Source: Pseudomonas putida (GTDB lineage Bacteria; Pseudomonadota; Gammaproteobacteria; Pseudomonadales; Pseudomonadaceae). Taken from it: a stretch of DNA of 64,000 nucleotides. A program made the position numbers and the translations under genes. Positions 1 through 64,000 of this stretch are shown in pieces. The stretch's first letter is position 1. Every line of letters starts with the position of its first letter. The stretch lies in NCBI RefSeq assembly GCF_002025705.1, contig NZ_CP018846.1, positions 797,501-861,500 of the forward strand. Direction: 5' to 3'. The notes under the pieces were generated by a model. The model saw only the letters and a program-made list of their open reading frames with translations, was not told where the DNA came from and did not search any database.

Positions 1-405
1 TGTGATGACGCAGTGGTGGGGGTTGGGCAGCTTGGCCGCTTGGCATTGGCTTTTGTACGTGAAGCGCCCTCTGCCATGGAGGCTATTGAAAGTGCGCTGA
101 GTGATGTGCTTACAGCAGTGCCCGGTGCCCGCTTGATCGAAGCAACCCCCGACTTGGTGGGGCTTACTGATGTAGCTGAAATCATCGGTGTGTCACGGCA
201 AAACATGCGCAAGTTGATGCTTTCGCATATGTACAGTTTCCCGACACCAATCCATGAGGGCAGTACATCGCTCTGGCATCTTGCGGATGTTCTGATGTGG
301 CTGCAGGCGCGGGGAAGTTACGCTATTGGTCAGGACATTGTAGAACTGGCCAGGGTTGCAATGTCAGTCAATGTGTCCCGAGCGCATCAACGCATTTTTG
401 GTTGA
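1..405 (+). CDS. Helix-turn-helix DNA-binding protein, 5' end outside window
   Basis: The reading frame is open to the first base, so the N-terminus is missing; a GTG at 13 exists but the upstream codons read through. The visible C-terminal part contains a segment (GLTDVAEIIGVSRQNMRKL) typical of an AlpA/MerR-like helix-turn-helix in which the second helix contacts DNA. It is followed by a short stretch with paired tryptophans. The target and effector cannot be seen. It ends 27 bases before the convergent DUF4917 gene. The family resemblance is to small predicted transcriptional regulators found in pseudomonads; the function is unknown. Confidence 0.6.
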   Translation, partial: CDDAVVGVGQLGRLALAFVREAPSAMEAIESALSDVLTAVPGARLIEATPDLVGLTDVAEIIGVSRQNMRKLMLSHMYSFPTPIHEGSTSLWHLADVLMWLQARGSYAIGQDIVELARVAMSVNVSRAHQRIFG

Positions 406-432
406 GCGTCTAACGCGTATCGAGCCCGTCAT

Positions 433-1443
433 CTAGCGACGCGCTGACGGAACCTCGATCGCCAATCCCTCAAGCCCCAACGGGTGCGTGCTGGCATCGA
501 AGAAGTGCAGTGCCGCCCCCGTCATGTCCCCGAACCGCTCGACAAAATGCTGCTTCTGGTTCAGCACAGAAGCCTCGCTCAATGGCCGGATGGCAATCGA
601 CAGATGAGCCGGCCGCGCCTGGCGTATGGCTTCGACCAGGTGCTGGTCAGTGCTGTCCAGATGCTGCCCGAACAGGCACATGCCCTGGCTTTCCTGTGCC
701 AGTTGCCCCAACCCCCAGGCCAGGTAGTCCGAGTTGCGGATGGCACGTAGTTTCTCGTCGCTGCGCTCTTCGTTGACGAACAATGGCACCTCACCGGGAA
801 TGTTCACGGCAAAGCCGTCCAGCAACTCGGCGTTTTCGGCGCTGCGCTGGCGGGTGCTGCCGTCGGGCAGCTTGAGCAGGTGCAGCCCGCCGTGCAGGTG
901 CAGCACGCGGGTGCCTTCGCTGCGGGTGCGGCGTACGTCGAAGAAACCTTGCTCGTCGAACAGTGCGGCAAAGCCCTGCGGGTCGTGTTGCAGGGCCCAG
1001 GGCAGGATCAGGTCGTAGTTGCTGGTGTAGACAGTGCGGTACTCGCGCAAGGCCTGGTTGATCGACGCCAGGGTGGCGGCGGGCATCAGCGGCCAGGGTA
1101 GGTGCAGGGTGCGGATGGCGTGGATCAGGCCTTCCTTGATCGAGTAGTAGCGGTTTAACGGCGCGGTGGAGTTGATGGCCAGGGCGGCATTGGCACGCAC
1201 GGTGTGGTTGAGGGTGCTCAACACCGGCTCGAACAGCTCGGTACCCAGCGACTTGAACAGGGCCTGGTCGCTGATCGCCAGGCCTTTCTTGCGCCCGGCG
1301 CGCTGGGCCTCCTCGTACAGCGAGAAGTAGCCGAACGGTTTCCACAGCGCGCGACTGGCGCCGTTGCCCAGCAGCAGTGCGTTGCAGGGGTGGCGCTGGT
1401 TGAGGTCTGGCCAAGAGGCGAGGCGGGCGTCGTGAGCTGGCAT
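433..1443 (-). CDS. DUF4917 family protein with SIR2-like nucleotide-binding motifs
   Basis: A 336-residue protein from the ATG at 1443. A longer frame runs up to 1584, but its extra N-terminus is translated REP sequence, so the shorter start is preferred. Motifs in order: LLLGNGAS (residues 23-30), YTSNYD (139-144), HLHGG (182-186), and a late GQHLDSTDQH segment. This order (Gly-rich loop, T-x-N-Y-D, H-x-H-G, G-x-S-x-x-D-x-H) matches the SIR2-like NAD-binding fold. The family is annotated DUF4917 and has no established function. No partner gene adjoins it: the neighbours are a convergent HTH gene and the divergent glpQ. NAD binding is inferred from motifs only. Confidence 0.75.
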   Translation of the reverse strand: MPAHDARLASWPDLNQRHPCNALLLGNGASRALWKPFGYFSLYEEAQRAGRKKGLAISDQALFKSLGTELFEPVLSTLNHTVRANAALAINSTAPLNRYYSIKEGLIHAIRTLHLPWPLMPAATLASINQALREYRTVYTSNYDLILPWALQHDPQGFAALFDEQGFFDVRRTRSEGTRVLHLHGGLHLLKLPDGSTRQRSAENAELLDGFAVNIPGEVPLFVNEERSDEKLRAIRNSDYLAWGLGQLAQESQGMCLFGQHLDSTDQHLVEAIRQARPAHLSIAIRPLSEASVLNQKQHFVERFGDMTGAALHFFDASTHPLGLEGLAIEVPSARR

Positions 1444-1542
1444 GTGCGGTCCGTTCGGTGGTGCGGGAAACGGCGGGGACTTTAGCATGTCATGCAAGGT
1501 GTGCGAGGGTTGCTGTTTACATTGCCGTCTTGTCTTGCCTGC

Positions 1543-1640
1543 GCCGGCCTCTCGCGGGTGAACCCGCTCCCACAGGATTACCACTTGCTTCAGGGTGGTG
1601 CGATAGCTGTGGGAGCGGTTTTACCCGCGAGGGGGCCGGA
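1543..1640. repeat. REP pair (inverted), GCGGG-type
   Basis: Two copies of the pseudomonad REP palindrome lie head to head: GCCGGCCTCTCGCGGGTG followed by AACCCGCTCCCACAGG at 1543-1575, and its diverged reverse complement at 1607-1640. The pair lies between the divergent DUF4917 and glpQ genes. Confidence 0.85.
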
Positions 1641-1681
1641 ACAGGCAGCACAAGGCCCGCAGGATGAAAGAGGACTTCTCC

Positions 1682-2752
1682 ATGCGCAACCCGCTGCTTC
1701 GCACTATGGCCCTGAGCATGCTGTTGTCGGCGTCACTGGCCTCGGCCAGCGACGGCAAGACCCTGGCCGCGGCCCAAGGTATCCCGTACCCGGCCGTGAT
1801 CGCCCACCGCGGCGCTTCCTACGATTCCCCCGAATCCACCACACCCGCCTACTTGCTGGCCCGTGAACTGGGCGCCGATTATCTGGAACTTGATCTGCAG
1901 CGCACCCGCGACGGCGTACTGGTGGTGGTCCACGATGATGAGCTGTCGCGCACCAGCAACGTTGCCGACCGATACCCTGAGCGCAGGAAAAGCCCGGTGA
2001 GTGCCTTCACCCTCGCCGAGCTCAAGTCGTTGGATGCTGGCAGTTGGTTCAACCGGGCTTATCCGCAACGTGCCCGGCCATCGTTCGAAAAGTTGCCGAT
2101 ATTGACTCTGGATGAAGTCATCGATATCGCCGAAGGCAATCCCGACCGCCACCCAGGCCTTTATATCGAGACCAAGGTACCCAACCAGTTCCCCGGTATC
2201 GAGAAGGACCTGAAGGCACGGCTCGAAGCCCGTGGCTGGCTCGACCGACCGGGGCGGGTGGTGCTGCAGACCTTCGACCGCAACAGCTTGAGGCTGCTAC
2301 ACGAGGCGATGCCCCAGGTGCCGAAGATCCTCTTGCTATGGGTGGGTAACAAAGGTATCGCAGCGGCATCCGGGCAGGATTTCGCCCAGTCGGGCGAGCA
2401 GGACAAAGCCGCTTTCTATGCTCGTCAGCAGCCCAAGGACAAGGAGGAATTCCTGCGCTGGCTCGACCATGCAAAGCAGGCGGGCGCCATTGGCACCGGC
2501 CCGTCAGCCACGCGAACTCACCTGGGTGAGCAGAGTTACAGCGACCTGATCCAGCCGTGGATGAACCAGGCCAATCACGAACGCGGACTGTTGGTTCACG
2601 CCTATACCCTCGATGACAAGGTCGATTTCGACAAGGCCATGAAGTCCGGCGTCGACGGGATCTTTACCAATCGGGCGGGAGAGCTGTTGCGTTTCCAGCA
2701 GCGACCAGTGAAACGCTCCGAACTCGAACAGCTGGAAACCTTGGGTTACTGA
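1682..2752 (+). CDS. glpQ: Glycerophosphodiester phosphodiesterase, periplasmic
   Basis: A 356-residue secreted enzyme that hydrolyses glycerophosphodiesters to glycerol-3-phosphate and an alcohol. The start at 1682 is chosen over an upstream in-frame ATG at 1664 because AGAGGA sits 8 bases before it and the protein then begins with a clean signal peptide (MRNPLLRTMALSMLLSASLA). GDPD hallmarks are present: HRGAS (H42), the E69-x-D71 pair and H84 in VVVHDDEL, and a C-terminal segment ending in DGIFTNR. Length and signal peptide fit the periplasmic GlpQ class rather than cytoplasmic UgpQ. It converges on the SulP gene with a 7-base overlap. Confidence 0.92.
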   Translation: MRNPLLRTMALSMLLSASLASASDGKTLAAAQGIPYPAVIAHRGASYDSPESTTPAYLLARELGADYLELDLQRTRDGVLVVVHDDELSRTSNVADRYPERRKSPVSAFTLAELKSLDAGSWFNRAYPQRARPSFEKLPILTLDEVIDIAEGNPDRHPGLYIETKVPNQFPGIEKDLKARLEARGWLDRPGRVVLQTFDRNSLRLLHEAMPQVPKILLLWVGNKGIAAASGQDFAQSGEQDKAAFYARQQPKDKEEFLRWLDHAKQAGAIGTGPSATRTHLGEQSYSDLIQPWMNQANHERGLLVHAYTLDDKVDFDKAMKSGVDGIFTNRAGELLRFQQRPVKRSELEQLETLGY

Positions 2753-4476
2753 TTATCCAGGCTTGCCTGTGGCTTCTGTTCGGCCACAGGTTCCTTGCGA
2801 CTCCTGTTCCGCCAGACTCGATAAGCCCGTATCCCCGCCCGCACCGAGCCGAAGAGCAATTTTTCTTCCATCTCCCGTGCCATCCCCGAGCGCACCAGCA
2901 TGCGCAGGAAGGTGCCGCGGGCGCGGGCGATGGCGAAGTGGATACCCTGCGCAGTGAGGGTGTCGCGCACCTCGCGCAGGGCGGCGATGCCGCTGACGTC
3001 GATGCTGCTGACCGCTTCCGCATCGAACAGTACCGCCTGAGGCTGGGCCTGGCTTTGCACGGCTTCGAGCAGGCGCATCTTGAAGTAGTCGGCGTTGAAG
3101 AACAGGATCGCGTCGTCGAAGCGGTACACCACCAGGCCCGGCACGGTGCGAGCGTCCTTGTTCTTGCGGATGTCGACCTGGCCTTCGGTACCCGGCAGCC
3201 AGCCGAGCACGGCATCGGTGGGTTGGTAGATGGTGTAGAGCAGGCGCATGATCGCCAGGGTCACGGCAAACACGATGCCCGGCAGTACGCCCAGGCCGAG
3301 CACGCCGACCGTGGTCAGCAGGCACAGCCAGAACTCGAAGCGGCTCAGGCGCCTGATGCTGCCCAGCGATTTGATGTCGATCAGGCCCCAGCCGGCCATC
3401 AGCAGCACTGCACCCAGCACCGCCTGTGGGATCCACGCCATTGGTGCGGTGAAGAACAACAAAATCAGGGCGATGACCAGTGCGGCGATGATGCCGACCA
3501 GCTGGCTCTTGCCACCGACCATGTCATTGACCGCGGTGCGCGAATCGGCACCGCTGATGGCAAAACCCTGGGAGATGCCGGCAGCCAGGTTGCTCACGCC
3601 CAGGGCGACGAACTCATGGTTGGCGTTGATCGCATAGCCGTGCCGTGCGGCGAAGCTGCGGGCGGTAAGCATGGCGCTGCAAAAACTCACGGTGGCGATA
3701 CCCAGGGCATCGCGCAGCAGGCTCTTGGTTTCATCCAGGTTGCTGTGTGGCCAGGCAAGCTTGGGGATGCCGGACGGTACCGGCCCGAGAATGGCGACGC
3801 CAAAACGGTCCAGGCCGAGCAGGCCGGCAAGCAGGGTGAAGACTGCGACGGTCACCAGGGCCGCCGGCAGGCGAGGGTAGCGGCGCGGCAGCCAGATCAG
3901 CAGCGCCAGCCCGGCCAGGCCGATGGCCAGTGTCATCCAGTGGATCTCGTTCAGGCGTTGGAAGAAATTCACCACGCTGAGGATGAACCCGTCACCCTCG
4001 ATCTTGAACCCCACCACCTTGGACAATTGCCCGGCAATCAGGCTAAGGCCGATGCCGTTCAGGTAACCGATCAGGATCGGGCGCGAGAAGAAGCTGGCGA
4101 TGAAGCCGGCGCGTGCCAGGCCGGCGACAATCAGCATCACCCCGACCAGCACGGTGACGATCACCGACAGTTCGGCGATGCGATGAGGGTCGCCCATGGC
4201 TAGCGGCGCCACGGCACCGGCGATCATCGCGCAGGTTGCTGCGTCCGGGCCGACCATCAGTTGGCGCGAGCTGCCGATCAGGGCATAGACCATCATCGGC
4301 AGCACGCACGCGTACAGGCCGTATTGCGGCGGCAGCCCGACGATCTGGGCATAGGCGATGGCGATGGGGATCTGGATTGCTGCCACCGAAAGCCCTGCCT
4401 GCAGGTCGGCATGGAACCACTCGCGGCGGTAGTGCAGCAGGTTGGCAAGGCCGGGGAGCCAGCGGGAGAGAAACAT
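2746..4476 (-). CDS. SulP-family anion transporter with STAS domain
   Basis: A 576-residue inner-membrane protein. The N-terminal two thirds are membrane-spanning with the SulP signature region (PIAIAYAQIVGLPPQYGLYA). A cytoplasmic STAS domain follows at about 435-545 (VYRFDDAILFFNADYFKMRL ... SSIDVSGIAALREV). SulP proteins move sulfate, bicarbonate or related anions, usually with Na+ or H+; the substrate here cannot be read from sequence. The start ATG at 4476 has AAAGGA 7 bases upstream. The C-terminal tail is basic and Arg-rich. No carbonic anhydrase or sulfur gene adjoins, so context does not settle the substrate. Confidence 0.9.
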   Translation of the reverse strand: MFLSRWLPGLANLLHYRREWFHADLQAGLSVAAIQIPIAIAYAQIVGLPPQYGLYACVLPMMVYALIGSSRQLMVGPDAATCAMIAGAVAPLAMGDPHRIAELSVIVTVLVGVMLIVAGLARAGFIASFFSRPILIGYLNGIGLSLIAGQLSKVVGFKIEGDGFILSVVNFFQRLNEIHWMTLAIGLAGLALLIWLPRRYPRLPAALVTVAVFTLLAGLLGLDRFGVAILGPVPSGIPKLAWPHSNLDETKSLLRDALGIATVSFCSAMLTARSFAARHGYAINANHEFVALGVSNLAAGISQGFAISGADSRTAVNDMVGGKSQLVGIIAALVIALILLFFTAPMAWIPQAVLGAVLLMAGWGLIDIKSLGSIRRLSRFEFWLCLLTTVGVLGLGVLPGIVFAVTLAIMRLLYTIYQPTDAVLGWLPGTEGQVDIRKNKDARTVPGLVVYRFDDAILFFNADYFKMRLLEAVQSQAQPQAVLFDAEAVSSIDVSGIAALREVRDTLTAQGIHFAIARARGTFLRMLVRSGMAREMEEKLLFGSVRAGIRAYRVWRNRSRKEPVAEQKPQASLDNQ

Positions 4477-4606
4477 GCGTCGTCCTTTCGAAATGTTTCA
4501 CGGATCCATGAAGCATATGCGCCCCAAGCCGTTTCGCTTGCAAGCGAATTAAAACGGAAGACGCCAAATGCGGCCATGGCCCCTGTCAATGAAAGGAGCA
4601 GAAACG

Positions 4607-4631
4607 AAAAAAGGAGCCGTGGGCTCCTTTT
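4607..4631 (-). terminator. Rho-independent terminator downstream of tRNA-Gly
   Basis: GGAGCC/GGCTCC stem with a 3-base loop, flanked by A and T runs. On the minus strand it lies 46 bases past the tRNA 3' end and is followed by a U-run, so it most likely ends the tRNA transcript. Confidence 0.75.
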
Positions 4632-4676
4632 GACAGCGATGACGTTGCTGGAACGCCATGCGGGGAATGCAATGTG

Positions 4677-4750
4677 TGGAGCGGGTAGAGGGAATCGAAC
4701 CCTCAACTAAAGCTTGGGAAGCTTTCGTTTTGCCACTAAACTATACCCGC
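4677..4750 (-). tRNA. tRNA-Gly (anticodon CCC)
   Basis: A full cloverleaf is readable on the minus strand: acceptor GCGGGTA pairs perfectly with TACCCGC; D arm GTTT/AAAC; anticodon stem AAAGC/GCTTT enclosing TTCCCAA, so the anticodon is CCC; T arm GAGGG/CCCTC with loop TTCGATT; discriminator T and an encoded CCA end. It decodes GGG. The gene stands alone between the sulP and phaG genes. Confidence 0.97.
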
Positions 4751-4861
4751 GTCTGCGCTGGACTTTTTACCAGAACCCTCCCTGAAATAGAAGCCCAAGT
4801 TATAAAAAAGCTTGTCGGCGACCCATAACCTGCGGGTGTGGGCTACAGGACGCCGATGCGC

Positions 4862-5749
4862 TCAGATGGCCAATGCATGCTGCCCCTGGGTGTATGAGTT
4901 ACCGCGTTGACGGGACTCGCGCACGGTCGGCTTGAGGAAGCCAAGCATGACGTTGCGGGTGTCTTCACAGGCTGACTTGTTTTCCATGTCGAGGAAGTGG
5001 CCAGCGTCGCGGATCACGCTGAACTGGCTGTTGCCTACGTGCTTGCCGAACTCGCGTGCATCTTCGACAGTGGTGTATTCATCGCGCTCGCCGTTGATGA
5101 ACAGCACCGGAATATCGATGTTGCGCGCACCATTCAATGCCCGTTGCAAATCACGCTGCAGCACTTCGTTGATGTGGAAGTGCATCTGCGCATACTCGTG
5201 GCTGTCCAGGCTGCTGACATGCCGGTAGTTGAAGCGCTTGAACAGTGATGGCAGGTGCTTGCCGATGGTGTCGTTGACCAGGTTGCCGACCTGGTAGCGA
5301 TCGCAGGCGGCCAGGTACTGGCAGCCACGCTCCAGGTAGTCACGCATCGGCTCGTTGATCACCGGCGAGAACGAACTGACCACTGCCTTCTTCACCTGCC
5401 GCGGCTGGTGCGCCAGCGCCAGCAAGGTGCAGGCACCGCCCCAGGAGAAGGACATGACGTGGTCGCACTGGAAGCGCTCGATCAGCTCGAGGAGGATATG
5501 CGCCTCATCCTCCTTGCTGATCAGCCGTTCCTGGCGGTTGTGCGGCTTGGACTTGCCGGCATACGGCTGGTCGTACAGCACAACGTTGAATTGCGGGTGC
5601 AGGTTACGCACCGTCTGGGCGAACGAGGCCGTGGTGGCCAGCGAACCATTGATCAGGATGATCGTCTTCTCGGCCGCATCCGCGCGATAGAACTCCGTGT
5701 AAACCCGATACTGACCTTGGATATCAAGTACAGCGATTTCTGGCCTCAT
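4862..5749 (-). CDS. phaG: PhaG, 3-hydroxyacyl-ACP thioesterase/transacylase for mcl-PHA synthesis
   Basis: A 295-residue alpha/beta-hydrolase recognised as PhaG of the P. putida group. It links de novo fatty acid synthesis to medium-chain polyhydroxyalkanoate by releasing (R)-3-hydroxyacyl groups from ACP for transfer to CoA; the older name is 3-hydroxyacyl-ACP:CoA transacylase and later work describes a thioesterase acting with a CoA ligase. Visible landmarks are the nucleophile elbow SFSWGG (S102), D223 in NGERDEY and H251 in DAGHF, giving a complete triad. AGGAG lies 9 bases before the ATG. It is close to RhlA, but the match to PhaG is near full-length. It is transcribed alone, with a 333-base upstream region. 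Confidence 0.95.
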   Translation of the reverse strand: MRPEIAVLDIQGQYRVYTEFYRADAAEKTIILINGSLATTASFAQTVRNLHPQFNVVLYDQPYAGKSKPHNRQERLISKEDEAHILLELIERFQCDHVMSFSWGGACTLLALAHQPRQVKKAVVSSFSPVINEPMRDYLERGCQYLAACDRYQVGNLVNDTIGKHLPSLFKRFNYRHVSSLDSHEYAQMHFHINEVLQRDLQRALNGARNIDIPVLFINGERDEYTTVEDAREFGKHVGNSQFSVIRDAGHFLDMENKSACEDTRNVMLGFLKPTVRESRQRGNSYTQGQHALAI

Positions 5750-6082
5750 GTCATCGACTCCTGGCGCAAAAAGGGTAATCGCGTCACCTAGGGTGCACGT
5801 TCTTTATGACAGGTAGGCATTTGCCTGGAATAAATCGGGGGCCCTGTGTCGATCCTTCGCACACGTGTCGACGATATTGTTCTGGCGGGCAAATTGCCGT
5901 GCCCCAAGGCATCAAGGCTTTGGGTGGCCGGCAAAAAGTGTCATGAACTGCGGGCGTGACTGGCTGGTCACTCGCGGACTGACGAGTTAGGAGTCAAGCA
6001 GCGGGTCGGGGATCCCGCAAGTGCCGTTTGCGCAAATTTGTGACTCGGGGCGCTCAGCGGTCGTATGCCTGTATTACGGCAT
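5750..6082. other. Non-coding region upstream of phaG
   Basis: No credible ORF is present. It must contain the phaG promoter on the minus strand. Small inverted repeats can be seen (GTGAC...GTCAC near 5955-5975 and GCGGG...TCCCGC near 6001-6018), but no clear sigma-factor signature could be assigned by eye. Confidence 0.5.
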
Positions 6083-6775
6083 TCACACCGAGGCGATTTC
6101 TTCTGCCGTCAGGTCCCTGAATTCCCCGGGTTGCAGGCTCGGATCGAGGCTGATCGAACCCATGCTTTCGCGATGCAGAGCGACCACTTTGTTGTCGAAA
6201 TGGCCGAACATGCGCTTGACCTGGTGATAGCGCCCTTCGACGATTGCCAGCCGCGCCTGGCGCGGGCCGAGGATGTCGAGCCGGGCGGGCAGGGTGGTCA
6301 GGTCTTCGAAGGCGAAATAAAAGCCTTCGTGGAACTTGGCGGCATAGTGCGCGCCGATTTCGTCTTCGGTTTCCACCAGGTAGTGCTTGGGCAACTTGGT
6401 GGTCGGCTGGGTCAGGCGCCGCGACCACTGGCCGTCGTTGGTCAGGATCATCAGGCCAGTGGTATTGAAGTCCAGGCGCCCGGCGATGTGCAGGTCGTCG
6501 CGCAATGCGCCTGGCAGCAAGTCGAGCACGGTGCGGTGCTGCGGGTCTTGCGTGGCGCTGACACAGCCGGTGGGTTTGTGCAGCATCAGGTAGCGGGCGG
6601 GGCGGCCGACCTGCAGCAGTTGATCGTCGACTTCGACGCGGCTGAACTCTCGGACTTCTGCTTTAGGGTCGTTGACCACTTCGCCGTTCACGCGCACACG
6701 GCGCTGCACCAGCAGCAGTTGCACTTGCTGACGGTTGTAGCAGGGCAGGTTGGCGAGGAAACGGTCGAGGCGCAT
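6083..6775 (-). CDS. rsuA: 16S rRNA pseudouridine(516) synthase
   Basis: A 230-residue RsuA-type enzyme that isomerises U516 of 16S rRNA. It has an N-terminal S4 RNA-binding domain (about residues 1-55, MRLDRFLANL ... RRVRVNGEVV) and a catalytic domain with AGRLDFNTTGLMILTNDG carrying the catalytic Asp at 102, the same position as in E. coli RsuA. A late EGRYHQVKRMFGH motif is typical of the RsuA/RluB/E/F group. Length fits RsuA rather than the longer RluB. It stands between phaG and a Cys-rich small gene, with no obvious operon partner. Confidence 0.9.
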   Translation of the reverse strand: MRLDRFLANLPCYNRQQVQLLLVQRRVRVNGEVVNDPKAEVREFSRVEVDDQLLQVGRPARYLMLHKPTGCVSATQDPQHRTVLDLLPGALRDDLHIAGRLDFNTTGLMILTNDGQWSRRLTQPTTKLPKHYLVETEDEIGAHYAAKFHEGFYFAFEDLTTLPARLDILGPRQARLAIVEGRYHQVKRMFGHFDNKVVALHRESMGSISLDPSLQPGEFRDLTAEEIASV

Positions 6776-6821
6776 GGCAGAGAGAAAGCAGAACGGGGAG
6801 GCAGTTTAGCGGTTTTTCACC

Positions 6822-7076
6822 TTAGAGCGGTGCCGGCTTCTTCGCGGGCAAGCCCGCTTCCACAGTATGCTGCTCTGCAGCTTCAAGCTGGTCTTGCACA
6901 GCGGCGCAGCGGGGGCACAGGCACGCCTTGTTGCGCAGCTCGGCAGGCAGGGCCTGGAGCACGGCAGGGTCGATGCTCACGCCGTAGCACCAACAGGCCT
7001 GGGTGGCACTGCGTGGGTCGGCCAGGCTGCACTGGTTGAGGGCGCCACAGGCGGGGCAGTGCTGGGTGTCATTCAT
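6822..7076 (-). CDS. Cysteine-rich CWC-type small protein
   Basis: An 84-residue protein with CPAC near the N-terminus, a CWC pair in the middle and CLCPRC later, a pattern that suggests a zinc ribbon-like fold (the cysteine-rich CWC family). Its role is unknown. The ATG at 7076 overlaps the end of the diguanylate cyclase gene by 8 bases, so translation is probably coupled; a longer frame starting at 7142 lies wholly inside that gene and is not preferred. The last dozen codons (VEAGLPAKKPAPL) are encoded by a REP palindrome, so the C-terminus has been extended into repeat DNA. Confidence 0.7.
   Translation of the reverse strand: MNDTQHCPACGALNQCSLADPRSATQACWCYGVSIDPAVLQALPAELRNKACLCPRCAAVQDQLEAAEQHTVEAGLPAKKPAPL
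6832..6865. repeat. Single REP palindrome overlapping the end of the CWC gene
   Basis: GCCGGCTTCTTCGCGGG followed by CAAGCCCGCTTCCACAG, a standard REP unit with a GCGGG/CCCGC stem. It supplies the last codons and stop of the CWC-type gene. Confidence 0.8.
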
Positions 7077-8559
7077 GTTCGGGTCCGGGTGATTCACTGC
7101 AGACGCGGTTGCGGCCGGCCTGCTTGGCACGATAGAGCGCACGGTCGGCGCGGGTCAGCAGGGCGTGCAGGGTGTCGCCCGGCTGCAAGGCGCTGAGGCC
7201 GATACTGGTGGTCAGGCGCAAGGGTTGATCTTCGTAGCTGAAGGTCAGTTGCTCGGTGCGACGGCGGATCTTTTCCGCCACTTCGATGGCCTGCGGGCCT
7301 TCGGCTTCACGCAGCAGCACGATGAACTCCTCACCGCCCCAGCGGCAGAGTATATCCGACTGCCGCAGGCTACCTTGCAGCACGTTGGCGAACTGGCGCA
7401 GCACTTCGTCGCCTGCCAGATGGCCATGGGTATCGTTGAGCACCTTGAAATGATCGAGGTCGATCAGCAAGGCGACCAGCGCTGCGCAATCGCGCTGAGC
7501 TTCCTGCAGAGCCTGGGCGGCCAGCAGGTCGAAGCTGCGCCGGTTGGGCAGCCCGGTAAGGCTGTCGAGGGTCGCCAGCGCCTCGGTGCTGGCCTGGTGG
7601 CGCCTGAGCATGCCATTGAGCAGCGACAGCACCACCAGGGTGATCATTGCGCAGATCGCCAGGTTCAGGTACAGCGAGTGGCGGATGCGGTCGAGGGCGC
7701 CGGTCTCGCGTTTGTCGACCAGCAGGTACCAGCCCAGTTCCGGCAGTTGCCGCACGTTGAGGAAGTGGCTGTGGCCTTTGCTGTCCTTGTACTCATGGCT
7801 GCCCTCGGTGGGCGTTGGGCGCTGCGCCAGCAAATCACTGAGGTCGGCATTGTCGGTCAAAGGCTGGCCGACCTTCAGGCCGTGGGGGCCACCCTCCGAG
7901 CCGGTCAGAATGACCTTGCCCTTGGCGTCGGTGAAGAACACCGAACGCTGGTAGCGGCGCTGATACGTATCGATCAGCTTGATCACCGCGTCCACGCTCA
8001 GGCCAACCCCGGCGGCGCCGATGAAGCGCTGCTGGTAGTCCAGCACCCGGTAGTTGATGAACACCGTCAGGCTGTCCTGGTTGGCCATGTCCAGGTCGAC
8101 GTTGATCTCATACGGCGCTTTCATCTCGCGCAGTCGGAAGTACCAGGCATCACGCCAGGTGTTCGGTACCACGCGTTTGAGCACGCCCTTGGCCTGGTAG
8201 TAGGTGAGGCTGCGGTCGGAGACGAAAAACGATGTGAAAGTGTCCTGCTTGCCCATCACCTCGCCGAGGAAGCGGGTGATGCGCTGGGTGTCCTGTTCGC
8301 CCGCCAGCACCCAGTCGCGCAGGAAGGTGTCCTGGGCCATCATCGAGGCGATCAGCACCGGGCGGATCAGGTCTTTCTGGATCTCCGAATAGACGGTATC
8401 GGAGGTCAGCGGCAGTTCGGTATTGACGATGCCGTCACGGATCGCACTGCGCGAGGCGAAGTAGCTGATCAGCGATGTGGCAAGGAAGCCGCAGGCCAGC
8501 AACAGCAGCAGGGCAAGGATCAGCGAGCGCTGTGAAAACAGGGCGGAGCGTGAAGGCAT
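7069..8559 (-). CDS. Membrane diguanylate cyclase with extracytoplasmic sensor domain
   Basis: A 496-residue protein: a transmembrane segment at about 12-34, a periplasmic dCACHE-like domain at about 40-290, a second transmembrane segment at about 296-317, then a GGDEF domain. The active-site motif is GGEEF at 408-412, which is catalytically competent. An RxxD inhibitory site (RQSD, 399-402) lies exactly five residues upstream, so product feedback is expected. It makes c-di-GMP from two GTP in response to an unknown periplasmic ligand. There is no EAL domain. The downstream Cys-rich gene overlaps its stop by 8 bases, suggesting one transcript. Confidence 0.9.
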   Translation of the reverse strand: MPSRSALFSQRSLILALLLLLACGFLATSLISYFASRSAIRDGIVNTELPLTSDTVYSEIQKDLIRPVLIASMMAQDTFLRDWVLAGEQDTQRITRFLGEVMGKQDTFTSFFVSDRSLTYYQAKGVLKRVVPNTWRDAWYFRLREMKAPYEINVDLDMANQDSLTVFINYRVLDYQQRFIGAAGVGLSVDAVIKLIDTYQRRYQRSVFFTDAKGKVILTGSEGGPHGLKVGQPLTDNADLSDLLAQRPTPTEGSHEYKDSKGHSHFLNVRQLPELGWYLLVDKRETGALDRIRHSLYLNLAICAMITLVVLSLLNGMLRRHQASTEALATLDSLTGLPNRRSFDLLAAQALQEAQRDCAALVALLIDLDHFKVLNDTHGHLAGDEVLRQFANVLQGSLRQSDILCRWGGEEFIVLLREAEGPQAIEVAEKIRRRTEQLTFSYEDQPLRLTTSIGLSALQPGDTLHALLTRADRALYRAKQAGRNRVCSESPGPEHE

Positions 8560-8771
8560 GATCTTCCCGTGATGTGTGCCGAGGCGCTCATTCTAGTGAG
8601 ATGACAGGCAAATGACTGCATGTTTTTCAGGGTTATTTCGACCTGTATCAAATTATTGCTGAAATGGCACTGCACCTCGGCGCAGTTGTCTGATTCATTG
8701 TCGATGAACGCTTTTTCGTCGACGCTCGCCAGCGCCGCTGTTCGGGCACCTTAGCGGTCCAGGAGGCCGCC

Positions 8772-9212
8772 ATGTCCTATCGAATTCTGTTGATCGCCCT
8801 GTTGGGTCTGATGACGTCCGCCTGCGCCCCCTACTACGAGGGTGGCGGCTATTCCCGTTCTGAATACTATTCGACCGACCGCTACGTTACGCCGGGCTAC
8901 TACGGCTATGACCGCTACTATGTGACGCCGCAGCCGCGCTACTACTACCAGCCGGCGCCTCGTTACTACCGCCCGGCACCCGCACCTTACTACCGGCCTA
9001 ATCCACAGCCGGGGATGAACCAGTGGCACGGCAACCCGCGTTACGACTATGGCAATCGTCAGCGCAATGACTATGGCCGCGATCGCGACCGCAATGACTA
9101 TCGCGATGGCAGCCAGCGCTACCAGCATGATCGCTGGCACTCCAACAACCGCGGGGACAACGACCGTCGGCCAGACGGTGGGCGCGGAGGGGACCACAAC
9201 TGGCAGCGCTGA
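8772..9212 (+). CDS. Tyrosine-rich small lipoprotein
   Basis: A 146-residue predicted lipoprotein: the signal MSYRILLIALLGLMTSAC ends in a lipobox with Cys at 18. The mature part is low-complexity, dense in Tyr, Pro, Arg, Asp and Asn, with repeats such as RYYYQPAPRYYRPAP and later NDYGRDRDRNDY. No catalytic motif is visible. A strong ribosome site (AGGAGG) lies 6 bases before the ATG. It is a single gene, divergent from the diguanylate cyclase and ending 5 bases before the convergent hydratase gene. The family is common in pseudomonads as an uncharacterised lipoprotein. Confidence 0.75.
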   Translation: MSYRILLIALLGLMTSACAPYYEGGGYSRSEYYSTDRYVTPGYYGYDRYYVTPQPRYYYQPAPRYYRPAPAPYYRPNPQPGMNQWHGNPRYDYGNRQRNDYGRDRDRNDYRDGSQRYQHDRWHSNNRGDNDRRPDGGRGGDHNWQR

Positions 9213-9217
9213 AGGTG

Positions 9218-10327
9218 TCATGACCCCAGGTCGGCCAACGGATGCCGGCCTTCCCACACCTTGGCGAAATGCGCCTCGACCACTGCTGCTGGCACTTGCG
9301 CCACATCCGGCCAGTGCCAGCGTGGCTGGTTGTCCTTGTCCAGCAGGCGGGCGCGCACACCTTCGCTGAATTCCGGGTGTCGGCAGCAATTGAGGCTCAT
9401 GCTGTATTCCATCTGAAATACCTGGGCCAGTGACAAGTGCCGGGCACGCCGGATCTGCTCCCAGACCAGATGCGCTGTCAGCGGGCAACCTTCATGCAGG
9501 CGTTGGCCGGCTTCGGCCAGCAGCGGATCAGTGTGATGCTTGAGGCCTTCAAGTGCCCGCCAGGCCGCAGCCGGGTCGGCCACATCAAGCAGTTGGTCGA
9601 TTACTTGGCGCCGCGGCAACCACTGCGCTGCAGGCAGTTCGGCCCAGGCGCGATGTTGTTCGGCCTTGAGCAGGCTGTTCAACTGCAGGTTGGTTTGCTC
9701 CTGCCAGTTAAGTTGCAACAGCTCTTCGATCAACGCCTCTTGCTGTTCTTCCCCGAAGAACCGGTCCGCCAAGTCCAGGTCAAGTGCATCACGGGCATTG
9801 ATCGGTGCCCCGGTCAGCCCGAGGAACAAGCCGAGCTTGCCGGGCAGGCGTGCGAGAAACCAGCTGGCACCCACGTCCGGATAAAGGCCGATGCTGATTT
9901 CCGGCATGGCCAGGCGGCTGCTTGGTGTGACGATGCGTACCCCGGCGCCTTGCATCAGCCCCATGCCGCCGCCCAGCACATGCCCATGGCCCCAGCACAG
10001 CAACGGCTTGGGGTAGGTGTGCAAGAGGTAGTCGAGGCGGTATTCGGCGGCAAAGAAGGTGGCGGCCAGCGGTGGCACGTTGCCAGGGTGGGCAAGGCAG
10101 GCCTGGGCCAGTGCCCGCACATCGCCACCGGCGCAGAAGGCCTTGGCACCGTTGCCGCGCAACAGTACGCAGACTACCCCAGGGTCGCTGGCCCAGCTGT
10201 GCAACTGCTCGCCGAGCACTTCGATCATCGGCAGGTTGAGCGCATTGAGCGCCTTGGGGGCATCGAGCGTGGCGATGCCGATTCGGGCGCCATCGACGCC
10301 GGTGAGTACCTCGCAATGAATGGCCAT
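9218..10327 (-). CDS. Enoyl-CoA hydratase/isomerase family, 3-hydroxyisobutyryl-CoA hydrolase-like
   Basis: A 369-residue crotonase-fold protein of the longer HIBYL-CoA hydrolase (ECH_2) subgroup. The oxyanion-hole segments [10 protein letters not shown] and [11 protein letters not shown] and the active-site stretch [16 protein letters not shown] (acidic Glu followed by Asp) match 3-hydroxyisobutyryl-CoA hydrolases, which act in valine breakdown. The C-terminal helical extension (about 270-369) is also characteristic. No other valine genes adjoin, so the physiological substrate remains open. The ATG has GCGAGG upstream. Confidence 0.8.
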
Positions 10328-10453
10328 GGACTACCTCGCGCAAGTCATCCCCCAAGTATGGCCCGCATGGCCGATCATGCCGGTCGTCGGTCGGATCGAT
10401 TGACAAGGGCAGGTGGCTTACCTAGTGTCGCGCCATTGTTTACGGATGGCCCC

Positions 10454-11146
10454 ATGACTGAAGACGATCGCATCAAACTCGAACCCGGCTGGAAGGCTGC
10501 ATTGCGCGCCGAGTTCGACCAGCCCTACATGCATCAGCTGCGTGAGTTCCTGCGCCAGGAGTACGCGGCCGGCAAGGAAATCTACCCACCGGGGCCGCTG
10601 ATCTTCAATGCGCTCAATTCCACACCACTGGAGCAGGTCAAGGTGGTGATCCTCGGCCAGGACCCGTACCACGGCCCGGGCCAGGCCCACGGCCTGTGCT
10701 TCTCGGTGCAGCCAGGCGTGCCGACGCCGCCGTCGCTGGTCAATATCTACAAAGAGTTGCAGCGCGACCTCAACATCCCGATCGCCAGCCACGGCTACCT
10801 GCAAAGCTGGGCCGAGCAGGGCGTGCTGCTGCTCAACACGACCATGACCGTCGAGCGCGCCAATGCCGCTTCACATGCGAAGAAGGGGTGGGAGTTCTTT
10901 ACCGACCGGATCATCCAGGTGGTCAGCGAGCAGTGCCCGAACGTGGTGTTCCTGCTATGGGGGGCGCATGCCCAGAGCAAACAGAAGCTGATCGATGGTA
11001 CCAAGCACCTGGTGCTCAAGTCGGTGCACCCGTCACCGCTGTCGGCGTATCGCGGGTTCCTGGGCTGCGGGCACTTCAGCCGCACCAACGGCTTCCTCGA
11101 GCAGCGTGGCATGGCGCCCATCAACTGGGCATTGCCACCACTCTGA
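10454..11146 (+). CDS. ung: Uracil-DNA glycosylase
   Basis: A 230-residue family-1 uracil-DNA glycosylase that removes uracil from DNA at the start of base excision repair. Motif [14 protein letters not shown] carries the catalytic Asp (D70) and motif [11 protein letters not shown] supplies the catalytic His and minor-groove loop. The start at MTEDD (10454) gives the normal family length; the same frame is open far upstream, but that stretch lies opposite the hydratase gene and is not coding. It converges on the AbrB-family gene, with a G+C-rich hairpin between them. Confidence 0.97.
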
Positions 11147-11155
11147 GGCCGACAG

Positions 11156-11172
11156 GGGCTGCAGGGCAGCCC
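11156..11172. terminator. GC-rich hairpin between convergent ung and abrB-family genes
   Basis: GGGCTGC/GCAGCCC stem with a 3-base loop directly before the minus-strand stop codon. It lacks a long T-run on either side, so it is a weak or bidirectional terminator candidate. Confidence 0.45.
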
Positions 11173-12204
11173 TTATTCCTGAGCCTTGGCCCAATACCTG
11201 AACAACGGCTCCGCCAGAAACAGCACCAGGATCAACCGCACCACTTGCAGTGCGGTCACCAGTGGCACCGACAGTTGCAAGGTTTCGGCCGTAAGGCTCA
11301 TCTCGGCTATGCCGCCAGGCATCATCCCCAGCGTCAGTGAACGCAGGTCCAGCTCGGTCATCACGCTCAACCCCCACGCTGCACTACCGGCAATCGCCAT
11401 GCACAGCGCCGTGGCCAGCAGCGTGCGCCCGAGAAATGACGGCGCGCGGCGGAAGAACGCGCGGTTGAAATGGCAGGCCAGGCCGCTGCCGATCAGCCAC
11501 TGGCCGATCTGGCTGGCACCGTTGGGCAAGGCGATCTGCAGGTTGCCTGCCAGGCTCACCGAGGCGGCCACCAGCAACGGCCCGAACAGCCAAGGATTAG
11601 GCTGGCGCAAGCGCTGCCAGATAAACCCCACTGCCACACCCAGCGGCACGATCAGCGCCAGCCAGCTCCAGCTGACGCTGCCATTGTGATTCAGCGGCAC
11701 CCCGTCACCGAGCAGGAACTTGAACAGTGCCGGCACGCACAGCACCACGGTCAGCACGCGCAGGCTCTGCGCTGCGGCCACCTGGCTGAGTACCGCGCCG
11801 TTGCGTGCGCCAAGGTTGACCATCTCGCCCGAGCCACCGGGCATGCTGGCGAAGAATGCCGTGGCACGGTCTTCACCGGTGCGTCGCAGCAGCCACACGC
11901 CGATCACGCTGGAAAGCGTGGTGAACAGCGCGCCGAAGCAGATCAGCGCGAAGTGGCTGGCAACCTGCTCGATCACCGCCGGGGTAAAGTGCAGGCCGAT
12001 ACCGATACCGATGATGCATTGCCCGCATTTGCGGCCATTGGGTATCTCCGACAGCTGCCAGGGCGTCAGGCAGCGCACCAGGATGATCGCCAGCAGCGAG
12101 CCGACCATCCACGGCAAAGGCCAGCCGACCTTGCTGGCGGCAAAACCGCCAGCAAGGCCGACCAGCCCGGTCGCGACAAACAGTGGCAGTGGCCGATCAG
12201 GCAT
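11173..12204 (-). CDS. AbrB-family (PF05145) membrane protein linked to the tct operon
   Basis: A 343-residue polytopic membrane protein built from two similar hydrophobic halves, with the conserved MPGG (in SMPGGSGEMVNLG and again MMPGGIAEMSLTA) seen in the AbrB/PF05145 family. The family name 'ammonia monooxygenase' in databases is misleading; members are probable transporters or regulators of unknown substrate. It overlaps the end of tctA by 8 bases, so it is the last gene of the opdH-tctCBA operon and may contribute to tricarboxylate handling. This linkage is context-based. Confidence 0.8.
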   Translation of the reverse strand: MPDRPLPLFVATGLVGLAGGFAASKVGWPLPWMVGSLLAIILVRCLTPWQLSEIPNGRKCGQCIIGIGIGLHFTPAVIEQVASHFALICFGALFTTLSSVIGVWLLRRTGEDRATAFFASMPGGSGEMVNLGARNGAVLSQVAAAQSLRVLTVVLCVPALFKFLLGDGVPLNHNGSVSWSWLALIVPLGVAVGFIWQRLRQPNPWLFGPLLVAASVSLAGNLQIALPNGASQIGQWLIGSGLACHFNRAFFRRAPSFLGRTLLATALCMAIAGSAAWGLSVMTELDLRSLTLGMMPGGIAEMSLTAETLQLSVPLVTALQVVRLILVLFLAEPLFRYWAKAQE

Positions 12205-13711
12205 CGGCCATCGCCCGACGCTGCAGGCTGCGCTTGCGCCAGCTGCGCAGCAGCGGCAGGGTCAGCATGCAGAACACCAGCACCCACACGCCCATGCTGA
12301 TCGGGCTCGACCAGAGGATGCCCAGCTCACCGTTGGAAATCGACAGCGCACGGCGCAGGTTCTGTTCCATCAACCCACCGAGGATGAAGCCGAGCAGGAT
12401 TGGCGACAGTGGGAAGTCCAGCTTGCGCAGGATGTAGCCCATGATGCCGATGCCGACCATCAGGAACAGGTCGAAGGTGGTGGCATGCACGGCGTATACA
12501 CCGATCGCGGTGATGATCGCGATCACCGGCACCAGCGCCCAGTTCGGCACGGCCAGAATGCGGGTGAAGATGCGGATCATCGGGATGTTCAGGATCACCA
12601 GCATGATGTTGGCGATGAACAGCGAGGCGATCAGGCCCCAGACGATGTCCGGCTGCTGTTCGAACAGCAGTGGGCCCGGGGTGATGTTGTACAGGGTCAG
12701 CGCGCCGATCATCACCGCCGTGGTGCCCGAACCGGGTACACCTAGGGTCAGCATCGGCACCAGGGCGCCACAGCAGGACGCACCGATGGCGGTTTCCGGG
12801 GCCGCCAGGCCGCGGGCGTCACCTTTGCCGAATTTGCCCTTTTCACCGGCGATGCGCTTTTCGGTCATGTAGGCCACGGCGCTGGCCAGGGTCGCGCCGG
12901 CACCCGGCAGTACACCCATGATGAAGCCCAGCAGGCCGCAGCGGATGTTGACCACGAATACCGACGCTGCTTCCTTGAAGTTGAACAGCATGCGCCCGGT
13001 GGCCTTGACCGCTTCGTGGCCATGGTGGGTCTTCTCCAGCAACAGCAGGATTTCGCTGACGGAGAACAGGCCCAGTACCAGCACCACGAACTGGATGCCA
13101 TCGGCCAGGTGCACGCTGTCGCCGGTGAAGCGGTACACGCCGCTGTTGGCATCGATACCGACAGCCGACAGGAACAGGCCGATCAATGCGGCGATGAAGG
13201 TTTTAAGTGGCTTGTCACCGGCCATGCCGCCGAGGGCGACGATGGCGAACACCATCAGCACGAAGTACTCCGCCGGGCCAAAGGCAATCGCCCATTTCGC
13301 CAGCAGCGGGGCGAACAGCACCATGCCGCAGGTGGCGATGAACGCACCGATGAACGAGCTCCACGCCGACAGCGACAGGGCCACACCGGCCAGGCCCTGG
13401 CGGGCCATCGGGTAACCGTCGAGGGTGGTCATCACGGTCGAGGCTTCGCCCGGAATGTTCAGCAGGATCGAGCTGATCCGGCCGCCGTATTCGCAGCCCA
13501 GGTACACCGCAGCCAGCAGGATCAGTGCCGACTCCGGCGGCAGGCCGAGGGCGAAGGCGATGGGGATCAGCAGGGCCACGCCGTTGATCGGGCCCAGGCC
13601 CGGCAGCAGGCCGACCACGGTGCCGATCAGCGTGCCCGACAGGGCAGTGACCAGGTTGTAAGGGGACAGGGCGACGCCGAAGCCCTGGCCCAGGTAGCTC
13701 AAGGTATCCAT
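12197..13711 (-). CDS. tctA: Tripartite tricarboxylate transporter, large membrane subunit TctA
   Basis: A 504-residue, about 12-TM TctA protein. The hallmark segment GLLPGLGPINGVALLIPIAF near the N-terminus and a second related glycine-rich motif (GVLPGAGATLAS) are visible, reflecting the internal repeat of this family. With TctB and the periplasmic TctC it forms a secondary, binding-protein-dependent importer for citrate and related tricarboxylates. The gene starts 3 bases after tctB stops and overlaps the downstream abrB-type gene by 8 bases, which indicates tight translational coupling. Confidence 0.95.
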   Translation of the reverse strand: MDTLSYLGQGFGVALSPYNLVTALSGTLIGTVVGLLPGLGPINGVALLIPIAFALGLPPESALILLAAVYLGCEYGGRISSILLNIPGEASTVMTTLDGYPMARQGLAGVALSLSAWSSFIGAFIATCGMVLFAPLLAKWAIAFGPAEYFVLMVFAIVALGGMAGDKPLKTFIAALIGLFLSAVGIDANSGVYRFTGDSVHLADGIQFVVLVLGLFSVSEILLLLEKTHHGHEAVKATGRMLFNFKEAASVFVVNIRCGLLGFIMGVLPGAGATLASAVAYMTEKRIAGEKGKFGKGDARGLAAPETAIGASCCGALVPMLTLGVPGSGTTAVMIGALTLYNITPGPLLFEQQPDIVWGLIASLFIANIMLVILNIPMIRIFTRILAVPNWALVPVIAIITAIGVYAVHATTFDLFLMVGIGIMGYILRKLDFPLSPILLGFILGGLMEQNLRRALSISNGELGILWSSPISMGVWVLVFCMLTLPLLRSWRKRSLQRRAMADA

Positions 13712-13714
13712 GTG

Positions 13715-14173
13715 TCAGTTCTCCAGTACGCTCAGCAGGCCAAGGGGCAGGGGTACGTCCATGACGCGGTCGAACAGCCAGTAGAGCAGCACGCTCATGC
13801 CCACTACCACGAGGGTGCTGTGCAGCCAGCGGCCGCCATACAGACGGGCCATGGGGATGCCGACCAGGATGGCGCTGAGAATGAAGCCCAGGGCTTCGAA
13901 TGTGCCGGCGAAGACGATCAGCAGACCGACGCAGGCGGCGATCTTGATCAAGGTTTCGCGGTCGAGCTCCGGCTCGTCGTCCTTGCGCACGATGGGGGTA
14001 GGGCGGATGGACAGGTACAGCAGGCCCAGGCTCATCAGGCCGAGCATCAGCAACGGGTAGGCACGCGGCCCCACCGGTTCGTAGGAAAATGCGGCCTGAT
14101 AGGGCCAGGCCATCACGGCCAGGGCGGCGCACACCGCCAGCAGGGCCAGGGCGAAGATGCGTTGCAGGATCAT
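13715..14173 (-). CDS. tctB: Tripartite tricarboxylate transporter, small membrane subunit TctB
   Basis: A 152-residue protein with four predicted membrane helices, the small subunit of the Tct importer. The frame is open to 14314, but the extra residues are translated from an adjacent REP-like inverted repeat; the ATG at 14173 has AGGA upstream and gives the normal TctB length. It is separated from tctC by 178 bases holding that inverted repeat, which could set different expression levels for binding protein and membrane parts. Confidence 0.92.
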   Translation of the reverse strand: MILQRIFALALLAVCAALAVMAWPYQAAFSYEPVGPRAYPLLMLGLMSLGLLYLSIRPTPIVRKDDEPELDRETLIKIAACVGLLIVFAGTFEALGFILSAILVGIPMARLYGGRWLHSTLVVVGMSVLLYWLFDRVMDVPLPLGLLSVLEN

Positions 14174-14210
14174 GAAGGAATCCTCGTTGTATACGGCACG
14201 ACGCGGACCC

Positions 14211-14331
14211 TTTGTAGGAGCGGCCTTGTGTCGCGAAAGGGGCGCATAGCGGCCCCAGGGTTTCAGCGGCGCTACGAATATTGCCGGGGCCGCTGCGCAG
14301 CCCTTTCGCGACACAAGGCCGCTCCTACAAA
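14211..14331. repeat. Inverted repeat, GTAGGAGCGGCC family, 29-base perfect arms
   Basis: The left arm (14211-14239) starts TTTGTAGGAGCGG and ends GTCGCGAAAG; the right arm (14303-14331) is its exact reverse complement. The 63-base centre carries further GC-rich hairpins (GGGGCGCATAGCGGCCCC). The same arm sequence recurs at 32033, 39845 and 42515. Confidence 0.9.
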
Positions 14332-14351
14332 GAGCGAATGGCGTAGGGGGC

Positions 14352-15332
14352 TTACTGAATCAGGCCGAATTCCTTGGCCAGTGCCTTGTAGTCAGCCACC
14401 TGCTTCTTCACATAGCCGTCCAGCTCCGCGCCGGTCATGGCGAACGGGAACAGCTCGCGCTGGTCGCGCAGCTTGGCGAAGTCTTCCGAGGCCAGCATCT
14501 TGTCGAACGATTCTTTCCACCAGGCGTAGTCTTCGTCGCTCACCTTCGGCCCGAGGTAGAAACCGCGTACCACCGGCCAGACGATGTCGTAGCCCTGCTC
14601 CTTGGCGGTAGGGATGTCTTTCATTTCCGGCTCGTCCAGGCGGTTCGGCGAGAACACCGCGAGGATGCGCATGTTGCCGCTCTGGATGTGCGGCATGGAG
14701 TCGGAGATGTCGGTGGAACCGACCTGGATGTGCCCGCCCAGCAACGCGGTGGCGATCTCGCCGCCGCCTTCCAGGGCCACGTAGCGCAGGTCACGCGGGT
14801 TGATGCCAGCGGCCTTGGCGATCAGCGCGGTCTGCATCCAGTCCTGGCTGCCGACGGTGCCGCCGGAACCGATCACGACTTTGCTCGGGTCCTTCTTCAG
14901 TGCCGCGACCAGGTCGTCGAGGGTCTTGTAGGGCGAGTCACTTTTCACCGCGATGGCGCCGTAGCTGGTGCCGACCGCAGCCAGCCATTTCACCGCGTTC
15001 TCGTCGAAGCGGCCGAACTTGCCCTGGGCCAGGTTCAGCAGCGAACCGCTGGACCAGGCCACCAGGGTGCCGGCATCGGCCGGGCGCTGGGCGACCACGG
15101 CGTTGTACGCCACGGCGCCGACACCGCCAGGCATGTAGGTCACGCGCATCGGCTTGCTGAGGATCTTCTCCTGCACCAGGGCGCTTTGCACCAGTTTGCA
15201 GGTCAGGTCAAAGCCACCGCCGGGCGAGGCGGGGGCGATGCATTCAGGGCGTTTCGGTTCGGCAGCGAGGGCGTTGCCGGCCAGCAGCAAGCAGCCGGTG
15301 GCGAGGACGAGGCGGCGCAGTGAAAAGGTCAT
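14352..15332 (-). CDS. tctC: Tripartite tricarboxylate transporter periplasmic binding protein TctC
   Basis: A 326-residue secreted binding protein (Bug/TctC family). It has a Sec signal peptide (MTFSLRRLVLATGCLLLAGNALA) and, just after it, the ligand-loop signature IAPASPGGGFDLTC. It captures tricarboxylate in the periplasm and hands it to TctAB. It is the second gene of the opdH-tctC-tctB-tctA operon, 44 bases after opdH. The leader carries AACAACAA just upstream of the ribosome site, a Crc/Hfq-type catabolite repression motif. Confidence 0.95.
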   Translation of the reverse strand: MTFSLRRLVLATGCLLLAGNALAAEPKRPECIAPASPGGGFDLTCKLVQSALVQEKILSKPMRVTYMPGGVGAVAYNAVVAQRPADAGTLVAWSSGSLLNLAQGKFGRFDENAVKWLAAVGTSYGAIAVKSDSPYKTLDDLVAALKKDPSKVVIGSGGTVGSQDWMQTALIAKAAGINPRDLRYVALEGGGEIATALLGGHIQVGSTDISDSMPHIQSGNMRILAVFSPNRLDEPEMKDIPTAKEQGYDIVWPVVRGFYLGPKVSDEDYAWWKESFDKMLASEDFAKLRDQRELFPFAMTGAELDGYVKKQVADYKALAKEFGLIQ

Positions 15333-15350
15333 CGAATGTCTCCGTGAGCG

Positions 15351-15358
15351 TTGTTGTT
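15351..15358 (-). promoter_or_regulatory. Crc/Hfq-type A-rich motif in the tctC leader
   Basis: On the minus strand AACAACAA fits the AAnAAnAA consensus exactly and lies about 8 bases upstream of the GGAG ribosome site of tctC. In pseudomonads Hfq with Crc binds such motifs to block translation under preferred carbon sources. Confidence 0.55.
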
Positions 15359-15376
15359 ATGGATTACCGCATTGGG

Positions 15377-16666
15377 CTACCACAGCGCGACGCTGTAGCT
15401 CACCAGCAACCGCACTTCATCCGCGTCGCGGGCGAAGTTGGAGCGGAAGGTGGCGTTGCGCAGGCGCACGGCGACGTTCTTCAACGGGCCGCTTTGTACC
15501 ACGTACTTCAGTTCGGTGTTGCGTTCCCACTCCTTGCCCTCGCCACCGGCGGCGCGGCTGACGTTGTCGCCGTTGATGTAGCGGGTCATGAAGGTCAGGC
15601 CGGGGACGCCGAGGGCGGCGAAGTTGTAGTCGTAGCGTGCTTGCCACGAGCGTTCGTCGGCACCGGCGAAGTCGTTGATCTGGACGAAGTTGACCAGGTA
15701 TGGGTCGGCGCCATCGATGTAGGGGAATGCGCTGTCGCCCGACAGTTGCTGCCAGGCGGCGCTGACCTTGTGCCCGCCCAGGCTGTAGCTGAGCATCGTG
15801 TTGAAGGTGGTGTTGTCGATCCGCCCGGCCTTGGCCGCGCCGGCATCGTCGCTGATTGCCAGGCGCACGTCGGCGCCGAAGGTGCCCGGGCCCCACGGCT
15901 GGGTGGCGAGCATGCCGATGAAGTGCTGGCGGTAGATGTCATCGAGCTGGGCGAAGTGGTAGCTGCCGGTGATGCGGTCGGTGAACTTGTAGTCCAGGCC
16001 GGCCAGGTCGAGGTTGTCGGCGCTGAAAGTGCCACCGAAGCGGCCGTTCTTGTTGTTGAGGGCCAGGTCTTCCCAGTTGGTGTCGTTACGGTCCTTGGCC
16101 TTGTCCAGGCGCCCGCCGGTGAAGGTAAGGCCCTTGATTTCCTGGGAGGTTAGCAGGCCGCCCTCGAAGGTTTGCGGCAGGATGCGGCCGTCGTTGGGCT
16201 GCAAAGTCGGCAGTTCAGGGATCAGAGTGCCGATCTTCAGTTCGGTCTTCGACACTTTCACCTTGCCAGTCAGGCCGAGCTTGGAATACTCGTCGGCGGC
16301 CTTGCCGTCATCGTGGGTCGGCAGCAGGCCGGTGTCGGTGCGGTCGGGGCTGGAGTCGAGCTTGATGCCCAGCATGCCCAGCGCATCCAGGCCGAAACCC
16401 ACAGGGCCGTCGGTGTAACCGGACTCGAAGTTGAGCATGAAGCCCTGGGCCCATTCGTCGCGCTTGGATTGCTGCGCGCTGGTGCCGTCGCGGAAGTCGC
16501 GGTTGAAGTACATGTTGCGGGTTTCGAAGGTGGCCGTGCTGTCTTCGAAGAAGGCGGCCTGGCTCAGCGGGGCAACACCGGCAAGTGCAAGGGCGCAGGT
16601 GTAGGCAGAAGGGCGTGCGGACAGGGAACGGCTAGGCGCGAACGCCTGAGGCTGTGATGACAGCAT
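15377..16666 (-). CDS. opdH: OprD-family outer-membrane porin, OpdH-like (tricarboxylate)
   Basis: A 429-residue OprD-family beta-barrel porin ending in an aromatic residue (VALW). A signal peptide precedes AFFEDSTATFETRNMYFNRDF, the typical OprD N-terminus. Position at the head of the tctCBA operon and opposite tctDE matches OpdH, the tricarboxylate-inducible porin of P. aeruginosa, so it likely admits citrate, isocitrate or cis-aconitate into the periplasm. Its leader contains an A-rich Crc/Hfq motif and the region beyond it has TctD-like repeats. Substrate is inferred from context and family. Confidence 0.88.
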   Translation of the reverse strand: MLSSQPQAFAPSRSLSARPSAYTCALALAGVAPLSQAAFFEDSTATFETRNMYFNRDFRDGTSAQQSKRDEWAQGFMLNFESGYTDGPVGFGLDALGMLGIKLDSSPDRTDTGLLPTHDDGKAADEYSKLGLTGKVKVSKTELKIGTLIPELPTLQPNDGRILPQTFEGGLLTSQEIKGLTFTGGRLDKAKDRNDTNWEDLALNNKNGRFGGTFSADNLDLAGLDYKFTDRITGSYHFAQLDDIYRQHFIGMLATQPWGPGTFGADVRLAISDDAGAAKAGRIDNTTFNTMLSYSLGGHKVSAAWQQLSGDSAFPYIDGADPYLVNFVQINDFAGADERSWQARYDYNFAALGVPGLTFMTRYINGDNVSRAAGGEGKEWERNTELKYVVQSGPLKNVAVRLRNATFRSNFARDADEVRLLVSYSVALW

Positions 16667-16681
16667 CGGGATGACTCCGTT

Positions 16682-16695
16682 TTTTTGTTCTTATT
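16682..16695 (-). promoter_or_regulatory. Tandem Crc/Hfq-type motif in the opdH leader
   Basis: On the minus strand AATAAGAACAAAAA gives two overlapping exact matches to AAnAAnAA, directly upstream of the CGGAG ribosome site. It predicts Crc/Hfq repression of opdH translation when preferred carbon sources are present. Confidence 0.6.
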
Positions 16696-16758
16696 CGTTG
16701 CACCTTGCTGGTGCTTTTTTCGGCGCGTGGAGCGACCGTGGTGCGATGCTAGGTAATG

Positions 16759-16790
16759 AACCTTTCGCTAACCTTTCAGCGTGAAAGGTT
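16759..16790. promoter_or_regulatory. Repeats in the tctD/opdH intergenic region, likely TctD operator
   Basis: AACCTTTC occurs at 16759 and 16770, an 11-base spacing that suits two OmpR-type regulator monomers on one DNA face. The second copy is also half of a perfect inverted repeat, AACCTTTCA-gcg-TGAAAGGTT (16770-16790). It lies between the divergent tctD and opdH genes. Confidence 0.6.
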
Positions 16791-16866
16791 TGTTACAAGG
16801 GGCTTCACAGGCTTGAGGACGGCGGTACACTCCGCGCCACCGCCCCACCCGAGCAGGGAGAATCCG

Positions 16867-17538
16867 ATGCGTGTGCTGCTGGTCGAAGACCATCTGCAAC
16901 TGGCCGAAAGCGTGGCCCAGGCCTTGAAAAGCCAGGGCCTGACCGTGGATGTATTGCATGACGGCGTGGCTGCCGACCTGGCCCTGGCCAGCGAGGAATA
17001 CGCTGTCGCCGTGCTCGACGTGGGCCTGCCGCGCATGGACGGCTTCGAGGTCTTGGCGCGCCTGCGCGGCCGGGGCAAGACCCTGCCGGTGCTGATGCTC
17101 ACGGCTCGCAGCGATGTGAAGGACCGCGTGCATGGTCTGAACCTTGGCGCCGACGATTATCTTGCCAAGCCTTTCGAGCTAACCGAGCTGGAAGCACGGG
17201 TAAAAGCTCTGCTCAGGCGCAGCGTGCTCGGTGGCGAACGCCAGCAGCGCTGCGGGCCGCTGGTCTACGACCTGGACACCCGCCGCTTCAGCCTCGGCGA
17301 GGACAACCTGACCCTGACCTCGCGCGAACAGAGCGTGCTCGAAGCCTTGATCGCCCGCCCCGGTCGGGTGATGAGCAAGGAACAGCTGGCCGCCCAGGTT
17401 TTCGGCCTGGATGAAGAAGCCAGCCCGGACGCCATCGAAATCTACATACACCGCTTGCGCAAGAAGCTCGATGCCTACCCGGTCGCCATCGTCACCTTCC
17501 GCGGCCTGGGTTACCTGCTCGAGCACCGTGATGCGTGA
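16867..17538 (+). CDS. tctD: Response regulator TctD
   Basis: A 223-residue OmpR/PhoB-type regulator: receiver domain with phospho-acceptor D51 (VAVLDVGLPRMDGF) and lysine in LAKPFE, then a winged-helix DNA-binding domain ending in RGLGYLLE. The start is set at MRVLLVED with GGGAG 6 bases upstream; the earlier in-frame ATG at 16756 would translate the operator region. Partnered with TctE, it is expected to induce opdH-tctCBA in response to tricarboxylates, as described for TctDE in Salmonella and Pseudomonas. It overlaps tctE by 8 bases. Confidence 0.93.
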   Translation: MRVLLVEDHLQLAESVAQALKSQGLTVDVLHDGVAADLALASEEYAVAVLDVGLPRMDGFEVLARLRGRGKTLPVLMLTARSDVKDRVHGLNLGADDYLAKPFELTELEARVKALLRRSVLGGERQQRCGPLVYDLDTRRFSLGEDNLTLTSREQSVLEALIARPGRVMSKEQLAAQVFGLDEEASPDAIEIYIHRLRKKLDAYPVAIVTFRGLGYLLEHRDA

Positions 17539-18910
17539 TAACGGCAGCTTGCGCGGGCGGCTGCTGGGCAACCTGGCGCTGTTGCTGGTGGTGTTGATGC
17601 TGGCCAGCGGCCTGAGCGCCTACTGGAATGGTCGCGAAGCCGCCGATACCGCCTACGACCGCACCTTGCTGGCTTCGGCGCGGACCATCGCCGCCGGGCT
17701 GTCGCAGCGGGATGGCAGCCTCAGTGCCGATGTGCCCTACGTGGCGCTGGACACCTTCGCCTACGACAGCGCCGGGCGTATCTACTACCAGGTGCTGGAC
17801 ATCAACCAGAAGCTGATTTCCGGCTACGAGCACCTGCCGCCACCGCCGCCAGGCACACCGCGCACCGACGACTATCCGGCACTGGCGCGCTTCTACGACG
17901 CCACCTACCTCGGCCAGGATGTGCGTGTGGTCAGCCTGCTGAAGGCAGTGAGCGAGCCGAACATGAACGGCATGGCGGAAATCCGCGTGGCCGAGACCGA
18001 AGAGGCGCGGGTGCGCATGGCCCGCGGGCTGATGGCTGACACCTTGCTGCGCCTGGGCATGCTGGCGCTGGGCGCGCTGGTGATGGTGTGGTTTGCGGTG
18101 AGCGCGGCGTTGCGCCCGCTGGAGCGCCTGCGCACGGCGGTTGAAGAGCGCCAGCCGGATGACCTGCGGGCGCTGCCAGTGGTGCAGGTACAGCGCGAGC
18201 TGAGCCCACTGGTGCGTGCCTTGAACCACTTCACTGAGCGTTTGCGCGGGCAGTTCGAGCGCCAGGCACAGTTCATCGCCGAGGCTGCCCACGAACTGCG
18301 CACGCCGCTGGCGGCGCTGAAGGCGCGAGTCGAGCTGGGGTTGCGCTCGCAGCAGCCTGAAGAGTGGCGGCAGACCTTGGAGTCGGCTGCACAGGGTACC
18401 GACCGCCTGACGCATCTGGCCAATCAGTTGTTGTCGCTGGCGCGGGTTGAAAACGGTGCCCGGGCGATTGCCGAAGGCGGTGCCCAGCGCCTGGACCTGA
18501 GCCAGCTGGCCCGTGAACTGGGCATGGCCATGGCGCCATTGGCGTACAACCGGGGCGTAGCCTTGGCGCTGGAGGCCGAGGCGCCAGTGTGGTTGAAAGG
18601 TGAGCCGACGTTGCTTAACGAGCTGCTCAGCAACCTGGTGGACAATGCGCTGGCGCATACCCCGGCGGGCGGCAACGTGATTCTGCGGGTGCTGGCGCCG
18701 GCGGTGCTGGAGGTCGAAGACGATGGGCCCGGGATTCCCGAAGATGAGCGCGAACGGGTGTTCGAGCGTTTCTATCGGCGGGGTGTGCAAGGCAGCGGGC
18801 TGGGGTTGGCCATCGTCGGTGAGATCTGCAGGGCGCACCTGGCGCAGATCAGCCTGCATGATGGTGAGAAAGGTGGGTTGAAGGTGAGGGTGAGTTTCAT
18901 CGCCGACTGA
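17531..18910 (+). CDS. tctE: Sensor histidine kinase TctE
   Basis: A 459-residue membrane kinase: TM at about 13-31, a periplasmic sensor region to about 170 with a proline run (HLPPPPPGTP), a second TM at about 172-193, HAMP-like linker, dimerisation/phosphotransfer box [10 protein letters not shown] with H254, and an HATPase domain with N-box NLVDNALAHT and G-boxes DDGPGIP and GSGLGLAI. The start ATG is inside the end of tctD (8-base overlap). Tricarboxylate is the probable signal by gene context. A REP palindrome follows and may end the transcript. Confidence 0.93.
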   Translation: MRDNGSLRGRLLGNLALLLVVLMLASGLSAYWNGREAADTAYDRTLLASARTIAAGLSQRDGSLSADVPYVALDTFAYDSAGRIYYQVLDINQKLISGYEHLPPPPPGTPRTDDYPALARFYDATYLGQDVRVVSLLKAVSEPNMNGMAEIRVAETEEARVRMARGLMADTLLRLGMLALGALVMVWFAVSAALRPLERLRTAVEERQPDDLRALPVVQVQRELSPLVRALNHFTERLRGQFERQAQFIAEAAHELRTPLAALKARVELGLRSQQPEEWRQTLESAAQGTDRLTHLANQLLSLARVENGARAIAEGGAQRLDLSQLARELGMAMAPLAYNRGVALALEAEAPVWLKGEPTLLNELLSNLVDNALAHTPAGGNVILRVLAPAVLEVEDDGPGIPEDERERVFERFYRRGVQGSGLGLAIVGEICRAHLAQISLHDGEKGGLKVRVSFIAD

Positions 18911-18921
18911 TCTTTATCCTG

Positions 18922-18961
18922 CACTGGCCTCTTCGCGGGTTTACCCGCGAAGAGGCCAGTG
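18922..18961. repeat. Perfect REP palindrome between convergent tctE and HDOD genes
   Basis: CACTGGCCTCTTCGCGGGT, two bases, then its exact reverse complement: 19-base perfect arms with a 2-base loop. It could act as a bidirectional terminator or transcript 3'-end stabiliser. Confidence 0.85.
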
Positions 18962-18974
18962 CAGGCAGTAAGAG

Positions 18975-19781
18975 TCAGCGCAACATGCTCCGTGCTTCCA
19001 GCAACTCGGCAATCTCCAGTTCGGTCCCGTACGGCAATCCAAGGTGCCGATAGGCCGGCAACGCCGGCAATGGTCGGCTACGCCCGCGCTGGCTCAGGCA
19101 CTTGGCGATCTGTACCACATCGATGTAATCGACCTTGTCGGTGCGCCGGTCCAGGTCTTGCACCTGGCTTGGCAGGTTGACCAATTGCTCGGGAAACTCC
19201 CACGAAGACAGAATCTTATCCCCCAGCACCGGCTGGATCTGCTCGATCACATAGTGCAGGCAGACCGGGTCGGAAAGCAGCTCGTTGTGTTCTTCGGCGT
19301 AGATCAGCACCGGCAGCGCACCGATCTGGTTGACCAGCCCGCCGAGGGTCGCCTGGTCAGGTTTCAGCTGAGTATAGCGGCGGCACAGTTCATAGCTGAT
19401 GCCCGCCACTTCAAGGCTGTTCGACCAGATATCCCGTAGCTTTTGCTCAACCGCAGACGAGCGGGCATGGAAGATCTGTTCGATCACCAGGCCGATGGCC
19501 AGGTTGCAGCTGTAGTTGATGCCCAGGCGCGTGATGGCCGTGTGCAGGTCGGTGACTTCGACCGCTGCGCGCAACAGGGGGCTGTTGACCACCTTGATCA
19601 GGCGCGCCGACAGGGCAGCGTCGCGCCCGATCACCTTGCTCAAAGCGGCAACGCTGATTTCACTGTCTTCAGCCGCCTCGCGAATGCTCAGGGCAACCTC
19701 GGGCAGGGTTGGCAGAACCAGGTCATCGTTGTCGATGGCAGCCAGCAACTGCGCTTGAACCATCTCGGCCAGCTTGTTCAT
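18975..19781 (-). CDS. HDOD-domain signalling protein
   Basis: A 268-residue protein with one HDOD domain over about residues 15-215 (LPTLPEVALSIREAAED ... IGRDAALSARLIKVVNSPLL). HDOD is a degenerate HD domain lacking the metal-binding His-Asp pair, so hydrolase activity is not expected; such proteins act in signalling. No output domain (GGDEF, EAL or receiver) is fused. It is a separate unit from the downstream ygfZ gene on the same strand, with only 31 bases between them in the order ygfZ then this gene, so they could share a transcript. The precise role is unknown. Confidence 0.85.
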   Translation of the reverse strand: MNKLAEMVQAQLLAAIDNDDLVLPTLPEVALSIREAAEDSEISVAALSKVIGRDAALSARLIKVVNSPLLRAAVEVTDLHTAITRLGINYSCNLAIGLVIEQIFHARSSAVEQKLRDIWSNSLEVAGISYELCRRYTQLKPDQATLGGLVNQIGALPVLIYAEEHNELLSDPVCLHYVIEQIQPVLGDKILSSWEFPEQLVNLPSQVQDLDRRTDKVDYIDVVQIAKCLSQRGRSRPLPALPAYRHLGLPYGTELEIAELLEARSMLR

Positions 19782-19812
19782 GAACGTCTCAACGGCAAGG
19801 GTGGTGCATTGT

Positions 19813-20754
19813 TCAGCGCTGGATTTCCCGGTCGCGGTCCAGCTCGTACGGCAGGGTCAGTACCTGCAGGCGCGGGCCTTCCAGGCTGCCCAGGTGCAGG
19901 TTGTCGTCCTCTACCGATTCAGCGCTCAGTACTGCCAGCAGCTCGCAACCCTGGCCGGTGCTGGCGGCGATTACCACCTCGCCAACTGACGAGCCATGGG
20001 TCGGCGAGAATATTTCCGTACCGGGTGCCGGAATATCCTGCTGTTCGAGCGCCAGGCGGTACTGGCGGCGCTTGAGCTTGCCCAGGTACTGCATGCGCGC
20101 GACGATTTCCTGGCCGGTGTAGCAGCCCTTCTTGAAGCTCACGCCATCGACAGCCTGCAGGTTGATCATCTGTGGGATGAACAGCTCACGGGTCGGGCCC
20201 ATGACCTGGCCGATACCTGCGCGCACCTGCCCAAGCAGCCAGTCGTTGAGGTTGCCTTCCGGCAACGTGGCTGCCAGCTGTTGGCGAACGCTGGCGGCCT
20301 GATCTGCCGGTACCCAGAGCTCCACGCGATCTGCGCTGACGGCAATAGCGATCAGGCCATCATGGCGTACGGTGCTCCCTGCTGCAGCCGGAACCTCCAG
20401 CCCCAATGCCTGCAGCGCGGCGGCGCCACCTTGCAGGCCGAAGCGTGCCCAGGCCGCACTCTCGTCAGTGAGCGTGGCCTTGGAAAACACGGCGTACTTC
20501 TTCAGGTCGGCCAGTTGCAGCTCCAGCAACTCGCTGGCCATGGCCAGCAGGTAGCCATTGCCCTCGGGCAGGATGCGGAAGCTCGACTGCATGCGCCCCT
20601 TGACCATGCAGCGCGCGCCGAGGCTGGCGTGCTCGGGGCTGAGGTAGTTGATGTTGCAGGTCAGCTGGCCCTGCAGGAACTTGCCGGCGTCGGAGCCGCG
20701 GACGGCGAGGATGCCCTCGTGGGACAGGGGGCTGAAGAAAGCGGAATCGGCCAT
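19813..20754 (-). CDS. ygfZ: tRNA-modifying/Fe-S cluster protein YgfZ
   Basis: A 313-residue protein of the folate-binding GcvT-like family. The signature KGCYTGQE with its conserved Cys is present at about residue 226, followed by IVARMQYLGKLKRR. YgfZ (bacterial relative of Iba57/CAF17) uses tetrahydrofolate and supports assembly or repair of certain Fe-S enzymes and MiaB-dependent tRNA thiomethylation. It is divergent from sdhE, another factor for a Fe-S/flavin respiratory enzyme, an arrangement common in gammaproteobacteria. Confidence 0.92.
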   Translation of the reverse strand: MADSAFFSPLSHEGILAVRGSDAGKFLQGQLTCNINYLSPEHASLGARCMVKGRMQSSFRILPEGNGYLLAMASELLELQLADLKKYAVFSKATLTDESAAWARFGLQGGAAALQALGLEVPAAAGSTVRHDGLIAIAVSADRVELWVPADQAASVRQQLAATLPEGNLNDWLLGQVRAGIGQVMGPTRELFIPQMINLQAVDGVSFKKGCYTGQEIVARMQYLGKLKRRQYRLALEQQDIPAPGTEIFSPTHGSSVGEVVIAASTGQGCELLAVLSAESVEDDNLHLGSLEGPRLQVLTLPYELDRDREIQR

Positions 20755-20887
20755 GGGTCATCGCGGTGGCTAAAGACTGGCGGCCATCATAGAACGCCAG
20801 TAACAAAATAGGTAGGTGACTAGACCAACGCCCTGTGCCGCTTCGTTCACTGCGCGGTATACTGCGCGACCATTCGAGGAGGGCCCC

Positions 20888-21142
20888 ATGGTCGAACAAA
20901 CTGAACTCAACCGGCTTTTCTGGCACAGCCGCCGCGGCATGCTGGAACTGGACGTACTGCTGGTGCCATTCACCCAGGAGGTCTACCCGACCCTGAGCGA
21001 AGCCGACCGCGAACTTTATGTCCGCCTGTTGAGCTGTGAAGACCAGGACATGTTCGGCTGGTTCATGGAGCGTACCGAGTCGGAAGACCCGGAACTGCAG
21101 CGCATGGTCCGCATCATTCTGGACCGTGTCCAGCCCAAGTGA
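20888..21142 (+). CDS. sdhE: FAD assembly factor SdhE
   Basis: An 84-residue SdhE (YgfY/Sdh5) protein that promotes covalent flavinylation of succinate dehydrogenase SdhA and related flavoproteins. The RGMLELD segment contains the RGxxE motif that contacts the flavoprotein. The ATG at 20888 follows GAGGAGG; an in-frame ATG at 20816 is rejected as it lacks a ribosome site. It overlaps ygfX by 17 bases. Confidence 0.93.
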
Positions 21143-21587
21143 GTATTTCGAGTGCCGTTGGCAGGGCTCGCGCCTGTTGCTGGCGGCCTACCTGGGTTGC
21201 CAGGTGCTGGCGCTACTGGTCTTGTGGCTGAGCCCGCTGCCCTGGTGGCTTGGCCTTTGTGTTCTTTGCGCTTGTATTGCCCACGCCTGCTGGGCCATTC
21301 CCCGCCGTATTCTGCTGACGGATGCCCGTGCCGTTACCGGCCTGCGCCGTGACCCTTTGGGCTGGCGCGTGTTCAACCGGGCGCAAGGCTGGCAGCCGGT
21401 TCGTTTGTGCCGCGACAGTGTGGCGCTGCCGGGGTTGGTGGTGCTGCGGTTCGTCAGGGCAGGGCACTGGCTTGGCGAGAGCCAGTGCGTGCCTCGAGAT
21501 GCCCTGGGGGCTGACCTGCACCGGCGTTTGCGGGTGAGGCTGAAGTTCAGTCGGCGCCGGTTCGACAGCTGTATCAGATCGGGCTGA
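21126..21587 (+). CDS. ygfX: YgfX-family membrane protein
   Basis: A 153-residue small membrane protein of the YgfX (CptA) family. A GTG start at 21126 ([15 protein letters not shown]) inside sdhE is proposed because no ATG lies near the expected N-terminus and the sequence from there resembles YgfX. Two hydrophobic helices at about 18-55 are followed by a soluble part with [14 protein letters not shown]. It is paired with sdhE as in E. coli, where the pair was once described as a toxin-antitoxin system and later linked to succinate dehydrogenase. Its end overlaps the convergent nadB by 14 bases. Confidence 0.75.
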
Positions 21588-23178
21588 GGATGGTGTCCTT
21601 GGCCTCGGGCAGCATCCCTGGATAATCCAGCGTGTAATGCAGCCCGCGGCTTTCCTTGCGCTGCATCGCAGAGCGGATCATCAGCTCCGCCACCTGGGCC
21701 AGGTTGCGTAGTTCGATCAGGTCGCGGCTGACCTTGTAGTTGCTGTAGAACTCGTCGATCTCGTCGAGCAGCAGGCGAACGCGGTGTTCGGCGCGCTGCA
21801 GGCGTTTGCTGGTGCGCACGATACCCACGTAGTCCCACATGAAGCGCCGCAGTTCATCCCAGTTGTGCGCAATGATCACGTCTTCGTCCGAGTCGGTCAC
21901 CTGGCTGGCATCCCAGCAGGGCAGGGCCCTGGGCATGGCGATCTGGTCCAGATGCGCTTCAATGTCCGCTGCTGCGGCACGGCCATAGACAAAGCATTCC
22001 AGCAGCGAGTTGCTGGCCATGCGGTTGGCGCCATGCAAGCCAGTGAAACTGGTTTCGCCGATAGCGTACAGGCCGGGTACATCGGTATGGCCACGGTCGT
22101 CGACCATCACACCGCCACAGGTGTAATGCGCCGCCGGAACCACCGGGATCGGCTGGCGAGTGATGTCGATGCCAAAAGCCAGGCAACGCTCGTAGACGGT
22201 CGGGAAATGGTTCTTGATGAAGTCAGCCGGCTTGTGGGTGATGTCCAGGTAGACACAATCGACGCCCAGGCGCTTCATTTCGTGGTCGATGGCGCGGGCG
22301 ACGATGTCGCGAGGGGCCAGCTCTTCTCGCGGGTCGAAGCGCGGCATGAAGCGCTCGCCATTGGGCAGGCGCAACAACGCACCTTCGCCACGCAAGGCCT
22401 CGGTGACCAGGAAGCTCTTGGCCTGCGGGTGATACAGGCAGGTCGGGTGGAACTGGTTGAATTCCAGGTTGGCTACCCGGCAGCCGGCGCGCCAGGCCAT
22501 GGCGATGCCATCACCGCAGGCGCCGTCGGGGTTGCTGGTATAGAGGTAGACCTTGGCCGCGCCGCCGGTGGCCAGCACGGTGAAGCGTGCGCCGAAGGTG
22601 TCGACTTCGCCGCTGTTGCGGTTCAGCACGTAGGCGCCCAGGCAGCGATCGCCCGCCAGGCCCAGGCGGCGTTCGGTGATCAGGTCGACCGCCACGCGCT
22701 GCTCCAGCAACTCGATGTTCGGGCGCTTGCGGGCTTGCTCCAGCAAGGTGGTGAAAATCGCCGCACCGGTGGCATCGGCAGCATGGATGATGCGCCGGTG
22801 GCTGTGGCCACCCTCGCGGGTCAGGTGAAATTCGAAACCGCCATCATCGACGCTGTAGTGTTCATCGCGGGTAAAAGGTACGCCTTGCTCGATGAGCCAT
22901 TCGATGGCTTCACGGCTGTGCTCGACGGTAAAGCGAACCGCCTCTTCGTCGCACAGGCCGCCACCGGCATTGAGGGTGTCCTCGACATGCGACTGCACAG
23001 TGTCGGTATTGTCCAGCACGGCAGCGACCCCGCCTTGGGCCCAGAAGGTCGAGCCGTTGGCCAGGTCGCCCTTGCTCAGCACGGCAATGCGCAAGTGGCC
23101 GGGAAGGTTAAGTGCCAGGCTCAGACCGGCTGCGCCGCTGCCGATCACCAGGACATCATGTTGGAATTGTTGGCTCAT
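21574..23178 (-). CDS. nadB: L-aspartate oxidase
   Basis: A 534-residue flavoenzyme that oxidises L-aspartate to iminoaspartate, the first step of de novo NAD synthesis; NadA then makes quinolinate. The N-terminal FAD-binding motif is [16 protein letters not shown]. The succinate dehydrogenase/fumarate reductase family signature appears as THKPADF and the [25 protein letters not shown] region. The C-terminal helical domain (about 420-534) is complete. Divergent from algU across 435 bases. Confidence 0.96.
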
Positions 23179-23332
23179 GTCGGGACACTAGTAATCTTTG
23201 GAAAGGGCGCGGCACAATAGTCACGTGCAGATGGCAATGTGAAACTATCGTGAATGCTGGCCGGGCTGCCTTTATAGCAGCCTGCGGCAACCAATTTCCA
23301 TGCCAGTTGGGGCGTTGCGTCAATCTTTGCGG

Positions 23333-23360
23333 GAACTTTCCGACACGGCCGGAAATCCTA
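23333..23360 (+). promoter_or_regulatory. Candidate distal AlgU-type promoter of algU
   Basis: GAACTT at 23333 and TCCTA at 23356 with a 17-base spacer. The -35 is perfect for AlgU/RpoE; the -10 departs from the TCTGA consensus, so this is the weaker of two candidates. Confidence 0.45.
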
Positions 23361-23527
23361 TGAAGGCTGTCCGCACGCCACAATTTGCCGCGGCGACGCG
23401 GGGCGGCAGCTCTATCCGGGCTGACACCTGCGTATTCGAAACCTGATTATCGACGCAGCGGGCCGTGACCGCGCCGCGTCTTCCGTGCGAGCCGACCAAG
23501 GGCCGCAGGAAACTTGCTTGGAGGGGA

Positions 23528-23554
23528 GAACTTTTGCGCAAAGCCCGAGTCTAT
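23528..23554 (+). promoter_or_regulatory. Proximal AlgU-type promoter of algU (autoregulation)
   Basis: GAACTT at 23528-23533, a 16-base spacer and TCTAT at 23550-23554, close to the GAACTT-N16/17-TCTGA consensus for AlgU/RpoE. It lies about 60 bases before the algU start, as in the self-activated P. aeruginosa algU promoters. Confidence 0.7.
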
Positions 23555-23613
23555 GGTTGCAAGCCCGAACAAAGGCTGTTGCCACGCTCCTTCGAGTTCA
23601 CTGAGGAGTGTTC

Positions 23614-24195
23614 ATGCTAACCCAGGAAGAGGATCAGCAGCTTGTCGAGCGTGTGCAACGCGGAGACAGGCGAGCGTTCGATCTGTTGGTGCTGAAGTAT
23701 CAGCACAAGATTCTAGGGTTGATCGTGCGGTTCGTTCACGACACCCACGAGGCCCAGGATGTGGCGCAGGAAGCCTTTATCAAGGCCTACCGTGCGCTTG
23801 GCAATTTCCGCGGTGACAGTGCGTTTTATACCTGGCTGTACCGCATCGCCATCAACACGGCGAAGAACTACCTGGTGTCCCGTGGAAGACGGCCACCAGA
23901 CAGCGATGTGAGCTCCGAGGATGCGGAGTTTTACGACGGCGATCATGGTCTCAAGGATCTCGAGTCCCCAGAGCGCTCGTTGTTGCGGGATGAAATCGAA
24001 GGCACTGTCCATCGCACCATCCAGCAACTGCCCGAAGATCTGCGCACGGCTTTGACCCTGCGTGAATTTGACGGATTGAGTTACGAAGACATTGCCAGCG
24101 TCATGCAATGTCCGGTGGGTACCGTGCGCTCTCGAATCTTCCGCGCTCGGGAGGCCATAGACAAAGCCCTGCAGCCGTTGTTGCAGGAAACCTGA
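23614..24195 (+). CDS. algU: Extracytoplasmic-function sigma factor AlgU (RpoE)
   Basis: A 193-residue sigma-22/sigma-E factor. Region 2 spans FDLLVLKYQHKI to FYTWLYRIAINTAKNYL and region 4 includes DGLSYEDIASVMQCPVGTV with the -35-binding helix-turn-helix. The ATG at 23614 follows GAGGAG; a GTG six bases earlier is in frame but badly placed. It directs the envelope-stress regulon, including alginate genes where present, and is held by the anti-sigma factor MucA. It heads the algU-mucA-mucB-mucD operon behind AlgU-type promoters. Confidence 0.97.
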   Translation: MLTQEEDQQLVERVQRGDRRAFDLLVLKYQHKILGLIVRFVHDTHEAQDVAQEAFIKAYRALGNFRGDSAFYTWLYRIAINTAKNYLVSRGRRPPDSDVSSEDAEFYDGDHGLKDLESPERSLLRDEIEGTVHRTIQQLPEDLRTALTLREFDGLSYEDIASVMQCPVGTVRSRIFRAREAIDKALQPLLQET

Positions 24196-24226
24196 GACAG
24201 CGGCGACAGCCAAGAGAGGAACCGCC

Positions 24227-24817
24227 ATGAGTCGTGAAGCTTTGCAGGAATCGCTGTCCGCGGTGATGGATAACGAAGCGGACGAACTGGAATTGCGTCG
24301 GGTGTTGAATGCCGTCGACGATGCCGAAACCCGTGCCACCTGGTCGCGTTACCAGGTAGCCCGCGCAGCGATGCACAAGGAGCTGCTGCTGCCCAAACTG
24401 GATATCGCCTCGGCGGTGTCCGCCGCGCTGGCTGATGAAGCCGTGCCGGCCAAGGTCAAGCAGGGCCCGTGGCGCAGCATTGGCCGCCTGGCCGTCGCTG
24501 CCTCGGTCACCGTAGCGGTGCTGGCTGGCGTGCGCATGTACAACCAGGACGAAATCACCGGTGCCGAGCTGGCTGCCCAGCAGCCTGCACAGCAAGGCCT
24601 GAGCATGCCACAAAGTCAGGGCCCGGCGGTTTTGGCAGGCTATAGTGAAAGCAGTGAGCAACCGACCGGGCCGATGGCCAACGGCGTGCTGCAGAACCAG
24701 GCCGGCTGGGATCAGCGTCTGCCAGGTTATCTGCGCCAGCACGCGCAGGAATCCGCGCTCAAGGGCACTGAAACCGCCCTGCCGTATGCCCGCGCCGCCA
24801 GCCTGGAAAACCGCTAA
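24227..24817 (+). CDS. mucA: Anti-sigma factor MucA
   Basis: A 196-residue RseA-type anti-sigma factor. The cytoplasmic N-terminus (SREALQESLSAVMDNEADEL) binds AlgU; a membrane helix lies at about 86-104 (IGRLAVAASVTVAVLAGV); the periplasmic C-terminal half binds MucB. Regulated proteolysis by AlgW and MucP frees AlgU. The frame is intact with a full periplasmic domain, unlike the truncated mucA22-type alleles of mucoid isolates. Confidence 0.95.
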   Translation: MSREALQESLSAVMDNEADELELRRVLNAVDDAETRATWSRYQVARAAMHKELLLPKLDIASAVSAALADEAVPAKVKQGPWRSIGRLAVAASVTVAVLAGVRMYNQDEITGAELAAQQPAQQGLSMPQSQGPAVLAGYSESSEQPTGPMANGVLQNQAGWDQRLPGYLRQHAQESALKGTETALPYARAASLENR

Positions 24818-24829
24818 GTAAGGAGGATC

Positions 24830-25804
24830 ATGCGCGCGCTACCTCTCCTGTCGCTGCTGATAGGCAGCTGCATGACGGTGCCAGCGTTGGCGGCCAACTC
24901 ATCGCCCGAGGCGAGCGAATGGCTGAACAAGCTGGCACAGGCCGAGCAGAAGCAAAGTTACCAGGGCTCCTTCGTCTACGAACGTAACGGCAGCTTCTCT
25001 TCCCACGATATCTGGCATCGCGTTCAGGATGGCAAGGTCAGCGAGCGGCTTCTGCAGCTCGATGGTGCCGCCCAGGAAATCGTGCGCGTGGATGGCAAGG
25101 TGCAGTGCGTGAGTGGTGCCCTGGCAGGCGGGGCTAATGGGGTTACCAACCCGCCTGATGCCGCGCAGCGCTCGCTCGATCCCCTCAAGCTGATGAGCTG
25201 GTACGACCTGAGCGTGGCGGGCAAATCAAGGGTTGCTGACCGCGACGCCGTGATTGTCACGCTGACGCCCCGCGACCAGCATCGCTACGCTTTCGAACTC
25301 CATCTGGACCGCCGTACCGGCCTGCCACTGCGCTCATTGATGCTCAATGACAAGGGGCAGTTGCTCGAGCGCTTCCAGATGACCCGTCTGGATACCGACG
25401 ACCTGCCCAGCGACCATGACCTGCAAGCCAGTGCCGCCTGCAAGCCGATCGAGCGGGTGGCAAGCAGCGCCAGTGAAGCCGTCGCCGGTTGGCGTTCAGA
25501 CTGGCTGCCGCCGGGTTTTGAACTGATCAACAGTACGGTGCGCCGCGATCCTGAGCGCAACAGTTCGATCAGCAGCCTGATGTATGACGATGGCCTGGCC
25601 CGTTTCTCGGTGTTCCTCGAGCCCGTGAAGGATGATGCCGGTGCCGATGTGCGTACCCAGCTTGGCCCGACCTCGGCCGTTTCGCGCCGCCTGAACACAC
25701 CCAAGGGCAAGGTGCAGGTCACCGTGGTTGGCGAGATTCCGCTGGGTACGGCAGAACGTGTCGCGTTGTCGATGCGCCCTCAGGACGCCCAGGCGCGCCA
25801 GTGA
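24830..25804 (+). CDS. mucB: Periplasmic regulator MucB (RseB-like)
   Basis: A 324-residue secreted protein. The signal peptide ends near PALAANSSPEA, followed by the MucB/RseB N-terminal domain (YQGSFVYERNGSFSSHDIWH) and a smaller C-terminal domain from about 220. MucB binds the MucA periplasmic tail and shields it from AlgW, and responds to mislocalised lipopolysaccharide or lipoprotein. A strong GGAGGA site precedes the ATG, 12 bases after mucA. The gene is followed by mucD, not mucC. Confidence 0.95.
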   Translation: MRALPLLSLLIGSCMTVPALAANSSPEASEWLNKLAQAEQKQSYQGSFVYERNGSFSSHDIWHRVQDGKVSERLLQLDGAAQEIVRVDGKVQCVSGALAGGANGVTNPPDAAQRSLDPLKLMSWYDLSVAGKSRVADRDAVIVTLTPRDQHRYAFELHLDRRTGLPLRSLMLNDKGQLLERFQMTRLDTDDLPSDHDLQASAACKPIERVASSASEAVAGWRSDWLPPGFELINSTVRRDPERNSSISSLMYDDGLARFSVFLEPVKDDAGADVRTQLGPTSAVSRRLNTPKGKVQVTVVGEIPLGTAERVALSMRPQDAQARQ

Positions 25805-25991
25805 TGGCGCGTTCTTGCGAGCCGGTTCAAGGGCAATGCACAGGTCAACGGACATGCGGCTGAAATGAAATTAAAGCATTGTCATTTGCAATCTTTCGGC
25901 AAATTTTCTATAGGTCAGGCTTCTAGGAGTCTGGCCTTTCCTGCTTTGGGCAGGGCTATTTCCAACTACCGCTCGTTGTGACGGGAGCCGT

Positions 25992-27428
25992 ATGTCAATA
26001 CCACGCTTGAAATCCTACCTAACGATGTTCGCCGCTGTGCTGATGCTCGGCCAGGTGCTCAGCGCCCAGGCCGAGGAAGCCCTGCCGGACTTCACCACCC
26101 TGGTCGAGCAGGCCTCGCCGGCGGTGGTCAACATCAGTACCAAGCAGAAGCTGCCGGACCGCGTCGCCTCTGGGCAGATGCCGGACCTTGAAGGCTTGCC
26201 ACCGATGTTCCGCGAGTTCTTCGAGCGCAACATGCCGCAGCAGCCCCGTTCGCCACGTGGTGATCGCCAGCGCGAGGCCATGTCGCTGGGTTCGGGCTTC
26301 ATCATTTCCAGCGATGGCTATGTACTGACCAACAACCACGTGGTTGCCGATGCTGACGAGATCATCGTCCGCCTGTCGGACCGCAGTGAGCTGCAGGCCA
26401 AGCTGATCGGCACCGACCCGCGCACCGACGTGGCCCTGCTCAAGGTCGAGGGCAAGAACCTGCCGACCGTCAAGCTGGGTGACTCCGAGAAACTCAAGGT
26501 CGGTGAGTGGGTGTTGGCCATCGGTTCGCCGTTCGGCTTCGACCACTCGGTGACCAAAGGTATCGTCAGCGCCAAGGGGCGGACCCTGCCCAACGATACC
26601 TATGTACCGTTCATCCAGACCGACGTGGCCATCAACCCGGGTAACTCCGGCGGCCCGTTGTTCAACATGAAGGGCGAAGTGGTCGGTATCAACTCGCAGA
26701 TCTTCACCCGCTCCGGCGGTTTCATGGGCCTGTCCTTCGCCATCCCGATCGACGTGGCCATCGATGTGTCCAACCAGCTGAAGAAAGACGGCAAGGTCAG
26801 TCGCGGCTGGTTGGGCGTGGTGATTCAGGAGGTCAACAAGGACCTGGCTGAATCGTTCGGCCTCGACAAACCGGCTGGCGCCCTGGTGGCGCAGGTGCTG
26901 GAAAACGGCCCGGCAGCCAAAGGTGGCCTGCAGGTGGGTGACGTGATCCTGAGCATGAACGGCCAGCCGATCGTCATGTCGGCTGACCTGCCACACCTGG
27001 TTGGCAGCCTGAAGGACGGCGAGAAGGCCAAGCTCGAGATCATCCGCAACGGCAAGCGCCAGACCCTGGACGTTGCCGTCGGCCCGATGCCGGATGACGA
27101 TGCCGACATCGCAGCCGGCAGCGGCCCTGAAGGCGGCGCCGAGCGCAACAGCAACCGCCTGGGTGTGTCGGTCTCGGACCTCACCGCCGAGCAGAAGAAA
27201 ACCCTGGAGCTGAAGGGCGGCGTGGTCATCAAGGAAGTCCAGGATGGCCCGGCCGCGATGATCGGGCTGCGCCCGGGTGACGTCATCAGCCACCTGAACA
27301 ACCAGGCGGTCGCTTCGGCCAAGCAGTTCACCGAAATCGCCAAGGACCTGCCGAAGAACCGTTCGGTGTCGATGCGCGTGCTGCGTCAGGGGCGTGCCAG
27401 CTTCATCACCTTCAAACTCGCTGAATAA
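25992..27428 (+). CDS. mucD: Periplasmic serine protease MucD (DegP-like)
   Basis: A 478-residue HtrA/Do-type protease and chaperone. It has a signal peptide (to about residue 27), a trypsin-like domain with triad H116 (LTNNHVV), D146 (TDPRTDVALL) and S219 (INPGNSGGPL), and two PDZ domains at about 265-360 and 385-475. It degrades misfolded envelope proteins and so damps AlgU activation. A 187-base gap after mucB takes the place of mucC and has no ORF of note. A terminator follows the gene. Confidence 0.96.
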   Translation: MSIPRLKSYLTMFAAVLMLGQVLSAQAEEALPDFTTLVEQASPAVVNISTKQKLPDRVASGQMPDLEGLPPMFREFFERNMPQQPRSPRGDRQREAMSLGSGFIISSDGYVLTNNHVVADADEIIVRLSDRSELQAKLIGTDPRTDVALLKVEGKNLPTVKLGDSEKLKVGEWVLAIGSPFGFDHSVTKGIVSAKGRTLPNDTYVPFIQTDVAINPGNSGGPLFNMKGEVVGINSQIFTRSGGFMGLSFAIPIDVAIDVSNQLKKDGKVSRGWLGVVIQEVNKDLAESFGLDKPAGALVAQVLENGPAAKGGLQVGDVILSMNGQPIVMSADLPHLVGSLKDGEKAKLEIIRNGKRQTLDVAVGPMPDDDADIAAGSGPEGGAERNSNRLGVSVSDLTAEQKKTLELKGGVVIKEVQDGPAAMIGLRPGDVISHLNNQAVASAKQFTEIAKDLPKNRSVSMRVLRQGRASFITFKLAE

Positions 27429-27448
27429 GCGGGCTCAAGGGTAGGAAA

Positions 27449-27471
27449 GGGCAGCTTCGGCTGCCCTTTTT
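27449..27471 (+). terminator. Rho-independent terminator after mucD
   Basis: GGGCAGC-ttcg-GCTGCCC followed by TTTTT, with a stable UUCG tetraloop, 20 bases after the mucD stop. Confidence 0.9.
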
Positions 27472-27610
27472 CATGAAAGTTCACAATTGCGGATGCAAAT
27501 GCTGTGTACAGTCCGATAGAGGAATCTCCCATAACCCACCGGCTTAAGGTACAATTCCCGGCTATTTTTCGGCGGGCGTCCGGCTCGCAGCCTTTTCCGA
27601 GTGTTGACCC

Positions 27611-29410
27611 GTGAGTGATTTGAGTCATATCCGCAATTTCTCCATCATCGCCCACATCGACCATGGCAAGTCGACGCTGGCCGACCGTTTCATTCAAATG
27701 TGCGGTGGCCTGTCGGCGCGCGAAATGGAAGCCCAGGTACTGGACTCCATGGACCTGGAGCGCGAACGCGGTATCACCATCAAGGCCCACAGCGTCACGC
27801 TCAACTACAAGGCGCAGGACGGCAAGGTCTACCAGCTGAACTTCATCGACACCCCCGGCCACGTCGACTTCACCTACGAAGTCTCGCGTTCGCTGGCGGC
27901 CTGTGAAGGTGCGCTGCTGGTGGTAGACGCCGGCCAGGGCGTCGAAGCCCAGTCCGTGGCCAACTGCTACACCGCCATCGAGCAGGGCCTGGAGGTGATG
28001 CCGGTCCTCAACAAGATGGACCTGCCGCAGGCCGACCCAGACCGCGTCAAGGACGAGATCGAGAAGATCATCGGCATTGACGCCACCGACGCCGTGGCCT
28101 GCAGTGCCAAAAGCGGCATGGGCGTGGACGAGGTGCTCGAGCGCCTGGTACAGACCATCCCCGCGCCGGAAGGCGATATCGAGGCGCCGCTGCAGGCGCT
28201 GATCATCGACTCCTGGTTCGACAACTACCTGGGCGTTGTCTCGCTGGTGCGTGTGCGCCACGGCCGCGTCAAGAAAGGCGACAAGATCCTGGTCAAGTCC
28301 ACCGGCAAGGTGCATCTGGTCGACAGCGTCGGTGTGTTCACCCCGAAGCACACCCAGACCGCCGACCTGAAGGCCGGTGAAGTAGGCTTCATCATCGCCA
28401 GCATCAAGGACATTCACGGTGCGCCGGTGGGTGACACCCTGACCCTGTCCACGACCCCCGAGGTCGAGGTGCTGCCAGGCTTCAAGAAAATTCAGCCGCA
28501 GGTCTACGCCGGCCTGTTCCCGGTCAGCTCCGACGACTTCGAAGACTTCCGCGACGCCCTGCAGAAGCTGACCCTCAACGACTCGTCGCTGCAATACATG
28601 CCGGAAAGCTCCGACGCCCTGGGCTTCGGCTTCCGTTGCGGCTTCCTCGGCATGCTGCACATGGAGATCATCCAGGAGCGCCTGGAGCGCGAATACGACC
28701 TGGACCTGATCACCACCGCGCCAAGCGTGATCTACGAGCTCGAACTCAAGACCGGTGAGACCATTGTCGTCGATAACCCGTCTAAGCTGCCGGATGTTTC
28801 AGCCGTGGCAGATTTCCGCGAGCCGATCGTCACCGCGACCATCCTCGTGCCGCAGGAGCACCTGGGTAACGTCATCACCCTGTGCATCGAGAAGCGTGGC
28901 GTGCAGCGCGACATGCAGTTCCTCGGCAGCCAGGTGCAGGTGCGCTATGACATGCCGATGAACGAAGTGGTACTGGACTTCTTCGACCGCCTGAAGTCCA
29001 CCAGCCGCGGCTATGCTTCGCTGGACTATCATTTCGATCGCTACCAGTCGGCCAACCTGGTCAAGCTGGATGTACTGATCAACGGCGACAAGGTCGATGC
29101 CCTGGCATTGATCGTGCACCGCGACAACGCGGCCTACAAAGGCCGTGCGTTGACCGAGAAGATGAAGGAGCTGATCCCTCGGCAGATGTTCGACGTGGCG
29201 ATCCAGGCAGCCATTGGCGGCCAGATCATCGCGCGGACGACCGTCAAGGCACTCAGAAAGAACGTACTGGCCAAGTGCTACGGTGGTGACGTCAGCCGTA
29301 AGAAGAAACTGCTGGAGAAGCAGAAGGCCGGTAAGAAACGCATGAAACAGGTGGGCAACGTGGAGATTCCACAGGAAGCCTTCCTCGCCGTGCTCAGGTT
29401 GGATAGCTAG
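27611..29410 (+). CDS. lepA: Elongation factor 4 (LepA)
   Basis: A 599-residue translational GTPase that back-translocates or remodels stalled ribosomes and aids 30S assembly. The G domain is complete: AHIDHGKST (P-loop), RERGITI (switch I/G2), DTPGHVDF (G3), NKMDLP (G4), CSAKSG (G5). The LepA-specific C-terminal domain (about 490-599) with [16 protein letters not shown] is present. The start is GTG at 27611. It leads a lepA-lepB transcript with only 5 bases between the genes. Confidence 0.98.
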
Positions 29411-29415
29411 GTCCT

Positions 29416-30270
29416 ATGTCGCTAAATTTCCCGCTGTTGCTAGTCATCGCCGTCTTCGTCTGCGGTCTGCTGGGCTTGATCGATCTGCTGTTCCTGGCCC
29501 CGCGCCGGCGGGCAGCGATCGCCACCTACCAGGGCAGCGTCACCCAGCCAGAAATGGCGGTGGTCGAACGCCTGAGCAAGGAGCCGTTGCTGGTCGAGTA
29601 CGGTAAGTCGTTCTTCCCGGTGCTGTTCATCGTGCTGGTATTGCGCTCGTTCCTGGTCGAGCCGTTCCAGATCCCTTCGGGGTCGATGAAGCCGACCCTG
29701 GAAGTGGGCGATTTCATTCTGGTGAACAAGTTCTCCTACGGCATTCGTCTGCCGGTGATCGACAAGAAGGTCATCGAGGTCGGTGACCCGCAACGCGGCG
29801 ATGTAATGGTGTTCCGCTACCCAAGCGACCCGAACGTCAACTACATCAAGCGCGTGGTCGGCCTGCCGGGCGACAAGATCAGCTACACCAGCGACAAGCG
29901 GCTGTTCGTCAACGGCCAGCCGATCGCCGAGCAGCTGGTCGGCGCCGAGCCAGGTACCTTGGGCAGCGCCGAGCTGTACAAGGAAAAGCTCGGCGAAGCC
30001 GAGCACCTGATCCGCAAGGAGATGACCCGTTATCGCATGCCGCCGGACCAGCAATGGACCGTGCCTGCCGGCCATTACTTCATGATGGGCGACAACCGCG
30101 ACAACTCCAACGACAGCCGTTACTGGGATGACCCGAAAATCCCGAAAGAACTGCACGGCATGGTTCCGGACCGGAACATCGTCGGCAAGGCCTTCGCGGT
30201 ATGGATGAGCTGGCCAGAGCCAAAACTCAGCCACTTGCCCAACCTGTCGCGGGTCGGCCTGATCCATTGA
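29416..30270 (+). CDS. lepB: Signal peptidase I
   Basis: A 284-residue membrane serine protease that cleaves Sec and Tat signal peptides. Two N-terminal membrane helices (about 5-27 and 65-80) precede the catalytic region with S90 in IPSGSMKPTL and K145 in NYIKRVVGLPGD, the Ser-Lys dyad at the same positions as in E. coli within one residue. Box E GDNRDNSNDSRYW is intact. Immediately follows lepA. Confidence 0.97.
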   Translation: MSLNFPLLLVIAVFVCGLLGLIDLLFLAPRRRAAIATYQGSVTQPEMAVVERLSKEPLLVEYGKSFFPVLFIVLVLRSFLVEPFQIPSGSMKPTLEVGDFILVNKFSYGIRLPVIDKKVIEVGDPQRGDVMVFRYPSDPNVNYIKRVVGLPGDKISYTSDKRLFVNGQPIAEQLVGAEPGTLGSAELYKEKLGEAEHLIRKEMTRYRMPPDQQWTVPAGHYFMMGDNRDNSNDSRYWDDPKIPKELHGMVPDRNIVGKAFAVWMSWPEPKLSHLPNLSRVGLIH

Positions 30271-30278
30271 TACCCTTC

Positions 30279-30301
30279 GGCGCTGTCCTGCAGACAGCGC
30301 C
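30279..30301 (+). promoter_or_regulatory. Hairpin in the lepB-rnc intergenic leader
   Basis: GGCGCTGTC-ctgca-GACAGCGCC, a perfect 9-bp stem right after the lepB stop, without a T-run. It may be a processing or stabilising hairpin ahead of rnc; RNase III self-cleavage of its own leader is known in E. coli, but is only a guess here. Confidence 0.4.
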
Positions 30302-30431
30302 GAATGCATTTCTGACATAGGCTGTGTTCTCAGGGATCGAGAGATTCGTCGCCCACCGCGACGGACCACAGCCAAACAGTCTTTCAGGATGTTGATTTGA
30401 ACAACGCGTTGAACAACCAACGGGTGGCTGC

Positions 30432-31121
30432 ATGAGTGCTTCCCTTGCCCGTCTCGAGCGCAAGCTCGGCTACACCTTCAAGAACCAGGAGCAGATGCTG
30501 CTGGCCCTGACTCACCGCAGCTACGCCGGGCGCAACAACGAGCGCCTGGAGTTCCTCGGTGACGCCATTCTCAACTTCGTCGCCGGCGAGGCGCTGTTCG
30601 AGCGCTTCCCGCAGGCCCGCGAAGGCCAGCTGTCGCGCCTGCGCGCCCGTCTGGTCAAGGGCGAGACCCTGGCCCGCCTGGCCCGTGGTTTCGACCTGGG
30701 CGATTACCTGCGCCTGGGCTCGGGTGAGCTCAAGAGCGGTGGCTTCCGCCGTGAATCGATCCTGGCCGACGCCCTGGAGGCGCTGATCGGGGCAATCTAT
30801 CTGGACGCGGACATGCAGACCGCGCGCGAGCGTGTCCTCGCCTGGCTGACCGACGAGTTCGAAGGCCTGACCCTGGTCGACACCAACAAGGACCCGAAAA
30901 CCCGCCTGCAGGAATTCCTGCAATCGCGCAGCTGCGAGCTGCCGCGTTACGAGGTGGTCGATATCCAGGGCGAACCGCACTGCCGTACCTTCTTCGTCGA
31001 ATGCGAAGTGGTGCTGCTGAACAACAAGAGCCGTGGCCAGGGCGTCAGCCGGCGTATCGCCGAGCAAGTCGCCGCCGCTGCTGCATTGATCGCCCTGGGC
31101 GTGGAGAATGGCAATGACTGA
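30432..31121 (+). CDS. rnc: Ribonuclease III
   Basis: A 229-residue double-strand-specific RNase that processes rRNA precursors and structured mRNAs. The RNase III signature [11 protein letters not shown] holds E40 and D44; D113 and E116 in [15 protein letters not shown] complete the Mg2+ site. A double-stranded RNA-binding domain fills about 155-225 ([13 protein letters not shown] ... [12 protein letters not shown]). The 3' end overlaps era by 8 bases, matching the conserved lep-rnc-era-recO-pdxJ order. Confidence 0.97.
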
Positions 31122-32016
31122 TAACAATCCGACCCGCTGCGGTTACGTGGCCATCGTCGGCCGCCCGAACGTGGGCAAGTCGACCCTGCTCAACCACATC
31201 CTCGGCCAGAAGCTGGCGATCACCTCGCGCAAGCCGCAGACCACTCGCCACAACATGCTCGGCATCAAGACCGAGGGTGACGTGCAGGCGATCTACGTGG
31301 ATACCCCGGGCATGCACAAGGCCAACGACAAGGCCTTGAATCGCTACATGAACCGCAACGCCTCGGCGGCCCTGAAGGACGTCGACGTGGTGATCTTCGT
31401 GGTCGACCGCACCAAATGGACCGACGAGGACCAGCTGGTGCTCGAGCGCGTGCAGTACGTGACCGGCCCACTGATCATTGCGGTCAACAAGACCGACCGC
31501 ATGGAAGAGAAGGCCGATTTGATCCCGCACCTGCAGTGGCTGCAGGAGCAACTGCCAAACGCTGAAGTGATGCCGATTTCCGCGCAGCAGGGCCACAACC
31601 TGGAAGCGCTGGAAGCCCAGATCGCCAAGCACCTGCCGGAAAACGATCATTTCTTCCCTGAAGACCAGATCACCGACCGCAGCAGCCGCTTCCTCGCCGC
31701 CGAACTGGTGCGCGAGAAGATCATGCGCCAGCTGGGCGCAGAGCTGCCGTACCAGATCACCGTGGAAATCGAAGAGTTCAAGCAGCAGGGCCACGTGCTG
31801 CACATCCATGCACTGATCCTGGTCGAGCGTGATGGCCAGAAGAAGATCATCATTGGTGACAAGGGCGAGCGTATCAAACGCATTGGTTCTGAAGCACGCA
31901 AGGACATGGAAGTGCTGTTCGACTCCAAGGTCATGCTCAACCTCTGGGTCAAGGTCAAAGGCGGCTGGTCCGACGACGAGCGCGCCCTGCGTTCGCTGGG
32001 CTATGGCGACCTCTAA
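31114..32016 (+). CDS. era: GTPase Era
   Basis: A 300-residue GTPase that binds the 3' end of 16S rRNA and helps mature the 30S subunit. G motifs: GRPNVGKST (residues 16-24), DTPGMH, NKTDR, and a C-terminal KH domain with [14 protein letters not shown]-type sequence ([11 protein letters not shown]). The ATG at 31114 is chosen over 31108 because GGAG then has a normal 8-base spacing. Overlaps rnc by 8 bases. Confidence 0.97.
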
Positions 32017-32032
32017 GCCGCTGCGCGCACTC

Positions 32033-32148
32033 CTGTAGGAGCGGCCTTGTGTCGCGAAAGGGGCGCGTAGCGGCCCCAAGATCTCGATTGGCACACAGAT
32101 TTTGGGGCTGCTGCGCAGCCCTTTCGCGACACAAGGCCGCTCCTGCAG
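32033..32148. repeat. Inverted repeat, GTAGGAGCGGCC family, between era and recO
   Basis: The 28-base left arm at 32033 (CTGTAGGAGCGGCC...GCGAAAG) and right arm ending at 32148 are near-perfect reverse complements, with a 60-base centre. Same family as 14211-14331. Confidence 0.88.
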
Positions 32149-32181
32149 AGGTCGCGTCAAGCCCGGGCTCAGATATCGTAA

Positions 32182-32865
32182 ATGGACCAACCCACCCCTC
32201 AGCCGGCCTACGTCCTGCACAGCCGCGCCTACAAGGAAACCAGTGCACTGGTGGACTTCTTCACGCCGCAGGGCCGCGTGCGTGCGGTGCTGCGCCGTGC
32301 ACGCGGCAAGGGTGGCAGCCTGGTGCGGCCATTCGTACCGCTGGAAGTGGAACTGTTCGGCAAGGGCGAGCTGAAGAACGTCAGGCGCCTGGACACCGTC
32401 GGCATCGCCGCCTGGCTTAATGGCGACGCGCTGTTCAGCGGCCTCTACCTCAACGAACTGCTGATGCGCCTGCTGCCCGCCGAGGCGCCGCAGCCGGAGC
32501 TGTTCGAGCATTACGCCCTGACCCTGCAGGCATTGGCCGAGGGCAGGCCGCTGGAGCCGTTGCTGCGCTCTTTCGAATGGCGGCTGCTGGAAGACCTGGG
32601 TTACACCTTTTCGCTCAGCCACGACATCAACGACGACCCGGTCGAAGCCGACGGCCTGTACCGCCTGCGGGTCGATGCCGGCCTTGAGCGCGTGTACCTG
32701 GCCCAGCCTGGCCTGTTCAATGGCCGCGAGCTGCTGGCCCTGGCCCAGGCCGACTGGGACGCACCTGGTGCGTTGCTGGCGGCCAAGCGCCTGATGCGCC
32801 AGGCATTGGCGGTGCACCTGGGGCCAAAACCGCTGGTCAGCCGGGAACTGTTTCGCAAGCGCTGA
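32182..32865 (+). CDS. recO: DNA repair protein RecO
   Basis: A 227-residue RecO, which anneals single-stranded DNA and with RecR loads RecA on SSB-coated gaps. It has an N-terminal OB-fold ([20 protein letters not shown] to about residue 80) and an alpha-helical remainder. The zinc-binding cysteines found in some RecO proteins are absent, as is usual in pseudomonads. Preceded by a repeat that separates it from era; followed closely by pdxJ. Confidence 0.93.
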
Positions 32866-32908
32866 GCACGTCGTATGCTGTGTGGCTCAAACTTCAGGAG
32901 AGCCTTTC

Positions 32909-33649
32909 GTGACTCATAGCAACCGCATGCTTCTTGGCGTCAACATCGACCACGTGGCGACCCTGCGCCAGGCCCGCGGCACCCGCTACCCGGACCCGGT
33001 CAAGGCTGCACTGGATGCCGAGGAAGCAGGCGCCGATGGCATCACCGTGCACCTGCGTGAAGACCGCCGGCACATCCAGGAGCGCGACGTGCTGCTGCTC
33101 AAGGACGTGCTGCAGACGCGCATGAACTTCGAAATGGGCGTCACCGAAGAGATGATGGCCTTTGCCGAGAAAATCCGCCCGGCGCATATCTGCCTGGTCC
33201 CCGAGACCCGCCAGGAACTGACCACCGAGGGTGGCCTGGATGTGGCTGGCCAGGAAGCGCGGATCAAGGCGGCGGTCGAGCGCCTGTCGCGTACCGGTGC
33301 TGAAGTGTCGCTGTTCATCGATGCCGACGAGCGGCAGATCGAGGCTTCGCGCCGTGTCGGTGCGCCGGCCATCGAGTTGCACACCGGGCGTTATGCCGAT
33401 GCCGAAACGCCGACCGAAGTGGCAGAGGAGCTGCAGCGCATCGTCGACGGCGTGGCGATTGGCGTGGGCCAGGGGTTGGTCGTCAATGCCGGCCATGGCC
33501 TGCATTACCACAACGTCGAGGCGGTTGCGGCGATCAAGGGCATCAATGAACTGAACATCGGCCATGCGCTGGTTGCGCATGCCTTGTTCGTCGGCTTCAA
33601 GGCCGCTGTGGCCGAGATGAAGGCGCTGATCGTCGCGGCTTCGCGCTGA
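32909..33649 (+). CDS. pdxJ: Pyridoxine 5'-phosphate synthase
   Basis: A 246-residue TIM-barrel enzyme that condenses 3-amino-2-oxopropyl phosphate with deoxyxylulose 5-phosphate to pyridoxine phosphate. Signatures are [18 protein letters not shown] at the N-terminus, the phosphate-binding HLREDRRHI segment, and [15 protein letters not shown] at the C-terminus. The start is a GTG at 32909 preceded by AGGAGA, giving [10 protein letters not shown]; the in-frame codon at 32882 lies in recO-proximal leader without a ribosome site. A REP pair follows, one arm of which has been split by an insertion sequence. Confidence 0.96.
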
Positions 33650-33666
33650 TCCGTCGGTTGCTTGTA

Positions 33667-33700
33667 CCGGCCCCTTCGCGGGTGAACCCGCTCCCACAGG
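33667..33700. repeat. REP palindrome downstream of pdxJ, intact arm of a pair
   Basis: CCGGCCCCTTCGCGGGTG then AACCCGCTCCCACAGG. Its inverted partner starts at 33731 but is interrupted after 10 bases by the IS110 element and resumes at 34982. Confidence 0.9.
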
Positions 33701-33760
33701 GACAGCACTGCCCCAAGGTAATGTGCAGCGCCTGTGGGAGCAACTGTCTTCTTGTGGAAG

Positions 33761-33830
33761 CTGGCCTTGCCAGCGATGGGGCGCGTAGCGCCCCGAGCCC
33801 GACTCTGTCAGGCATCGCCAGCAAGGCTGG
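33761..33830. repeat. Intergenic-type palindrome inside the IS110 3' end
   Basis: CTGGCCTTGCCAGCGATG at 33761 and CATCGCCAGCAAGGCTGG ending at 33830 form imperfect outer arms around a perfect GGGGCGC-gta-GCGCCCC hairpin (33778-33794). It resembles host intergenic palindromes although it lies within the deduced IS boundaries. Confidence 0.7.
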
Positions 33831-33833
33831 ATC

Positions 33834-34769
33834 CTATGAGTGAACTACCTGTTCCTGCCAGGGCGTTCCAGTCTTGAGCATCGCGTTCAGCCGCACTATC
33901 AATACCCGCATGCACGCCACCACTGCTACCTTCGCGCATTTCCCCTGCGCTCGCAGCGCGTTGTAACGCTCGCTGAAGTCTTTGTTATGCCGGATCACCA
34001 CCCAACAGGCCATATAGAGCGCCCGCCTGACTTGTGAGCGCCCACCCCAGATTGAACGCTTGCCCGACTGCTTGCCGCTGTCCTGATTGAATGGCGCAAC
34101 ACCGACCAAGGCGGCAATTTCCTTCTTATCCACCTGGCCCAGCTCTGGCAGCAAGGCCATCAGCTTTCCGGCAGTAATCAGACCAATTCCTTTGACTTGC
34201 GTGAGCTGTTTGACACGATCATCAGGCAAAGCTGCTGCCTGCTGTGCGATCTCCTGTTCCAGCGCTCGAATTTCACCCTTCAGATAGGCAATGTGTTGTT
34301 CCAACCGCAAACAAACACTGATAGCCCGCGCCTGCTTCAGACGCCGCTTGTCATCGTCGCGCTGTTGGACGAAGCGATCCCGCTGCATAAGCAGTTCGCG
34401 CAGCAAAGCTCGCTCAGGTGTCATCACCTGGCAAGGCCGTGGGGGCATCACTTCAGCCAGGTGAGCCAAAACAGCGGCGTCAATGGGATCGGTCTTGGCG
34501 CGTTTACCCATCGACTTGGCAAAGTCCCGGGCACGACTGGGATTGATCCGGCAAACCGGAAAGTCGGCATCCTGCAGCGCTTTGAGGACATTGCACTCGT
34601 AACCACCGGTAGCTTCGAGCAAAACCATTGAAACTGCATACCCGCCAAGCTTTTCGACGAGCAGTTGAAATCCTTTCAAGTCATTGGAAACACTGAAGTT
34701 CACACCCTCAGGGCGGATGTGAACGGCAAGTGTGGCACTGGAAACATCGATGCCGACAGAGGAAGACAT
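33834..34769 (-). CDS. IS110-family transposase (DEDD recombinase)
   Basis: A 311-residue transposase. The RuvC-like N-terminal domain has the DEDD set: D8 (VGIDVS), E52 (LLEATGGYE), D94 and D97 (KTDPIDA), with the 42- and 3-residue spacings typical of the family. The C-terminal Transposase_20 domain includes VKGIGLITAGKL and APFNQDSGKQSG, whose serine (S231) is the likely nucleophile of IS110 recombinases. The ATG at 34769 has GAGGG upstream. The frame is intact, so the element may be active. Known relatives use a bridge RNA encoded next to the gene to pair donor ends with a target. Confidence 0.93.
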   Translation of the reverse strand: MSSSVGIDVSSATLAVHIRPEGVNFSVSNDLKGFQLLVEKLGGYAVSMVLLEATGGYECNVLKALQDADFPVCRINPSRARDFAKSMGKRAKTDPIDAAVLAHLAEVMPPRPCQVMTPERALLRELLMQRDRFVQQRDDDKRRLKQARAISVCLRLEQHIAYLKGEIRALEQEIAQQAAALPDDRVKQLTQVKGIGLITAGKLMALLPELGQVDKKEIAALVGVAPFNQDSGKQSGKRSIWGGRSQVRRALYMACWVVIRHNKDFSERYNALRAQGKCAKVAVVACMRVLIVRLNAMLKTGTPWQEQVVHS

Positions 34770-34799
34770 GGCCAAACCCTCTTAAACTCAAGGAGTGAG

Positions 34800-34950
34800 A
34801 GCGCTTTGGCTTGGCCCACGCTTGTGATTCGAGATTACGGCCCTCATCCAACTGTTCGGGCTCTCGCCAAAGTGGAACGGTGAATGGCAGCTTTTGCTCC
34901 CACACGTGCTCAAGGCACCTCGGGCTATCAGCTTGCCATTCACCGCTCTC
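34800..34950 (-). ncRNA. Predicted bridge RNA of the IS110 element
   Basis: Read on the minus strand, the non-coding end folds into two loops. Loop 1: a perfect 12-bp stem (34934-34945 with 34878-34889) encloses a CCCG guide near 34921-34924 and TGTGGGAGC (34896-34904), which is the reverse complement of GCTCCCACA in the REP target. Loop 2: a 7-bp stem (34866-34872 with 34804-34810) encloses ACAGTTG (34849-34855), identical to the element's end at 33741-33747, and CACAAG (34821-34826), complementary to the other end. The order target loop then donor loop, left guide then right guide, is that of IS621-type bridge RNAs. Exact transcript ends are unknown. Confidence 0.78.
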
Positions 34951-34981
34951 ACTTCAGATTCTATTCCCTCGCCAAGACACA

Positions 34982-35013
34982 AGCGGGTTCACCCGCGAAG
35001 AGGCCGGTGCAGG
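34982..35013. repeat. Distal part of the REP split by the IS110 element
   Basis: AGCGGGTTCACCCGCGAAG followed by AGGCCGGTGCAGG. Joined to CCTGTGGGAG at 33731-33740 it restores a complete REP sharing the AG. Confidence 0.88.
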
Positions 35014-35020
35014 CAACGCT

Positions 35021-36403
35021 TCACTCTGCTTGAAATACCAGTGTGAAGCGAGTCGGCCCTGAAGGGCTGCTGCTTACCTCGACCCGCCCACCATGCAGCT
35101 GCATGATCGACTTCACGATCGCCAACCCCAGACCCGTCCCGCCCTCCAGCCGCGAACGCCCCGACCCCACGCGGTAGAAGCGCTCGAACAACTGCGGCCA
35201 GTGTGCTTCGGCAATTCCCGGCCCCTGATTCTCCACCCACATCAGTACCTCGCTGCCCTGGCGCTCAATGCCCAGCTTCACCGCCTGTCCGTCTGGTCCG
35301 TGACGAATGGCATTGCTCAGCAGATTCGACAGCGCCCGCTGGAACATCAAGCGGTCTGCCAGCGCCGTACCCCAGCCCTGCAGGCGCAGCTCGATATGCT
35401 TCAACTCGGCACTGAAGGCAAACAGTTCGCTCACTTGCGCCGCTTCATCCGCCAACGCCAGCGGCTTGAGCGCCACCTGTGCCTGCGGCTGGCTGACCTG
35501 GGCGAGGAACAGCATGTCGTTGATGATGCGGTTGAGCCGGGTCAGCTCCTCGATGCTGTCTTCCAGCACCTCCCGGTAGTTCTCGCTTTCACGCTCGCGG
35601 GCCAGGGTGACCTGGGCCTTGCCCATCAGGTTGCTCAGCGGCGTGCGCAGTTCGTGGGCCAGGTCGTCAGAGAACTGCGACAGCTGGCGTACACCCTGAT
35701 CCAGGCGGTCGAGCATCACATTGATGCTGCGCGCCAGCTCTGCCAGTTCCAGGGGCAGCCCGGTGGCGGGCAGGCGATGTTGCAGATCCTGGGCAGAGAC
35801 CTGCCCGGCAATGCGGCGGAAGTGGCGCAGTGGCTTCAAGCCTCGTTGCATCAGCCACCAGGCGCCAGCGCCGATCAGCAGCAACAGCAGTGGCAGGGCC
35901 AGCAGGGTCGAGTGCAGGTAGGCCTGAAGCAGGGCGTGGTCATCGGCCCGGTTGAGCGACATCATCACCCGCACCGGGGTGTCGTCGCGAAGGCGCATCT
36001 GGCGGGTGACGGTGAGGATCTGGCTGCCGCTGCTGTCACGCCATTCGTGGTAGTTCAGGCGTGCATCGGTGTGCAACTCACCAACACGCGACTCAAGTGC
36101 AGGGCCGAGGCTGAGCAGGTGCGGGTGGCGGCCATCGAGGGCCAGCACGCTGAGGCTGAGGTTGTCGTGGCCCATCACCAGGTCGAGCAACGGATGGGCA
36201 CGGCTGCCAAGGTCCTCGCTGCGCAAGTCGACTCGCAGGTTGTGTTCCACCTGCAACATCTTGCGCGCCAGGTCCTTGCGGGCGCGGCTGTCCAGTTCGT
36301 GGTCGAGGGCGAACACTGCCAGGCAGGCGAGCAGCAGCACCAGGGCGGCGCCCATCAGGGTCACACTCAGGCCCAGGCGCAGCGACAGGCTGGCGTGCTT
36401 CAC
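35021..36403 (-). CDS. Heavy-metal-type sensor histidine kinase (CopS/CzcS/IrlS family)
   Basis: A 460-residue membrane kinase: TM at about 12-33, periplasmic sensor to about 160, TM at about 163-184, HAMP, DHp box [12 protein letters not shown] with H250, N-box [10 protein letters not shown], and G-boxes ENQGPGI and GGTGLGLAI. The layout and the short periplasmic domain match the copper/zinc/cadmium sensors CopS, CusS and CzcS. The metal is not deducible. It overlaps the response regulator by 4 bases. No efflux or copper-binding genes adjoin; the only neighbour across the divergent region is a small secreted protein. Confidence 0.88.
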
Positions 36404-37074
36404 ACGCGGGCCTCAAGGACATAACCAACGCCGCGCAGGGTATGGATCAGCTTGTCGTCGAACGGGTCGTCGATCTTCGCCCGCAGCCGGCGGATCGAGA
36501 CTTCGACCACATTGGTGTCGCAATCGAAGTTCATGTCCCACACCAGCGAGATGATCTGCGTGCGCGATAGCACTTCGCCGCTCTGGCGCATCAGCAGGTG
36601 CAGCAGGGCGAATTCCTTGGCGGTCAGTTCGATACGCTTGCCAGCGCGGTAGGCGCGGTGGCGGCCGGGGTCCAGCTCGAGGTCGGCGACGCGCAGGGTG
36701 CTCGGTTGCAGTTGCTGGTCGTTACGGCGCAGCAGGCTGCGAATGCGGGCCAGCAATTCGGGAAACTCGAACGGTTTGAGCAGGTAGTCGTCAGCGCCCA
36801 GATCCAGGCCTTTGACCCGGTCTGCCAGGCGACCATGGGCAGTGAGCATCATGATGCGCGTGGCCGCTTCGGCGCGCAGGCGTTGCAGCACCGTCCAGCC
36901 GTCAAGTTCGGGCAGGTTGACGTCGAGAATGATCAGGTCGTAGGGCTGCTGGCGTGCCAGGTGCAGGCCGTCGGTGCCGGTGTGGGCGCAGTCGACCACG
37001 TAGCCGTTTTCGCGCAGGCCTTGTTGCAGGTAGTCGGCAGTACGCAGTTCGTCCTCGATGATCAGTAGGCGCAT
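36400..37074 (-). CDS. Heavy-metal-type response regulator (CopR/CzcR family)
   Basis: A 224-residue OmpR-type regulator. The receiver domain has phospho-acceptor D51 ([14 protein letters not shown]) and [12 protein letters not shown]; the DNA-binding domain contains [30 protein letters not shown] and [17 protein letters not shown], the last being characteristic of the CopR/CusR/CzcR/IrlR group. It is the first gene of the regulator-kinase pair and is divergent from the 67-residue secreted protein, which is a plausible target. Confidence 0.9.
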
Positions 37075-37315
37075 GGGCGGGCTCGGTGTGCTGGAAAGGG
37101 CAGGATTCTCAAGCCTGTAGGGGCTTCAGGGTCAAGCCGCAGGATGTTACGGCATGCGAATGGCCCATCGGCGTAGATAACGGATTTGTAATCCTGGTGT
37201 TATCTGGCGGTTGGCCAAGGCTACCTTGCAAGACTGTAATGCCCGCCTCACCTTGGCGTTAGCTACCCTTGGATACGCTTGCCCTGTCTGATCGGTTATC
37301 AACGAGGCAAGCACG

Positions 37316-37519
37316 ATGAACCTGACCAAATACCTGCTGTTGGCGACCCTTGCCCTGGGCAGCGCCAGCGTTTACGCCGAAGGCGGCGCCGAACGTTCCA
37401 AGCAATTCTGGCAAGCGTTCCGCCAGGACCAGGAGCGCCTGCATGGCGACAAGCAACAGGCTGTCGCCGAGCGCGAGCGCAAGGCACAGGAGAAGGCCCG
37501 CGAGGTGGCCAAGGACTGA
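37316..37519 (+). CDS. Small secreted charged protein, divergent from the metal two-component system
   Basis: A 67-residue protein with a clear Sec signal peptide (MNLTKYLLLATLALGSASVYA, cleavage after about 21). The mature 46 residues are highly charged and probably helical, with a run of Glu, Lys and Arg (ERERKAQEKAREVAKD). No cysteine and only one histidine are present, so it is not an obvious metal chelator. It faces the copR-like regulator across 241 bases that hold two TGTAAT half-sites (37187 and 37235). It ends in a good terminator. No family function is known to me. Confidence 0.75.
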   Translation: MNLTKYLLLATLALGSASVYAEGGAERSKQFWQAFRQDQERLHGDKQQAVAERERKAQEKAREVAKD

Positions 37520-37570
37520 GTGAGCAACAGCAGCTGTGCCAGCACTGCTCCCTGGCACCGCTGTGATTCA

Positions 37571-37594
37571 GGCGTCCATATGGACGCCTTTTTT
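37571..37594 (+). terminator. Rho-independent terminator after the small secreted protein gene
   Basis: GGCGTCCATATGGACGCC, a perfect palindrome, followed by TTTTTT. The T-run overlaps the cmoB stop region on the other strand. Confidence 0.88.
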
Positions 37595-38549
37595 ATTTGC
37601 GCGCCAGCAGCGTGGCGCGGCGCGGGGCCGGCAGGCCTTCGATGGTCTTGCTGTGGTCGTTCGGGTCGAGGAAATCGCCCAGTGACTGATAGCGCATCCA
37701 TTCGGTGCTGCGCTGTTCCTCGACGCTGGTGACACTCACGTCCACGCAGCGCACATCAGTGAAACCGGCGCGGCGCAACCAGCGCTCCAGGGCCGGTACC
37801 GACGGCAGGTACCAGACGTTGCGCATCTGCGCGTAGCGGTCTTCGGGTACCAGCACCTGGTTTTCATCGCCTTCGATCACCAGGGTTTCCAGCACCAGTT
37901 CGCCGCCTTTGACCAAACAGTCCTTGAGCGCCAGCAAGTGCTCGATGGGCGAGCGGCGATGGTAGAACACACCCATGGAGAACACTGTGTCGAAGCCTTC
38001 GAGGTTGGCCGGCAGCTCTTCCAGTGCGAACGGCAAGTGCCAGGCGGGCAGCTCGGGCAAATACTGCTGCACGGCTTGGAACTGGCAGAAGAACAGCCAG
38101 TTGGGGTCAACGCCGATGACCATGTCGGCGCCGGCACCGAGCATGCGCCACTGGTAGTAACCGTTGCCGCAGCCGACATCGAGCACGCGTTTGCCCTTGA
38201 GGTCCAGGTGCGGACCGACCCGCGACCACTTCCAGTCCGAGCGCCATTCGGTGTCGACATGTACACCGAACAGGTCGAACGGCCCCTTGCGCCAGGGCGA
38301 CAGGCCCATCAGCGCCTGGCGCATCTGCGCGCGGGTGGCGTCATCGCAGTCGCAATCCAGGCGCAGGCCGTCGGCCAGGTCGATAACGCTCGGCTGCAGG
38401 GCCGGCAGCGCATCGAGCGCGCCGCGCCAGCGGTCGAGGTCGCCATGGCCTTTTTCCAGCTTGGCTTCCAGTTGAGCTTGCAGGCCCTGGGACCAGGCAG
38501 CCAGGGGGGTGCCCGCCAGGCGGCGGACGAGGGGGGAAAGATCGATCAT
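37593..38549 (-). CDS. cmoB: tRNA U34 carboxymethyltransferase CmoB
   Basis: A 318-residue enzyme that transfers a carboxymethyl group from carboxy-S-adenosylmethionine to 5-hydroxyuridine at wobble position 34, giving cmo5U. The SAM-type fold motif [20 protein letters not shown] lies at about 125-145, and the family-typical [13 protein letters not shown] follows. Its start overlaps the cmoA stop by 4 bases; CmoA makes the unusual cofactor, so the two are coupled. Confidence 0.95.
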
Positions 38550-39289
38550 GGCAAGGCTATCAGCGAGGCGAAGTTAAGGCATTGGAACCACGGCACCACC
38601 TTGGAGAAGCCGGCCGCGCGCAGGCGTTCTTCATGGGCTTCCAGGGTGTCGGGCTTCATCACGTTCTCGATGGCGCTGCGCTTCTGGGCGATTTCCAGTT
38701 CGCTGTAGCCATTGGCCCGCTTGAAGTCCAGGTGCAGTTCGTTGAGCAGGTTCTGCTCCGCGTCGTCGGCGAAGCGCAGTTTTTCAGAGAGGATCAGCGC
38801 GCCGCCGGGCAGCAGTGCCTGGCGAATCCGGCCAAGCAGCGCCAGGCGCTGTTCCGGGGCGATGAACTGCAGTGTGAAGTTCATCGCCACCACCGAGGCC
38901 GGTTCGAAGGGCAGGGTAAGGATGTCGGCGTCCAGCACTTCGACTGGCAGCAGTTCCTGGAACATCGAGTCTTGGGCGGTGAGGTACTGGCGGCATCGTT
39001 CGACCATGGCAGCGGAATTGTCCACCGCGATTACCCGGCAGCCGTCGCTGCGCACATGGCGGCGCAGCGACTGGGTCACGGCACCCAGGGAGGCCCCGAG
39101 ATCGTACAGCGCAGTGTTCGGCTGGGCGAAGCGCGCAGCCAGCACGCCAAGGTTTTCGACGATGGTCGGGTAACCGGGCACCGAGCGCTTGATCATGTCC
39201 GGAAACACGCGCACCACGTCTTCGTTGAACACGAAGTCGGGGACTTGCTCCAGGGGTTGGGCGAAAAGGCGGTCGGGTTGTTTGCTCAC
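38546..39289 (-). CDS. cmoA: Carboxy-S-adenosyl-L-methionine synthase CmoA
   Basis: A 247-residue enzyme that converts SAM and prephenate to carboxy-SAM for CmoB. Visible motifs: [17 protein letters not shown] (cofactor loop), [23 protein letters not shown], and [11 protein letters not shown]. Length and motifs fit CmoA well. First gene of the cmoAB pair, followed by cmoB with a 4-base overlap. Confidence 0.95.
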
Positions 39290-39378
39290 GGTGAATCCAG
39301 GCGGCTGGCGATATGCAGGGCCGGCATTCTAGCCAAACCGCGGCGCGGATGCATGGTTCGCTGACCAGCGCTGTGCGT

Positions 39379-39771
39379 TCAGTCGACGCGGATCGCGCAG
39401 TCGAAGGTCTGTACCGGGCGTACTTCCGGGGCCCAGGGTTGCTGGTAGACCAGCATCAGGTGGCCTTCACCGGCGGCACGGGCCTGGTAGCGCCAGGTCG
39501 AGATGCCCGAGCTGCCGACGATACCGGCGTCTTCGGGTGCACTGTAGACCTCGGGGCCCAGGCTTTGTAGCACGTTGGATGCCGGGTTCTGCACCAGCCA
39601 GCGGTAACCGGTGGTGGGGTTGCTGGGCAGGGTCAGGGTGATGCTCTGGCCGACCTGCAGGCGCTTGGGGCATTCGCTTTCGGCGTCCAGTTCGACGGTT
39701 TGTTTCGGCTGCTGGGCGCAGGCGGCGAGCAGGGCGAAGCTCAGGGGAACGAGCAGACGAGGGGCAGTCAT
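39379..39771 (-). CDS. Chagasin-like (I42) cysteine-protease inhibitor lipoprotein
   Basis: A 130-residue predicted lipoprotein: signal MTAPRLLVPLSFALLAAC with Cys at 18. The mature domain shows the inhibitor family I42 loops NPTTGYRW and GISTWRYQA, which in chagasin insert into papain-like active sites. The start at 39771 is preferred to an upstream frame that translates a repeat. It follows the lon/asrA gene on the same strand, separated by an inverted repeat. P. aeruginosa has the same neighbours (an inhibitor of cysteine peptidase next to asrA). The target protease is unknown. Confidence 0.85.
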   Translation of the reverse strand: MTAPRLLVPLSFALLAACAQQPKQTVELDAESECPKRLQVGQSITLTLPSNPTTGYRWLVQNPASNVLQSLGPEVYSAPEDAGIVGSSGISTWRYQARAAGEGHLMLVYQQPWAPEVRPVQTFDCAIRVD

Positions 39772-39844
39772 GGTGGCTCCAGAGGCTGACGATGGCCTGA
39801 GGATAACCGATGTTGCGGGCAATCGTACGCCCGACACTGTTGCT

Positions 39845-39957
39845 GTAGGAGCGGCCTTGCGTCGCGATAGGGCTGCGCAGCAGCCCCGGCATCGATGCAG
39901 TGGTCGAGATCCCAGGGCCGCTTTGCGGCCCATTCGCGACACAAGGCCGCTCCTACA
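39845..39957. repeat. Inverted repeat, GTAGGAGCGGCC family, between lon/asrA and the I42 inhibitor
   Basis: GTAGGAGCGGCCTTGCGTCG on the left and CGACACAAGGCCGCTCCTAC on the right, with one arm diverged (GCGATAG against GCGAATG). Centre contains GC-rich secondary hairpins. Third copy of the family in the window. Confidence 0.85.
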
Positions 39958-39974
39958 ACAAACGAGGCGGTGGG

Positions 39975-42395
39975 TCAGAACAAGACTTTGGCGACGTCCG
40001 TGAAGCGCTTGGCGAAATGCACGGTCATGCCTTCGCGCAGGTAGTCCGGCAGTTCCTCGAAATCACCACGGTTGGGTTCGGGCAGGATCAGCTCGAAAAT
40101 CTTCTGGCGCCGCGCCGCGATCACTTTTTCGCGCACGCCGCCAATCGGCAGCACCTGGCCGGTGAGGGTCAGCTCGCCGGTCATGGCGACGCCTTTCTTC
40201 GGCGCCTGGTCGCGGGCCAGCGAAAGCAGCGCGCTGGCCATGGTGATACCGGCACTTGGGCCATCCTTTGGTGTGGCGCCTTCAGGCACGTGCAGGTGAA
40301 TGAACGCTTCATTGAAGAAGCCCGGGTCGCCGCCAAACTGCTTGAGGTTGGAACTGACGTAGCTGTAGGCGATTTCGGCGGACTCCTTCATCACATCGCC
40401 GAGTTTGCCGGTGAGCTTGAAGCCGCGGTTCAGGGTATGGATGCGCGTCGCCTCGATCGGCAAGGTCGCGCCCCCCATGCTGGTCCAGGCAAGGCCTGTT
40501 ATCACCCCTTTGCCAGCCAATACCTGCTCGCTGCGGAACACCGGCATGCCCAGGGCAGCCTCCAGGTCCTTGTTGCCGATCTTGATCTTGGCATCCGGGT
40601 CCTCCAGCAACCTGACCACGGCCTTGCGCACCAGCTTGCCCAGCTGTTTCTCCAGCTGGCGTACGCCGGCTTCACGGGCATAGCCCTCGATCACCGTGCG
40701 CAGGGCGCTGTCGCTGATGCTCAGGCTGGTCTTGGCCACGCCGGCCTTTTCCAGCTGCTTGGGCCACAGGTGGCGCTTGGCGATGGCCAGCTTCTCTTCG
40801 GTGATGTAGCCAGACAGGCGGATCACTTCCATACGGTCGAGCAGCGGCCCTGGGATTGAGTCCAGGGTGTTGGCGGTGCACACGAACAGCACCTTGGACA
40901 GGTCCAGGCGCAGGTCCAGGTAGTGGTCCAGGAAGTCGACATTCTGCTCCGGGTCGAGGGTTTCCAGCAGCGCCGAGGCCGGGTCGCCCTGGTAGCTCTG
41001 ACCCATCTTGTCGATCTCGTCGAGCATGATCACCGGGTTCATCACCTCGACCTCTTTCAGCGCCTGCACCAACTTGCCTGGTTGGGCGCCGATGTAGGTG
41101 CGACGGTGGCCCTTGATCTCTGCCTCGTCGCGCATGCCACCGACGCTGAAGCGGTAGAACGGCCGGCCGAGGGATTCGGCGATGGACTTGCCAATGCTGG
41201 TCTTGCCCACCCCGGGCGGGCCCACCAGCAGCACGATCGAGCCGCTGATTTCACCTTTCCAGGCGCCGACCGCGAGGAATTCGAGGATGCGTTCCTTGAT
41301 GTCGTCCAGCCCCGCGTGGTGCTGGTCGAGCACCTTGCGCGCGTGCTTGAGGTCGAGCTTGTCCTTGCCGTACTGGCCCCAGGGCAGGGCGGTGGCCCAT
41401 TCCAGGTAATTGCGGGTGACGGCGTATTCGGGCGAGCCCGTCTCGAGAATGGCCAGCTTGCCCATTTCTTCGTCGATGCGTTTTTTCGCCTGGTCGGGCA
41501 GGGTCTTGCCGGCAAGGCGCTGCTCGAACTGTTCGAGGTCGGCGCTGCGGTCGTCCTTGGTCAGGCCCAGCTCCTGCTGGATGACCTTGAGCTGCTCCTT
41601 GAGGAAGAACTCGCGCTGGTGTTCGCCGATCTGCCGATTCACCTCGGCGGAGATCTCGTTCTGCAGGCGCGCAACTTCGACCTCCTTGCGCAGCATCGGC
41701 AAGACCTTCTCCATGCGCTTGAGCATGGGCACGCAGTCGAGCACTTCCTGCAGCTGGTTGCCGGTGGCAGAGGTGAGCGCGGCAGCAAAGTCGGTGAGCG
41801 GTGACGGGTCGTTGGGGCTGAAGCGGTTGAGGTAGTTCTTCAGCTCTTCGCTGTACAGCGGGTTGAGCGGCAACAGCTCTTTGATCGCGTTGATCAGCGC
41901 CATGCCGTAGGCCTTGACTTCGTCGGTCGGCTCGGCCGGCTGGCGCGGGTACTCGACCTCGACCAGGTACGGTGGGCGATGGTGCTTGAGCCAGGTGCGG
42001 ATGCGCACCCGGGTCAGGCCCTGGGCGACGAACTGCAACTTGCCGTTTTCACGGCTGGCGTGGTGCACCTTGACCAGGGTGCCGTATTCCGGCAGCGCCG
42101 AAGTGTCGAAGTGGCGGTGGTCCTCCGGCGGGGTGTCCATGAAGAACAGTGCCAGCGAGTGGTGCTCGGTCTTGGCCACCAGGTCGAGGGTTTCGGCCCA
42201 AGGCTCTTCATTGACGATCACCGGCAGCACCTGCGCGGGGAAGAACGGGCGGTTGTGGATCGGGATCACGTAGACCTTGTCCGGCAGCTGCTGGCCGGGC
42301 AGGGCGAGGGCGTGGCCGGTTTCGGCCTGGGTGTCGGGCTGTTCGACTGCGCTGTGTTCGTCGGGTTGTTCCGGGAAATCCTGCTGGTCGCTCAT
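39975..42395 (-). CDS. asrA: Lon-family ATP-dependent protease, AsrA-like
   Basis: An 806-residue Lon-type protease: N-terminal Lon substrate domain (about 40-235), coiled middle, AAA+ module with Walker A GPPGVGKT (392-399) and Walker B IMLDEID, and C-terminal protease domain with catalytic S714 (PKDGPSAG) and K757 (GGVREK). Acidic N-terminal tail. Gene order next to the I42 inhibitor and cmoAB matches asrA of P. aeruginosa, a second Lon-like protease tied to the heat-shock response and aminoglycoside tolerance, rather than the clpX-linked lon. A near-consensus RpoH promoter precedes it. Confidence 0.9.
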   Translation of the reverse strand: MSDQQDFPEQPDEHSAVEQPDTQAETGHALALPGQQLPDKVYVIPIHNRPFFPAQVLPVIVNEEPWAETLDLVAKTEHHSLALFFMDTPPEDHRHFDTSALPEYGTLVKVHHASRENGKLQFVAQGLTRVRIRTWLKHHRPPYLVEVEYPRQPAEPTDEVKAYGMALINAIKELLPLNPLYSEELKNYLNRFSPNDPSPLTDFAAALTSATGNQLQEVLDCVPMLKRMEKVLPMLRKEVEVARLQNEISAEVNRQIGEHQREFFLKEQLKVIQQELGLTKDDRSADLEQFEQRLAGKTLPDQAKKRIDEEMGKLAILETGSPEYAVTRNYLEWATALPWGQYGKDKLDLKHARKVLDQHHAGLDDIKERILEFLAVGAWKGEISGSIVLLVGPPGVGKTSIGKSIAESLGRPFYRFSVGGMRDEAEIKGHRRTYIGAQPGKLVQALKEVEVMNPVIMLDEIDKMGQSYQGDPASALLETLDPEQNVDFLDHYLDLRLDLSKVLFVCTANTLDSIPGPLLDRMEVIRLSGYITEEKLAIAKRHLWPKQLEKAGVAKTSLSISDSALRTVIEGYAREAGVRQLEKQLGKLVRKAVVRLLEDPDAKIKIGNKDLEAALGMPVFRSEQVLAGKGVITGLAWTSMGGATLPIEATRIHTLNRGFKLTGKLGDVMKESAEIAYSYVSSNLKQFGGDPGFFNEAFIHLHVPEGATPKDGPSAGITMASALLSLARDQAPKKGVAMTGELTLTGQVLPIGGVREKVIAARRQKIFELILPEPNRGDFEELPDYLREGMTVHFAKRFTDVAKVLF

Positions 42396-42425
42396 GGGGC
42401 ACCTGCGTAAATGACTATGGTGCTT

Positions 42426-42453
42426 AGATGGGGCGCGGGGGGATGGGTTTCAA
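42426..42453 (-). promoter_or_regulatory. RpoH (sigma-32) promoter of the lon/asrA gene
   Basis: On the minus strand TTGAAA (42448-42453), a 14-base spacer, then CCCCATCT (42426-42433). This matches the CTTGAAA / CCCCATnT heat-shock consensus almost perfectly. It ends about 30 bases before the ATG. Confidence 0.82.
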
Positions 42454-42514
42454 TGGTAGACGAAGGGCGCAGAGGGAGGGTTTCATCTTTGCCAGATGAT
42501 AATGGCCTTGTCTG

Positions 42515-42630
42515 TGTAGGAGCGGCCTTGTGTCGCGAAAGGGCCGCAAGGCGGCCCCAGAATTTCAGCGGCATTGCAGAAATAGCGGGGCCACTTTGCG
42601 GCCCTTTCGCGACACAAGGCCGCTCCTACA
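42515..42630. repeat. Inverted repeat, GTAGGAGCGGCC family, between gcd and lon/asrA
   Basis: TGTAGGAGCGGCCTTGTGTC on the left is mirrored at the right end (42611-42630), and arms continue as CGCGAAAGGGCCGC; the reverse-complementary match exceeds 30 bases. Fourth copy of the family. Confidence 0.88.
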
Positions 42631-42675
42631 ATGACCGCATTTGCCGGCAGAGCCCCTGAGCGGGGCTCGAAAGTG

Positions 42676-45087
42676 TTACTCGGCCAATTTGTAAGCGATG
42701 ATGTAATCGCCCATTTTCGTGCCCAGGGAGCCGTGGCCGCCAGCAACGATCAGCACGTACTGCTTGCCGTCCTTGCCGGTATAGGTCATCGGCGTGGCCT
42801 GGCCACCTGCAGGCAGGCGGGCCTTCCACAGTTCCTTGCCGTTGTTCACGTCGTAGGCACGCAGGTACTGGTCCAGGGTGCCGCTGAGGAAGCCGACGCC
42901 GCCCGCGGTGACGATTGAACCGCCCATGCTCGGTACGCCCACCGGCATGCCGATCGGCACCGGGGTGCTATCACGGGTGGTGCCGTTCTTGCGCTTCCAC
43001 ACTACCTTGTTGGTGAACAGGTCGATGGCTGCCACATAACCCCAGGCTGGAGCCTGGCAGGGGATGCCGATCGGCGACATGAACGGGTGCATGGTCACCG
43101 CGTACGGCGCGCCGGTGTTCGGCTGCACACCGCTGGTCTCGCTTTCGCGCTTGCTGCCGGCGGCCACCTGCTCGCGTGGCACCATCTTCGACACGAAGGC
43201 CATGTAGTTGGGCGAGGTGAACAGCAGCTGGCGCACCGGGTCGACCGACACGCTGCCCCAGTTGAACACGCCGACGTTGCCTGGGTAGATCAGGCTGCCC
43301 TGTTCGGATGGCGGGGTGTACTGGCCTTCGTAGCGCAGCTCGCGGAACTGGATGCGGCACAGCATCTGGTCGAACGGCGTGGCGCCCCACATGGCCTGTT
43401 CGGTCAGCTCAGGGCCAAGCAGGTTGAGGTCGGAGCGGGCCTGGGTCGGCGCAGTATGGTCACCCTTGACCGCGCCCTGCGGGACCGGAATCTCGCGGAT
43501 CGGCACGATCGGTGTGCCGTCGCGGCGGTCAAGCACATACAGGCTGCCCTGCTTGGTCGGCACGATGATCGCCGGCTTGATGTCGTCCTTGGTTTTCAGG
43601 TGCACCAGGGTTGGCTGGCTACCGACGTCCATGTCCCACAGGTCATGGTGGGTGAACTGGTAGTTCCAGCGCGCTTTACCAGTGGCCAGGTCCAGGGCGA
43701 CCACGCCAGCGCTGTACTTCTCGGCGCCCGGTGTGCGGTTGGCGCCCCACTGGTCAGGCGTCTGGTTGCCCAGTGGCAGGTAGACCATGCCCAGGTCTTC
43801 GTCGACGCTGGCCAGCGACCACATGTTGGCCGAGTTGCGGCTGTACGTCTTGCCAGGTGCCAGCGGCTTGGTGTCGTCCGGGTTGTTGCTGTCCCAGTTC
43901 CAAACCAGGCGGCCGTCGTGCACGTCGTAGGCGCGGATCACGCCGGACGGTTCGTTGGTCGACTCGTTGTCGGTGACATGGCCGCCGATGATCACCAGGC
44001 TGCGGGTGATCGCCACCGGCGAGGTGGAGTAGTAGCCGCCAGCGGTGAACGGGCCGATGCCGGTGGTCAGGTCGATGGCGCCCTGGTTGGCGAAGCCTTC
44101 GCAGACCTTGCCGTTGTCGGCGTTGATGGCGATCAGCCGCGCGTCGGCGGTTGGCAGGTAGAGGCGGCGCGGGCAGGCCTGGGCCACGGCCTGGCCGGCA
44201 TCGGAGACCTTCGGCGCCGGGCTGCCGTCACGGCTGACGTAGCTGTTCTCGTCATAGTACGAGACGCCACGGCAGGTCATGTGGGCGAAGCCCTTGAAGG
44301 TACCGACCGGGGTCTTGATCTGCGGGTCGTAGCGCCAGATTTCGGCGCCGGTGTCCGGGTCCAGGGCCAGCACCTTGCTGTGGGCGGTGCAGGCGTAGAG
44401 CATGCCGTTGGCCTTCAGCGGGGTGTTTTCGTTGGTCAGCTCGACCGGGTCGTTGTCGGTCGGCAGGTCGCCGGTGCGGATGCGCCAGGCTTCTTCCAGG
44501 CGGTAGGCGTTCTGCGGGGTGATCTGGCGCAGCGGCGAATAGCGGTCGCCGTGCTCGGTGCGGCCATAGGCCTGCCAGTCGCCATCGGGCATGGCCGGTG
44601 CGGCGCTGCCCATTTCGCTGTTGTCGCGGCCGAGTTCGCCGAACACTTCACCCGGGTGGGTAAATTGGCTGCCCAGGGCACAGGCCCCCGATGCAAGCAC
44701 GGCGACGCTCAGCAGTGCGGTATTGGCCTTGGATGCGGGGCCGGTCAGCGGGCGACGAGCCCACGGCAGCAGCAGCACCACGCCGATGGCGAACCAGATG
44801 GCCAGGCGTGGCACCAGTTGCCACCAGTCCAGGCCCACTTCGAGCATGGCCCATACGGTGCTGCCCAGCAGCACCAGGCCATACAGGCCCAGGGCGATGC
44901 GGCGCTTGGCCAGCAGCAAGGCGCCCGACAGGGCAAAGCCGATACCGGCAATCAGGTAGTACAGCGATCCGCCCAGCTGGCTCAGCTTGATGCCGCCGGC
45001 CAACAGGGCCAGGCCCATCAGCAACAGCAGCACGCCCATCAGGCGCGGTAGCCAGCGGGTTCCTTGGTTGGCACCGTCAGTGCTCAT
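42676..45087 (-). CDS. gcd: PQQ-dependent membrane-bound glucose dehydrogenase
   Basis: An 803-residue quinoprotein that oxidises glucose to gluconolactone in the periplasm and passes electrons to ubiquinone. Five N-terminal membrane helices lie within residues 1-130 (GVLLLLMGLALLAGG ... LLSVAVLASGACALG), followed by an eight-bladed PQQ propeller with WAYGRTEHGDRYSPL-type start (DWQAYGRTEHGDRYSPL) and tryptophan-docking repeats. The family's THPGEVF leader before the propeller is present. It follows oprB by 42 bases on the same strand, so porin and dehydrogenase form one peripheral glucose pathway. Confidence 0.96.
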   Translation of the reverse strand: MSTDGANQGTRWLPRLMGVLLLLMGLALLAGGIKLSQLGGSLYYLIAGIGFALSGALLLAKRRIALGLYGLVLLGSTVWAMLEVGLDWWQLVPRLAIWFAIGVVLLLPWARRPLTGPASKANTALLSVAVLASGACALGSQFTHPGEVFGELGRDNSEMGSAAPAMPDGDWQAYGRTEHGDRYSPLRQITPQNAYRLEEAWRIRTGDLPTDNDPVELTNENTPLKANGMLYACTAHSKVLALDPDTGAEIWRYDPQIKTPVGTFKGFAHMTCRGVSYYDENSYVSRDGSPAPKVSDAGQAVAQACPRRLYLPTADARLIAINADNGKVCEGFANQGAIDLTTGIGPFTAGGYYSTSPVAITRSLVIIGGHVTDNESTNEPSGVIRAYDVHDGRLVWNWDSNNPDDTKPLAPGKTYSRNSANMWSLASVDEDLGMVYLPLGNQTPDQWGANRTPGAEKYSAGVVALDLATGKARWNYQFTHHDLWDMDVGSQPTLVHLKTKDDIKPAIIVPTKQGSLYVLDRRDGTPIVPIREIPVPQGAVKGDHTAPTQARSDLNLLGPELTEQAMWGATPFDQMLCRIQFRELRYEGQYTPPSEQGSLIYPGNVGVFNWGSVSVDPVRQLLFTSPNYMAFVSKMVPREQVAAGSKRESETSGVQPNTGAPYAVTMHPFMSPIGIPCQAPAWGYVAAIDLFTNKVVWKRKNGTTRDSTPVPIGMPVGVPSMGGSIVTAGGVGFLSGTLDQYLRAYDVNNGKELWKARLPAGGQATPMTYTGKDGKQYVLIVAGGHGSLGTKMGDYIIAYKLAE

Positions 45088-45129
45088 CGTAGGTTCTCCG
45101 TTATGTGAAGGTGGTCAGTGTGAAAGTGG

Positions 45130-46476
45130 TCAGAAAGTGCTTTGGATCTTCAGGCCGCCGATCAGCGCGCTGTCGACCTGCGACACCCCGCCCGGATGGC
45201 GGATGTACTGCAGGTTCGGGCGCACCGTGAGCCAGTCGGCCAGATGAATGCCGTAATAGAGTTCGGCGCTGTACTCGGTGTCTTGCACCGGCAGGTAGCC
45301 TGGGTTGTCGTAGTCGTCGATGCCGGCCACCTGATTGGCCAGGCGGGCGTTCTTGCGGTAAGCCGGGTTGGCGTGCACGCGGGCGACGGCGAAGCCGATG
45401 TCGTCCTTGGCGCGGGCGTCGAAGGGGCCTTTGTAAACCAGTCCAGCTTGAACATAGTTGTCGATGACATTGGTCTTCTTGTCGTGCAACGTGGCGTTGG
45501 CGAACAGGCTCAGGCCGCGCGACTGGTCGGATGCCAGCGAGGTGACCTGCTGCTGGGCCCCGAGCCACAAGCCGTGCTTGCTAGAACTGCTGCGGTAGGC
45601 GGCGCCGCTGAGGGCGGCCGGCTGGCCGTTGCTGTCCTTGAGAACATCCTGTGCCTTGGCATTACTGTAGTAGTAGCCGGCGCGATATTCCCCTTTCAGG
45701 CCATTCAGGCGTGGGCTCCATACCAGTTCGACTGGCATTACCGCGCCCTGGGTACCGCTGCCGCTGAGCTTGAAACCGTTGCCCGATTCGAGGTTGGACG
45801 GGTTCTGCTCATATACGCCGACCTGGGCGTACAGATCTGGGTTGAGGTTGTAGCGCACGCGCATGGCCCACTGGCTGACGGGCCAGTTGTACCAGATGCC
45901 GCCGACCCAGTTGCCCACCTGCGAGCCGCAGAAGGCCAGGTTCTGGAAGTCGCAGGGGAAGCTGTTGAAGTCCTCGCCTTCGCCAAAGCGGCCGACTTTC
46001 ACGTCCAGGGCGCCGTCGAAGTATTTCTGCTTGATCCACATTTGCGTGAGCCGCCAGGTTTCGCCACGGCCCCAGACTTCCTGGGCCGAGGTGAAGCCGC
46101 CCACACGTGGGTCGTTGATGCGGTCGTTGCTGATGTTGTCGCCATGGCGCTCGGTGATGGTCAGCTGCAGCTCGGTGTCGTTCCAGCCGAGTATCTTCTC
46201 CAGGTCCAGGTGGCTGCCGAAGGTGAACTGGTCGCTGTAGCGCGCGGTGCGGTCGTGGTCATAGCCGCCGTGCAGGTTGCTGCCCATCTCGCCGGTGTAG
46301 CCGAGGGTGAAGTCGTAGCCTTTTTCCAGCAGCTCGCTGCGGCTGCCGCCCCAGTCGCCGAACATCCACGGGGAGTCCTTGACGAACGCTTCGCTGGCGT
46401 TTGCTGTGACGGGTAAGCCTGCGGCAATGGCGATGAAAACCAGGCCGGTGTAGCGGGGTTTGGGCAGTTGGAACAT
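45130..46476 (-). CDS. oprB: OprB-family carbohydrate porin
   Basis: A 448-residue outer-membrane porin. The signal peptide ends near AGLPVTANA and the mature start contains SPWMFGDWGGSRSELLEKG, the OprB signature. It ends in a C-terminal Phe (IQSTF) as for barrel insertion. OprB porins pass glucose and other sugars; the adjacent gcd supports glucose. A 14-base perfect palindrome lies directly upstream of the ATG where the ribosome site should be, which could affect translation. Confidence 0.93.
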   Translation of the reverse strand: MFQLPKPRYTGLVFIAIAAGLPVTANASEAFVKDSPWMFGDWGGSRSELLEKGYDFTLGYTGEMGSNLHGGYDHDRTARYSDQFTFGSHLDLEKILGWNDTELQLTITERHGDNISNDRINDPRVGGFTSAQEVWGRGETWRLTQMWIKQKYFDGALDVKVGRFGEGEDFNSFPCDFQNLAFCGSQVGNWVGGIWYNWPVSQWAMRVRYNLNPDLYAQVGVYEQNPSNLESGNGFKLSGSGTQGAVMPVELVWSPRLNGLKGEYRAGYYYSNAKAQDVLKDSNGQPAALSGAAYRSSSSKHGLWLGAQQQVTSLASDQSRGLSLFANATLHDKKTNVIDNYVQAGLVYKGPFDARAKDDIGFAVARVHANPAYRKNARLANQVAGIDDYDNPGYLPVQDTEYSAELYYGIHLADWLTVRPNLQYIRHPGGVSQVDSALIGGLKIQSTF

Positions 46477-46477
46477 G

Positions 46478-46491
46478 AGATAGCGCTATCT
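46478..46491. promoter_or_regulatory. Perfect palindrome at the oprB ribosome-binding region
   Basis: AGATAGCGCTATCT, fully self-complementary, begins 1 base before the oprB ATG (minus strand). No standard Shine-Dalgarno is visible other than AAAAGA overlapping it. It may be a protein-binding site or a translational hairpin. Confidence 0.5.
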
Positions 46492-46660
46492 TTTGATTAT
46501 TGAGAAAACGGCGAGCGCACCGAGGAGCGGGCTCTTCGATGGAAATGGCAATTGGGAATGCTGGGTGAAGCGATTCAGCTTGCGACGGGGAGGATATAGG
46601 GGAAGTTGTAAGAAAAAAAGACAAAATGTCGCAGTTGATTGTTGCTGATCTGGCAACAGT

Positions 46661-46738
46661 GTGGGCCTTTTCGCGGGCAAGCCCGCTCCCAGAGGTAAAG
46701 CTGAGTACCTTGTGGGAGTGGGCCTGCCCGCGAAGAGG
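46661..46738. repeat. REP pair between oprB and the znuD-like gene
   Basis: GGGCCTTTTCGCGGGCAAG then CCCGCTCCCAGAGG, followed by the inverted partner TTGTGGGAGTGGGCCTGCCC and GCGAAGAGGGA. Confidence 0.82.
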
Positions 46739-46748
46739 GAGACGCCAA

Positions 46749-48794
46749 TCAGAAGGTGGTACGCAACCCGACTTCCACGCTACGCCCCGGTGCCGGCGCT
46801 ATATCGCGCAGAATTGAACTGGCATAGCGCACGGTCTGATCGGTCAGGTTCTCGCCGCGCACGAAGGCCAGCCACTGGCTCTGGCCAATATCGAAGCGGT
46901 AGCCGACGCTCGCGCCCAGCGTGGTGTAGCCAGAGGTGCTGGTCTCATTCTCAGGCTTGCGATGCTGCGAAGCGGCATGTTGCACATCGACCCGCGCCTG
47001 CCAACGATCCAGTTCCCACACCAGGCCGCTGTTCAAGCGCAGCGGGGAAATGCGCGGCAACGGCTCGCCGCTGTCGAGGTTCTTGGCCCGGGTGTAGTCG
47101 CCAGACAGCTCCAAGGCGAAGCTGCCATAGCGGTTCTCCAGCAGCTTCCAGCGGTCCTGCGCCTCGATGCCATAGAAGCGCGCGCGCACGCCCTGGTACT
47201 GGTACTCGGGGTAGCCGCCGTCGTCATGATCGTGGTCGTGATCATCACCATCATGGTCGTGGTCATGGCCTTCACGCAGGTTACCGGTGCCGATCAGGCC
47301 GATGTAATTGCGGAAGTGGCTGTAGAACACCCCGACGCTGCCTTTGTGGGTGCCATTGTCAAAGCGCAGGGCCAGGTCGGCGGAAATGGCTTTTTCCTTG
47401 TTCAGGCTGGCATCACCAACTTCGAATGCGCCGGTGGCCACGTGGGCGCCGTTGGCGTAGAGCTCATAGAACGTCGGGGCGCGCTCGGTATAGCCGAGGT
47501 TGGCTGCCAACGACCAGATCGGGTCGAGCTGGTACACCGCGCCCGAAGACAGGCTGAAGGCGTTGAAGCTGCTGGCGCTGTCGGCATCGGCGAAGTTTTC
47601 GTTGCCCTTGGCGTCGGGGTCGACGCGGGTGTGCTCCATGCGTGCACCAAGGCTCAGGTTCAGGCGCTCGGTGGCCTGCCACTGCTCGAGCATGAACAGC
47701 GCCAGGCTGTCGGTGTCGGTGTGCGGGACGAAGGCTTCCTCGCCCAGTGCCGAGAATTCGTTGCGGCTGACCTGTGCGCCAATCACGCCTTCTACTGGCC
47801 CGAGTGGCTGATGACGGGCTTCGATGCGTGCTTCGTAGCCCTTGTTCTTGAAGGTGGTGTGTACCTCACCTTCTTCGATCTCGCTGTGCTCGTAGTCGGT
47901 GTAGCCGGCATCAACCTTGACCGAGCTGAACGGGCCGTCCAGGTCTCGCAGTTCCGAGGCAAAGGCGTAGTGGTCCTGTTTCATATCCAGACGCACGCCG
48001 GATTCGGCCACCGAGCCGTAGTTGCTGTCGTAGCGGCTGTAGGACAGGCCGGCATAGCCATGCTCCCAGTTGTAGGAACCGCCGATCGCGCCACCGTCCT
48101 GGCGGCCGTCGCTGTTTTCCAGGCGGTGGCGGCTGCCTGGTGCGTCGGGGTCACGAACCTTGGAGCTCTGTGCGTAACCGGGAATGCGCAGGTCGTTGAA
48201 CTGGCGGCTGTTGGCGTCCAGATGCAGGGCGAAGGTGCCGTCACCGGCTTCCAGCTTGCCAGCACTGCTGCGGGTGGTGTCGGCGCCGCCGTAGCGCAGT
48301 TCGCCGGCACCGTGGATGCCCTCGATCGGCGAGTCAGGGATACGGTTGTCGAATGTGTTGATCACCCCGCCGATGGCATTGCCGCCATAGAGCAGGGCGG
48401 CCGGGCCGCGGACGATTTCCACGCGCTCGACCGTGACCGGGTCCAGCGGTACCGCGTGGTCGTAGGACAGCGACGAGGCATCCAGAGCACCCACGCCATT
48501 GCGCAGGATGCGGATACGGTCGCCATCCAGGCCGCGAATCACCGGGCGGCTGGCACCTGGGCCGAACCAGGTGGAAGACACACCGGGTTGCTTGTTCAGG
48601 GTTTCACCGAGGCTGCCGTGCTGCTGTTGCAGCAGGTCGTCACCTTCGAGCACGGTACTGGGCGCAGCCAGTTGACGGTTACCCAGCGGGTTGGCAGTGA
48701 CGACCTGGGGTTCCAGTTCCACGGCTTGACCGGGTGATGAAGCGAGCCACAGGGCGACAGCGAGGGGGGAGAGGCGGAGCGGGATGTGCAGCAT
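46749..48794 (-). CDS. TonB-dependent receptor, ZnuD-like zinc uptake
   Basis: A 681-residue outer-membrane receptor with signal peptide (to about SSPGQA), TonB-box region, plug domain (LGETLNKQPGVSSTWFGPG and RIRILRNGVGALDASSLSYD) and a C-terminal barrel ending in Phe. One extracellular loop is packed with alternating His and Asp (EGHDHDHDGDDHDHDHDDGG), typical of zinc receptors such as ZnuD. The start at 48794 is preferred to an in-frame ATG at 48848, which lies inside a palindrome that fits a Zur operator. Together these indicate zinc import under zinc limitation. Confidence 0.87.
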   Translation of the reverse strand: MLHIPLRLSPLAVALWLASSPGQAVELEPQVVTANPLGNRQLAAPSTVLEGDDLLQQQHGSLGETLNKQPGVSSTWFGPGASRPVIRGLDGDRIRILRNGVGALDASSLSYDHAVPLDPVTVERVEIVRGPAALLYGGNAIGGVINTFDNRIPDSPIEGIHGAGELRYGGADTTRSSAGKLEAGDGTFALHLDANSRQFNDLRIPGYAQSSKVRDPDAPGSRHRLENSDGRQDGGAIGGSYNWEHGYAGLSYSRYDSNYGSVAESGVRLDMKQDHYAFASELRDLDGPFSSVKVDAGYTDYEHSEIEEGEVHTTFKNKGYEARIEARHQPLGPVEGVIGAQVSRNEFSALGEEAFVPHTDTDSLALFMLEQWQATERLNLSLGARMEHTRVDPDAKGNENFADADSASSFNAFSLSSGAVYQLDPIWSLAANLGYTERAPTFYELYANGAHVATGAFEVGDASLNKEKAISADLALRFDNGTHKGSVGVFYSHFRNYIGLIGTGNLREGHDHDHDGDDHDHDHDDGGYPEYQYQGVRARFYGIEAQDRWKLLENRYGSFALELSGDYTRAKNLDSGEPLPRISPLRLNSGLVWELDRWQARVDVQHAASQHRKPENETSTSGYTTLGASVGYRFDIGQSQWLAFVRGENLTDQTVRYASSILRDIAPAPGRSVEVGLRTTF

Positions 48795-48829
48795 GGGGAT
48801 GAGGCGTTCCTTGGCAGATACTTTTGTGT

Positions 48830-48844
48830 TGTTACAATATAACA
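48830..48844. promoter_or_regulatory. Zur-like operator upstream of the znuD-like gene
   Basis: TGTTACAATATAACA, with arms TGTTA/TAACA and an AT-rich centre, close to the gammaproteobacterial Zur consensus (GTTATAnnATAAC type). It lies 36 bases before the start codon on the minus strand. Confidence 0.7.
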
Positions 48845-48959
48845 TCACTATTTCAGCACAGAGGTTTTACGCCTGGCCAGCGGTTTTTCCGCAGGCAACA
48901 CGGATCCCACCTGCCACTACACTCGTGTAAGGTGCGCATCTTTCCTACGGAGCACTGGC

Positions 48960-49181
48960 ATGAGCACGGCCCAACACAACGCGCTGCACGGCAAGACCCT
49001 CGAACAGATCCTCACCGAACTGGTGGCGCACTACCAATGGCAGGGCCTGGCCGAACGCGTTGATGTGCGCTGCTTCAAGAGCAACCCGAGCATCAAGTCG
49101 AGCCTGACCTTCCTGCGCAAGACGCCTTGGGCGCGGGAGAAGGTCGAGCAGTTGTACGTGAAGCTGCAGCGCAAGGCCTGA
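48960..49181 (+). CDS. VF530 family small protein (DUF2132)
   Basis: A 73-residue protein of the VF530/DUF2132 family, recognised by [21 protein letters not shown] and the ending [21 protein letters not shown] member from Vibrio has a solved small helical fold and DNA binding has been suggested, but no firm role is known. It is followed after one base by the Pr6Pr-type membrane gene, so the two are probably co-transcribed. Confidence 0.85.
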
Positions 49182-49182
49182 C

Positions 49183-49818
49183 ATGCCACGGCGCCCCTGG
49201 CTGACGTCGATGGCGTTGCTTGGCTGGTTCGGCCTCACCGTGCAGGTTTACCTGGTGCTGCTGGCGCGTTGGCAGGAGCAGGCCAGCCTGATTGGCGGGC
49301 TGATCAATGTGTTCGGTTACTTCACCGTGCTGACCAATACCTTGGTGGCGACGGTAGTCAGTTACGCAGCCTTTGGCCGGGAGTCAGCGGCCAGGCGCTT
49401 CTTTCTGTCGCCATCGGTGAGTTCTGCCGTGGCGGCCAGCATCGTGCTGGTGGCGCTGGCTTACAGTGTGCTGCTGCGCCACCTGTGGCAGCCCGAAGGC
49501 TGGCAGTGGCTGGCGGATGAGCTGCTGCACGATGTGATGCCGCTGCTGTTCGTCTTGTACTGGTGGTACGAGGTGCCCAAGGGCAGCCTGCGGCTCCGGC
49601 ACCTGGCAGTGTGGGCATTGTATCCGGCGGTGTATTTTGCCTATGCGCTGTGGCGGGGGAGTGAGATTGGGGCCTATGCCTACCCGTTCATCGATGTGGC
49701 GAGCCTGGGGTATGGGCAGGTGATGCTGAATGCGCTGGGGGTGCTGGCGGGGTTCTGGGGGATTGGCTTGGTATTGCTGGGGTTGGATCGGTGGCGAGCA
49801 ACGCAGCAATTTGTGTAG
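49183..49818 (+). CDS. Pr6Pr family membrane protein
   Basis: A 211-residue membrane protein with about six helices, matching the Pr6Pr (FAR-17a/AIG1-like) family. Recognisable parts are GGLINVFGYFTVLTNTLVA near the start and DVMPLLFVLYWWYEVPKG in the middle, where the polar D and Y/W residues are conserved. Relatives in animals hydrolyse fatty-acid esters of hydroxy fatty acids, but bacterial members are uncharacterised. It begins one base after the VF530 gene stop. Confidence 0.82.
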   Translation: MPRRPWLTSMALLGWFGLTVQVYLVLLARWQEQASLIGGLINVFGYFTVLTNTLVATVVSYAAFGRESAARRFFLSPSVSSAVAASIVLVALAYSVLLRHLWQPEGWQWLADELLHDVMPLLFVLYWWYEVPKGSLRLRHLAVWALYPAVYFAYALWRGSEIGAYAYPFIDVASLGYGQVMLNALGVLAGFWGIGLVLLGLDRWRATQQFV

Positions 49819-49820
49819 CC

Positions 49821-49929
49821 TGCACCGGCCTCTTCGCGGGCAAGCCCGCTCCCACAGGTACTGCACAAGACTCGAGGGCAGTGACTAAACCTGTGGGAGC
49901 GGGCTTGCCCGCGAAAGGGCCAGAACAGG
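49821..49929. repeat. REP pair (inverted) between convergent genes
   Basis: CACCGGCCTCTTCGCGGGCA/AGCCCGCTCCCACAGG on the left; CCTGTGGGAGCGGGCTTGCC with GCGAAAGGGCC on the right. It lies between the convergent Pr6Pr gene and the siderophore-interacting protein gene. Confidence 0.88.
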
Positions 49930-49938
49930 AATAACCAA

Positions 49939-50697
49939 TCATTCGTCGTCTGCGGTCCCGTCGGCTCGCCAGTATGCGGCGGCCTTCAGGGCATCTTCCG
50001 CCACGCCTTTCTCCAGCAGCAGTGCCTTGGCCTGCCGGGTCAGCGCCTTCTCCAGCGCGACCCAGCTGTACAGCTTGCCTGCGGGCAGATTCAGCCCCTT
50101 CAGCAGCGCCAGCAGGTCCTCATCCCGCTTGACCCAGATGACTTCTACCTGCGCCGGGCTCGGCAGCGGCTGGCGCTCCTGATCATCCTCGATCTGGATT
50201 ACCGCCAACACCTGACGCCCCGCTGGCAGTTCTTCAAGGCGCCGGCCAATTGCCGGGATCGCCGTCTCGTCACCCACCAGCAGGTAGCTGTCGAATATGT
50301 CCGGCACCACCATCGATGCCCGTGGCCCGGCAATGTTCAGGACCTGCCCTGGTGCAGCCTGTGCCGCCCAGGTCGACGCAGGGCCGTCGCCATGCAGCAC
50401 GAAGTCGATGTCCAGCTCGTTGGCCACCAGGTCGATACGCCGCGGCGTGTATTCGCGCATGGTCGGCCGGGCGCCGCCGTCACGCCCCAGGTTACGGGCA
50501 TCGATGGCCTGCTGCTGCTCGGCATTCTCGGCGAACAGCAGCTTGATGTGGTCGTCACTGCCCAGGCTGGTGAAGCCCTGCAGCTCGTCGCCGCCGAGGG
50601 TGATGCGGCGCATGCGCGGGGTCAGGTCGGTGACCCGTAGCACCTGCAGGCGACGTTGGCGGATTTCGTGGTTGACGCGGTGAATGGTGTCACTCAT
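49939..50697 (-). CDS. Siderophore-interacting protein, NADPH-dependent ferric reductase (YqjH-like)
   Basis: A 252-residue FAD-binding flavoprotein of the SIP/ViuB family. The FAD site MREYTPRRID and the NAD(P)H-side segment DSYLLVGDETAIPAIGRRLE are both clear. Such enzymes reduce ferric siderophore complexes in the cytoplasm to release iron. The ATG at 50697 with GGGAG upstream overlaps the padR stop by 8 bases. The pairing with a PadR regulator resembles E. coli yqjH-yqjI, where the regulator senses nickel to protect iron homeostasis. Confidence 0.9.
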   Translation of the reverse strand: MSDTIHRVNHEIRQRRLQVLRVTDLTPRMRRITLGGDELQGFTSLGSDDHIKLLFAENAEQQQAIDARNLGRDGGARPTMREYTPRRIDLVANELDIDFVLHGDGPASTWAAQAAPGQVLNIAGPRASMVVPDIFDSYLLVGDETAIPAIGRRLEELPAGRQVLAVIQIEDDQERQPLPSPAQVEVIWVKRDEDLLALLKGLNLPAGKLYSWVALEKALTRQAKALLLEKGVAEDALKAAAYWRADGTADDE

Positions 50698-51235
50698 GGG
50701 GATTCTCCCTGACTGGATCGGCCGGCCCGGAGGCAATGGCCTTGGCAGTGTCGTTGAGCAGGTTGCGCACCCGTTCGATTTCTTCCGGCGTCCAGCGGCC
50801 ACTGTGCATGTGCAGGGCATGGCGCAGGTTGCCGACTGCTTCGTGGATTTCTGGCGGGCGGTCGTGGCCACGCAGGGCGCGCTTGCTGACCTCGATGCGC
50901 ATGCGCACACCGTCGAGGGCAACGGCCTGGTCGGCCAGTGCGTTATGGCCGGCCGTGGTGATGGCGTACAGGCGTTTGCTGCCGTGCACCTGGCCGCTGA
51001 TCAGCTCGGCTTCTTCGAGGAAGTTGAGGGTGGGGTAGATCACGCCGGGGCTTGGTGTGTAGCTGCCGTCGAACAGGTTCTCGATCTGGCGGATCAGGTC
51101 GTAGCCGTGGCCTGGTTGCTCGGCCAGCATCGACAGCATCAGCAGCTTGAGGTCGCCCGGGGCGAAAACCCGCGGGCCACGCTCACCACGTGCGGGGCGG
51201 CGTTCGAAAGGATCATGTGCGGAATGGTCACGCAT
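50690..51235 (-). CDS. PadR-family transcriptional regulator (YqjI-like)
   Basis: A 181-residue PadR regulator: winged helix at about 25-105 (LLMLSMLAEQPGHGYDLIRQIE, PSPGVIYPTLNFLEE) and a C-terminal helical dimerisation part. In E. coli YqjI has a His-rich N-terminal tail that binds nickel; here the N-terminus has H5, H7 and many Arg, so nickel sensing is possible but not shown. It is the first gene of the pair with the ferric reductase. A long inverted repeat over its promoter and ribosome site is the likely operator for autoregulation. Confidence 0.88.
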   Translation of the reverse strand: MRDHSAHDPFERRPARGERGPRVFAPGDLKLLMLSMLAEQPGHGYDLIRQIENLFDGSYTPSPGVIYPTLNFLEEAELISGQVHGSKRLYAITTAGHNALADQAVALDGVRMRIEVSKRALRGHDRPPEIHEAVGNLRHALHMHSGRWTPEEIERVRNLLNDTAKAIASGPADPVRENPHE

Positions 51236-51246
51236 GAAGAGGCTCC

Positions 51247-51296
51247 TTGTGTTTCGATATATCGCAAGATATTACTCAAGATATATCTAAACACAA
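51247..51296. promoter_or_regulatory. Long inverted-repeat operator upstream of padR
   Basis: TTGTGTTTCGATATATC (51247-51263) and GATATATCTAAACACAA (51280-51296) are 17-base arms with one mismatch pair, 16 bases apart. The near arm overlaps the AAGGAG ribosome site of padR, so binding would block transcription start. Suits a PadR dimer pair. Confidence 0.75.
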
Positions 51297-51321
51297 GTCT
51301 CTAAATGCCGATGATTATCAT

Positions 51322-54300
51322 CTACGTTTTAGATGAGTCGCTGCCATGCATGGCAATCTGTGGCGGCTTGCACTCGTTCGGATTGCCCGGCTGCAAGTAC
51401 GGCATCAGGATCGGCGCCATGCCCTTGAGCACCTGCACCGGCAGCGCCGAGGTGAACTTGAACGCCTCCGCTGAGCGCCCAGGGACGAAGGCCGTCAGGG
51501 TGCCGAAGTGGTTGTCGCCGAGGAAGAACACGAAAGTGGCGGTGCGGTTTAGTGAGCGCGAGCCGATCAGGCGGCCGCCAGCGCCGAAGCTTTCGATACG
51601 GTTGTCACCGGTACCGGTCTTGCCGCCCATTACCAGCGGCGTGCCGTCATTGAGCTTGAAGCTGCCGGAGATGCGCCGTGCGGTACCGGCATCGACCACT
51701 TGCGACATGGCGCCTTTCAGCGCCCGCGCCACTTCTACCGGCAGAATCCGCACACCACGGTCTGGGTCGCTGACCAGCTTGGTCTCGTAGGGCGTGTTGG
51801 CGGCGAAGTGCAGGGTATCGATGCGCAGCGTGGGCAGGCGCACACCATCGTTCTGGATGATGCCGACCAGTTCTGACAGTGCGGCCGGGCGGTCGCCGGA
51901 GCTGCCAATGGCAGTGGCCAGCGAGGGCACCAGGTGGTCGAACGGGTAACCGACGCGTTTCCAGCGTTGGTGGATATCGAGGAACGCCTCGATCTCGACC
52001 ATGGTGCGGATGCGGCTGTCACGCGCACCCTGGTGCCGGCTTTTGAACAGCCAGCTGTAGACTTCCTGGCGCTCGAAATGGCTGGCGTTGACCATTTCCG
52101 TGAGCGTGGAGCTCGGGTGCTTCAACAGGTAGCCCAGCAGCCACAGGTCCAGCGGGTGGACCTTGGCGATGTAGCCCTGGTCAGGCAGGTCGTACTTGCC
52201 GGGGCCATAGGCTTCGTACATCTCCGCCAGCTTGCCGTCGGTGAGTTTGCCCAGGGCGATCTTGTCGTCCTTGCTGTGGGCGCGGACGAAGGCATTGAAG
52301 GTTTCCTGGCCAGCTTCCGGGAACAGGTAGCGGTGCACTGCAGCCAGGCGCTGCGGGGTGGCGCGCATGCTGTCGAGGAAGGTGTCCAGGCGCTGCTGGG
52401 AGGTCTTGCGCTGGTATTTCTTCCAGAAACGCATCAGGTAGCTGGTGCCTTCCTTGTCGGCGAAGCGGGCAAGGTATTCCTGGCGGCGCGGGTCGGAGTC
52501 GTCCTTGAGCAGCGGTACGCGATTGAACGGCTGCTGGTAGGTGACGTAACGCACCAGGTCACGCATCAGGCGGATGAACGGCAGGTTGATTGACTCGCGC
52601 AGGGCATCCTTGAGGGTCGGGTTGCGGTTGTTGTCCTCCTTGCGGAAGTTGTTGAACACGTGCATGCCGCCGCCGGTGAAGAAGGCTTCGCCGGTGTTGG
52701 CCGAGTACTTGCGCTCCAGCGCCGCATCGAGCATGGCGTCCAGGCTCTGGTTCTTGCTGTTCTGCGCCAGCCACTCCAGCGACCACTGGGTGATGCGGTC
52801 GAGTTCGGCGACTTCGACTTTCTTCAGCTCGGCAGCGGGTTTGCCGGCGTACTTGTCGTGCAGTTCGGCGATGATCTCCAGGTAAGTCGTGAGCACCCGC
52901 AGCTTGGCGGTCGAGCCCAGTTCCAGCTTGCTGCCTTCGTTGATGTCGAAGGGCTGGTTGGTGCTGTCGGTCTGTACACGTACCCGCGAGCCATCGGCGG
53001 TGCGTTCGAATAGGGTGAAGCTGTAGCTCACCTGGTCGGTGGTCTTGGAGGTGAGCAGGCGTTCGCCGATCAGGCCCATCTGCGCAGCGAATTCTGGGTC
53101 GGCAAGGTTCTTCAGGTACTGGCTGACCTGCAACTGCAGGTCGGCCTGCAGGGTGCTGGTGGCAGACACGTCGAGCCGGTCAAGGTCGTACAGCGGGCGG
53201 TTGAGCATGGCCGCGAGGCGGTTGCGTGCCAGGCTGATGCCCTTGTTGGTGATGATCGGCACGATGGTCGGTTGCGCTACCCAGTCGCGGTACACCGCCT
53301 TGCTGGCCAGCGCCGCATCGGCCAGCGGTTGGTCGATGATCTTGCTGGCTGCCAGCACGCGGATGTGCGAATCGGTGAGCTCGGCCAGTTCGACGCGGCC
53401 TTTGGACAGGTAATGCGAAGGGCGACGCTGGGCGATCATCAGCGACAGCACCTGGCGCAGCGCCAGGCCGCGTGCGGCCATGCTCTCAGGGTCAGTGGCA
53501 GTCGAGGTCAGCGCCTGGTTGACCTGATCGAAATCGGCGCCGTACCACACCCGCAGGCCTTCGGCCATGCCATGCACTTCGCCATGCCCGGGCACAGCCG
53601 ACAGCGGCACGCTGTTGAGGTAATCACGCACGATGCGGTGGCGCGCTTCGCTGGTGTCAGGGCCGCCCTGGTAGGCTCGCACGCTGGCCGAGATCATCTG
53701 ACGGATCTTCTCGGCACCATTGACGGTCAGGCCATCTGGTGAGTGGCGGTACTTCTCCAGCTGGGTGGCGAGGGTACTGCCACCGGCAGACTGGCCGGGC
53801 AGGGCCAGGTACTTGGCGACCTGGCTGTAGGCGGCCTTGGCAAAGCGCGGCCAGTCGACGGCCGGGTTGTTTTTCACGTCCTTGCTATCGAGCAGGTCGC
53901 GGTTTTCGATGAACAACAGGCTGTTGACCATCACCGGCGGGATGGAGGCGAAATCTGGGTAAAGGTGCTGCGGGTAGTTGTACTGGTACAGCGTGTCGCC
54001 GCGGCAGTCGGTGATCGACAGGCCGGCCTGGATCTTCTCGATGTAGGGGGCGAACAGCCCGTGATCGACGTAGCTCATCAGGGCCGGGGAGAACTGCACC
54101 TGTTCGCTGATCAGGTAGTCGCGTTTCAGCAGGCGCGGCAGGAACTCGCCCAGCCCGCTGTAGCCCAGGCGCTTGTCGAACGGCCCGTCGCCCGGATAGA
54201 CGATCGCATCGCTCGGCCCTGGCTGCAGCGAATAGGTCAGGGTGGTGGCCAGCTTGCTGAATTCACGCGACTGCAGGTTGGAGGTGCGGAACTCGTCGTA

Positions 54301-54459
54301 GGCGGCGAAACCGATGGCAATCAGTGCTACCAGCAGGATCAGGAAAATCAGCCGCCACCAGAGCCTGCGCTGACGGGGGGGCTGCGGTTGTGGCGTCTTG
54401 GCCGGCGGTGCTTCAGGTGCTTCCGTTCTGGTTGGTTCCGATTGCCACAGTGCGCCCAT
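51322..54459 (-). CDS. Divergent bifunctional penicillin-binding protein (GT51 plus transpeptidase)
   Basis: A 1045-residue inner-membrane protein with a proline-rich cytoplasmic tail, one TM helix (about 35-54), a glycosyltransferase-51-like domain (about 150-330) and a transpeptidase domain. GT51 traces are FIENRDLLD where EDxxFxxH is usual, GGSTLATQLEKY, and RIVRDYLNSVP. Transpeptidase motifs are S516-TAK, S623-IN and K947-TG. The GT motif is unusual and a long insert (about 560-900) separates SxN from KTG. It should act in peptidoglycan synthesis, but reduced GT activity is possible. It stands alone downstream of the divergent amino-acid permease. Confidence 0.82.
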   Translation of the reverse strand: MGALWQSEPTRTEAPEAPPAKTPQPQPPRQRRLWWRLIFLILLVALIAIGFAAYDEFRTSNLQSREFSKLATTLTYSLQPGPSDAIVYPGDGPFDKRLGYSGLGEFLPRLLKRDYLISEQVQFSPALMSYVDHGLFAPYIEKIQAGLSITDCRGDTLYQYNYPQHLYPDFASIPPVMVNSLLFIENRDLLDSKDVKNNPAVDWPRFAKAAYSQVAKYLALPGQSAGGSTLATQLEKYRHSPDGLTVNGAEKIRQMISASVRAYQGGPDTSEARHRIVRDYLNSVPLSAVPGHGEVHGMAEGLRVWYGADFDQVNQALTSTATDPESMAARGLALRQVLSLMIAQRRPSHYLSKGRVELAELTDSHIRVLAASKIIDQPLADAALASKAVYRDWVAQPTIVPIITNKGISLARNRLAAMLNRPLYDLDRLDVSATSTLQADLQLQVSQYLKNLADPEFAAQMGLIGERLLTSKTTDQVSYSFTLFERTADGSRVRVQTDSTNQPFDINEGSKLELGSTAKLRVLTTYLEIIAELHDKYAGKPAAELKKVEVAELDRITQWSLEWLAQNSKNQSLDAMLDAALERKYSANTGEAFFTGGGMHVFNNFRKEDNNRNPTLKDALRESINLPFIRLMRDLVRYVTYQQPFNRVPLLKDDSDPRRQEYLARFADKEGTSYLMRFWKKYQRKTSQQRLDTFLDSMRATPQRLAAVHRYLFPEAGQETFNAFVRAHSKDDKIALGKLTDGKLAEMYEAYGPGKYDLPDQGYIAKVHPLDLWLLGYLLKHPSSTLTEMVNASHFERQEVYSWLFKSRHQGARDSRIRTMVEIEAFLDIHQRWKRVGYPFDHLVPSLATAIGSSGDRPAALSELVGIIQNDGVRLPTLRIDTLHFAANTPYETKLVSDPDRGVRILPVEVARALKGAMSQVVDAGTARRISGSFKLNDGTPLVMGGKTGTGDNRIESFGAGGRLIGSRSLNRTATFVFFLGDNHFGTLTAFVPGRSAEAFKFTSALPVQVLKGMAPILMPYLQPGNPNECKPPQIAMHGSDSSKT

Positions 54460-54849
54460 AGTCTTCTATCCGGCCAGGTGTTTTCGTCTTGCTTGTCTGA
54501 AGCTTAGACGTTGACGGGAGCAGGTGAAAAAATTGTAGGAAGCCGAGAAAAGTGGCGTAGGGCTATGCGGCTTTGGTGTGGGTTTATTCCTGCAGTGATG
54601 TTGTTAGGGTGACATTGGAATCGGGGTGGCGCAGCAGCAGGCCGAAAAACTCGCTGAATTTCCCTGTTTATACAGCGAAAACCCCTGTAACGGACTTCCT
54701 ATACTGCTCGGCCCTTCGCCCTGCCGACCGCTCTGGACCGGCACACGGGCCGGCCCACAAGGCCAGCCTGGCAAGCCAACGCCACGCCTATCGGCATGGC
54801 CGGCGCTGCACGAAGGTCAAATCCAATAACAAAATGAGGTTGTATTGCT
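54460..54849. other. Divergent promoter region between the PBP and permease genes
   Basis: No credible ORF. On the plus strand TATACT near 54704 is a possible -10 for the permease, and an A-rich Crc/Hfq motif lies at 54825. CTGTTTATACAG near 54671 is a short perfect-ended palindrome whose binder is unknown. Confidence 0.5.
54825..54832 (+). promoter_or_regulatory. Crc/Hfq-type motif at the permease ribosome site
   Basis: AATAACAA fits AAnAAnAA and is followed directly by AATGAGG, the ribosome site of the permease. It predicts catabolite repression of translation. Confidence 0.55.
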
Positions 54850-56268
54850 ATGCCAGTCGGCAACCATCCTGCCCCTGCCGAGCCCGTCGAGGGCGGCCCG
54901 CTCAAGCGCGAGCTGGGCGAACGGCACATTCGTCTGATGGCGCTGGGCGCCTGTATCGGCGTCGGTCTTTTCCTCGGTTCGGCCAAAGCCATCGAAATGG
55001 CCGGCCCCGCGATCATGTTGTCCTACATCATTGGTGGCCTGGCGATTCTGGTGATCATGCGTGCCCTCGGCGAGATGGCCGTGCACAACCCGGTCGCTGG
55101 CTCGTTCAGCCGCTATGCCCAGGATTACCTTGGCCCGCTGGCGGGCTTCCTCACTGGCTGGAACTACTGGTTCCTGTGGCTGGTGACCTGCGTCGCGGAA
55201 ATTACCGCCGTGGCCATCTACATGGGCATCTGGTTCCCCGACGTTCCACGCTGGATCTGGGCCCTGGCGGCACTGGGCAGTATGGGCGCGGTCAACCTGG
55301 CGACCGTGAAGGCGTTTGGCGAATTCGAATTCTGGTTCGCCCTGATCAAGATCGTCACCATCATCGCCATGGTCATCGGTGGCATCGGCGTGATCGCGTT
55401 TGGCTTCGGCAATGATGGGGTCGCCCTGGGGATCTCCAACCTCTGGAGCAACGGCGGTTTCATGCCCAATGGCGTGACTGGCGTGCTGATGTCGCTGCAG
55501 ATGGTGATGTTCGCCTACCTGGGCGTGGAAATGATCGGCCTCACCGCCGGCGAAGCACGCAACCCACAGAAAACCATCCCCCAGGCCATCGGCTCGGTAT
55601 TCTGGCGCATTCTGCTGTTCTACGTCGGCGCGTTGTTCGTGATCCTGTCGATCTACCCGTGGGACGGCATTGGCAGCCAGGGCAGCCCGTTCGTCATGAC
55701 CTTCGAGCGTCTGGGCATCAAGACTGCCGCCGGCATCATCAACTTCGTGGTAATTACCGCTGCGCTGTCGTCGTGCAACGGCGGCATCTTCAGCACCGGG
55801 CGCATGCTCTACAGCCTGGCGCAGAATGGCCAGGCGCCGGCCGCCTTTGCCCGCACCTCGAAAAACGGCGTGCCGCGCAATGCGCTGCTGCTGTCGATCG
55901 GTGCGCTGCTGCTGGGCGTGCTGGCCAACTACCTGGTGCCGGAGAAGGTGTTCGTCTGGGTAACCTCGATTGCCACCTTCGGCGCGATCTGGACCTGGGT
56001 GATGATCCTGCTGGCGCAGATCAAGTTCCGCGCTGGCCTGTCGTCTACCGAGCAAAAGGCGTTGAAATACCGCATGTGGCTGTGGCCGTTGAGCTCGTAT
56101 CTGGCCCTGGCTTTCCTGGTGCTGGTGGTGGGCCTGATGGCGTACTTCGAGGATACCCGCGTGGCGCTGTACATCGGCCCGGCGTTCCTGATACTGCTGA
56201 CCGTGCTGTATTACGCGTTCCGCCTTGCGCCAAAGCAGGAGCAAGGCATCGTCAGCCCGGTTTCCTGA
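54850..56268 (+). CDS. Amino-acid permease of the AAT (APC) family, ProY-like
   Basis: A 472-residue, 12-TM secondary transporter. The family start LKRELGERHIRLMALGACIG and the segments SFSRYAQDYLGPLAGFLTGWNYW-like (NPVAGSFSRYAQDYLGPLAG) and EFEFWFALIKIV are those of amino-acid:proton symporters such as ProY, AroP and LysP. Overall it resembles ProY of E. coli most (NLWSNGGF, SLQMVMFAYLGVEMIG), so a cryptic proline or histidine/aromatic permease is possible. No catabolic genes adjoin to fix the substrate. Confidence 0.88.
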   Translation: MPVGNHPAPAEPVEGGPLKRELGERHIRLMALGACIGVGLFLGSAKAIEMAGPAIMLSYIIGGLAILVIMRALGEMAVHNPVAGSFSRYAQDYLGPLAGFLTGWNYWFLWLVTCVAEITAVAIYMGIWFPDVPRWIWALAALGSMGAVNLATVKAFGEFEFWFALIKIVTIIAMVIGGIGVIAFGFGNDGVALGISNLWSNGGFMPNGVTGVLMSLQMVMFAYLGVEMIGLTAGEARNPQKTIPQAIGSVFWRILLFYVGALFVILSIYPWDGIGSQGSPFVMTFERLGIKTAAGIINFVVITAALSSCNGGIFSTGRMLYSLAQNGQAPAAFARTSKNGVPRNALLLSIGALLLGVLANYLVPEKVFVWVTSIATFGAIWTWVMILLAQIKFRAGLSSTEQKALKYRMWLWPLSSYLALAFLVLVVGLMAYFEDTRVALYIGPAFLILLTVLYYAFRLAPKQEQGIVSPVS

Positions 56269-56277
56269 TGTGAATGA

Positions 56278-56298
56278 GGGGCTGCTAGGCAGCCCCTT
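56278..56298. terminator. Hairpin terminator between convergent permease and opgC-like gene
   Basis: GGGGCTGC-tag-GCAGCCCC followed by TTGTCC. It overlaps the last codons of the opgC-like gene on the minus strand. Confidence 0.6.
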
Positions 56299-57424
56299 GT
56301 CCTGCGATTACGGGTGCCACGATGGGCTGCCCCAACTGTTTGTTCCATTCCAGCCACCCCGCCAGCAACAGCATGGCCAGCAGCCCGCCCAGCGCGGTCA
56401 GCAACTGCACTGGCCAGCGATCCCCGCCCATGGCATTGAACATGTCCGCCATCGGCGCCAGCAACACCCCCAGGCAGAACACTTCCAGCGAATAGCGCCC
56501 CATCCTGCAACTCTGCCGTGCCACCCAACCGCCCAGCCATGGGCCGCAGGGCACCAGCCTGGCGGTGCAATAGGCCAGCGCCAGAAACTGCACCAACCGC
56601 AATGGCGACAGGTTGGTCTTGTCGATCGGGTACAGCCACTCGCCCAGCCAGCGCGGGATCAGCACATCGTGCAGTGCCGTCCAGCGCCAGGACAGGGTGA
56701 CCAGTGCGCTGATCAGGACGATAGTCGCGGTGCCCACGAACAATGGCTGGCGCCATGCAACTGGTGCGGGGGCTGACGGTCGGCGCTGCCCATGCACGGC
56801 GGCTGCACCACCGAGTACGAACAGCAGTTGCCAGGCAAGCGGGTTGAAATACCAGACTCCACCTTCCTGAGCCGGCAGGTTCCACTTGAATACCTGCACC
56901 AGCGCGTAGAACCCCAGCGATAAGCCCACCGCCAGCGCCATGCGCTGCATCAGCAGTGGAAGCAGCAGCGGCAACCCCAGCAACAGCAGAATGTACAGCG
57001 GTAGCGGGTCCATCAGGTTGGGCTTGAAGCGCAGCATCAACTCGTCCACTAGCGCCTGCTGAGGGTCGTGGAGGAAGTAGCTGAGCCCCATGCCCTCGAC
57101 CATGTCCCGCTGGGCATGATGGTTGGCAACAAACACCATCCCCATCAGCAGCGCCAGCAGAAAGATATGCGCCACGTACAACACCCAGACCCTGCGCAGG
57201 ATGCGCATGCTCGCCACCAGCCAGCCATCGCGCCGGGCGACCTTGCCGTAGGCCAGCACGGCCGCGTAGCCTGCGAGGAACACGAAGATCTCCGCCGCAT
57301 CGCTGAAGCCGATATTGCGCACGGTGATGTTGCCCAGCGGGTTGTCGGGGATGTGGTCCCAGAAGATGAACACCAGAGCCACGCCACGGAAGAAGTCGAT
57401 TCGAAGGTCGCGGCCGTTGTTCAT
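56285..57424 (-). CDS. opgC: OpgC-family membrane acyltransferase
   Basis: A 379-residue polytopic membrane protein (about 10 TM) of the OpgC family. The N-terminus RDLRIDFFRGVALVFIFWDHIP carries the conserved Arg-Asp-Phe-Phe-Arg-Gly and His of this group; GYAAVLAYGK follows. OpgC members transfer succinyl or related groups to periplasmic glucans (OPGs). No opgGH genes are adjacent, so the glucan role is a family-based inference. The gene is single, convergent with the permease. Confidence 0.8.
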   Translation of the reverse strand: MNNGRDLRIDFFRGVALVFIFWDHIPDNPLGNITVRNIGFSDAAEIFVFLAGYAAVLAYGKVARRDGWLVASMRILRRVWVLYVAHIFLLALLMGMVFVANHHAQRDMVEGMGLSYFLHDPQQALVDELMLRFKPNLMDPLPLYILLLLGLPLLLPLLMQRMALAVGLSLGFYALVQVFKWNLPAQEGGVWYFNPLAWQLLFVLGGAAAVHGQRRPSAPAPVAWRQPLFVGTATIVLISALVTLSWRWTALHDVLIPRWLGEWLYPIDKTNLSPLRLVQFLALAYCTARLVPCGPWLGGWVARQSCRMGRYSLEVFCLGVLLAPMADMFNAMGGDRWPVQLLTALGGLLAMLLLAGWLEWNKQLGQPIVAPVIAGQGAA

Positions 57425-57865
57425 GATCAGTGCCCTGGTCTGGAGGTTTCAGAGAAGATCGTCTGGTGCATCAGGCGGTTCCCTTTGCCATCAGTCAACT
57501 GGCATTTCTGTCAGTGGTCCCCTTGTCGTGCTTCACCTGACTTCGTTAATCGCCAACGCCCGGTTCACCTTCAGGGTGCCCGTTTCATTCATACGCTACT
57601 GCGCGCTCGTGGCGGGGATGGGTAGCCTCAGTGCGATACTGGGTACCTCACCGCCCCCCGTGGCTGGGCCACCACCGTTGAGGGTCGGGCTGTTCTGTGT
57701 GGCCACCTTGCCGCAGGCTTTTGTATTTTCGCAATGGGCTTCACGAAGAAGCGTAGATGGATACTTCGCTGATCGTGCCGGTATCCAATGAGGAGCAGGC
57801 GATCAGACCGTTCACGAGGTCTGCTTTTCGAACCCACCCCATCCATCAATTGATAGCGACTACGT
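57425..57865. other. Non-coding region between the opgC-like and FMN glutamate-synthase-like genes
   Basis: No gene is supported. On the minus strand a frame of about 60 codons ends at TAG 57596-57598 and contains NSPTLNGGGPATGGGEV, but it has no clear start or ribosome site. GGATAC...GTATCC near 57767-57788 forms a loose inverted repeat. It could be a decayed gene or a repeat element. Confidence 0.4.
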
Positions 57866-59476
57866 TCAGGCGGCTTGCGGTTCGAAGCTGTCGGCCCGCG
57901 CCATCTGCCACATGCGCGAATAGAATTGCCCATCGACCTCGCCAGTGAGCAACTCGCCCGGCTTGAGGAACACATGCATCTGCGAGAACAGCTTGATCTC
58001 GGTGGCTGACACACGCCGAACCAGGTGCTTGGCCTCCAGCTGCGCCGGATGCTCCAGGCCCGCTGCCGCCAGCATTTCGGCCAGCGCCCGCAAAGTGTTG
58101 TGGTGGAAGTTCAGCACCCGCTGGGCCTTGTCCGGCACCACCAGGGCGCGCTGGCGCAGTGGGTCTTGCGTGGCCACGCCGGTCGGGCACTTGTTGGTGT
58201 GGCAGCTCTGCGACTGGATGCAGCCGATGGCGAACATGAAGCCGCGCGCCGAGTTGGCCCAGTCGGCGCCGATGGCCAGCACGCTGGCGATGTCGAAGGC
58301 GCTGACGATCTTGCCGCTGGCACCGAGCTTGATCTTGTCGCGCAGGTTCAGGCCGACCAGGGTGTTGTGCACGAACAGCAGCCCTTCGCGCAGCGGCACG
58401 CCGATGTGGTCGGTGAATTCCACCGGTGCGGCACCGGTGCCGCCCTCCTTGCCGTCGACGACTATGAAGTCCGGCAGGATGCCGGTTTCCAGCATGGCCT
58501 TGGCGATGCCCATGAACTCCCACGGGTGGCCGAGGCAGAACTTGAAGCCAACCGGTTTGCCGCCGGACAACTCACGTAGCTGGGCAATGAAATGCATCAT
58601 CTCGATCGGCGTGGAGAAGGCGCTGTGGCGCGATGGCGAGATGCAGTCCTCGCCCATCAGCACGCCGCGGGTTTCGGCGATCTCCTGGGTCACCTTGTGC
58701 TTGGGCAGGATGCCGCCGTGGCCGGGCTTGGCGCCCTGGCTCATCTTGATCTCGATCATCCGCACCTGTGGGGTGCGGGCCTGGGCAGCGAAGCGTTCGG
58801 GGTCGAAACGCCCATCGGCGGTGCGGCAGCCGAAGTAGCCGCTGCCCAGTTCCCAGACCAGGTCGCCGCCGTTTTCACGGTGGTAGGGGCTGATGCTGCC
58901 TTCGCCGGTGTCGTGGTGGAAGTTGCCCAGCTTGGCGCCTTTGTTCAGGGCGCGAATGGCGTTGGCGCTGAGCGAGCCGAAGCTCATGGCCGAGATGTTG
59001 AAGATCGACGCCGAGTACGGCTGGCTGCACTGCGGGCCGCCGACGATGACCCGGAAGCTTGCCGGGTCGGTCAGTGGCGCCGGGCGCATGGAGTGGCCGA
59101 TGAACTCGAAACCCGACTCATAGACGTCAATCAGGGTGCCGAAGGGCTTGTCCGAGGCTTCGTTCTTGGCCCGGGCATACACCAACGAGCGTTGGGCGCG
59201 GGAGAAGGGCAGGGCGTCGCTGTCGGCCTCCAGCAGGTATTGGCGGATTTCCGGGCGAATGCCCTCGACCAGGTAGCGGATGTTGCCGAGGATCGGGTAG
59301 TTGCGACGCACTGCATGGCGTTGCTGCAGCAGATCGAACAGCCCGATCAGGCTGAGCACGCCGGTGGTCAGGGTGAACGGCCACAGCCATTCGTGGTGGA
59401 GGTACGGCAGGCTCGCCAGGGTGAACAGCACACAGGCGGCGAAGAAGGCATAGCGGCTGAGAAGTGACAGGCTCAT
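57866..59476 (-). CDS. FMN-binding glutamate synthase family protein
   Basis: A 536-residue protein with two N-terminal membrane helices (SRYAFFAACVLFTLASLPYL and WPFTLTTGVLSLIGLFDLL) and a C-terminal FMN/glutamate-synthase central domain of TIM-barrel type. Key parts are SGYFGCRTADGRFD, EIKMSQGAKPGHGGILP and VDGKEGGTGAAP, which in true GltB bind FMN and the Fe-S cluster. Cys in HTNKCPTGVATQD matches the Fe-S motif. The glutaminase and electron-donor subunits are absent, so the reaction is not known. Start at 59476 has AAGGAT upstream; a longer frame to 59683 crosses a repeat. Confidence 0.85.
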   Translation of the reverse strand: MSLSLLSRYAFFAACVLFTLASLPYLHHEWLWPFTLTTGVLSLIGLFDLLQQRHAVRRNYPILGNIRYLVEGIRPEIRQYLLEADSDALPFSRAQRSLVYARAKNEASDKPFGTLIDVYESGFEFIGHSMRPAPLTDPASFRVIVGGPQCSQPYSASIFNISAMSFGSLSANAIRALNKGAKLGNFHHDTGEGSISPYHRENGGDLVWELGSGYFGCRTADGRFDPERFAAQARTPQVRMIEIKMSQGAKPGHGGILPKHKVTQEIAETRGVLMGEDCISPSRHSAFSTPIEMMHFIAQLRELSGGKPVGFKFCLGHPWEFMGIAKAMLETGILPDFIVVDGKEGGTGAAPVEFTDHIGVPLREGLLFVHNTLVGLNLRDKIKLGASGKIVSAFDIASVLAIGADWANSARGFMFAIGCIQSQSCHTNKCPTGVATQDPLRQRALVVPDKAQRVLNFHHNTLRALAEMLAAAGLEHPAQLEAKHLVRRVSATEIKLFSQMHVFLKPGELLTGEVDGQFYSRMWQMARADSFEPQAA

Positions 59477-59633
59477 ACAGGATCCTTGCGATGGCGCGGT
59501 CAGGCTCAGGGCCTGGGGCAAACCCCGACCATAGCCAACTTGTGTGGCAGTGCAAATCAAAATCGGGGTAGCGAAAATCATTCTCGCCTGGGAGTGTTCG
59601 CCGATAAGGTTTCGGTGCCCGGGAGATCGAGCG

Positions 59634-59828
59634 CCACCCGCGCGGTGCATCGCGGATGAATCCGCTCCTACAGTTTGTTGCAACGCGCCGAACCTGTAAC
59701 GCCATGCTCACCTGCCTTGGCGCATGTCTTGAGTCTTGCAAACCGGCTGATACGCATGGCCTCACAGGCATGGCCACGTTGCAACAAACTGTAGGAGCGG
59801 ATTCATTCGCGATGCGCCGCGCGGGCGG
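59634..59828. repeat. Long inverted repeat with 52-base arms between lhr and the glutamate-synthase-like gene
   Basis: The left arm 59634-59685 and right arm 59777-59828 are reverse complements with about 3 mismatches, sharing the core GGATGAATCCGCTCCTACAG (left) and ending in TTTGTTGCAACG. The 91-base centre has no ORF. Core resembles but differs from the other two repeat families. Confidence 0.88.
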
Positions 59829-59846
59829 CGCTCGATTTCACAGGCG

Positions 59847-62800
59847 CTAAAAGCCTGTCGGCGAACGCAGCAGTCTCTCCTTCCAGCTCGCTTGCTCCTG
59901 CGTCGAGGCATCCACCAGATAGCTGTATCGCCCAGCCACCCGCGCCGCCACTGGCACGCCGTCGCGATACAGCAGCCGGTTGCCACCAACGGCAGGCACT
60001 TTTGCCCCGGGCAGCAGCGACCCGATCAAGTTCAGCGGGTCGCTTGCGCTCACTACTACCAGCACCTCTTCCAAGGCTCGCCGCCGCACTTGCCTCAGCA
60101 AGCCGACCGCCTCCGGCAAGGCGAACTGCTCACCTGCCAACCCGGCAATGAAACGCCCGCCACGAATCTCGCCACGGGCCTCCAGCCGGTGATAGCAGCG
60201 CAGCAGTTCACGCCAGGGCGGCAATACATCGCTTTCCCGTTCCAGCAGCCGCCAGCAGATCACCCCATAGCGCCGTAGCAGGGCGCGGGCGATGTGCTCG
60301 GTGCGCTGGCCCTCGTCGACGCTGGCGCTGCCCCTGCGCAGCAACGCCCAGCGCCCGGCATGGGCCATGCTGCTGGACAGCGGCGGGTGACCGCGGCGGC
60401 TGTTGCGCGATGTACGCTTCGCCGCCGGGGTGATCAGGCTGCGCAGCCCGGCGAAACTGTCAGCGCCCACCAACCCGGCACCGACCAGTTCCTGCAATGC
60501 CGTCTCCAACTCGCTAGGCAACAGGTGAGCTTCGATGGTCAGTTCGTCGAAGAACAATGCACCCTGCGTTTGCAGTGCCTCAATCACGCGTTGCGCTCGC
60601 CCGCCAAGGGCTTCCCGGGCAGGCTCTGGGGCGAGGCTGCGCCATTGGCCCATGTGCTCGCGTGGCAGCAGCACCAGCGGCGTGCTCGACAAGGTATTGC
60701 TCGCCACCGTCGCGGCCAGCCGGCTCCACGCAAACTGCCCGCTGCGGCAGGCATCATCCAGCCAGTGCGGGCTGTAGTCCTTGATGCGTGCGGGCAGCAG
60801 TTCCGCTTCCCAGGCGCCGGCAGCACTGGGAAAACCCTGCAACTGGCCCAGCACTTCGGCTACCGCTTCTGGGCCACGCAGGCGCTCATCTGGGGCCAGG
60901 TGCTGCCAGTCGAACAGAAAACGCATGAAATCCTGCAGGCTGACCGGTTCGATCTCTCGGCGCAGGCGTTTCACCGTGTAGCGATGAATGCGTGCCAGCA
61001 GGTGGCGTTCGCACCATTGCAGGTCTGCTGCCCCTGGGCTGAAGTGGCCGCGCAACACATAGCCTTCGGCTTCCAGGCGGGCCAGCGCCTGCTCGACCTG
61101 CACTGCAGGTTTGCCCAGTGGCGCGGCAATCTGTGCCACGGTCAGCGGGCCATGGCCACTCAGGCGGGCGCGCAGTAATTCACTCAGTGCGCTGTCGGGG
61201 TCGATGGGGTGGTCGAAGCCGGGCAGTACTTCCAACGCGGGCTCCTGGCGCGCTGCGGGATACAGCATTTGCAGCAGGTTCAGGCGCTCGCGCGCCAGCC
61301 AGAGTTTCTGATCTACAAGGCGCAGAGCACGCCCAGCTTTCGCCAGCTGGCGCAGCAGCAGGTCCCAGCTGGTGTTGGCCTGGACTTCATCATGGCTGAC
61401 GGCACCCAGGCTCATCAGCGCCTCGTGCATTTCATCGGCATTGCCCGGCTGCGGCCATGCTTCGGCCTGCACGGCGGCAATCGCGTCGGCATCCAGAGCG
61501 CCCATGTCATCGCCGCTGTGTACTTCGTTCCAGCGCCGGTTGAGCACCGCCTGGGTACGTCGCTCTTCCAAGGGGGCGTCATCGAGGAACGCGTATGGCC
61601 TGGCGTTGAGGATGGCCGAGGCCAGTGGTGAAGGCGCTGGCAGATCGCGGCACAACAGGCGCACCTGGCCGCTTTCCATACGCCGTAGCAGGGCCAGCCA
61701 ACCTTCGCTGTCCATGGCCTCGTGCAGGCAGTCATCGAGTGTCTGCTCGACCAGCGGGTGATCGGGGATCTGCCGCTCGCCGACGATGTTCTCCAGGCAG
61801 GCGATCTGGTCAGGGAACACGGCGGCAATCAGGTCCTCGCTCTTCATGCGCTGGATCTGCGGTGCCACCTTGCGCCCGCCGACGAAGCGCGGCAGGGCCA
61901 TGGCCACACCTGCGTTCCAGCGCCAGCGCACGCCGAACAGCGGCGCATCAAGCATGGCCTGGATAAGGATCTGTTCAGCGGTGCGGCTGTTGAGGTAGCG
62001 CCAGACCTCATCCAGTTCGAAACTGTGGCTGGTCGACAGTGACAGCACGATGGCATCTTCGCTGGCCGCTGCCTGCAACTCGAAGTTGAACGTGCGGCAG
62101 AAGCGCTTGCGCAGGGCCAGGCCCCAGGCGCGGTTGATGCGGCTGCCATAGGGCGAATGGATGATCAGTTGAGTACCGCCGGACTCGTCGAAGAAGCGCT
62201 CCATCACCAACGTCTGCTGTGAGGGCAGGGCGCCCAGCACTTCGCGGGTGCGGCCCAGATAATCGAGCAACTGGCTGGCGCTGGCTTCGCTCAATTCAAA
62301 CGTGTTCTGCAGCCACTGCAGTACTGCTGCAGGGTTCCCCTCATTCAGCCCAAGCTGTTCGTCGATGCCTGCCTGCAGGCGCGCGACAGCAGCGGACAGT
62401 TCATCGCTGCGCCCTGGTGCTTCGCCAAGCCAGAACGGAATGGTCGGTGGCAGGCCCTGAGCGTCTTCGACCCGTACCCGGCCGGCCTCGACCCGTAGAA
62501 TGCGGTAAGACGCATTGCCCAGCTGGAAGATATCGCCCGCGATGCTCTCCACGGCGAAGTCTTCGTTGACGCTGCCGATGTTCAGCGCCTGCGGTTCGAG
62601 CAGCACGGCATAGTCGGCGGTTTCGGGGATGGTGCCGCCGCTGGTCAGCGCGGCCAGCTGGCTGCCCCGGCGCCCACGCAAGGTGCCGCTGACCGCATCG
62701 CGATGCAGGTAGGCGCTGCGCACGCCCTGGCGGCCGTTGTAGCCTTCGGCGAGCATGCGCAGCAATGCCTGGTAGTGCTCAGGGTCGAGAGCGGCATAAG

Positions 62801-64000
62801 GCGTGGCCTGGCGCAGGCAGTCGAACAATGCCAGTTCCTGCCAGGCCTGGTTGCTGGCTTCGGCAACGATCTGCTGGGCCAGTACATCCAGGGGGGCATT
62901 GGCGATGTGCAGTTCGTCGAGTTCACCAAGGCGGATGCAGTCGAGCAAGGCCACGCATTCGATCAGGTCGTCTCGCGAGGTCGCGAACAGTCGCCCCTTG
63001 GGGATGCCATCGACCTGGTGCCCGGAGCGCCCGACACGTTGCAGGAAGGCGGCGATCGAGCCGGGTGATTCGATCTGGCAGACCAGTTCGACATCGCCGA
63101 TGTCGATGCCCAGTTCCAGCGAGGCGGTGGCCACCAGCACCTGCAACTGGCCGCTTTTCAAACGTTGTTCGGCATCCAGGCGCAGTTCCTTGGCCAGGCT
63201 GCCATGGTGCGCGGCCACTGCCTCCTTGCCCAGACGGTCACTGAGATGGCGGGTAATGCGTTCGGCCAGGCGCCGGGTGTTGACGAACACCAGCGTGGTG
63301 CGATGCTCCCGGGCCAAGGTGGCGAGGCGGTCGTAGACCAGGCCCCAGACATCCGTGGCCATGACCGCGCCGAGCGGCACCGGGGGCACTTCGATGGCGA
63401 GGTCGCGCTGGCGCGCATGGCCAACATCGATGACCGCGCACGGGCGTTGCTGGCCGACCAGGAACTGCGCCACGCGCTCCACCGGACGTTGGGTGGCGGA
63501 CAAACCGATGCGTCGCAGCTGCCGCCCGCACAAGGCCTGCAATCGCTCAAGGGTCAGCGCCAGATGGGCGCCTCGCTTGTTGCCGGCCAGGGCGTGGATC
63601 TCGTCGACGATCACCGTGTGCACGCTGGCCAGGCCTTCGCGGCCGGACGCCGAGCCCATCAGCACGTACAGCGATTCGGGGGTGGTCACCAGAATATGCG
63701 GTGCCCGCTTGCGCATTGCCGCACGCTCTTTCTGCGGGGTATCGCCAGTGCGCACGGCAGTGGTGATACGCGGTGCTTTCAGGCCTTGGTCTTCAACGGC
63801 CTTGCTGATGCCTTCAAGCGGGGCCTGCAAGTTCAGACGGATGTCATTGGACAGCGCCTTGAGCGGCGACACGTAGACCACCTGGGTGTGCGCAGGTAGT
63901 TCGCCGTCATGCTCCAGGCCTTCGCGGAACAGTTCGTCGAGCACGGCGAGAAAGGCGCTCAAGGTCTTCCCCGAACCGGTCGGTGCGGCAAGCAGCAGCG
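59847..64000 (-). CDS. lhr: ATP-dependent helicase Lhr, N-terminus outside window
   Basis: At least 1384 residues of a large superfamily-2 helicase; the frame is open to the end of the window. The Walker [14 protein letters not shown] lies at the very edge, followed by motif Ia ([12 protein letters not shown]), Walker B DEIHALAG (DEIH box), [11 protein letters not shown] (motif III), and motif [14 protein letters not shown]. The Lhr-specific WH and beta-barrel core and the long C-terminal domain (about 850-1384) are present. Lhr translocates 3'-5' on single-stranded DNA and unwinds DNA:RNA hybrids; it is linked to DNA repair. About 20-40 residues are probably missing. Confidence 0.93.

Follow-up and report, generated by a model that had tools for sequence, protein, structure and literature searches.

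An ISPpu10-like IS110-group element of Pseudomonas putida and its predicted bridge RNA for REP half-sites and the circle junction

Results

The window, a stretch of 64,000 nucleotides from Pseudomonas putida (contig NZ_CP018846.1), carries an IS110-group insertion sequence whose parts are listed in Table 1. Its layout is that of the IS110 group, with a left end of 212 nt up to the ATG in which the predicted non-coding RNA lies upstream of tnp, and a right end of 93 nt. Six full and near-identical copies, all with open frames, are present in the 6.1 Mb genome, and the copies differ from the one in the window by 0 or 2 bases per 1245 bp. When the flanks on either side of the insertion were joined, an unbroken REP was restored as judged by eye, and among the matches listed the joined flanks aligned across the junction to REP pairs elsewhere in the own genome. 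A full-length orthologous empty site for the window copy or for the copy L006 was not found among the matches listed, 38 genomes each. A class-wide protein search (369 genomes, E 1e-60) gave two distant relatives beyond the own genome, and a plasmid search gave 80 records, every one below 60% identity, with 43.2% for the best of the 40 listed. Two left-end remnants of ~50 and ~40 bases (L007:1501-1570 and L008:1501-1558) sit in REPs of this genome, and by eye they look like deletions at short repeats common to the adjacent sequence. The window also contains a tRNA gene on the minus strand at 4680-4750.

Table 1 Features of the IS110-group element and its surroundings, in window coordinates
Feature	Position	Strand	Basis
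IS110-group insertion sequence, 1241 bp between two CT cores	33741..34981	-	six-copy comparison
DEDD/Tnp recombinase gene as called among the open reading frames; likelier ATG start 34769	33834..34775	-	PF01548 + PF02371
Left CT core	34982..34983	-	
Right CT core	33739..33740	-	
Left target AACCCG, half of the split REP	34984..34989	-	
Right target CCCACA	33733..33738	-	
Left donor / right end GACAGTTG, gives TTG to the junction -35	33741..33748	-	
Right donor / left end TGTGTCTTGG	34972..34981	-	
Predicted bridge RNA core, closed by GTGAGAG/CTCTCAC	34795..34952	-	
Left target guide AGCCCG	34921..34926	-	
Right target guide GTGTGGGAG, includes AG for the CT core	34897..34905	-	
Left donor guide ACAGTTG	34849..34855	-	
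Right donor guide CACAAG	34821..34826	-	
Donor-loop handshake bases CG, fit target CG	34819..34820	-	
Target-loop handshake bases CA, fit donor TG; weak	34895..34896	-	
-10-like TAGAAT, 17 bp from a -35-like TTGCTT found in the circle only	34958..34963	-	
sX15-like antisense RNA region, full-length match, 44.5 bits, E 9.4e-6	34794..34958	+	RF02234
Antisense -10-like TAAACT	34783..34788	+	

The recombinase has a DEDD RuvC domain and a Tnp domain with a putative catalytic serine, which by domains and homology is the arrangement of the IS110 group. It matched NF033542, the model of the IS110 RNA-guided transposase, with 216.9 bits (cut-off 140), is homologous to the IS621 recombinase over residues 6-306 (E 1.5e-29), and also matched the solved recombinase of ISCro4. 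D9, E53, D95, D98 and S232 are invariant across an alignment of five proteins, and their catalytic role is carried over from IS621 (PMC11208158).

All six copies are inserted between CCGCT and CCCACA. Exact matches to RCCCGCTCCCACA number 381 across the genome, whereas the reversed pattern has 2. A canonical REP hosts five of the copies (by eye), while L006 lies at the end of a second abundant repeat, ..AAGGCCG-CT-CCCACA, ending ..AAGGCCGCTCCCACA, where the guide match is kept except for one mismatch, at -4. The second repeat class ends in AAGGCCGCTCCYACA and has 598 exact sites in which the third right base is C or T (for example C1:36130-36144); in 209 of them it is C (CCCACA). L006 was at one point taken as a non-repeat site; this was dropped, its flank belonging to the second repeat class. 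The proposal of the first-pass annotation that the element is programmed for the host REP needs the correction that L006 lies outside the canonical REP. Identical guides in unrelated targets, which had been named as the case against such programming, were not seen among the six copies.

The left end folds as a target loop and a donor loop within an outer helix, and these two internal loops carry guides for both halves of target and donor, as in other members of the IS110 group. Both closing stems that had been read from the window alone are present on the minus strand: a perfect 12-bp stem around the target loop (34934-34945 with 34878-34889) and the 7-bp stem CTTTGGC/GCCAAAG around the donor loop (34866-34872 with 34804-34810). 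In an alignment of 36 distinct left ends, 36 named pairs were standard in 95.1% of 1290 cells, and 20 of the 36 showed changes on both sides. The covariation score was 0.258 against 0.119 for shuffled alignments, none of 500 shuffles reaching it, and it was at most 0.081 with the partners slid; four of five measures beat all 500 shuffles, and the fifth, 'further pair types', was equalled by 15 of them. The outer helix was the weakest stem (87.7% standard, in part from misalignment), and the hairpin between both target guides was nearly constant (columns 67-70 with 77-80).

Folding of the single sequence gave z = -4.84 for the sense and -5.24 for the antisense strand. RNAfold paired the left target guide partly with the right one, RNAalifold retained two pairs between them, and the mean unpaired probability over the 36 sequences was 0.24 for the left target guide against 0.35 for the whole RNA. 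Because the two target guides are partly paired in these folds, the isolated RNA fails the test, proposed beforehand, that the guides should not be buried in stems. The covariance search suggested at the same time returned no Rfam family at gathering score for this RNA region; over the whole window, at that score, a tRNA alone was found.

The four guides in the left end follow the order of IS621. Their matches agree with the first reading of the sequence: TGTGGGAGC (34896-34904) is the reverse complement of GCTCCCACA at the insertion site, ACAGTTG equals the right end (33741-33747), CACAAG is complementary to CTTGTG of the left end, and the guide containing CCCG, AGCCCG, fits the left target AACCCG with one rG:dT wobble. 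This wobble, guide G against target A, occurs in L001-L003, and L004 and L005 match exactly. In the window the left target guide is followed by AG and the left donor guide by GA, and the right guides contain the AG for the CT core, implying that the core is matched by the right guides only. All four pairings of IS621 take in the core (PMC11208160), a scheme that the left guides here do not follow, so the two systems differ in this detail: an IS621-like order of loops and guides around a CT core was found as first claimed, but the left guides leave the core unpaired. In a distant element (L022:1308-1464, 39% recombinase identity) the left guide, GCTCCT by eye, does include the core.

We compared guides and targets in 66 element records, which gave 39 distinct guide/target pairs after removal of exact duplicates and of flanks of insufficient length or containing N (short flanks took L015, L038, L054 and L071 out of the count). 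Guides ending GCCGC, with L017 in the count, were shifted one base by a rule of our own, and nine left ends failing the pattern and the distant loci L072, L073 and L075-L113 stood outside the count. Positions +1 to +5 of the right target were Watson-Crick in 195 of 195 cells, with targets that include CCCAC, CCTAC and TCCTA. Positions -1 to -5 of the left target paired in 188 of 195 cells (176 Watson-Crick and 12 wobble), and the 7 mismatches include L006, L017, L070, L127 and L132. Further out, +6 was partly read (24/39), and -6 (Watson-Crick in 20/39) and +7 (3/39) were not clearly read. In a permutation test on 16 guide types, with one target used where a type had several, exact matches numbered 68 of 80 on the left (permuted mean 48.1; reached in 0 of 10,000 permutations) and 88 of 96 on the right (permuted mean 75.6; reached in 1 of 10,000). 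Guide and target were both AACCCG in L034, ATTCG in the L020 group, AGCTG in L062 (Luteimonas) and GCCAG in L069, and the right guides GUAGGAG of L059 and L062 face CCTACA targets. Since the relatives share ancestry, and the guide, stem and junction counts include kin, these counts are not independent. L034 (P. putida W15Oct28) also contains, at ~2630-2790, a partial tandem left end that is split by N and is perhaps an assembly join.

The bases that follow the right guides of IS621 come to face the other DNA once strands have been exchanged (PMC11208158). In our set, target position -2 is matched in all 16 guide types by the base two places past the right donor guide (G opposite C in most, A opposite T in L062, U opposite A in L069), a fit equalled by a share of 0.0045 of the permutations; as two types alone vary at -2, this evidence comes from two changes. 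Position -1 was not tracked where it changed to C (L054, L061). For the handshake of the target loop no clear covariation with donor -2 was seen (C, A or T against donor T), and its first base alone was constant among relatives.

Joining the right and left ends, as in a circle, creates TTGCTT 17 bases ahead of a TANNNT box. The spacing was 17 in all 36 distinct left ends, 33 with TTGCTT and 3 with TTGGCT; in these three (L020, L068 and L133), which may represent one event, the right end has an extra G and the left end is one base shorter. The -35 slot of the integrated copy in the window is CCGCTT, and a sigma-70 scan of this copy found no promoter on either strand. We infer that joining of the circle would assemble a putative -35/-10 promoter absent from the integrated copy, with boxes of modest agreement to consensus (-35, 3/6; -10, 5/6).

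The opposite strand carries a second signal. Under a permissive search the one credible weaker Rfam match of this region, below the 55-bit gathering score and on the strand opposite the transposase, was to sX15, which came from RNA sequencing of Xanthomonas; what such a match shows is homology, not transcription. Eleven of 12 chosen relatives also matched sX15 at E up to 0.1, each time antisense, with three over the threshold and three weak (E 0.011 to 0.079); L083 was the one without a match, and the match of L022 reached 109 bits. With stricter filters, a genus search gave sX15 in 3 of 149 genomes, 1 of them over the cut-off, while the own genome was silent and 0 of 14 control genomes matched; all eight hits were antisense to the adjacent transposase. 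A TANNNT box ahead of the antisense start keeps its aligned position in 35 of the 36 left ends (32 at columns 206-211, 3 at columns 207-212), the sole exception, L017, having an internal deletion there. The window shows a poor -35 for this antisense box, and the box adjoins the ribosome-binding region, which is another possible constraint. The antisense homology together with the conserved box implies that both strands may be transcribed, and suggests that an RNA complementary to the bridge RNA may in addition come from resident copies. In L062 a sub-threshold Rfam Xoo8 match (2513-2817, antisense, 59.6 of 90 bits, E 3.8e-14) runs from the flank into the left end.

Discussion

The anatomy of the element, the fit of guides and handshake bases across relatives, the covariation of the stems and the spacing at the junction were observed directly in the sequences compared. 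They make it very probable that this is an ISPpu10-like IS110-group element whose sense-strand bridge RNA would read the REP half-sites and the circle junction, with recombination at CT. The recombinase would excise the element as a circle, and the joined right and left ends would then build the promoter TTGCTT-17-TAGAAT, from which the left end would be transcribed into the sense-strand bridge RNA. The first loop would read the REP half-sites ARCCCG and CCCACA around CT and the second loop the circle junction, ACAGTTG and TGTG around CT, and strand exchange would follow at CT with the help of the handshake bases. In this scheme transcription, RNA binding and catalysis are taken by analogy with IS621. 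The first-pass annotation had called the element a complete, self-consistent bridge-RNA system aimed at the host REP, a claim that the comparative evidence from stems, guides and copies supports.

The mechanism itself is already published, as seekRNA (PMC11187229) and as bridge RNA (PMC11208160), and the element is an ISPpu10-like IS110-group member of an already published kind. A 2006 study reported that ISPpu9 and ISPpu10 insert into REPs (PMC1525189), and the legend of Extended Data Fig. 10c in Durrant 2024 lists ISPpu10 as one of six elements for which the predicted bridge RNA, target and donor are drawn (PMC11208160). The likeness to ISPpu10 of P. putida KT2440, drawn from its published description, covers the IS110 family, the insertion into REP between its bases 9 and 10, and the 2-bp repeat (PMC1525189). 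With IS621 the element shares the loop order, the order (LTG-RTG-LDG-RDG) and polarity of the guides, the CT core, the location in the left end, the pattern of a putative junction promoter, the handshake bases and the homology of the recombinase (PMC11208160, PMC11208158). Unlike IS621, it has an outer helix that closes both loops and, in the predicted RNA, no 5' stem-loop, the target-loop stem beginning 6 nt past the start predicted from the -10 box; its target guides cover 5-6 bases past the core on the right and 5-6 on the left. The seekRNA of ISEc21 is similar in family, in its place in the upstream non-coding region (NCR) and in the order of strand matches, but has another target, and the main RNA described for it is a 74-nt target-reading form (PMC11187229). 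ISPpu9, with Asr9/Ssr9, also targets REP and has a small RNA antisense to the upstream non-coding region, but its left end is 328 nt (summed from the numbers in PMC8450116) against 212 here, and its repeat is printed as AG. RF02234 (sX15) matches over its full length but on the opposite strand, and Rfam describes it as a Xanthomonadaceae sRNA only.

The same complementarity would be available to a guide RNA made from the antisense strand, of the sX15/Asr9 kind, which we consider improbable. Such a guide would agree with the sX15 match opposite the transposase in the window, in 11 of 12 relatives and in all genus hits (8/8, in 3 of 149 genomes), and with Asr9 of ISPpu9, an abundant and very stable antisense RNA of ~180 nt with a half-life of more than 60 minutes, whose overproduction from a multicopy plasmid raised transposition 3- to 4-fold (a single copy gave twofold, P = 0.1; PMC8450116). 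However, only on the sense strand do the guides have the polarity towards the CT core that IS621 shows, the junction -35/-10 with its compensated spacing points into the sense strand, and the left-guide wobbles at -1 to -5, spread by eye over about four lineages, comprise 12 cells of the sense type and none of the antisense type. Wobbles in the stems favour neither strand clearly: G.U outnumbers A.C by 31 to 20 cells over all 36 pairs and by 18 to 7 in the 28 best-aligned pairs, yet there the pair types number 7 and 6. The transposase-bound RNA of ISEc21 moreover maps to the NCR upstream, and in it, as in the sense RNA here, the match to the bottom strand stands 5' of the match to the top strand (PMC11187229). 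Polarity, junction promoter and type of wobble thus favour a sense RNA.

That the structure is only a regulatory 5' UTR of the transposase, which an antisense RNA opens, while the protein itself recognises REP, is less probable still. The long folded leader and the antisense match would suit it, and ISPpu9 provides a precedent in which opening by the antisense RNA has been proposed (PMC8450116), but the loops track the targets over 16 guide types, including the other repeats ATTCG, AGCTG and GCCAG, and L006 keeps its guide match save one base in another repeat class. That the matches between guides and targets reflect coincidence together with the shared ancestry of element and REP is hardly credible: most relatives are indeed Pseudomonas with similar REPs and the right target CCCAC, but the left guides change with the left targets in separate lineages, with no permutation of 10,000 equal to the observed fit, and the hairpin between the guides meanwhile stays nearly constant.

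The sense-strand bridge RNA predicted here is a fully annotated natural example, inserted six times in near-identical form in one genome, and its naturally reprogrammed relatives can help to learn which guide positions matter (5+CT+5, with wobble accepted and a handshake at -2). What may be new relative to published work on bridge RNA and ISPpu10 is the possible RNA antisense to the bridge RNA, which we regard as a lead. Among the titles and abstracts listed in searches of open-licence papers, none linking the sX15/Asr9 antisense RNA to bridge RNA was found. In the part of Durrant et al. that treats ISPpu9, its small RNAs are thought to modulate recombinase expression (PMC11208160), and in PMC6337395 sX15 appears as one table entry. 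If real, the link would join the published work on IS110 small RNAs with bridge RNA biology, and it predicts strand switching on excision.

A two-way switch can be proposed only tentatively from these patterns, and we would sooner bet against it: the resident copy would make only the antisense, sX15/Asr9-like RNA, the promoter of the circle would make the bridge RNA, and the antisense RNA would restrain or control the guide. The catalogued but role-less sRNAs of Xanthomonas and Pseudomonas would then be anti-bridge RNAs. The rise in transposition upon overproduction of asr9 speaks against a simple sponge. If the ISPpu9 repeat is AG, as printed, the strand with its CT core would be that of Asr9, and under such a switch Asr9 itself might be the bridge RNA of ISPpu9. 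The orphan ssr9 segments of ISPpu9, as described in PMC8450116, are flanked by A and B boxes plus AG and resemble mini-elements with ends of their own.
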